The position numbers and the translations under genes were made by a program. Below, piece by piece: positions 1-28,832 of a DNA stretch of 28,832 nt (its first letter is position 1; each line of letters starts with the position of its first letter). Origin of the DNA: a virus; IMG/VR virus record IMGVR_UViG_3300027580_000014, positions 1 to 28,832 of that record; one strand, 5' to 3'. The notes under the pieces are model-generated. The model ran no database searches and was not told the origin of the DNA. It was given only the letters and a program-made list of their open reading frames with translations.

Positions 1-1059
1 GCGGATCTGCCCTACCGCACCGCGGCGGAGTGCATCGACTGGAGCCAGCCCTGCCCGTCCATCTTCCTGAGCAAGGAGGAGGGACGCAAATATGGGGTCA
101 AGCGCCCCTTGGCAGAGAAAACCCTCCAGCGCATCGCCAAGGGCATTGATAAATTTGTCTTGCAGGATCCAGAGCCCTATGTGGTCAATTTCAGCCCACC
201 GGCCCCGGCCAGCAAAAGTCGGTATGCAGAGGTGCAAGAATTCCTCCGCGATGTGGGAGCTGCTCCCTTTGTTTCCAAGATGCGGGGCGGAGCCACGGGC
301 TTTCCCTGCACAGCGCCCATGCACACAATCACAAGCGGCGGCAATCCGGCCAGGCCCAGTACGGGCAATCCTTTGGCCCTGGCGGTCCCTTTCCTCGCTC
401 CCCGATATGGGGAGCGGCCCGGCCAAGAGCCCCGGGCGCAGCCCGCGAATCAACCCTTGGCGACCATCACCGGAACCAATAACGGCGGCCGCCTGGCTGT
501 GGCCCATTTGGCCAAGCATTACGGCGGGGTTGTCGGCCACGGCGCGGACCAGCCCCTGGGTTCCGTGACCGCGCGGGATCATCACTCCTTGGTTACCAGC
601 CACCTGCTCCACCTGCGCAACAACTGTCATTCCCGCGATACGCGCACGCCACTGCCGACCCTGACAGCAGGCGGCGGCCATGTCGGCGAGGTGCGGGCCT
701 TTTTGCTCAAGTATTACGGGCAGGGAGTCGGCCAGGAAGCGGGTGTTCCCTTGGACACCATCACCGGCCGGGATCGCTTCGGGGTCGTGGTCACTATCCA
801 GGGCGAGGAATATGTGCTCGCGGATATCGGCATGCGTATGCTGCAGCCGCGCGAGCTGTTCATGGCCCAAGGATTCCCTGCCGACTATCGCCTGGACGGA
901 ATGACCAAGACGCAGCAGGTGCGGCTCTGCGGCAACAGTGTGCCGCCCCAGTTTTCCGAGGCCCTGGTGGAAACCAACTTTGCGGTCGAGGACAGACGGA
1001 ACGACTGGTCCTACTTGCCGCTGATGCGGGGGTCGGCCGCCAGGCGGGTGGAAGCGTAA
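1..1059 (+). CDS. DNA (cytosine-5-)-methyltransferase, 3' part (5' end outside window)
   Basis: The open frame runs in from base 1 and ends at 1059, giving 352 residues of the C-terminal part. The first residues (RTAAECIDWSQPCPSIF) match a segment typical of phage Dcm-type enzymes, and near the end QVRLCGNSVPP is conserved motif X, preceded by a LQPRELFMAQGFP stretch (motif IX region). The roughly 200 residues between would be the target-recognition region; several T-I-T-x-x-D/T segments recur in it. The SAM-binding motif I and the catalytic Pro-Cys motif IV lie left of the window. Known role: methylation of cytosine C5 in phage DNA, usually to resist host restriction. No restriction endonuclease is nearby, so it is probably a solitary phage enzyme. 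A possible internal start at 109 would give a non-catalytic fragment and is not preferred. Confidence 0.9.
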   Translation, partial: ADLPYRTAAECIDWSQPCPSIFLSKEEGRKYGVKRPLAEKTLQRIAKGIDKFVLQDPEPYVVNFSPPAPASKSRYAEVQEFLRDVGAAPFVSKMRGGATGFPCTAPMHTITSGGNPARPSTGNPLALAVPFLAPRYGERPGQEPRAQPANQPLATITGTNNGGRLAVAHLAKHYGGVVGHGADQPLGSVTARDHHSLVTSHLLHLRNNCHSRDTRTPLPTLTAGGGHVGEVRAFLLKYYGQGVGQEAGVPLDTITGRDRFGVVVTIQGEEYVLADIGMRMLQPRELFMAQGFPADYRLDGMTKTQQVRLCGNSVPPQFSEALVETNFAVEDRRNDWSYLPLMRGSAARRVEA

Positions 1060-1083
1060 CGAGCAAGCAGGGAGGGATGAGCC

Positions 1084-1419
1084 ATGAGCCTGGAATTCTA
1101 TCGATGGTTCTTCCGGGACGTGATGCGGCTGCCGGACAAGGCGGTCTGGAGCCGGGCGAATCGGAGGGAGATCGAGCGAAAGATGGAGCTTAAGAGGCGA
1201 AAAAGAGAGCGGAGACACCCGGAGGACGACACTGGGCTGCCCGAGGGCAGGGAGCGGTTCCAAGGTTTTGGCGGGGAGGTTTGGGGAACACATGCCGCCG
1301 TTGATCCCGGAAGGATTCAGATCGTCCCCTGCGAGGGACAGGAAAGGGGTATTCTCGGGAGGTTGTGGGACAGGCTGCAAGGGAAGACACGTAGCTCCGG
1401 AGGTTTCACCAATGCCTGA
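1084..1419 (+). CDS. hypothetical protein, 111 aa, basic
   Basis: The ATG at 1084 follows a good ribosome site (GGGAGGG) at 8-10 bases. The N-terminal half is rich in aromatic and basic residues (FYRWFFRDVM, then a Lys/Arg-rich helix, residues 18-43), which suggests nucleic-acid or protein contact. The C-terminal half is Gly-rich and of low complexity. I recognise no family. It overlaps the start of the dNMP kinase by eight bases (ATGCCTGA), so the two are probably translationally coupled. The N-terminal half is the better supported part. Confidence 0.55.
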   Translation: MSLEFYRWFFRDVMRLPDKAVWSRANRREIERKMELKRRKRERRHPEDDTGLPEGRERFQGFGGEVWGTHAAVDPGRIQIVPCEGQERGILGRLWDRLQGKTRSSGGFTNA

Positions 1420-1978
1420 GCTCATCGGCATATCCGGCAAGATTGGAGTGGGCAAGACCATCACCGCAGAGATCCTGCGCGACGCAGGCCTGGTGGATCG
1501 CGTTCTGGCCTTCGGCGACCCGGTCAAGGTGGAGGCGGCGGGGCGTTTCAACTTCGACGTGCGGCTCTGCTACGAGGACAAGGACCAGGTCATTCTCCAC
1601 CAGGATCTGCCGGGCGGCGCCATGTCCGTGCGCAGGATCCTGCAATGGTGGGGAACGGACGTGCGGAGGCGCGAGGATCCGCTCTACTGGGTCAAGCGCA
1701 TGGGTGAGTGGTTCGCGCAGATGGATCCCCACGAGCGCCTGGTCATCCACGACGTGCGCTTCCGCGAGGAGGCGTTCTGGATCCGGGAGGCCGGAGGCTA
1801 TCTGGCCCGGATCGAGCCCTATCCGGGGTGGCGTCCGGGGCCGGAGGCGAATCACCAGAGCGAGGTGGATCTGGACGACTGGCAGGACTGGGACGTGGGG
1901 CCGATCCACCCTGTGTACAACGGATTGTGGCTCGTGGCGGACACGATCGCCACCAATCTGGGCCTGCGTGTGGCGTAA
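1412..1978 (+). CDS. deoxynucleoside monophosphate kinase-like P-loop protein
   Basis: This is a 188-residue protein with a Walker A loop GKIGVGKT at residues 9-16, right after the first beta strand (LIGIS). Further features fit phage dNMP kinases: the LID/substrate region RRILQWWGTDVRRRED, followed by YWV, and the C-terminal strand VIHDVRF with GGYLARIEP. The role would be phosphorylation of dNMPs to dNDPs to feed phage DNA synthesis in the cytoplasm. An upstream in-frame start at 1268 exists, but it would add 48 unrelated residues within the preceding gene. The ATG at 1412 has CCGGAGG about 8 bases before it and places the P-loop at the usual distance from the N-terminus. An adenylate-kinase-like enzyme of other specificity cannot be excluded. 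Confidence 0.82.
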   Translation: MPELIGISGKIGVGKTITAEILRDAGLVDRVLAFGDPVKVEAAGRFNFDVRLCYEDKDQVILHQDLPGGAMSVRRILQWWGTDVRRREDPLYWVKRMGEWFAQMDPHERLVIHDVRFREEAFWIREAGGYLARIEPYPGWRPGPEANHQSEVDLDDWQDWDVGPIHPVYNGLWLVADTIATNLGLRVA

Positions 1979-1996
1979 ATCTCCGGAGGTCTGGCC

Positions 1997-2932
1997 ATGG
2001 ATGCGGCAGTCCAGGACTCAATCACGGCTTGGCAGGAGGTCAACACCTTCGAGTGCCCGCACGGCATGGGGCGCCTGTCTCCGGAATCCTGCGCCGAGCT
2101 GCGGCGGCGGCAGGATCTTGCTCGCGCTGGTGGCGGATCGCATCCGCAGGGGCGGGAAAAGCACTATCGCCCCGGCCCCTGCGCCACTTGCACGGAGTAT
2201 CAGGCCCACTGGGACGACGTGGCCAGGCGTCGGTCTCAGGCGGGACAGGGAAGTAAACCCAAAACGGGAGGAACGGCTATGCCAACATACATCGATTGCC
2301 TCAGCTGCGGGGCACAGGGTGTGCCGAATGCGGCCAGGGGGCTTTGCCAGAGCTGCTATCCCAAGATTACCAAGAGCGAGCGCGAGCGCTACGACCTGGA
2401 AGAAGCCAAGGAAAAGCGCCGCAAGCGCCTGAACGGCGAGAGCGAGGCGGCCACGGAGGCCACTCCGGACCCGGGGGACGGTTTGCAGCTGGAACCGGCG
2501 GAGCCGGAGCCAGCCTCCGGGAGTCCGGACGAGGACGAGCCCTTTGCGGACCCACGGGGGGACGAGGATCCCCTGGCCGGGTTCAAGCACGTCCCGGCGC
2601 AGTGCCGTGGCGCAGAGTCGTCCACAGCCAGGGTGGACGCCGTGGGCAAGACGCTCCGCTTCGGGCCGCAGGTGGCCCAGGAGTTCGGTCTGCGCCCCGG
2701 GATCTACGCCCACGTCTACACCGGGCAGGGGCGTCTGGCCCTGCAGCTCCTGCCAGACTACGAGCACGGGGCGTACAAGATCTGGCGCGAGGCCAAGAAC
2801 AGGACCGGGCACAGCCGTAAGCTGATCCTCACCGTGCAGCAGCTGTCGCGGCGCGGCCTGGTCTCCCCTGGCCAGGGATTCGACGTGCGCAGCGAGCGGG
2901 GCGTGCTGTTTCTGGAGCCGAAGGAGGGCTAA
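1997..2932 (+). CDS. zinc-ribbon phage protein, 311 aa, possibly two joined proteins
   Basis: The ATG at 1997 has CCGGAGG 8 bases upstream. Residues 18-68 carry one Cys/His set (CPHG ... SC ... GPCATC), which looks like a small separate phage zinc protein. Residues 95-120 carry a second set (CLSCGAQG ... LCQSCYP), a classic zinc ribbon. A Glu/Pro/Asp-rich linker (about 130-195) follows, then a folded C-terminal domain of about 115 residues that I do not recognise. An in-frame ATG at 2279 (residue 95) stands 6 bases behind GGGAGG, a strong start giving a 217-residue protein beginning MPTYIDCLSC. The frame may therefore be a fusion of two genes, or it may make two products. Function unknown; DNA or RNA binding is only a guess from the zinc ribbons. 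Confidence 0.7.
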   Translation: MDAAVQDSITAWQEVNTFECPHGMGRLSPESCAELRRRQDLARAGGGSHPQGREKHYRPGPCATCTEYQAHWDDVARRRSQAGQGSKPKTGGTAMPTYIDCLSCGAQGVPNAARGLCQSCYPKITKSERERYDLEEAKEKRRKRLNGESEAATEATPDPGDGLQLEPAEPEPASGSPDEDEPFADPRGDEDPLAGFKHVPAQCRGAESSTARVDAVGKTLRFGPQVAQEFGLRPGIYAHVYTGQGRLALQLLPDYEHGAYKIWREAKNRTGHSRKLILTVQQLSRRGLVSPGQGFDVRSERGVLFLEPKEG

Positions 2933-2934
2933 TC

Positions 2935-3591
2935 ATGCAGGTACAGTGGATGGACATCGAGCGGCTCGTCCCGTATGAGCGCAACGCTAAAAAGCACCCG
3001 GACGACCAGATCGACAAGATCGCGGCCAGCATCGAGCACTTCGGCTGGGATCAGCCCATAGTGGTGGATGAGCACATGGTGATCATCAAGGGGCACGGCC
3101 GCTATTTCGCGGCGGAGCGGCTTGGCAGGAACCAGGCTCCGGTCGTGATCCGCGATGATCTGACCGAGGAGCAGAAGCGAGCCGCGCGCCTGGCGGATAA
3201 CCGCACCGCGGAGAGCGACTGGGACTGGGACCTGGTCGGCGCGGAGCTGGCCGATTTGCGCGAACTTGGCTTGAATATAGAGCTAACGGGTTTTGATCAA
3301 GAGGAAATTGAAGGTCTCCTGGCGGAATGCACTCCCGAGGGGAACATTGACGAAGACGAGGTTCCGGAGGAGCCCGAATATCCTGTAAGTCGCGAAGGCG
3401 ATGTGTGGCTTTTGGGCCAGCATCGGGTAATGTGTGGCTCCAGCACGGATGCCGCGCAAGTTGAAGGACTACTGGGGGGGGGCATACCCTCACTTAATGG
3501 TCACCGATCCGCCCTATGGGGTGAATTACGACCCAAACTGGCGCACCTCTGCCGGGATCGGCGGCAAGGGGATCGCCTCGGGGAAGGTTAA
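2935..3591 (+). CDS. ParB-like N-terminal half of DNA modification methylase (frame lost at G9 tract)
   Basis: The ATG at 2935 starts two bases after the previous stop, with GGAGG about 10 bases upstream. Residues 1-95 form a ParB/sulfiredoxin-like nuclease-fold domain, with the typical GHGRYFAAERLG at 53-64 and the following LADNRTAE segment. Residues 155-180 (GDVWLLGQHRVMCGSST) are the usual entry into the methyltransferase domain of phage ParB-MTase fusions. At 3474-3482, nine consecutive G take the frame out of register, and the remaining 36 residues to the stop at 3591 are unrelated to the family. With eight G the frame would join the next entry and give a 443-residue protein. As it stands this product has no catalytic domain. 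Confidence 0.8.
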   Translation: MQVQWMDIERLVPYERNAKKHPDDQIDKIAASIEHFGWDQPIVVDEHMVIIKGHGRYFAAERLGRNQAPVVIRDDLTEEQKRAARLADNRTAESDWDWDLVGAELADLRELGLNIELTGFDQEEIEGLLAECTPEGNIDEDEVPEEPEYPVSREGDVWLLGQHRVMCGSSTDAAQVEGLLGGGIPSLNGHRSALWGELRPKLAHLCRDRRQGDRLGEG

Positions 3592-4267
3592 AAATGATGA
3601 CAGCGCGGACTGGCGCGAGGCCTATCAGCTCTTTCCGGGCGACGTCGCCTATGTGTGGCACGACGGCACCAAGGCCCGCATCGTGGTGGACGGGCTCGTG
3701 TCCTGCGGCTTCGAGCTCCGGGCCCAGATCGTATGGGTTAAGAACTGCTTTGCTGTTGGGCGCGGGCATTATCATTGGCAGCACGAGCCGTGCTGGTACG
3801 CGGTCAAAAAAGGGCGCAAGGGGCACTGGCGCGGAGGCCGCAAGCAGGCCACGGTCTGGCGAATTGTTGACCGGGTACTTCGCCCGGACGAGCTCGTCTT
3901 CATCCGGCGCGAGGACGCGGGGCAGATCTACGCCATTTCCGGGGACGAGTCCACGGTCTGGGAGATACCTAAGCCCAGGAAGTCCGAGACGGGTCACAGC
4001 ACGCAGAAGCCGGTGGAGTGCATGCGTCGCCCTATTGCCAACAATTCGTCCCCGGCGTCTTTGGTGTATGACCCCTTTCTGGGGAGCGGGAGCACTTTGA
4101 TCGCGGCGGAGATGATGGGGCGCTTTTGCCTGGGCATGGAACTGGACCCCAAATACTGCGACGTGATCGTGGATCGCTGGCAGCAGTTTACCGGCAAGGT
4201 GGCCGTGCTCCAATCTACCGGCCAGGCTTTCGATGAGGTCAAGAATGACAGACAAGCAGCCGAGTGA
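3434..4267 (+). CDS. N6-adenine/N4-cytosine DNA methyltransferase catalytic half
   Basis: The genuine homology starts at about 3482, just after the G tract. The GTG at 3434 is merely the first start codon in this frame and lies inside the upstream gene, so it is unlikely to be used. The sequence reads MVTDPPYGVNYD (catalytic motif IV, DPPY), then a central recognition region, then HSTQKP (motif X), then DPFLGSGSTLIAAE (motif I, AdoMet binding) and a C-terminal GMELDPKYCDVIVDRW. This IV-X-I order is that of beta-class amino-methyltransferases. Either adenine N6 or cytosine N4 may be the target. The complete gene would be 2935-4267 with one G removed. Whether this is a sequencing error, a phase-off state or a recoded gene cannot be decided from one sequence. 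Confidence 0.85.
   Translation: MAPARMPRKLKDYWGGAYPHLMVTDPPYGVNYDPNWRTSAGIGGKGIASGKVKNDDSADWREAYQLFPGDVAYVWHDGTKARIVVDGLVSCGFELRAQIVWVKNCFAVGRGHYHWQHEPCWYAVKKGRKGHWRGGRKQATVWRIVDRVLRPDELVFIRREDAGQIYAISGDESTVWEIPKPRKSETGHSTQKPVECMRRPIANNSSPASLVYDPFLGSGSTLIAAEMMGRFCLGMELDPKYCDVIVDRWQQFTGKVAVLQSTGQAFDEVKNDRQAAE
3474..3482 (+). repeat. G9 homopolymer at the methyltransferase frame switch
   Basis: Nine consecutive G separate the frame of the ParB-like half from the frame of the methyltransferase half. Reading CTG GGG GGG and then skipping one G enters GCA TAC CCT, giving the expected LLGGAYPHLMVTDPPYG. Eight G would restore the gene. Poly-G runs of this length are classic slip-strand sites in phase-variable modification genes. 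They are also classic places for indel errors. Confidence 0.9.
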
Positions 4268-5012
4268 TCTTGAGCAACTTCTGGGCGTCTGTTCGGAGCA
4301 GGAAAAGGCCGAGCTCAAAACGCTGTATAACGCCCAGATCCAGTGCCTGAAGGCATATCAAAAAGATCCCACCGCACAGCGCAAGCGAGACTGGGATGCG
4401 GCGCGACAAGGCTATGAAGAACGATTTTCCGAGCTGTGGCAGCGCTACATGGCCAGGGAGGAGTATCTCAAGAACCGGCTGGAGGCCGTGGAGTGGCTGC
4501 GGGATCAGGGCTACAAGGTGGGCAAGTCCAAGCTGTACAACGACGCCAAGGCGGGCCGGCTCAAGGTCTGCAATGACGGCTCCATCCGGGTCAGCGATCT
4601 GGAGGACTACGTGGCCCGTCAGGGCCTGGAGCCGCTGGAGCAGGCCACGGAGCCGGAGGAGGGGGCCGAGGATCTGCAGCGGGAGAAGCTCAAAGAGCAG
4701 CTGCGCCAGCTGCAGCTGGACAACGAGAAGCGCGAGTTCGAGCGCCAGCGCCTGGAGGGGAAATACATTCCCCGCCAGGATCTGGAGCTGGAGCTGGCCA
4801 GCCGGGCCGGGGTGCTGGATACGGGGCTGCGCTCGGACATCAAGACCCACGCCCGGGACTGGGTGCACATGGTGGGCGGCCGGGCCGAGCGGGTGCCGGA
4901 TCTGGTGGAGGCCATGCTGGACGTGCTGGATCGGCGCCTCAACGAGTATGCCCGGATGGATCGCTTTGAGGTGATCTTTTCCGAGGAAGAGGAGCAAGGC
5001 GGGGATGAATAA
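4245..5012 (+). CDS. terminase small subunit (Nu1-like DNA-packaging protein)
   Basis: This 255-residue protein lies upstream of the large terminase. Residues 82-124 (VEWLRDQGYKVGKSKLY ... SIRVSDLEDYV) are a winged helix-turn-helix of the Nu1/excisionase type that would bind the packaging site. A long charged coiled coil (about 135-190, Glu/Lys/Gln/Leu-rich) then resembles the assembly helix of gpNu1. The C-terminal domain (about 190-245) contains RSDIKTHARDWVHMVGG. The ATG at 4245 was chosen over the in-frame ATG at 4233 because GAGGT sits 5 bases before it; the gene overlaps the end of the methyltransferase. The last codons (EEEEQGGDE) are nearly identical to those of the next gene. Confidence 0.82.
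   Translation: MTDKQPSDLEQLLGVCSEQEKAELKTLYNAQIQCLKAYQKDPTAQRKRDWDAARQGYEERFSELWQRYMAREEYLKNRLEAVEWLRDQGYKVGKSKLYNDAKAGRLKVCNDGSIRVSDLEDYVARQGLEPLEQATEPEEGAEDLQREKLKEQLRQLQLDNEKREFERQRLEGKYIPRQDLELELASRAGVLDTGLRSDIKTHARDWVHMVGGRAERVPDLVEAMLDVLDRRLNEYARMDRFEVIFSEEEEQGGDE
4992..5011 (+). repeat. direct repeat copy 1 (20 bp), end of small terminase
   Basis: The 20 bases from 4992 to 5011 are identical to 5451-5470. Both copies are read in the same codon phase (E Q G G D E stop) at the end of consecutive genes. The spacing is 459 bp, a multiple of three. Confidence 0.9.
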
Positions 5013-5014
5013 AG

Positions 5015-5030
5015 CGGCCCGCAAGGGCTG
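5015..5030 (+). other. small hairpin with GCAA tetraloop after terminase gene
   Basis: CGGCCC and GGGCTG flank GCAA, giving a 6-bp stem (one G-T wobble) closed by a GNRA-type loop. It lies between the small terminase stop and the ribosome site of the next gene. No T run follows, so it is not a terminator. It could be chance in GC-rich DNA. Confidence 0.3.
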
Positions 5031-5042
5031 GAGGGGGAAGTT

Positions 5043-5471
5043 ATGGAATGTAGTTGCACAGTAGATGCCCCTGTTGAGGAGTGCGAATTCGGCCTGGATA
5101 TGACCCGGTCTTATCCAGTAGCCCTGGAGCCTCAAAAGTGCTGTGAGTGCGGACGGCGGATTGAGGTTATGGAGACGTATCTACACGAGAAAGGGATTCC
5201 AGAGGGAGAAGAGGACGAGGTTCCGGAAGATAAGTGGGATTGGCATGAATACAATACCTGTCTCGACTGCAAGTCCATTCGGGACCAGTTTTTCAACGGA
5301 TTCATCTACACCATGATCTTGCACGACCTTGAGATGTTCCTGGATGAATCAGACGGCAGCACCAACGAAGAATGCATTGCGGCCTTGACGCCACGGGCCC
5401 GGGAAAAAGTTTGCGGCATGATCGAGAATGTCTGGCGAAAAATCGAGGAAGAGCAAGGCGGGGATGAATAG
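5043..5471 (+). CDS. hypothetical Cys-containing protein, 142 aa
   Basis: The ATG at 5043 follows a purine-rich GGAGGGGGAAG. A treble-clef or zinc-ribbon-like pattern is visible: CCECGRRIEV near residue 33, and TCLDC near residue 77, i.e. CxxC ... CxxC. A helical C-terminal region follows. It is acidic and AT-richer than the terminase genes on either side, which suggests a late arrival. I recognise no family with confidence. Its terminal EEEQGGDE repeats the end of the small terminase at the DNA level, so it looks like a cassette inserted through, or accompanied by, that 20-bp repeat. Confidence 0.65.
   Translation: MECSCTVDAPVEECEFGLDMTRSYPVALEPQKCCECGRRIEVMETYLHEKGIPEGEEDEVPEDKWDWHEYNTCLDCKSIRDQFFNGFIYTMILHDLEMFLDESDGSTNEECIAALTPRAREKVCGMIENVWRKIEEEQGGDE
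5451..5470 (+). repeat. direct repeat copy 2 (20 bp), end of 142-aa gene
   Basis: This is the second identical copy of the repeat at 4992-5011, again forming the last six codons and the first two bases of the stop. Recombination between the copies would remove the 142-aa gene and leave the terminase reading frame and stop intact. Confidence 0.9.
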
Positions 5472-5503
5472 GCTGCCGGGGCTCGCCCGGATGGAGATGG
5501 AGC

Positions 5504-5815
5504 ATGGAAAAACGCAGAATAAACTATGATGACTGGATGAAGGAAGGCCAGGATCGGTTCGGCCACGATGTGCGTCAATGGCAATTCAAGTGCCCATGCT
5601 GTGGATACGTTGCCAGGCTGCAAGATTGGTATGAACTCGAGGCCCATGGAATGGCGGCATTCAGTTGCTTGGGTCGCGCTCTTCCTCCAGAGCAGAGAGC
5701 TCCTGATAATGGTGGTCCCTGCGATTATGCAGGTGGAAGGTTGTTTCAATTCAACCCTGTTATCGTGTGCTGTAGCGACGGAAAAGAAGTCGAAGTTTTT
5801 GAGTTCGCAGACTAG
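5504..5815 (+). CDS. VVA0879-like small phage protein, 103 aa
   Basis: The arrangement INYDDWMKEGQDRFG, then WQFKCPCCGYVARLQDWYE, then AFSCLGR, and finally FQFNPVIV near the end fits the family named VVA0879 in phage annotations. That family is defined by conservation only. The CPCCG at residues 30-34 with the later Cys at about 55 and 73 suggests metal binding. The ATG at 5504 follows GGAGATGGAG. No biochemical function is known to me. It sits in a run of small zinc-type genes between the two terminase subunits. Confidence 0.7.
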   Translation: MEKRRINYDDWMKEGQDRFGHDVRQWQFKCPCCGYVARLQDWYELEAHGMAAFSCLGRALPPEQRAPDNGGPCDYAGGRLFQFNPVIVCCSDGKEVEVFEFAD

Positions 5816-5824
5816 GAGTAAGGC

Positions 5825-6043
5825 ATGAACCAAGAAATAGGCCACTCCATCGCCGACTACATCGACCCCCGGACCCAGTCGCTGCACTGCCCCGCCTGCC
5901 TGAGCGATAAGCTCAGCTGCGGGGATGGCTGGTCCGGGACGGATTGGACCTGCAACGGGTGCGGCAAAGAGATCACCATGTATCCCCTGGATGACGGGCG
6001 GCTGGAGTTGGCGGTCAAGATCGGGGAGAATCGCGAGGCATGA
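5825..6043 (+). CDS. zinc-ribbon protein, 72 aa
   Basis: This is a short protein with two CxxC knuckles, CPAC at 22-25 and CNGC at 43-46, which form a complete zinc ribbon. The C-terminus is a strand-rich tail (YPLDDGRLELAVKIG). The ATG at 5825 has GGAGTAAGG upstream, and the stop overlaps the large terminase start (ATGA), so translation is probably coupled. The role is unknown; it could be an accessory to packaging or a transcription cofactor. Confidence 0.7.
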   Translation: MNQEIGHSIADYIDPRTQSLHCPACLSDKLSCGDGWSGTDWTCNGCGKEITMYPLDDGRLELAVKIGENREA

Positions 6044-8088
6044 CCCAACAAGCCACCCTCCCCTCCATCGACGCCAGCGCCGGGACGCGGGTCCGGATCC
6101 GGGCGGACGCTCCCTGGGTGCCGGAGTCCGTACGGGAGCGGGTGCGCTCCGAGGGCGCGGTGGCGCACCGCTCCGGGTTCTCCAAGGCCGAGCGGCGGAT
6201 CCTGCGCAAGCGGCCGCGCATCCCGGTCAGCCAGTGGGCGGAGCAGCACCGCTGGGTGCGGGTCTCCTCGCGCGCCGGGCAGTGGTCCAACGCGGTCACG
6301 CCCTATCTGGCCGGGGTTATGGACGCCATCGGGCACCCCTCGGTCCGGGACGTGACCATCTGCGCCGCGCCGCAGACGGGCAAGACGGAAGCGACCTACA
6401 ACGCCCTGGGCTACTGGATCGACCGGGATCCGGGTCCGGCCCTGGTGGTCTTCGCTGACGAGCAGACCTCGAGGGACGAGCACGAGGAGCGGATCAAGCC
6501 CATGCTCGAGGACTCGCCCCGCCTGCGGCAGTACAAGACCGCGGCCGCGCGCGACACCACCACGCTCAAGGCCAGCCTGCAGCACATGGTCCTGCACCTG
6601 GCCTGGGCCACGTCCGTTGCCCGCCTGGCCACCAAGCCCAAGCGCTACGTGATATTCGACGAGGTGGACAAGTATCCCGAGGGGTTCAAGCGGGAGACGG
6701 ACCCCATCAACCTGGGGGTCCTGCGCACGCGGACCTACAGGGACGAGCGCAAGATCGCCAGGCTGTCCACGCCCACCTGGGCGGAGGGGCCCATCTGGAC
6801 CTCGCTGCAGCAGTGCCAGGCCGTGTTCCACTACCATGTCCGCTGCCCGCACTGTCGCGTGCTGCAACAGATGGTCTTCGGCGAGCGGGACTCCGCGGGC
6901 GGGATCAAGTGGCCCGAGGACCAGCGCGATCCGAATATCATCGAGGCGGAGCGCCTGGCCTGGTACGAGTGCCCGCACTGCGGCGGGGCCTGGGATGACG
7001 CTGCGCGGGACCGGAGCGTGCGCCTGGGCGAATGGCGCGAGGCCAACACCGGCCGCGAGCTCTCCCGCGAGCTGGAGGCGAGCCGCCCGGCCCGGATCGG
7101 GTTTCACCTGCCGGCCTGGCTGAGCTCCTTTGTCAGCCTCTCCGAGTGCGCCGCCTCCTTCCTGCGCGGCCAGGAGAGCAAGAGCGCCCTGCGGGATTTC
7201 ATGAACGCCATCTGCGCCGAGCCGTGGGTGGAATATGAGGCGGAGCGCAGCGAGGACCAGGTGCTGGCCCTGTGCGACGAGCGGCCGCGCGGCCAGGTCC
7301 CGGAGGAGGCGGACGTGCTGCTGGCGGCAGTGGATACCCAGGACAACGGGTTCTGGTATGAGATCCGCGCCTTTGCCGCCGGCCCGCTGCTGGAGTCCTG
7401 GCAGGTGCGGGAAGGCTTCGTGGCGGCGGACTGGTCCAAGGTGGACCCGGCGGAGCTCTCGGGCCGGAGCTGGCCCTACCACCCCGCCTTCGACGCGCTG
7501 CGCCAGATCTTGTGGGAGGACGAGTACCGCGACGCCTCGGGCCGGACGCGCCAGGTCCTGTTCTGCGGGATCGACGCCATGGGGCACCATACGTCCGAAG
7601 TTTATGATTTTTGCCGCGCGCACAAGGGCAAGATCGCGCCCCTGCAGGGCAAGCCAAATCGTCAGAACACCCCGCGCAAGTGGTCCAAGATCGACACCTA
7701 CCCCGGGTCCAACCGGAACATCCCCGGCGGGGTCCAGTTGCTGCAGCTGGATGTCAACTCCTTCAAGGACGAGCTCTCGGGCAAGCTCCAGGTGGCGGCC
7801 ATGGACCCGGGGGCCTGGCACATGCACTCGGAGACGAGCCGGGACTGGGCCCGGCAGCTCTGCTCGGAATACATCGACGAGAAGTCCGGCCGCTGGGTCT
7901 GCGCCTCGGGACGGGCGAACCACGCCTGGGACTGCTCGGTCTACGTCCTGGCCCTGGCCGAGGAGCTGGGGGTGCGGCACATGAGGCGGGAATCCGGCCA
8001 GCAGGAGCGGCCGCGAGGCCAGCAGCGGGGAGCGGAGCGTCGCCGCCCCAACCCGTACACACACGGGCAAAACCCTTTCGGATCATAA
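6040..8088 (+). CDS. terminase large subunit, lambda GpA family
   Basis: The 682-residue length is normal for GpA-type terminases. The ATPase shows Walker A PQTGKTE at 111-117 and Walker B VIFDEVD at 204-210. N-terminal features include VSQWAEQHRWV, typical of the family. Two CPHC pairs (RCPHCRV near 269 and ECPHCGG near 312) form the zinc knuckle often seen in this family. The nuclease half begins near AAVDTQDN (D432), with further acidic residues such as CGIDAMGHHT near 510. It would translocate DNA into the prohead and cut it at the packaging site with the small subunit encoded upstream. The first codon overlaps the upstream stop (ATGA). Confidence 0.95.
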   Translation: MTQQATLPSIDASAGTRVRIRADAPWVPESVRERVRSEGAVAHRSGFSKAERRILRKRPRIPVSQWAEQHRWVRVSSRAGQWSNAVTPYLAGVMDAIGHPSVRDVTICAAPQTGKTEATYNALGYWIDRDPGPALVVFADEQTSRDEHEERIKPMLEDSPRLRQYKTAAARDTTTLKASLQHMVLHLAWATSVARLATKPKRYVIFDEVDKYPEGFKRETDPINLGVLRTRTYRDERKIARLSTPTWAEGPIWTSLQQCQAVFHYHVRCPHCRVLQQMVFGERDSAGGIKWPEDQRDPNIIEAERLAWYECPHCGGAWDDAARDRSVRLGEWREANTGRELSRELEASRPARIGFHLPAWLSSFVSLSECAASFLRGQESKSALRDFMNAICAEPWVEYEAERSEDQVLALCDERPRGQVPEEADVLLAAVDTQDNGFWYEIRAFAAGPLLESWQVREGFVAADWSKVDPAELSGRSWPYHPAFDALRQILWEDEYRDASGRTRQVLFCGIDAMGHHTSEVYDFCRAHKGKIAPLQGKPNRQNTPRKWSKIDTYPGSNRNIPGGVQLLQLDVNSFKDELSGKLQVAAMDPGAWHMHSETSRDWARQLCSEYIDEKSGRWVCASGRANHAWDCSVYVLALAEELGVRHMRRESGQQERPRGQQRGAERRRPNPYTHGQNPFGS

Positions 8089-8098
8089 GGGGAGCGCT

Positions 8099-8326
8099 AT
8101 GCAAGGTGCCACGTTAATGGCCTACGCCATCCAGCAGGCGGAGTCCGGGGTGGACTACGACCGCAAGGCAGGAGCGGCCTGCCCCTTTTGTGGGCACAAG
8201 GTCAAGGTGCAGGACACCAGGCCCTGGACGGGCAACAGCCGCATCCGCTACCACCGTTGCCGCAACGAGCGGTGCCCGCTGTACGAGTTCGAGCGCTCGA
8301 TCAAAAGTGTTGAGTCCCTGGGATAA
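8099..8326 (+). CDS. Ogr/Delta-like zinc-finger protein, 75 aa
   Basis: The core from about residue 27 to 70 has CPFC followed by VQDTRPWTGNSRIRYHRC, then RNERC and an ERSIKSVE tail. This is the layout of small phage zinc fingers related to Ogr/Delta transcription activators: a CxxC, a basic strand-turn-strand, then CxxxxC. The ATG at 8099 follows AAGGGGAGCG; a second in-frame ATG at 8117 is possible. Known relatives of this fold activate phage late genes by contacting RNA polymerase. Whether this one does is inference. Alternatively it may be a simple zinc-ribbon accessory of the terminase. Confidence 0.65.
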   Translation: MQGATLMAYAIQQAESGVDYDRKAGAACPFCGHKVKVQDTRPWTGNSRIRYHRCRNERCPLYEFERSIKSVESLG

Positions 8327-8343
8327 TTTTTTGCCCTTCCCTG

Positions 8344-8373
8344 TTGACATTTTGCACCCGCAGGGTGCAAAAT
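8344..8373 (+). promoter_or_regulatory. promoter with overlapping perfect palindrome (operator)
   Basis: TTGACA at 8344-8349 is a consensus -35 box. CAAAAT at 8368-8373, 18 bases downstream, is an acceptable -10. The spacer holds a perfect inverted repeat: arm TTTTGCACCC at 8350-8359, centre GCA, arm GGGTGCAAAA at 8363-8372. A dimeric protein bound here would cover both boxes and block polymerase. It points at the 52-aa gene starting at 8417. There is no T run after the stem, so a terminator is unlikely. Confidence 0.65.
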
Positions 8374-8416
8374 AAGCCTATCAATAAACGGGAAACCCGA
8401 ACAGGGAGGGGCAAAA

Positions 8417-8575
8417 ATGACAAACGAATACGTGAACGAGGTGCTGGCGGACCTCAAAATTGAGGTCAAGGTCAAGGGCGCCACCCAGGTGGCCGAGGAG
8501 CTCGGGGTCCGCGAGGAGGCGGTAAGAGAGATGGTCCCGGAGGAGGCCAGGCGCCACGACGAGGCCACGGCCTAG
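8417..8575 (+). CDS. small putative helix-turn-helix protein, 52 aa
   Basis: The ATG at 8417 lies 7 bases behind GGGAGGGG, a very strong ribosome site. The product is acidic. Residues 21-41 (GATQVAEELGVREEAVREMV) have the spacing of a helix-turn-helix: a first helix with Ala at position 5, a Gly at the turn, and a second amphipathic helix. This matches Cro or XRE-type cores, though the protein is short. The perfect palindrome in its own promoter suggests autoregulation, which is inference. I recognise no named family. A non-DNA-binding small helical protein remains possible. Confidence 0.6.
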   Translation: MTNEYVNEVLADLKIEVKVKGATQVAEELGVREEAVREMVPEEARRHDEATA

Positions 8576-8584
8576 AGGAGAACG

Positions 8585-8608
8585 GCCCCGGCCCGGAAGG
8601 GTCGGGGC
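8585..8608 (+). other. 10-bp RNA hairpin with GGAA tetraloop
   Basis: GCCCCGGCCC at 8585-8594 pairs with GGGTCGGGGC at 8599-8608 (one G-T wobble) around a GGAA loop, a GNRA-type tetraloop. It follows the 52-aa gene stop and precedes the next ribosome site. With no T tract it is better read as an mRNA stabiliser or processing element than a terminator. Confidence 0.5.
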
Positions 8609-8628
8609 GCAAGCCATTGGAGGGGGTT

Positions 8629-8850
8629 ATGTCGGACCTAACAGAACGAGAGCAAGGATTGGCCCAGGGTTTTAGCGAGGGGGTTATCCTCAGCGTGGAT
8701 ACGCTGCTTGCCGAGAGCGGAGATACTGTCGTGGCTGAGTCGGTTTTGAAACAGCATGCAGGAAGTAAGGAATCTGTTCATAGACGGGTTGCACGCATGC
8801 GGCATCTACTTTTGAACCCTGAGCGAATCATACAGTTGATGGAGCATTGA
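8629..8850 (+). CDS. hypothetical protein, 73 aa
   Basis: The ATG at 8629 is preceded by GGAGGGGG at 8619-8626; the TTG at 8617 is in frame but lies before that ribosome site. The protein is helical and without cysteine, with a basic patch (ESVHRRVARMRHLLL) in the second half. I recognise no family. The stop at 8848-8850 lies five bases before the next ATG, so the two are likely co-translated. It belongs to the small island expressed from the promoter at 8344. Confidence 0.6.
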   Translation: MSDLTEREQGLAQGFSEGVILSVDTLLAESGDTVVAESVLKQHAGSKESVHRRVARMRHLLLNPERIIQLMEH

Positions 8851-8855
8851 GGATT

Positions 8856-9146
8856 ATGCGTAAAATCATCAGAGGAGTCCGCTACGACACCGAAAAGGCC
8901 CGCCTCGTCGGCCAGGCCTCGTGTTGCTGCTGGGACGCCTGGCTCTTCTGCGCCAGGCGTTCGGGGCGCTACTTCCTGTTCGGCGAGGGCGGGCCCATGA
9001 GCCGCTTTGCCCAGTCCGCCGGCCGCAACGTCCTCAAGGGCGGGCGGGACATTATCCCGCTCAGCCGCGAGGAGGCCCTGCGCTGGGCCAGGGAATACCT
9101 GGAGCCCAACGAGATCGGGGCCGAGTTTGGAGAATCCGCCGATTAA
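8856..9146 (+). CDS. conserved hypothetical phage protein, 96 aa (KIIxGxRYDTEKA type)
   Basis: The opening MRKIIRGVRYDTEKARLVG and the later segment YFLFGEGGPMSRFA, followed by IIPLSREEALRWAREYLE, match a small protein family I have seen repeatedly in prophages and plasmids. The family's function is unknown. A short Cys cluster (SCCCWD) lies near residues 22-27. The ATG at 8856 is preferred over the in-frame TTG at 8847 because GAGGA precedes it. It is the last gene of the island, followed by a clear terminator at 9156-9189. Confidence 0.7.
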   Translation: MRKIIRGVRYDTEKARLVGQASCCCWDAWLFCARRSGRYFLFGEGGPMSRFAQSAGRNVLKGGRDIIPLSREEALRWAREYLEPNEIGAEFGESAD

Positions 9147-9155
9147 CCCGCCCCA

Positions 9156-9189
9156 AAGCCCCGGCTTTTCCCATCAGCCGGGGCTTTTT
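9156..9189 (+). terminator. rho-independent terminator
   Basis: AAGCCCCGGC (9156-9165) and GCCGGGGCTT (9177-9186) form a perfect 10-bp stem with an 11-base loop. Five T run through 9185-9189. It lies 9 bases after the stop of the 96-aa gene and closes the transcript of the island. Confidence 0.88.
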
Positions 9190-9272
9190 ACGTCCGCCCC
9201 ACATTTCCCTCCTGAGCGCCGCGGCCTCAGCCTCCGACCCAACCCACGAAAAACGCCTTTCCAGCCCCTCAC

Positions 9273-9293
9273 AACCCCGATTTTGGCGGGGTT
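9273..9293 (+). terminator. possible second terminator or hairpin
   Basis: AACCCCG and CGGGGTT form a 7-bp stem around ATTTTGG, followed by CTTGT. The T tract is poor, so termination is uncertain. It may back up the strong terminator 100 bases upstream. Confidence 0.35.
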
Positions 9294-9332
9294 CTTGTCC
9301 GGGCCGCCCGCCGATCGGGCCGGCTGTCAATG

Positions 9333-9363
9333 TATGACGAGTCATAATCTATGACCAGTCACA
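9333..9363 (+). promoter_or_regulatory. tandem inverted repeats, probable operator before head genes
   Basis: TATGAC-GA-GTCATA (9333-9346) is a perfect 14-bp palindrome. TATGAC-CA-GTCACA (9350-9363) is the same site with one mismatch, 17 bases apart centre to centre. CATAAT at 9343-9348 within the pair could be a -10 box, but I see no good -35. The pair lies 80 bases before the gpW-like start. TGAC-N2-GTCA sites bind TetR-like or similar dimeric regulators in other bacteria. No such regulator is in the window. Confidence 0.55.
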
Positions 9364-9444
9364 ATGCGCGCTCATGGGCAATGTGTATTCTGAGGGAAAA
9401 TTGAGCATTGACAGAACTGGATAAACCCCGACCCGGAGCTTTCC

Positions 9445-9675
9445 ATGGCAACAGTCACCGAGCTGGAGCAGGAGCTCTCGCTCTACAAGACCGCCCGCCA
9501 GAACATCCTGAAGTATGGGCAGGACATGAGCATGTCCGACGGCCGCCAGCTGACCCACGCGGACCTCAAGTGGATCGACACGCGGATACGCGATCTGGAG
9601 AACCGGATCCAGATCCTGAACAACGGCGGCCGGATCAACACCCAGCAGGCCGTATTCGGAGGCAGGCGTGGCTGA
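9445..9675 (+). CDS. gpW-like head-tail connector protein, 76 aa
   Basis: This is a small helical protein immediately before the portal, as lambda gpW is. It has an N-terminal helix (LEQELSLYKTARQNILKYGQ), a turn (DMSMSDGRQLTHADL) and a second helix (IDTRIRDLENRIQIL), in keeping with the gpW fold. GpW caps the portal after DNA filling and allows tail joining. The ATG at 9445 has CCGGAG before it, and the end overlaps the portal start (GTG at 9668). The assignment rests on fold pattern and position; some databases may label it only as a DUF. Confidence 0.7.
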   Translation: MATVTELEQELSLYKTARQNILKYGQDMSMSDGRQLTHADLKWIDTRIRDLENRIQILNNGGRINTQQAVFGGRRG

Positions 9676-11344
9676 GGGCAAGCGCGGATTCGGCACACGC
9701 ATCCTGGACGGCACCACCCGCGCCGTGGCCTACGGCGTGGCCATGTTCTCCCCCAGCGCCGCGGCCCGCTACGTCTACGGGATGCAGACCTTCCGCAACT
9801 ACGCCGCCGCCGCCCTGTCCGGACCGAACAAGAACTGGCGCCCCACGAACAAGTCCGCGGACGAGATGCTGCGACGGGACCAGAAAACCCTCCGGGCCCG
9901 GGCGCGGGACCTGGTGCGCAACTCTCCTCACATTTCCGGGGCCCTGGGCAAGCTGGCCAACAATGTCATCTTCCGCGGCCTGGAGCCGCAGGCCCGCCTC
10001 AAGACCGGCCAGGGCGAGCCCAAGACCTCCCAGAACAAGCGCGCGGACGCCGTTTTCAAACGCTGGGCCAAGCGCGTGGACTTCTACATGATCCAGCGCC
10101 TGGTTCTGAATCATTTGTGGATGGATGGCGAGATCCTGATCCACTACTACTTTGAGCCGGACTATCTGAAAGAGGGGATAGCGCCTCTCGGTATCGAGCT
10201 GCTGGAGTGCGATCACCTGGACGACTGGGTTGACGGCACCCTGCCCAGCGGCAACATCGCCAAGCGCGGCATCGAGTACACCCCGCGCGGCAAGGTGGTG
10301 GCCTATCACATCCAGGAGGAGCATCCCGGGGACACGGGCATGCTCGCCCTGTCCCAAACCCGCCGCATTCCCGCGGACCGCATCGAGCACGTGTACCGTC
10401 CGATCCGGGCCTCGCAGCACAGGGGCGAGCCCTGGCTCACCAGCGTGATCACGGACATCAAGGATATGTCCGAGATCCGCGACTCGGAGCGCATCGCCTA
10501 TCGCCTGGCCAGCGCCTTCGGCATCTTCGTGACCTCGCCCTATCCCGAGCACCAGGTTCCGGGGCAGAACCCGGTGACCAATCAGGAGTCCCAAAGCAAG
10601 ACCCCGCAAGATATTTCGGAGTTCATCGATCCGGGCCGCGTGGACGTGCTGCCCCCGGGCATGGAGATCCAGGTGGCCAAGAACGAGCGCCCCGGGACCA
10701 CGTACGAGCCCTTCATGAAGGACACCAAGAAGGGCGTCTCCGCGGGCATCAACATGAGCTATTCCGCTTTCGCCAACGATTACACCGATACCTCCTACTC
10801 CGGGGAGCGCGCCGCCTCCCTGGAGGAACGGCGCGGATACATGGTGCAGCAGGAGCTCCTGGGGAACAAGGTTGTGGAGCCCACCTGGGACCGGGTGCAC
10901 GCCATGTCCCGCATGGCCGGGGTGGAAACCCTGCCTGCGGAAATCCCCATGGAGCTGACCACTCCGGGCTGGCCCTGGGTGGACCCGGACAAGGACAGTA
11001 AAGCCGCGGAGCGCGACCTGAAAAATGTCCTGACCACCAGGCGCAAAATGTGCGCGGATCGCGGCCTGGACTTTGACGAGGTGGTCGAGCAGCAGCGGCG
11101 GGAAAAAGAGCAGATTGAACAGGCCGGGATCGAGGACCCGTTCGCCTCCGACGGCCAGGGCTCCGGATCCCGCAACTACCGTCCCCTGCCCGAGCCCGGG
11201 GAGGACGAGGACGAGGACGAATTCATCGACCGCTGCATGGGGGACAAGGCCATGAAGAGCGAGTTCCCCAAGCCCAAGCAGCGCTACAGGGTTTGCGAGC
11301 GCATCTGGGAAGAGGCCCAGGAGGAGGAAGACGAGAATGAGTAG
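9668..11344 (+). CDS. portal protein, lambda family
   Basis: A 558-residue portal. The N-terminal segment contains RNYAAAALSGPNKNW, followed by LRARARDLVRNSPHISGALGKLANNVI, typical of lambda-type portals. The middle has VDVLPPGMEIQVA and SYSAFANDYTDTSYSGERA, which correspond to the crown/stem region of the family. The C-terminus is strongly acidic (GEDEDEDEF). Twelve copies would form the vertex through which DNA enters. The start is GTG at 9668 with GGAGGCAG upstream, overlapping gpW. The stop overlaps the capsid gene start. Confidence 0.93.
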   Translation: MAEGKRGFGTRILDGTTRAVAYGVAMFSPSAAARYVYGMQTFRNYAAAALSGPNKNWRPTNKSADEMLRRDQKTLRARARDLVRNSPHISGALGKLANNVIFRGLEPQARLKTGQGEPKTSQNKRADAVFKRWAKRVDFYMIQRLVLNHLWMDGEILIHYYFEPDYLKEGIAPLGIELLECDHLDDWVDGTLPSGNIAKRGIEYTPRGKVVAYHIQEEHPGDTGMLALSQTRRIPADRIEHVYRPIRASQHRGEPWLTSVITDIKDMSEIRDSERIAYRLASAFGIFVTSPYPEHQVPGQNPVTNQESQSKTPQDISEFIDPGRVDVLPPGMEIQVAKNERPGTTYEPFMKDTKKGVSAGINMSYSAFANDYTDTSYSGERAASLEERRGYMVQQELLGNKVVEPTWDRVHAMSRMAGVETLPAEIPMELTTPGWPWVDPDKDSKAAERDLKNVLTTRRKMCADRGLDFDEVVEQQRREKEQIEQAGIEDPFASDGQGSGSRNYRPLPEPGEDEDEDEFIDRCMGDKAMKSEFPKPKQRYRVCERIWEEAQEEEDENE

Positions 11345-13577
11345 CGAGATGGCCCGCATGCCGCGCATGCAGTTCCGCGATACCGAACGGCAGCTCACCG
11401 CGCGCCAAAGCGCCGGCCTGCAGCCGGAGACCTTCGACGCCGAGTCCGGATCCGTCCGCTTTGTGGCGGCCACGGAAAAGCCCACCACTGTCTTTGACAT
11501 GGAGGACCTGGAGCTCATCGACGAGGTCCTGCTCATGGACGGGATGCAGCTGCCTCCGGGCGAGCGGGTCCCGCTTTTGAACGCGCATTCCCGCTTCCAG
11601 GTGGACGACGTGCTGGGCAGCGCAACGGAGTTCCGGCAGACCACCACCGAAGGCTACCGCGCAGTCGAGCCTCTGGTCACCTTCTCCGGGGTGAGCAAGG
11701 CGCAGGAGTCGGCCCAGCTGGTCCGGGAGGGCCACCTCACGGACGTGAGCGTGGGCTATCTGGTCCTGGAACGGGAGCGGATCCCCAAGGGCGAGTCCCG
11801 CACCATTCGCGGCAGGAAATATAAGGGCCCCATGCGTGTGGCCACCAAGTGGGAGCTCAAGGAAGTAAGCCTAACGCCCATCGGTGCCGACGACCTGGCC
11901 AAGGCCCGAGGGAAAAATTCAAGCCATGGCGGCTACAGGGAGGATGCCATGAACAAGGAACTCAGGAAATTTCTGGAGCGCATGGGCCTGGATCCCAAGG
12001 CGACCGAGGCCCAGGCCAAGCAGTATCTGGACAACCTGCGGGCCCGCGAGGACCTGCAGCAGGAGACCCGCTCCGAGCTGGAGAAGCTGGAGCGCGATGC
12101 CGGGGACAGCCCGGACCTGACCCCAATCGATCAGCCCTCTGGCGGGACCGGGTCCGGACAGGGCAACACAGGCCACCGCAGCGAGCCCTCCGGCGGATCC
12201 GGAGGCGGTTCCGGCGGGGACGGCGGACAGCGCCAGTATGTGGCCCTGGACGAGGTCCGCGGCATGATCGACGACGCCGTGCACAAGGCCACGCAGGAGA
12301 CCCTGCAGAACGAGTACAAGCGGCAGGACGACATCCGCGAGACGGTGCGCCTGGCCGGATACGGCTCTGACGTGGCGGATGAGTATATCCGCAGCGGCGA
12401 GGACGTGAACACGGTCCGCTCCAAGCTCTTCGAGCGGATGAAGACCGAGGCCCCGCCAGTGGGCGCCGGTCGGATCAGCGTGGGCGAGCACGACCAGGAC
12501 AAGTTCCGGGCGGCGGCGGTCAGCGGACTGTTGGTGCGCTGCGGGATCCGCGAGGAAAAGCCAGCGCCGGGTCACGAGGCTTTCCGGGCCGCGTCCATCG
12601 AGAAGGTGGCGCGGGAGTGCCTGGAGCGCATGGGCGTGAATACCAGGAGCCTGGCCTCCAGGGACCAGGTGGCCCGGGAGATCCTCAAGCGGGCCGGGTC
12701 CGTCTCCACGGACGATTTCCCCTCCATTTTCCTGGATGTGGCAAACAAGGTGCTCCTGCAGGCCTATCGCGAGTCGCCCAACACCTGGCGGCCCTGGGTC
12801 AACGTGGTGAGCGCCAGCGACTTCAAGGACCAGTATGGGGTGAGTCTGTCCGAGGCCCCGGATCTGGAGCTGGTGGACCAGAACGGCGAATTCAAGCACG
12901 GCAGCTTCTCCGACAAGCAGGAGTCCTACGCCCTGGGCACCTACGGCAAGATCGTCGATCTGACCCGCCAGATGATCGTCAACGACGACATGCGCGCCTT
13001 CTCCCGCCTGCCCAGGCTGCTCGGCAACGCCGCGCGGCGCAAGGAGGCGGAGATCGTCTACTCCCTGCTCATCAACAACCCCACCATGAGCGACGGGAAC
13101 AAGCTGTTCTCCTCCAACCATAACAACCTGGGCTCCAACGTGGGCCGGGTGACCTCGGATCGGCTGGCCTCCGGACGCGGAACCATGCGCAGGCAGAAAG
13201 GCCCGCAGGGCGCGCACCTGGATCTGCAGCCCGCAATCCTGCTTACGCCCACGAGCCAGGAGACGGACGCGGAAGTACTCCTGCGCTCCGCCACCCTGCC
13301 GGTCTCCGGCGCGAACGCGGACTACAACCCCTGGGCCAACAAGCTGCGGCCCATCGCCGAGCCGCGACTGGACGACGATTCCGAGGACGCCTGGTATCTC
13401 ATCGCGGATCCGAACCAGGTGGACACCGTCGAGGCGGCCTTCCTGGACGGCAATGAGGAGCCCTACTTCGAGGAGCAGCAGGAGTTCGGCCGCGACGCGG
13501 TGAGCTACAAGGTCCGGCACGACTTCGGCGCCGGGGTTATGGAATGGCGCGGATTCTTCAAGAACCCCGGGACATAG
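11337..13577 (+). CDS. prohead protease / major capsid protein fusion
   Basis: The 746-residue frame joins two functions. Residues 1-185 are an HK97-type prohead protease: NAHSR at 82-86 (catalytic His84) and DVSVGY at 136-141 (catalytic Ser138), then EVSLTPIGAD near 179-188. Residues 205-255 form a charged helical scaffold-like region. A Gly/Ser-rich linker (about 262-296) separates it from a second helical part, and the capsid (HK97 fold) occupies roughly 410-746, with SLSEAPDLELVDQNGEFK and a C-terminal FGRDAVSYKVRHDFGAGVMEWRG-like strand. The ATG at 11337 overlaps the portal stop. An in-frame ATG at 11949 with an excellent ribosome site could give a separate 542-residue scaffold-capsid product. 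Confidence 0.9.
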   Translation: MSSEMARMPRMQFRDTERQLTARQSAGLQPETFDAESGSVRFVAATEKPTTVFDMEDLELIDEVLLMDGMQLPPGERVPLLNAHSRFQVDDVLGSATEFRQTTTEGYRAVEPLVTFSGVSKAQESAQLVREGHLTDVSVGYLVLERERIPKGESRTIRGRKYKGPMRVATKWELKEVSLTPIGADDLAKARGKNSSHGGYREDAMNKELRKFLERMGLDPKATEAQAKQYLDNLRAREDLQQETRSELEKLERDAGDSPDLTPIDQPSGGTGSGQGNTGHRSEPSGGSGGGSGGDGGQRQYVALDEVRGMIDDAVHKATQETLQNEYKRQDDIRETVRLAGYGSDVADEYIRSGEDVNTVRSKLFERMKTEAPPVGAGRISVGEHDQDKFRAAAVSGLLVRCGIREEKPAPGHEAFRAASIEKVARECLERMGVNTRSLASRDQVAREILKRAGSVSTDDFPSIFLDVANKVLLQAYRESPNTWRPWVNVVSASDFKDQYGVSLSEAPDLELVDQNGEFKHGSFSDKQESYALGTYGKIVDLTRQMIVNDDMRAFSRLPRLLGNAARRKEAEIVYSLLINNPTMSDGNKLFSSNHNNLGSNVGRVTSDRLASGRGTMRRQKGPQGAHLDLQPAILLTPTSQETDAEVLLRSATLPVSGANADYNPWANKLRPIAEPRLDDDSEDAWYLIADPNQVDTVEAAFLDGNEEPYFEEQQEFGRDAVSYKVRHDFGAGVMEWRGFFKNPGT
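11937..11951 (+). promoter_or_regulatory. strong internal ribosome site and start within protease-capsid gene
   Basis: AGGGAGG (11937-11943) stands 5 bases before an ATG at 11949, in frame with the fusion (codon 205). It begins MNKELRKFLERMG, exactly where the protease domain ends. This resembles the lambda C/Nu3 arrangement, in which the scaffold starts inside the protease gene. Confidence 0.65.
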
Positions 13578-13597
13578 GCACTAGTTAACCCATAGCC

Positions 13598-13619
13598 GGG
13601 GCGGGCCAGTGCCCGCCCC
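13598..13619 (+). other. perfect 9-bp hairpin after capsid gene
   Basis: GGGGCGGGC and GCCCGCCCC flank CAGT, directly before the ribosome site of the next gene. It lacks a T run, so it is more likely an mRNA-stabilising or processing element than a terminator. Confidence 0.5.
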
Positions 13620-13637
13620 GAGATGGAGGATACAACC

Positions 13638-13973
13638 ATGGCACTCAATTACGTGCAGCCCGGCAAGACGGGCAAGCTGCCGGTCCCCGCGGACAGCCTC
13701 TCCGGCGATCCGCAGCTTGTGGGCGACCTGGCCGTGGTCCAGCTGGAGGACGAGAAAGACGGCGAGGCCATGTGTGGCCTGGAGGACGTGTACAGCCTGG
13801 ACGTCACCGGCGAGGACGACGCCGGCAACGTGGCCATGAGCGCCGGGGAGAAGGTTTACTGGGATGGCGGCACGCTCAACGCGGACGCCACCAACGGCAC
13901 CTTCTTCGGCCATCTCCTGGATCCGGTCGGGTCCGGAGCCACGGAGAACGTCCGGGTCCGTCTCAAGCAGTAA
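13638..13973 (+). CDS. DUF2190-like capsid cement/decoration protein, 111 aa
   Basis: The sequence MALNYVQPGKTGKLPVPADSLSGD is the standard opening of DUF2190 proteins, which lie beside the capsid gene and coat the head. Strand-rich segments and a final LDPVGSGATENVRVRLK match the family's end. The ATG at 13638 has GGAGG 7 bases upstream; the in-frame ATG at 13623 lies before that site and is rejected. Position after the capsid gene supports a head accessory role. Confidence 0.82.
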   Translation: MALNYVQPGKTGKLPVPADSLSGDPQLVGDLAVVQLEDEKDGEAMCGLEDVYSLDVTGEDDAGNVAMSAGEKVYWDGGTLNADATNGTFFGHLLDPVGSGATENVRVRLKQ

Positions 13974-13995
13974 CCCTGCCGGCCCTCTCTCTAAG

Positions 13996-14029
13996 CCGGG
14001 CGGTGTTACCTCTCCCGCCGCCCGGTTTT
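13996..14029 (+). terminator. likely rho-independent terminator after head genes
   Basis: CCGGGCGG (13996-14003) and CCGCCCGG (14018-14025) form a perfect 8-bp stem with a 14-base loop, followed by TTTT at 14026-14029. The short T run suggests partial termination, which would lower expression of the lysis genes relative to the head genes. Confidence 0.6.
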
Positions 14030-14063
14030 CGGAGGAGGCAACGGCAAAGCAAGCGAGTGAGGC

Positions 14064-14336
14064 ATGTCATCTCTGGAAGTCGGATTGATAACGGTTTTGG
14101 CGGGTCTGGTTGTGGGCGTGGCCGTGCGGCTGCTCACCCAGAGCCGGTTCGTGAGTCGCGGGGAGTGTCAGCGGATGCATCAATACGATGACCAGTGGAA
14201 GCGCCAGGTAACCCAGCAGTTGACCGCCCAATCGCGGATGATTCGGGCCTTGGTCCTCAACTCCGGGATGAGTCCCCAGGATCAGCAGACCATCCTGGAG
14301 AACTGCGAAGTCCAAGTGGAGAGAAACGATGGCTGA
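14064..14336 (+). CDS. small membrane protein, 90 aa, lysis region
   Basis: One N-terminal membrane helix (about residues 5-24, VGLITVLAGLVVGVAVRLL) is followed by a soluble helical tail with many Gln. The topology would suit an inner-membrane spanin or a holin accessory, and its place ahead of the endolysin supports a lysis role. No lipobox or second membrane span is seen. The ATG at 14064 is preceded by GAGTGAGG. It overlaps the next gene by eight bases. Function is inferred from position only. Confidence 0.6.
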   Translation: MSSLEVGLITVLAGLVVGVAVRLLTQSRFVSRGECQRMHQYDDQWKRQVTQQLTAQSRMIRALVLNSGMSPQDQQTILENCEVQVERNDG

Positions 14337-14532
14337 CCAAATCGACCAGGCCCAGGAACGGCAGGCCGAACACACCCGGGCCGCCCTGGAGCGGGCCGCG
14401 GCAAACCGGCCCGCCGGGCCCTCGCTGGAGCACTGCGAGGACTGCGGGGAAAAAATCCCGGCAAAGCGGCGCCGGGCGGTCCAGGGATGTACTCGCTGCC
14501 TTGGGTGTCAGGAGGCTTTTGAAAATGAATAA
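14329..14532 (+). CDS. DksA/TraR-type C4 zinc-finger protein, 67 aa
   Basis: The motif CEDCGEKIPAKRRRAV followed by CTRCLGCQE is the C4 zinc finger of the DksA/TraR family: CxxC, an Ile-Pro-x-x-Arg-Arg stretch, then CxxC. The short N-terminal helix (residues 1-28) matches the small phage versions such as TraR. Known relatives bind the RNA polymerase secondary channel and alter promoter choice without ppGpp. It overlaps genes on both sides and lies within the lysis block. Confidence 0.85.
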   Translation: MADQIDQAQERQAEHTRAALERAAANRPAGPSLEHCEDCGEKIPAKRRRAVQGCTRCLGCQEAFENE

Positions 14533-15022
14533 CAGCTTTGAGCCCGCGATGGGGGCAGTCCTGGAGTGGGAAGGCGGACACGTCGACAATCCGGATGATC
14601 CCGGAGGCAAGACCAAGTTCGGGATCTCCAAAAAATCCCATCCCAAGGTCAATATCGACAAGCTGACCAAGGACAAGGCGAGAAAGATTTACCGCCGCGA
14701 CTACTGGACGCCGGCTGGATGCGACGAGTTGCCCGCGGGACTGGACCTGATTGTATTCGATAGCGCGGTCAACTGCGGCGTGGATCGGGCGATCCGGTTC
14801 CTGCAGCACGGGGTGGGCACCAAGGTGGACGGCATCTGGGGACCGAACACCCGAAACGCTGCCCAGGCCGCTGACCCCAGGCAGGCCCTGCTAGAGATCG
14901 TGGCCCGGCGCGGGGAGTATTATGGTTCCCTGGCCGAACTATTCGAGGATTTCGGGCTGGGCTGGATGCGTAGGCTGAGCGATATGCATCAGCGCGCCCT
15001 GGAGCTCATCAAAACAGCATAG
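14525..15022 (+). CDS. endolysin, glycoside hydrolase family 108-like muramidase
   Basis: A 165-residue protein, the usual size. The N-terminal EGGHVDNPDDPGGKTKFGIS (residues 16-35) is the GH108 signature, in which the Glu of EGG (E16) is the expected catalytic acid. The next part, KARKIYRRDYW followed by LIVFDSAVNCG and VDGIWGPNT, fits the family's second half with its peptidoglycan-contacting motif. It would cut the glycan chain of murein from inside. No signal peptide is seen, so it needs the holin encoded downstream. The ATG at 14525 overlaps the DksA-like stop by eight bases. Confidence 0.9.
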   Translation: MNNSFEPAMGAVLEWEGGHVDNPDDPGGKTKFGISKKSHPKVNIDKLTKDKARKIYRRDYWTPAGCDELPAGLDLIVFDSAVNCGVDRAIRFLQHGVGTKVDGIWGPNTRNAAQAADPRQALLEIVARRGEYYGSLAELFEDFGLGWMRRLSDMHQRALELIKTA

Positions 15023-15031
15023 GAGGACGCC

Positions 15032-15361
15032 ATGCTGGATATCATGCCTTTGTGGAGCTGGATCCTGGTCCTGATCATTGTTGCCTTTCTCGCCGGCGCC
15101 CTGCTGCTGCTCAACAACAAGATCAACAAGCAGGTGCGGCGACTCGGGATTCAGGCGATTCAGGAGCTGAACGACGTGCTGTCCCACTGGGCCAAGACGG
15201 ACAACCAGCTGCGGGAGCTGGCCACGGAGAGCCTGCAGGCGCTGCGGGCCGAGGCGCAGTCCCTGCTGGACAAGGCCGAGGAGCTCTACACCCTGAACAA
15301 GTACCGGGCCCTGGAGCTGCGGGAACGCCTGGACAAGATCCTCAAAGAGCGGGGGGTGTAG
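15032..15361 (+). CDS. membrane-anchored coiled-coil protein, 109 aa (possible inner-membrane spanin)
   Basis: One strongly hydrophobic helix (residues 7-28, LWSWILVLIIVAFLAGALLLL) is followed by about 75 residues of charged coiled coil. This is the shape of Rz-like i-spanins, which sit in the inner membrane with the coil in the periplasm. It lies right after the endolysin, with a strong ribosome site (AGGAGG). I see no Rz1-type lipoprotein embedded in another frame, so the spanin assignment is tentative. Confidence 0.55.
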   Translation: MLDIMPLWSWILVLIIVAFLAGALLLLNNKINKQVRRLGIQAIQELNDVLSHWAKTDNQLRELATESLQALRAEAQSLLDKAEELYTLNKYRALELRERLDKILKERGV

Positions 15362-15985
15362 ATGGGATGGAGCAATATTTTCTCCGGCGCCCTGTCCATG
15401 ATCCCCGGAGCCGGTCAGGTCAAGGGCGTTCTGGAAATGGCCAGCGGAGTGGCCGGAGCCATCGGTGGCGACACCGGCAAGAAGATCGAGAACGGGGCCC
15501 AGGAGCTGGCCGACGGCCTGCAGGAGGCGGACCAGCAGGAGCTCCCGCCGGAGCAGAGGACCGAGCTGGAGAAATTCGCCAAGAAGCACGAGCAGCGCAT
15601 GCGCGAGCTCGGCCTGCAGGACACCCAGGGCGCCCGCAGCTTTGCCGCCAAGGAGCTACAAAGCGACGACCAATACGTCCGCCGCACCCGCCCCAAGATG
15701 GTGCGCATGGTGGTCTGGCTGGCCATCCTGTTCGTGTTCGCGGTGATGGTTCTGGTGGGGATCGTGCTTGGCTTTTCGGATTCCCTGGATGAGTCCGAGG
15801 TGAGCCTGCTTATCGGCATGATGCAATACGTGGGCGGATTTGTCTTCGGCATGGTGGTGATCATGTTCCGCTCCTACACGACCAGGCGGAGCATGGACAA
15901 GGCCATGGAGATGACCGGGACCATGCCCAGCTCGCTCACGGATAAGATGATGCAGATGGTCGGCGGGAAAAAGGCCAAGGAATGA
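15362..15985 (+). CDS. holin-like membrane protein, 207 aa (3TM-holin type)
   Basis: Residues 1-40 are Gly/Ala-rich and weakly hydrophobic, and the middle (about 40-115) is charged and helical. DDQYVRRTRPKMVRMV (from residue about 101) leads into two clear membrane spans, VVWLAILFVFAVMVLVGIVLG and LIGMMQYVGGFVFGMVVIMF. The DxYVRRxRP lead-in to membrane spans is typical of the 3TM holin group known from gene transfer agents and prophages. It would form the inner-membrane holes that release the endolysin. It begins directly after the preceding stop (TAGATG). Confidence 0.7.
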   Translation: MGWSNIFSGALSMIPGAGQVKGVLEMASGVAGAIGGDTGKKIENGAQELADGLQEADQQELPPEQRTELEKFAKKHEQRMRELGLQDTQGARSFAAKELQSDDQYVRRTRPKMVRMVVWLAILFVFAVMVLVGIVLGFSDSLDESEVSLLIGMMQYVGGFVFGMVVIMFRSYTTRRSMDKAMEMTGTMPSSLTDKMMQMVGGKKAKE

Positions 15986-16263
15986 ACAATCGTCACCGCC
16001 CTTGCGTCTGGCCGGACTGCGGCCGTCTGCACAACCACGAGTCCGGGTTGTGCTCGGAGCATCGGCAGCCCGAATCCGCCCTCTGCCCCCAGGCCGAAGT
16101 GGAGCTGCAGCGGGTGGAGGCCATGGCCCGAACCCTGCGGGAAACGGGCAATCCGGAATACATCGGCCGCATGCACCACGGCCTGGCTCAGGTTCGGCAG
16201 GCCATGCCGGACAGCGGCGGCGAGCCCATAGACGACCCGGCGGGAGGCCTTGAGCATGGCTGA
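15982..16263 (+). CDS. small Cys/His-containing hypothetical protein, 93 aa
   Basis: The N-terminus has C8, C13, C24 and H27 (CVWPDC ... LCSEH), a likely zinc site of HNH or treble-clef appearance but without a nuclease motif. The rest is helical. The start overlaps the holin stop (ATGA), and the end overlaps the next gene. I recognise no family. It is one of at least seven small Cys-rich proteins in this phage. Confidence 0.6.
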   Translation: MNNRHRPCVWPDCGRLHNHESGLCSEHRQPESALCPQAEVELQRVEAMARTLRETGNPEYIGRMHHGLAQVRQAMPDSGGEPIDDPAGGLEHG

Positions 16264-16585
16264 ACCTTTCGCCCACGCCGCATCCAAGCTCTTTGACGTG
16301 TTCGTCGGTACAGAGCCCAACGCCACCTATCGCCCCGCGTCCGGCGATTCCGTGGACTGCCGGCTCTACGTGACCGGGTACAATCGCGCCTCGGTGCAGT
16401 ATCCGGAGGTTACCATGGCGTCGTTGACCGGCGAGGTCCTGGCCTCCGAGGTCGGCATGGACATCCAGGCCAACGAGAAGATCGACTTTGAGGGCAAGAC
16501 CTACGTCATCGCGGAGCCTCCTCGCGGCGACGGAGAGGTCTGGATTCTGGAGCTCAACCTGGACGCCGAGACGGTGAGCATCTGA
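16256..16585 (+). CDS. head-tail joining protein, gpFII-like, 109 aa
   Basis: The protein is strand-rich, with an N-terminal helix (FAHAASKLFDVFVG) and a C-terminal sandwich that ends in the strand pair YVIAEPPRGDGEVWILELNLD. This matches the lambda gpFII attachment-protein group in length and pattern. In lambda, FII binds the head end and accepts the tail. The gene order FII-Z-U-V found here is lambda's. ATG 16256 follows GGGAGG; the upstream TTG at 16250 is in frame but lies nearer the site. The stop overlaps the next ATG (TGATG). Confidence 0.75.
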   Translation: MAEPFAHAASKLFDVFVGTEPNATYRPASGDSVDCRLYVTGYNRASVQYPEVTMASLTGEVLASEVGMDIQANEKIDFEGKTYVIAEPPRGDGEVWILELNLDAETVSI

Positions 16586-17226
16586 TGCCACGCGGAACGA
16601 ACATATCCGTCACCCTGGACCGCTCCGACTGGCGCGAGCTGCAGCTTGCCCTTCGCAACGTGCGAAACGGAGCGCCCCGGGCCCTCAAGAGCGCGGTCAA
16701 CAGGACCCTAACCGGGGTCAAGACCGACATGGCCCGGGAGACGCAACAGCGGCTCGCGCTCAAGCAGAAGCGGATCAAGAAGGGTATCAAGATCGCCAAG
16801 AAGGCGACGACAAGTGATTTTTCCGGGCGCGTCTCTTCTTCCGGGCAGCCCGTGAGCCTCTACCGCTTTGGGGCCAAACAGCGCAAGAAGGGCGTCTCCG
16901 TCCGGGTGCTGAAAAGCGAGGGGCGCAAAACGATTCGGGGTGCATTCATCGCCCGGGGCAAGCACGGGAACACGATGGTCTTTTGGCGCAAAAAGTCCGG
17001 CGCAGGGGCGGACCAGATCGGCACGAAAAGGAAAAAGCCCTGGATGGTCTACGCCCAGCTCCCGGAAAGATACCGCTATCCCGTGGAGGCCCTGCACGGC
17101 CCCCGGATCCAGGATATCACCGCCCGCCCCGAGGTGATGCAGGCGGTGCAGGACAAGGCGACGGTTCGGCTCCGGAAGGAGCTCGCTTCGCAAACTGACC
17201 GCCTGCTGCAGCGGTCCAGGAGATAG
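16585..17226 (+). CDS. minor tail protein Z-like (tail completion), 213 aa
   Basis: The N-terminal region contains APRALKSAVNRTLTGVKT, and the strongly basic middle is followed by YPVEALHGPRIQDI, a signature of the gpZ family (lambda GpZ, a tail-completion protein). A Lys/Arg-rich stretch (residues about 50-75) is normal for the family. Position after the FII-like gene and before the tail terminator matches lambda. The start overlaps the preceding stop. Confidence 0.85.
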   Translation: MPRGTNISVTLDRSDWRELQLALRNVRNGAPRALKSAVNRTLTGVKTDMARETQQRLALKQKRIKKGIKIAKKATTSDFSGRVSSSGQPVSLYRFGAKQRKKGVSVRVLKSEGRKTIRGAFIARGKHGNTMVFWRKKSGAGADQIGTKRKKPWMVYAQLPERYRYPVEALHGPRIQDITARPEVMQAVQDKATVRLRKELASQTDRLLQRSRR

Positions 17227-17229
17227 ATC

Positions 17230-17685
17230 ATGGCAGACACGATCCGCGAGCTCATCATCCAGGACGTCGTAGCGCAGCTGGGCACGCTGACCACCGCGAA
17301 CGGGTACAACACGAGCTGTGGGCAGGATGTGCGGCGCGGGGAGACAGAAGTCCCGCTTGCGGACCTGCCCGCCTCGGTGGTGCTCCCGGGCGAGGACTCC
17401 GCGGAGCACGAGTTCGGGCAGCAGAATTGCACCATGCCGGTTGAGATCCACGCCCTGCACAAGCGCGGCGACCTCAACATCTCTGTCCTGGGCGAGCAAA
17501 TGCTCGGGGATCTGATCTCCTGTCTGGTGGGCGGGCGGGACAGCATCGGATACATCGATCGCCTGCACTACAGCGGCGGCGGAATCGAAGAGTATCCCGG
17601 GCCGGAGGATCAGGCCCTGTCGGTTCGGGCCAGCATCGAGGTTGAATACACCACGCTGATTGGTGATCCATACACGCAACCGTAA
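17230..17685 (+). CDS. tail terminator protein (gpU-like), 151 aa
   Basis: This is a mixed alpha/beta protein lying between the Z-like and tail-tube genes, as U does in lambda. It has an N-terminal helix (IRELIIQDVVAQLGTL), a strand-rich centre (CTMPVEIHAL), a second helix (LGEQMLGDLISCLVGG) and a closing strand (ASIEVEYTTLIGDPY). It would end tail-tube growth and bind the connector. The family is diverse and the call rests largely on synteny. Confidence 0.72.
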   Translation: MADTIRELIIQDVVAQLGTLTTANGYNTSCGQDVRRGETEVPLADLPASVVLPGEDSAEHEFGQQNCTMPVEIHALHKRGDLNISVLGEQMLGDLISCLVGGRDSIGYIDRLHYSGGGIEEYPGPEDQALSVRASIEVEYTTLIGDPYTQP

Positions 17686-17706
17686 ACCCCATGGAGGCAA
17701 TGCAAC

Positions 17707-18708
17707 ATGGCACGAACAAATACCGCTGAAAATGCAAAGCTCCTTTACGAGGCCGGCGAGGAGTACACGGATTTTTCCCAGCTTACTGATTCCGGGGATC
17801 AAACCGTCTTCACCTCCGGCGCGTCGATGTGGTCCGGTCGGTCTGGCTACGAGCCGGATGTCCGACCCAACGGACTGATCACCGGCGGGGAGGTAACACC
17901 CGCGGACTCCACTGACACCGTGGATGTGGCCGCTCTGACCTGCTATCTCAAGGGCGTCAACACGTCCGTCTCAAGCGGGACTGTGAGCGTCACCCGGCCG
18001 GGGACCGACGTGGCTAAAATCTCTTCGATCACCGTGGACAGCACGGGCTCTCTGGTCGAGGTCCAGGGGGCGGAGGCCAGCGACACCAACTTTTCGGATT
18101 CGCGTGGCGCGGAGGGCGGCCCGCCCTGGATCCCCACGGACAGCATCGAGATCGCCCAGGTCCGGATGACATCCTCCGCGTCCGCCACGCTGACCAAGGA
18201 CCAGATCAAGCAGGTGGTGGGCCAGCACCGGGAGCGCTGGGACAGTCCGGTCTGGGACGAGCACATGTTCGACGCCACGGTGGAGTTCATCAGTGCCCTG
18301 CCGAAGATCCACAGCGACGATAGCGGGAGCACCACCAAGGCCAAGGCGGTCTGGGCGGCCTACTACGAGCCGACCTTCACCGAGCAACCCTATTGCTCGA
18401 ACTTCCAGGCTCCGGAGCAGTCCCACAGCGTGAACTCCACACAGGTCTACGGGACTACGCTCGCGTCCCACAGCTCCAGCCTTAACCAGGGATCGTTCAC
18501 TACACGGCTCAAGGACGGGATCACGGATAACTTCATGGGCATGAAGGACGAAAACATCTGGATCAAGTTCTTCCCGGACCGCAACCGCACCCCGTATCTC
18601 GCCTGCCAGGGAAAGCTCGGCGTGACCAGGTCCTTCCCCGCGGGCGACCACATCCAGGCCGAATGCACCATTTCCGCAGTTGAGCCGGCAACAGGGGTGA
18701 GTAGCTGA
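17707..18708 (+). CDS. major tail tube protein, 333 aa
   Basis: A strand-rich Ser/Thr-rich protein, directly before the G/GT chaperone genes and a tape measure, which fixes its role as the tail tube. KGVNTSVSSGTVSVTRP suggests an Ig-like insert between residues about 60 and 135, rather as tail tubes often carry a protruding domain. The ATG at 17707 follows GGAGG by 9 bases. The stop overlaps the next start (TGATG). Confidence 0.78.
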   Translation: MARTNTAENAKLLYEAGEEYTDFSQLTDSGDQTVFTSGASMWSGRSGYEPDVRPNGLITGGEVTPADSTDTVDVAALTCYLKGVNTSVSSGTVSVTRPGTDVAKISSITVDSTGSLVEVQGAEASDTNFSDSRGAEGGPPWIPTDSIEIAQVRMTSSASATLTKDQIKQVVGQHRERWDSPVWDEHMFDATVEFISALPKIHSDDSGSTTKAKAVWAAYYEPTFTEQPYCSNFQAPEQSHSVNSTQVYGTTLASHSSSLNQGSFTTRLKDGITDNFMGMKDENIWIKFFPDRNRTPYLACQGKLGVTRSFPAGDHIQAECTISAVEPATGVSS

Positions 18709-19172
18709 TGGGATTCGACCTGAAAGGATTCCGTAACGCGCAATGCCAGGCCCGGACCGATCAGGTCCGGGTCGATGGCATGGCCGATTGGTTCGATGAA
18801 GGTGACGAGCCCGTCTTTCACGTGCGGGGGTTGTCCGGGGAAGAATTGGCCCGTGTGCGCGAGGCTGTGGACAAGAACAAAAACATCTCTGAGGTCCTGG
18901 AAGCTATTGCCACATCACAGACCAGCCAGGATCGCATTGACGAGATCCGGGAATATCTTGGCGTCTCCGATTCGGTTCCTAACGAGCTGGCCCGGCGCAT
19001 GGAGATGCTGGTCTACGGCTCAGTGGATCCGAACCTGGACCATGAGACAGTCAAGCTCGTCGCGGAGCGCCACCCCATTGAGCTCTACAACATTACGGAC
19101 AAAATTCTCACACTGACCGGCGAGGGGGCCCAGCCTCTGAAAAAAAAAGACTCCAGCAGGACCCAGGAGTGA
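18708..19172 (+). CDS. tail assembly chaperone (gpG-like), 154 aa
   Basis: This gene follows the tail tube and precedes the tape measure, with helical content and an A9 run near the end: the layout of lambda gene G. The zero-frame product ends KKKDSSRTQE at 19172. The chaperone would bind the tape measure and the tube subunits during tail assembly. The ATG overlaps the tail-tube stop. Confidence 0.85.
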   Translation: MGFDLKGFRNAQCQARTDQVRVDGMADWFDEGDEPVFHVRGLSGEELARVREAVDKNKNISEVLEAIATSQTSQDRIDEIREYLGVSDSVPNELARRMEMLVYGSVDPNLDHETVKLVAERHPIELYNITDKILTLTGEGAQPLKKKDSSRTQE

Positions 19173-19324
19173 AGGCGAGCATGGCCCTGGCTGAGCGAAA
19201 CGGACGCTTTCTCTTTGAGATACGACCCGACCTGTTTCCCGAGGGCCGGCTGACCGATCTGGAAATGGAGCTCTGGGGCGATTACCTCGAAGAGCAGCAG
19301 GAGCGAAGGAAGCATAATGGCTGA
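18708..19324 (+). CDS. tail assembly chaperone GT fusion made by -1 frameshift, about 205 aa
   Basis: A -1 shift at the A run leads from codon 147 into an open frame from 19148 to a stop at 19322-19324, adding 58 residues beginning RLQQDPGVK. That added part contains MALAERNGRFLFEIRPDLF and WGDYLEEQQERRK, typical of gpT-like domains. The T part is not preceded by a good ribosome site at its first ATG (19181), which favours frameshift expression. It overlaps the tape measure start at 19317. The split G/GT pair is widely conserved in long-tailed phages. Confidence 0.8.
19140..19148 (+). promoter_or_regulatory. A9 slippery site for -1 ribosomal frameshifting
   Basis: Nine A occupy three zero-frame AAA codons, which satisfies X XXY YYZ as A AAA AAA. 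Slipping back by one base places the ribosome in the gpT-like frame at 19148. I see no strong downstream pseudoknot by eye, although GC-rich sequence follows. Confidence 0.82.
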
Positions 19325-21770
19325 CCTGACCAAGACTGTCGATGTCGTTCTGAACGGCAAGGATCGACTAGGCCGAGCGTTCCAGACTGCGACCCGGGCC
19401 TCCCGCCGCTTGAGCGGGGCCCTTGGAGCCACAGGAGGGGTCGCCGCTACAGCGGGGGTTGCGGCGACAGCTTTGGCCGCCCTCGGGGGCGTGGCCGCCG
19501 GTAAGCTCGCCGAAGGTCTGGCGGCTGCCTACGGCGAGTTCGCCCAGTTCGAGACTTCCCTCAAGGATCTGGAAAAGGTTCTCGGCGAGCAACCCGAGCA
19601 GATGGAGAAGGCCAAGAACGCCGCCCAGGAGATGGCTACCGAATACGGCGTGGCCTCGGAGAAGATCATCGACAGCATGGCGAACTGGGTCCAGGCCGGA
19701 TACAACATCGACGAGGCCATGACCCTGGCCGAGGACACCATTGCCGCCACCTACGCGTCCGAGCTCAACATGCAGGACGCCACCAAGACGCTGACGCAGG
19801 TCCTCAAGGGGTTCAACGTCGAGGTGGACGATGCCCGGAGCAAGCTGGACGCGATCAATTCCATCTCCAACAATTATGCCGCCTCCGTCGGCCAACTCTC
19901 CGAGGCCCTGGGCCGAGCCGCTCCCGTAGCCGAGTCCGTCGGTCTCTCCATGGAGCAGCTTGCTTCCCTGATGACTCCCGCCATCGAGAAATTCCAGGAC
20001 GGGCGCCGCGTGGGCACCGCCTTCAAAACGATGCTCACTAAGCTGCAGGATGATTCCCAGCCGGTGCAGCAAGCCCTGGAGACCCTCGGAGTCAAGCAAC
20101 AGAAGGCGAATGGCGAATTTAGGTCCGGGGAAGCGATCCTCTACGATGTGGGCGAGGCTTTCCAGGGGATCAACAAAGAGCAGCAGGCTTTTATCGCTTC
20201 TCAGCTTGCCGGGCGAGAGCACGCAGCCAAATTCCTGGCAACGATGAACGAGTGGGACCAGGTAAGTAAGATTTACAATACCGCCATGAACTCCGTTGGC
20301 TCCATCACCGAGGAGGTCCAGAACCGGCTTGAGGCGGCCTCCACGCAGATGGACCGATTCCAGGCGACCAGTAAGGTGCTGGCTCAGACTATCGGCGGGC
20401 AGGTGGCGGAGTCGTTTACCGACGTTGTCCAGTCGTCCACGAACTTGGTGGGAGCTCTCCAAGAGGCCATCGAGTCCGGAGGGGCGTCCGAGTTCTTTGA
20501 AGATATCAACGAGATGGCGGATGAGTTGGCGGAATATCTCGACAAAATTGCGGAAGCCATGCCGGAGGCCTTCGAGGATGTCGATTGGGATAAGCTTTCG
20601 GGGGCCATTCAGGGCGTGGGCGAGGCATTCGGTGACTGGTTCGAGGACCTGGATCTCACTAAGCCAGAAGACCTTGCCACAGCTTTGCAGCGCCTTGTTG
20701 ATGGTGCCGCAAGGCTGATCAATACATTTTCGACGTTTGTTTCGTGGGGCGATGAAGTAATGGCCGTCCTGCTCAACATCGGCAAGGGAACGAGCCAGAT
20801 CAGCGACGTCCTCTCCAGCGTCAACTCGTTCTGGGATATTTTCATTGTAGCAGCGGGAACAGCCGTGGGGGCCTACGAGCGGTTCCTGAAAGCCCTGGAT
20901 TATGTCCCCGGCCTGGATCTGTCCGGGGCGATCAATTCGGTACACAAGTTCGGGACCCGTATCGCGAGCATGCAGCTTGAGCTGGAAAAGGCTAAGGAAA
21001 AGCAGAAAGAGCAGCAGGAGGCCATGCAGGAAACGGGAGATACAGCCCGAAAAGCCGGCTCGGACGTGGATGACATGGCCGATTCGCTCAACAAGACGAA
21101 GGATAAGGCGAAGGAAGGAGAGGACGCCGTCCGCGGCTTCGAGAATGTGATCCGCTCAGTGACCGAGGGGAAGCATCACGTCGATCTCAAAGCCAAGGCG
21201 GACGAACAGTCCGCCAAGGAAGCCGGCGAGGACATCAAGGATAATGTCCCCGCCAAGGAAGAGATGAAGATCGAGGCCGAGGTCCAGAAAAAACAGATCG
21301 AAAAAGAGATAGCCAAGATCGAGGCCCGGGCCGACAAGGCGGAGGCGGCATTCAAATACTCAGCCGAGGTCGATATAGCCCAGGCCGAGGCACAGATGGA
21401 GCGATATGTCTCGTCTGTCGAAGCGGTCACATCATCCCTAAATCAAAGCACTCAAGCTCTTGGGTCGCTATTTGGCGAATGGGAAGAAGGACAGAGCTTT
21501 CGCAAAAAGTGGGCGATCCAGGACGCCATCGAGCAGCAAATGGACATCCAGGAAAGCCAAGCCGAGCAGCAAAAGCGCCTCATTGAAAAGCAAATCCAGT
21601 TAATGAATCAGCGGCTCGAATCCATGAGAGACGGTGAGGGCCTGATCAAGATTGAGGGCGAAGGACTAGAGCCGGAACTGGAAGCCTTCATGTGGAAGAT
21701 CGTGGAGCGGGTGCAGCTCCGCGTCAATGAGCAGTCCGCCGAGTATCTACTCGGTATCGGGTCCGCGTGA
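19317..21770 (+). CDS. tail tape measure protein, TP901 type, 817 aa
   Basis: Residues about 60-270 carry the TP901 core: SLKDLEKVLGEQPEQ, MATEYGVASEKIIDSMANWVQAG, then the conserved SMEQLASLMTPAIEKF. The N-terminal part has a hydrophobic Gly/Ala stretch (about 33-65, GGVAATAGVAATALAALGGV) that may insert in the host membrane. The rest is mostly helical and coiled coil with Glu/Lys-rich segments near 545-610 and 640-720. At about 1.5 angstrom per residue, as known for tape measures, the tail would be near 120 nm. The gene overlaps the T frame upstream and the next gene by one base. Confidence 0.93.
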   Translation: MADLTKTVDVVLNGKDRLGRAFQTATRASRRLSGALGATGGVAATAGVAATALAALGGVAAGKLAEGLAAAYGEFAQFETSLKDLEKVLGEQPEQMEKAKNAAQEMATEYGVASEKIIDSMANWVQAGYNIDEAMTLAEDTIAATYASELNMQDATKTLTQVLKGFNVEVDDARSKLDAINSISNNYAASVGQLSEALGRAAPVAESVGLSMEQLASLMTPAIEKFQDGRRVGTAFKTMLTKLQDDSQPVQQALETLGVKQQKANGEFRSGEAILYDVGEAFQGINKEQQAFIASQLAGREHAAKFLATMNEWDQVSKIYNTAMNSVGSITEEVQNRLEAASTQMDRFQATSKVLAQTIGGQVAESFTDVVQSSTNLVGALQEAIESGGASEFFEDINEMADELAEYLDKIAEAMPEAFEDVDWDKLSGAIQGVGEAFGDWFEDLDLTKPEDLATALQRLVDGAARLINTFSTFVSWGDEVMAVLLNIGKGTSQISDVLSSVNSFWDIFIVAAGTAVGAYERFLKALDYVPGLDLSGAINSVHKFGTRIASMQLELEKAKEKQKEQQEAMQETGDTARKAGSDVDDMADSLNKTKDKAKEGEDAVRGFENVIRSVTEGKHHVDLKAKADEQSAKEAGEDIKDNVPAKEEMKIEAEVQKKQIEKEIAKIEARADKAEAAFKYSAEVDIAQAEAQMERYVSSVEAVTSSLNQSTQALGSLFGEWEEGQSFRKKWAIQDAIEQQMDIQESQAEQQKRLIEKQIQLMNQRLESMRDGEGLIKIEGEGLEPELEAFMWKIVERVQLRVNEQSAEYLLGIGSA

Positions 21771-24370
21771 TGGGCAAGGCCGATATACTGTCTCATCAAG
21801 GAAGCGGTTTTTACCTGGTCCGCATATCATATAACGAGCGGCGGGCCCAGGAAACTATTGATCATCTCCAAGAGAGGATCGCTCGAATCAAAGATAGACT
21901 CCAGGGGCTCGCTGAGGCACGAGAGGACGCCGAAAGCAAGGCCGAAGATGCCAGGGACGATGTGGATCAGGCCATACAAGACTGGGTTGCGGCTCAGGGC
22001 ACAAGCGAAGAGCCAGAAAAAAGAGAAGACCTCTTAAAGGCTCAACAGGCATATATTCAAGCTCGCTCCGAGCATGAGAGGGCTGCTGTAGAGCATGAAT
22101 TGTGGCGAGTGGAACGAGTGAGCGCGGAGCGACGAATACAACTGATTGAGCGCAATCTGCCAAGCGGCCCCAGCCGCGAGATACAGATCCCCTGCGTTGA
22201 CTACACCACGAACCTGTCTGGAGAGGTGGGGACTATCGAACCGCTAGGGCTTGGGGACACGGTCCTGGTCCGCCCCGGATATGATGACGCGGCAGTCCAT
22301 GATCCATCCAAGGACGGCGAGATGACGCCCGTCATTTCCCAAACGGCGGCCCAAACGCTCTATAATTATATGATGCTTCCGGGCTGGCAGAAGTGGCAGC
22401 CGCTTTATAGGACCGGCACCATTAAGAATGTCGACGTGGATAATGACAAGGGGGATGTGAAGCTGGATGGCGCAACGAGTCCGAGCCAGGGGCTCAATGT
22501 CAATCAAAGCAAAGAGCTTTCAAGTATCCCGATCCGATACATGGCCTGCCATTCGCTTGCTTTTGAGGAGGACGACCATGTTGTGGTGCAATTCCTCAAC
22601 CGCGACTGGAACTCTCCACGGATAATCGGATTCGCTGATGGCCCCAGGCCATGCGAGTTCTATCTGCGCATCACCATCAACGGATATGACTGCACCCAAA
22701 GTCATCGCGTTGGGCTATTGGATGCCGACACGGGAGAAGCGATCGACGAGCAAGACACGGACTCGAGCGGCGTAGTAGGACCGCTCTATCTTGGGAATTA
22801 CAAGGCCGAGAATGTCGTTCCAGCCCTGCATTTTAGTGGCGGACCATACGGGGCGCTGTTTTCACATTATAGAGAAGCAAACGATCTACCTGCTACGACA
22901 GCTGGTTTTCGCTATAACTATATATCGGAGTCGAGTGATTTTTGGAATTACACGGATTCACCGGATCAGATGTCCGATGACCATGGATATTACACCTTCG
23001 AAATTTTAGACGGTGATCAGGATATCTATAACGGCGGGACAGTGCATCTCTACAATATCAGATGGCTGTGGTCAGAATCTACATTGCAAGAGTTTTCTAC
23101 AAAGACGTTGACCCGAGAAGATGGCACCCAGGTCCTTGGGTATGTAGTCCCGATAGATGGTGCCAAGACTGTGCGTCACCGTAGGGTGCAGGCGTGGACG
23201 CCGCCGATTTTGAGCAGTTGGAATGAGCAGGAAGTCGTCGGCTCCGGGCATTTTCGAATGCGCAACCCGGATGAATCCTATAATACGCGGTTTTACGATA
23301 AGGACACATTGGCGAATAAGTGGAAGATAGCCGTTACTCAGGGGCTATCACGGACAAACGAGTCTGCATCCAAGATCTTTGATCATTCGTATATTGAAGC
23401 CAGGGAGCAAATTCTACACGACACTTATACAATTACGTTTACGAGTGGGACCGACTTCGAGCTAACTTTAATGTATTTCTCTGGTTCTTGGTTTGGTTCT
23501 ACTGATCAAGATTTTGCACCCACGGACCCGGCGACAGAGGACCCGATCCTCTTTATCCCCAAGGAAGCGTGGGGTGATTCAACCTGGGAGGACGGGGATA
23601 CAGTATCATGGTCCTATGGATTAGCTTTGTACGATCTTTATAGAGATAACAGTAAGTCAGGCGAGGAAACGGAGTGGAAGCTGGTTGAGCCGGATTTGTC
23701 GACTGGAAGTGACTTCACGCACACCTATACTGATTCGGATGGCATAATCTATGACGATTATACCATCAAGCGTGATGGATGGCGCGGCGCATTTGCGGCA
23801 GGGGATGAGATTGTGTTTGTGATCCAGGGTGCCCAAAAAGGCATCGTTGTGTGCGGAGATGATATCCCTGGAGATACTATATTCTACGAAGAGACCGAAT
23901 TCTTGACAACGATGACTGATTACCACGAGACGATAATCCCTGCTGTTCGCAAGACGTCACATATTACTAGTGACTGTCCTCGACATTTTTATCCTACGGC
24001 TGATGTCAAGGATTTCCCTGACGGGATTGTAGATGATGAGTGTTCTTATCCTGAGTATGGCAAAGGTCCAGTGGATGCGCTACAACATTCTTCTTATATA
24101 TGGAGACACGCACAGAATTACGATGCATCAATAGATCCACATAGTCTTTTTCCAGTCAGCGATGACAAGGGTCATAATCCGCAAATGGCTGGTTTTACGA
24201 TCAAGCAAGAGATCCAAAACGTTTGGTATCAGCTCTGGGCATCGTGGATTGATCAGTCGTCAAACACTACCTGTGCTGAAGGCACATTTGCAAAGCGTAA
24301 TGATACGGAATATATGGATTTTGAGACTAGTTACATTGAGATGATCGACGTCCCCCAGGAGTGGATATGA
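21770..24370 (+). CDS. tail tip / baseplate hub-like protein, 866 aa
   Basis: The ATG at 21770 overlaps the tape measure stop (TGATG); the GTG one codon earlier is less likely. Residues 20-125 are a long charged coiled coil (ETIDHLQERIARIKDRLQG and on). Residues about 140-290 look like an OB-fold hub domain, with TGTIKNVDVDNDKGDVKLDG and then DDHVVVQFLNRDWNSPRIIGF. The large remainder is strand-rich, aromatic and AT-richer, probably surface-exposed. Position after the tape measure suits a tail-tip hub like lambda L/J. A spike or fibre is the alternative. Confidence 0.7.
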   Translation: MGKADILSHQGSGFYLVRISYNERRAQETIDHLQERIARIKDRLQGLAEAREDAESKAEDARDDVDQAIQDWVAAQGTSEEPEKREDLLKAQQAYIQARSEHERAAVEHELWRVERVSAERRIQLIERNLPSGPSREIQIPCVDYTTNLSGEVGTIEPLGLGDTVLVRPGYDDAAVHDPSKDGEMTPVISQTAAQTLYNYMMLPGWQKWQPLYRTGTIKNVDVDNDKGDVKLDGATSPSQGLNVNQSKELSSIPIRYMACHSLAFEEDDHVVVQFLNRDWNSPRIIGFADGPRPCEFYLRITINGYDCTQSHRVGLLDADTGEAIDEQDTDSSGVVGPLYLGNYKAENVVPALHFSGGPYGALFSHYREANDLPATTAGFRYNYISESSDFWNYTDSPDQMSDDHGYYTFEILDGDQDIYNGGTVHLYNIRWLWSESTLQEFSTKTLTREDGTQVLGYVVPIDGAKTVRHRRVQAWTPPILSSWNEQEVVGSGHFRMRNPDESYNTRFYDKDTLANKWKIAVTQGLSRTNESASKIFDHSYIEAREQILHDTYTITFTSGTDFELTLMYFSGSWFGSTDQDFAPTDPATEDPILFIPKEAWGDSTWEDGDTVSWSYGLALYDLYRDNSKSGEETEWKLVEPDLSTGSDFTHTYTDSDGIIYDDYTIKRDGWRGAFAAGDEIVFVIQGAQKGIVVCGDDIPGDTIFYEETEFLTTMTDYHETIIPAVRKTSHITSDCPRHFYPTADVKDFPDGIVDDECSYPEYGKGPVDALQHSSYIWRHAQNYDASIDPHSLFPVSDDKGHNPQMAGFTIKQEIQNVWYQLWASWIDQSSNTTCAEGTFAKRNDTEYMDFETSYIEMIDVPQEWI

Positions 24371-24723
24371 TATCAATAAGTGCGCCGCTTTATGATCTGG
24401 AGGGCCATGTGCTCCTGTCTCCGTCCCCGGACTCTGACTTGCAGGGAGGGTCCCGCAGGGTATCCCGCACACCTACTCTGGATGGAGGGGCAACGATTGT
24501 AGACCAGGGGATGAGCCACGCGGACCGGACATTTCAGATCACGGTCCCCAATATATCAGAAAACAAATACAACACCGTCTGGTATCTGCTCCGGACCTAT
24601 GGCCTTGTGAACATTGCTACCCGAGAAGGCGTCTTCTCGGGGACTATCAGTCGCGCCAGGGTCCGAAGCGGTAATCTTGAAATGACAATCCTCATACAGG
24701 AGAAGAACGATGGCATCAGCTAA
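24367..24723 (+). CDS. small tail protein, 118 aa
   Basis: The ATG at 24367 overlaps the hub stop (ATGA) and has AGGAG 5 bases upstream. A repeated pattern in many tail regions is visible: SRRVSRTPTLDGGATIVDQG followed by ADRTFQITV, then a second half of helix and strand with GNLEMTILIQEK. I have seen similar short proteins next to tail-tip genes, but their role is unknown to me. It overlaps the following gene by 14 bases. Confidence 0.65.
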   Translation: MISISAPLYDLEGHVLLSPSPDSDLQGGSRRVSRTPTLDGGATIVDQGMSHADRTFQITVPNISENKYNTVWYLLRTYGLVNIATREGVFSGTISRARVRSGNLEMTILIQEKNDGIS

Positions 24724-25357
24724 TTTCCCAGTCGATACCCTGGAGCTCCACAAGGGGCAAGGCGATCTGGATCTGGTCAACGACACAATCAAGGTGGCTC
24801 TGCTCGCCTCATTCGCGCCCACGTATTCGGCCTGGGCCTCTAGCACCAGTTATGCCGAAGGCGATATCGTGATTCCGACTACTCGGAATGGGCGTCGCTA
24901 CCGGGCGACAAACTCCGGAACGTCCGGGTCCGGTGAGCCGACGTGGCCCACCGCCGCAGGTGGCACGGTCACGGACAACGACATCACCTGGGAGGAATAC
25001 GGAGGAGAGCATGCCGACAACGAGTATTTCAACGACGTGTCGGCTAATGAATTGGCCGGCGGCGATGGCTATACTGCCGGGGGGCAGCCCCTGAGCACCA
25101 AGTCCCTCGCCAAGCTCTCCACGGACCCCGCTGTTGTAAAGTGGGACGCGGACGATGTGACCTGGACCAGCCTTTCCAAGACATTCATGACGGCTTGGCT
25201 CTATGTGGACGGAGACACGCCAGGGTCGAACGATTACGTGATCGGGTATATTCTGCTGGACGATACGCACTCCAGCGTGAGTATCAACGGGGTGGACTTC
25301 ACTCTCAAGTTCAGCTCTGATGGAATCCTAATCTTCGGGCGCAAGGCGACTCTGTAA
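24710..25357 (+). CDS. tail accessory protein with inserted carbohydrate-binding-like module, 215 aa
   Basis: The outer parts (residues 1-37 and 100-215) form a known phage tail domain: NDTIKVALL at the start, then the conserved NELAGGDGYTAGGQPL, VTWTSLSKTF and GVDFTLKF. Residues about 39-98 are an added module, WASSTSYAEGDIV followed by YRATNSGTSGSGEPTWP and DITWEE, which resembles a small chitin-binding-like or fibre module seen in phage and glycosidase proteins. A host-surface binding role fits. The ATG at 24710 has AGGAG 7 bases upstream. Confidence 0.7.
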   Translation: MASANFPVDTLELHKGQGDLDLVNDTIKVALLASFAPTYSAWASSTSYAEGDIVIPTTRNGRRYRATNSGTSGSGEPTWPTAAGGTVTDNDITWEEYGGEHADNEYFNDVSANELAGGDGYTAGGQPLSTKSLAKLSTDPAVVKWDADDVTWTSLSKTFMTAWLYVDGDTPGSNDYVIGYILLDDTHSSVSINGVDFTLKFSSDGILIFGRKATL

Positions 25358-25381
25358 CCACGCAGCAATTGCTAGCGCAAG

Positions 25382-25416
25382 GGGGGCGGCGGACAGCAAT
25401 CCGGCTGCCCCCTTTT
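25382..25416 (+). terminator. rho-independent terminator before fibre gene
   Basis: GGGGGCGGC (25382-25390) and GCTGCCCCC (25404-25412) pair with one G-T wobble around a 13-base loop, followed by TTTT. It lies 25 bases after the preceding stop and separates the tail-tip genes from the fibre gene. Confidence 0.72.
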
Positions 25417-25427
25417 ACCATGAGCTT

Positions 25428-27437
25428 ATGGCGATAACTGATTTTGACCACAGAAAGCTTCTCGAAGTTACGAGTGCGCCCGGATCTCCGTCCTTCTCTC
25501 GTGCTGCTTGCCTCAATATCACGTCTGGAAGTGGGGGGGAGACAGGCACAGGCGAAATTGCGCTTGATTGGAGCAACATCTCTAGTGCAGCGGACTTGGC
25601 TGTTTACGACGAGAACAACAATCTTCTTGATTACTACATCGAGCACTTTGACGCATCGAGCCAGCAGGCCACATTGTGGGTTCATCGGTCCTGGGTCCGT
25701 GATGGCAGTGTCCAGGCCAAAATCGCTTATGGCAACGGTTCAGGTGATCAATCGGTATCGGCTCCGACAATCTTTGATAATGAAGCCAACATCCAGGCTG
25801 TCTATCTCTGCAACGAGGTCTCTGGGGATATAATAGACAAAACGAGCAACGGCAGAGATGGAACAGTTTACGGATGTTCGCGTGGTCTGGATGCTATTGT
25901 CGGACGTGCGTATGGTTTCAATGGGAGCAGTGATTATGTGGGTCTCCCGGCAAATCTCCGCGATATATTCAAGTATAAAGATTGGACTGTTCTAGCGTTA
26001 TATAAATGGCGATCTGATACAAATGGTGTGCTGATAGGAACACAAGATGGCTCAACGTATGATTCGTTTCGTCTATATGAAGATGGGACAGTTAGGTGGC
26101 GGGATGCTGATTACGAGCCAAACCAGGCATACACTGACATTGATGTTGGCGACTATGATGTGTTCCATGCGATGGGCGATTCGACCACGATTTACGGGTT
26201 TCGGAACGGCTCATTGATATCTACTGGCGACATATCTTTCATGAACGAGCCAATCAACATTGATTCCAGCAGCGATCTTCCTCTTGGAGCAAACGACGAT
26301 GAAGGCGCTCTAGATAATTTCATGGACATGGAGCTGTCCTGTGTCTTGATTTATGATGCAAAGCTATCTGATGATGACGCTAAGGCACAGGCTGATGCAA
26401 TATTCAATTCTCTTCTTTATCAGCGTCCGGCTGAGATAAGTATTGGTTCCCCTTCCGCTGCTGTCGGTAGCGCTGCCATTGAGCCCATAGTAATCCCGAT
26501 AATTGTTCCGACGGAAACGGAAGCACACTTTGGCTTTTCTCCATCCTGGGATGCGAATCAGATTTTTGTCTCTTTAACTCGATCAGCGTCGTTCCCTCTG
26601 ACCCCAATAGCAGACTTTCATCTCACAGCTTCAGGAGGTGAATCTGCGTTTGAGTTGGGGACGCATACGGCCGAAATCGCCGCTCCGGTTCCGGTAATTC
26701 GTACAGCCACCGATGGGATATCCCCTCTAGTCCCCTACATGAACATAGCATCAGCTCCATCGGCAGTGCGCTCCCTAGTCGTTTCTCCTGACGTGGGTTA
26801 TCCGATCTGGGCGACGGGGTCGGCCGTGGCGGCTGAGGCCCCAATACGCAATTTTGTCAATAATGCTCCATTGGGGTCGATCTCGTCTCTGGGCCGAGCT
26901 TGGTGGAGGTGGGACGCGGATCCGGTCCGAGCCAGGATCCTATACCGGGTGGTGCTTACCGGGGCCGCGGACGGCGTGCCAGATGTAGATCTTCCGGCAA
27001 CCCATATTCATGTTCGGCGTAGGGAGGACAAGGAGCTGTCCTACATCGAGGTGGAGACCGCGCCTCTTGCGGATACAGCCGCCCGGATCGCGGACAGATC
27101 CTCCGGGCAGATACTGGTTGATCGTGGTCTGAGCGTGGGGCTCGGATGGCACTGGATCCGGATCGCGGAGGCCAGATTGGACGATGTGGAGGTCCTGCGG
27201 GAGCGCCGGTTCCGCCTCTCGGGGAGAGGGTCGGAGCTGGAGCCGGCAGACCGCACAATGGTTCTCAGGCCTTCATATCGGAGTGAGGAGAATGAGGAGC
27301 TACGTTTACGTTCAGCGGTAGACCCGTTCCTCGCACCGGGGGATCGGGTGGACTTCCAGGGCCGGGTCGTGACCGTCCGGGAAATCAGCTACTATATCGC
27401 GGTGAGTGATGAGGAAATGGAAACATTAGGCTCGTAA
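25428..27437 (+). CDS. tail fibre / adhesin with DUF2341-like and LamG-like domains, 669 aa
   Basis: Residues 1-110 match DUF2341 (DFDHRKLLEVTS, then DYYIEHFD and AKIAYGNGSGD), a domain of surface proteins. Residues about 120-325 form a LamG/concanavalin-like jelly roll (AYGFNGSSDYVGLPANLRD, then SCVLIYDAKLSDDDAKAQAD). A Pro-rich and strand-rich middle follows. The last 180 residues are GC-richer and contain LAPGDRVDFQGRVVTVREISYYI. A weak ribosome site precedes ATG 25428; I see no better start. The N-terminal domains probably bind glycan, and the GC-rich C-terminal part may be the phage-specific portion. Confidence 0.72.
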   Translation: MAITDFDHRKLLEVTSAPGSPSFSRAACLNITSGSGGETGTGEIALDWSNISSAADLAVYDENNNLLDYYIEHFDASSQQATLWVHRSWVRDGSVQAKIAYGNGSGDQSVSAPTIFDNEANIQAVYLCNEVSGDIIDKTSNGRDGTVYGCSRGLDAIVGRAYGFNGSSDYVGLPANLRDIFKYKDWTVLALYKWRSDTNGVLIGTQDGSTYDSFRLYEDGTVRWRDADYEPNQAYTDIDVGDYDVFHAMGDSTTIYGFRNGSLISTGDISFMNEPINIDSSSDLPLGANDDEGALDNFMDMELSCVLIYDAKLSDDDAKAQADAIFNSLLYQRPAEISIGSPSAAVGSAAIEPIVIPIIVPTETEAHFGFSPSWDANQIFVSLTRSASFPLTPIADFHLTASGGESAFELGTHTAEIAAPVPVIRTATDGISPLVPYMNIASAPSAVRSLVVSPDVGYPIWATGSAVAAEAPIRNFVNNAPLGSISSLGRAWWRWDADPVRARILYRVVLTGAADGVPDVDLPATHIHVRRREDKELSYIEVETAPLADTAARIADRSSGQILVDRGLSVGLGWHWIRIAEARLDDVEVLRERRFRLSGRGSELEPADRTMVLRPSYRSEENEELRLRSAVDPFLAPGDRVDFQGRVVTVREISYYIAVSDEEMETLGS

Positions 27438-27449
27438 AAAGGATATTTT

Positions 27450-28832
27450 ATGGCTATATCTGCTACGTATGTGGATGGCTCCACATTTACAGTCAGCGGG
27501 GACAAGACAGGTGAGTTTGTCCAAGATCGTCGCGTCAAGGCAAACTGCGATACGGATGGAGACAAGTATTCCAGCGTATCCAGTTCATCTTATGACGGCG
27601 GCTCTGATGCGACAACGGTCAACATTGAGGATTCCGTTCTTACTTCGAATTTAGTCGAGGTTTGGTTCGGGATGGTAGCTCCGGGGAGCACCGGATCGTT
27701 GCCTCTACATACGCATGCAAGTGATGATCAAGGAGGCAGCCTCGTTATCGCCTACGGGGTTCGGTGGGACAGCATCAATGACCTCTACGAGCCAGGGTTC
27801 GTCCAGGGAAACGCATTTGTCGGCGGAAATTCTGAACTGTTCGTTCACAATAAGATGGGACGAGGGCTCCTGACCAGCGGTGGATCCTGGAGCAAGTTAA
27901 ACCCCGATGATTCGACCCAATATGAGGATGGATCAGCCGCAACACTTGATGGTAGCGCAGGCCAGGTTATGGTCAAGATCCCTGTCTTTTATCAGCTTAT
28001 CTTGCGTGACAATCAATATGTTTACTTTCTCGTGAGCGACCAGCCTTTCTCTTTCAAAGGGTCCAGCGCCTGGATCCCCAAGGGCTTTTACAAGGGTGGC
28101 TCTACAGCAAGCGAACGTTACTGCGGGGCTTTTGAGGCGGTGGCGGCGAGTGATTCAACATCGGCGACCGCAAAAAGTATTGTCAAGGACACGTCTGGAT
28201 ACTCAATGAGCTATCCCAACCCGTTCACCAGTCTTACGCGAGGTGATTTCCGGTCGCAGTGCAGCGACGGCATCTTTCATCAATGGGATTGGGGCTTGTG
28301 GGAGATAGTCGCTATCCTATTCTTGGCTGAATACAAAACCTGGTATTCCCAAAATGTGCTCCCTGGTTATACCTGGAAATCCAGCTGGGACTACGGCTAT
28401 ACCTATCAGGTGGGACAGACCGCCTCTCTAGGCGATGCGTCTGGTACGATCACTGATGGTAGCAGCAACGTCATCGCCAATTCTTTTCGCGGGATTGAAA
28501 ACCTGTACGGGCATGTATGGAATTGGGTTGACGGGATAAACATCGACAATACAAGCGGCAATGTCCACGTCTACACGTGCTATGATCCATCGAGCTTTGC
28601 GGACGACACAACCACAGGCTATACGGACACTGGTCATGCCCCTGGTTTCGGGGACACCGATGACTATATCAAAGATATTTTGGGGCAGGGAGAGCTGTGT
28701 CCCTTTTTCCCATCAGAGCTAGGCAATGGTGCCGATAGCTCGTCCTTTATCACGGACTATATGTGGAACGCTTCCGGCGATTGGCGGGTGTTGCGGGTCG
28801 GCGGGCGTCTCTCGCCGGAAGATCGGCGTCAC
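27450..28832 (+). CDS. C-type-lectin/FGE-like receptor-binding protein, 3' end outside window (DGR target candidate)
   Basis: The ATG at 27450 follows AAAAAGGA by 5-6 bases, and the frame is open for 461 codons to the window end. Residues 1-95 are a fibre module common in phages (YVDGSTFTVSGDKTGEF, RRVKANCD, then SVLTSNLVEVWFG). Residues about 180-461 resemble the C-type-lectin fold of formylglycine-generating-enzyme-like proteins: FRGIENLYGHVWNWVDGI near 346, and WRVLRVGGRLSPEDRRH at 445-461. Such proteins end, 20-40 residues later, in the variable repeat of diversity-generating retroelements (Mtd and TvpA are examples). The fold assignment is by pattern; the retroelement is inference, because the next bases are missing. 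Confidence 0.75.
   Translation, partial: MAISATYVDGSTFTVSGDKTGEFVQDRRVKANCDTDGDKYSSVSSSSYDGGSDATTVNIEDSVLTSNLVEVWFGMVAPGSTGSLPLHTHASDDQGGSLVIAYGVRWDSINDLYEPGFVQGNAFVGGNSELFVHNKMGRGLLTSGGSWSKLNPDDSTQYEDGSAATLDGSAGQVMVKIPVFYQLILRDNQYVYFLVSDQPFSFKGSSAWIPKGFYKGGSTASERYCGAFEAVAASDSTSATAKSIVKDTSGYSMSYPNPFTSLTRGDFRSQCSDGIFHQWDWGLWEIVAILFLAEYKTWYSQNVLPGYTWKSSWDYGYTYQVGQTASLGDASGTITDGSSNVIANSFRGIENLYGHVWNWVDGINIDNTSGNVHVYTCYDPSSFADDTTTGYTDTGHAPGFGDTDDYIKDILGQGELCPFFPSELGNGADSSSFITDYMWNASGDWRVLRVGGRLSPEDRRH

Follow-up and report, generated by a model that had tools for sequence, protein, structure and literature searches.

Described variable proteins of diversity-generating retroelements (DGRs) include TaqVP and Mtd. 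TaqVP of Thermus aquaticus (PDB 5VF4; PMC6328139) has a C-type-lectin/FGE-like fold like that of the last protein encoded in the window analyzed here, and carries its variable repeat (VR) in the C-terminal end, as is probable for the window protein. The identity between the two is approximately 16%, and the window protein differs by an additional N-terminal part and by its truncation. Mtd of the Bordetella phage BPP-1 (PDB 1YU0-1YU4) is similarly a phage receptor-binding DGR target with a C-terminal VR. It was a weaker fold match than TaqVP, obtained with a relative of the window protein (L121), and its N-terminal organization differs; no sequence similarity between Mtd and the window protein was detected. 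A sequence relative (24.8%) occurs in the crAss-like phage cr53_1 (NC_055889), where an annotated reverse transcriptase (RT) adjoins it. For crAssE-Sib, PMC11054128 reports an RBP closest to TaqVP and an RT with the unusual motif GxxxSP. Both phages are different from the window phage.

The window is the entire IMG/VR record of 28,832 bases, in which no end repeat, terminal overlap or circular closure was found. It contains tailed-phage genes for a terminase, a portal, a fused head protease/major head protein, an endolysin, tail completion, a tape measure and the tail. The reading frame of the last gene is open up to the record end (Table 1). Since its protein matches PHROG 5302 'tail protein' (E 1.3e-50, residues 101-454) and has 35-67% identical relatives in other phages, the gene is considered to be real. 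A sequence-only reading had described a cut-off last gene with NLYGHVWNWVDG followed by WRVLRVGGRLSPEDRRH, and both were located exactly in their places, the latter as residues 445-461 (28782-28832) at the extreme end of the record. No accepted family was found for the protein in Pfam and NCBIfam, no match was obtained with the single protein in the searched genome contigs, and phmmer with the single sequence against the PDB gave no meaningful match. The neighboring tail-region proteins (25428-27437 and 24710-25357) matched DUF2341 (E 7.5e-7) and, below threshold, CBM_5_12. The gene at 25428-27437 has no close relatives among the viral contigs scanned, and its protein was absent from five records carrying relatives of the last gene.

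Table 1. Coordinates of features in the window.
Feature	Position	Strand	Remarks
DNA methyltransferase gene, 5'-truncated	1-1059		Opposite end of the record from the lectin gene
Head maturation protease fused to major head protein	11337-13577		PHROG 4523, E 1e-165
TaqVP/Mtd-like phage tail protein gene, probable DGR target, 3'-truncated	27450-28832	+	461 codons, stop-free
C-type-lectin (FGE-like) domain, conserved	27750-28781	+	Residues ~101-444; 35-67% identity to relatives
NLYGHVWNWVDG motif	28500-28535	+	Residues 351-362
Adenine-free run, 38 nt, coding strand	28781-28818	+	Expected when template adenines drive rewriting
Start of inferred VR	28782-28832	+	Position from relatives, where it runs on to about the stop codon; cut by the record end
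Final bases, PEDRRH	28815-28832	+	Outside the GxxAG motif of relatives

The AlphaFold model of the window protein reached a pTM of 0.67 with a confident lectin core; the truncated C-terminal end was not confident, with pLDDT values below 50 from residue 447 onward. In the Foldseek search with this model the top three hits were TaqVP chains, though with weak E-values. Using VIA-align, the model was superimposed on TaqVP (5VF4) with a Z-score of 13.2 over 236 residues, whereas all other scores were 2.8 or lower. The C-type-lectin (FGE-like) fold of TaqVP-like variable proteins is thus present in the predicted structure, and the DGR-type lectin fold proposed from the letters alone is supported. 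For the complete relative L121 (51% identity), the fold search placed TaqVP first (E 2.4e-5), followed by five Mtd variants. A profile built from 20 relatives had TaqVP as its sole match in the PDB (E 3.6e-6).

For the analysis of the gene family, approximately 200 relative loci were collected from viral-contig scans with the window protein and with alignments. They were clustered at 80% identity, and the tallies are based on the 87 families in which the sequence past the gene extends for 1.5 kb or more. An adenine-biased template repeat (TR) together with an RT, both directly downstream, could be identified in 57 of the 87 families, which supports this part of the sequence-only reading. Three families have the RT alone, six the repeat alone and 21 (about a quarter) neither, so that a TR was found in 63 and an RT in 60 families. 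The repeat test was positive for template A in 86 of 125 loci and for C, G and T in none. Since there were also no positives when a control stretch from within the gene was used, the test is regarded as specific. In L121, the VR of 128 nt differs from the TR at 25 positions, 24 of which are template adenines (p 6.5e-15); the corresponding values are 29/29 for L124, 26/27 for L126 and 21/23 for L128. DGR-type RTs are marked by a GxxxSQ motif, and G..SQ was detected by pattern matching in 65 of 68 distinct RTs.

The IMG/VR loci L121, L124, L126, L128 and L133 each have the order target gene (35-51% identical to the window protein), TR and RT, and, unlike the window, contain the whole cassette on the contig. 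An accessory Avd protein, which the sequence-only reading had named as frequent and which not every DGR has, did not appear: among the few cassette proteins examined in relatives no Avd-like gene was recognized, and two small downstream ORFs of relatives had no match in Pfam. A protein of ~99 aa (...VIFTGSDVLI...) without a Pfam match is encoded between target gene and TR at L121:1583-1882; L131 and L027 likewise have similar ORFs after their target genes. It is possible that this is an accessory protein or a common phage neighbor.

Among the four closest relatives that could be judged (44-51% identity), the cassette was present in three, namely L121 (51%), L124 (48%) and L133 (44%, TGA=Trp). 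For L131 (50%) no cassette was found within 2.8 kb downstream, and for L206 (67%) none within its ~0.5 kb of downstream sequence. An HNH/homing-endonuclease-like frame, recognized by eye, lies immediately 3' of the target gene in L206 (9200-9714). The contigs of L025/L123 (55%) stop shortly before the VR and that of L122 (53%) at the gene end. A degenerate DNA pattern spanning the VR start had no match in the viral contigs; therefore that set contains no near-identical phage, although the search may omit very near records.

In the relatives, the VR starts at the codons matching Trp445 (28782) or 10-30 nt before, so that ~50-75 VR bases already lie in the window. The VR had been thought to begin past the window with WRVLRVGG as lead-in to the variable part; the relatives instead place its start inside, and in them WRVLRVGG sits within the VR. 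VR substitutions were observed between relatives that are nearly identical, for example L001, L003 and L004. The VR start of the window is adenine-poor. The 38-nt adenine-free run compares with 18 nt for the second-longest run of the gene, and codon shuffles reached this length anywhere in the gene in 1.1% (P 0.011). Since one longer run of 44 nt occurs elsewhere in the window (at 14092), the run is only a moderate sign. Across the 103 loci with a TR, adenine makes up 10% of the last 120 nt compared to 27% upstream, and its share is lower in each of the 103; the gene ends of L206, L131, L122, L026 and L034 are likewise adenine-poor. Between window and L206 (67%), the VR start from TGG to CTCTCGC differs by one base (CGG/CTG, codon 449). 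The last 14-18 window bases match no VR of the relatives, in which A and G of the GxxAG motif are nearly invariant. With a 3-base gap against L206 some matches were regained in an unconvincing alignment, and a comparison of the window tail with the TRs of relatives gave no clear match. The odd final bases could reflect a different loop or an erroneous or poor contig end.

Contig ends of the family accumulate at this position: 11 contigs, excluding the window, stop within 150 nt past the VR start compared to ~2.2 expected from the mean per 150 nt further downstream (P 2e-5), in a set that is incompletely dereplicated and in which the ends of L047 and L060 are breaks in the stored scaffold and not true ends. 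The simple reason would be that hypervariable or repeated sequence stops assembly, and the end of the window itself fits this pattern. The search for a TR inside the window, on both strands and tolerant to adenine changes, yielded nothing beyond background, and no RT was found in the 28,832-base record, which stops inside the VR. Because the record ends there, the absence of both is uninformative.

The fold, the cassettes of the relatives, the adenine-free run and the pile-up of contig ends together make a DGR target likely. With a probability of roughly 0.7, the product of the last gene is a tail-tip receptor-binding protein with C-type-lectin fold, whose C-terminal VR is rewritten from a downstream TR by an adjacent RT. 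It is probably a further member of a known DGR system, with TR and RT lying off the record; by analogy to the relatives, the window phage would probably possess both as well as the mutagenic cycle and receptor binding through this protein. The C-terminal ~45 residues of the lectin-fold tail-tip protein would form the VR. In the intact phage, the TR would be located a few hundred bases downstream of the last gene, and the adjacent DGR RT would copy it with misincorporation at adenines. The mutated cDNA would then replace the VR, resulting in an altered binding surface.

It is unlikely, but the most plausible alternative, that the protein belongs to the family of DGR variable proteins while its cassette was lost or never present, leaving a fixed lectin tip under normal evolution. 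About a quarter of the relative families, including that of the 50% relative L131, are without TR and RT, and loss of the RT with the TR remaining is directly seen in L029, which lacks ~912 nt of the RT gene compared to L085; however, most of the closest relatives possess the cassette. The adenine-free VR start suggests past rewriting, yet a recent loss would also fit, and L131, L026 and L034, where no cassette was detected, have equally adenine-poor ends. FGE/C-type-lectin folds occur also without DGRs, and the last window bases depart from the VR motif. An ordinary lectin-fold tail protein that resembles DGR targets by fold alone, on a contig that ends here by chance, is nevertheless extremely improbable, as DGRs were found with sequence relatives and not only with fold relatives, and both adenine depletion and a pile-up of contig ends are seen at the VR.

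Diversification of the window VR by a TR and RT located elsewhere, distant in the genome, in the host or on another element, is improbable. DGRs with remote targets are mentioned by Roux et al. (PMC8144416), and six families carry a TR without an RT on records of 34-79 kb; the adjacent arrangement is however dominant in the family, and the records are fragments. It is more doubtful still that the window phage, like these six families, is a non-autonomous DGR rewritten in trans by the RT of a host or another phage. In Synechococcus phage S-EIV1 (L020:6779-7295; KJ410740.1), 26 of 28 VR/TR mismatches fall on template adenines, no RVT_1 match was found in the 79-kb circular genome, and the RT reading frame is reduced to its start (7179-7295). 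L029 (gene end 7101) has kept the TR, and the two stretches flanking its deletion that match L085 overlap by 8 nt. In L071 a C-terminal RT remnant is kept, while no RT could be recognized in L027, L062 and L174, all of which have a TR. Putative RT N-termini in L027 and L062 were rejected, since the matches are the TR itself in frame. RT remnants among the orphan-TR loci are thus restricted to L020, L029 and L071; they indicate decay and argue against a remote RT.

If the DGR-target interpretation is true, the window represents one more phage lineage in which host recognition evolves through targeted hypermutation. Thousands of comparable DGRs are already known, and a new case is therefore of modest value. 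Because the VR is a preferred end point for contigs in this family, an undetected DGR may be suspected wherever a phage fragment stops in a lectin gene, and a shortage of adenine in its final stretch can serve as a flag.

In the relative L133 (IMGVR_UViG_3300036940_000207, 7600-10600), reading TGA as Trp opens the target gene, TR and RT, and the recoded positions include the conserved NVWKFVDG and WRVLLVGG. Judged from its reading frames, L133 would be a DGR of a phage in which a stop codon is recoded.
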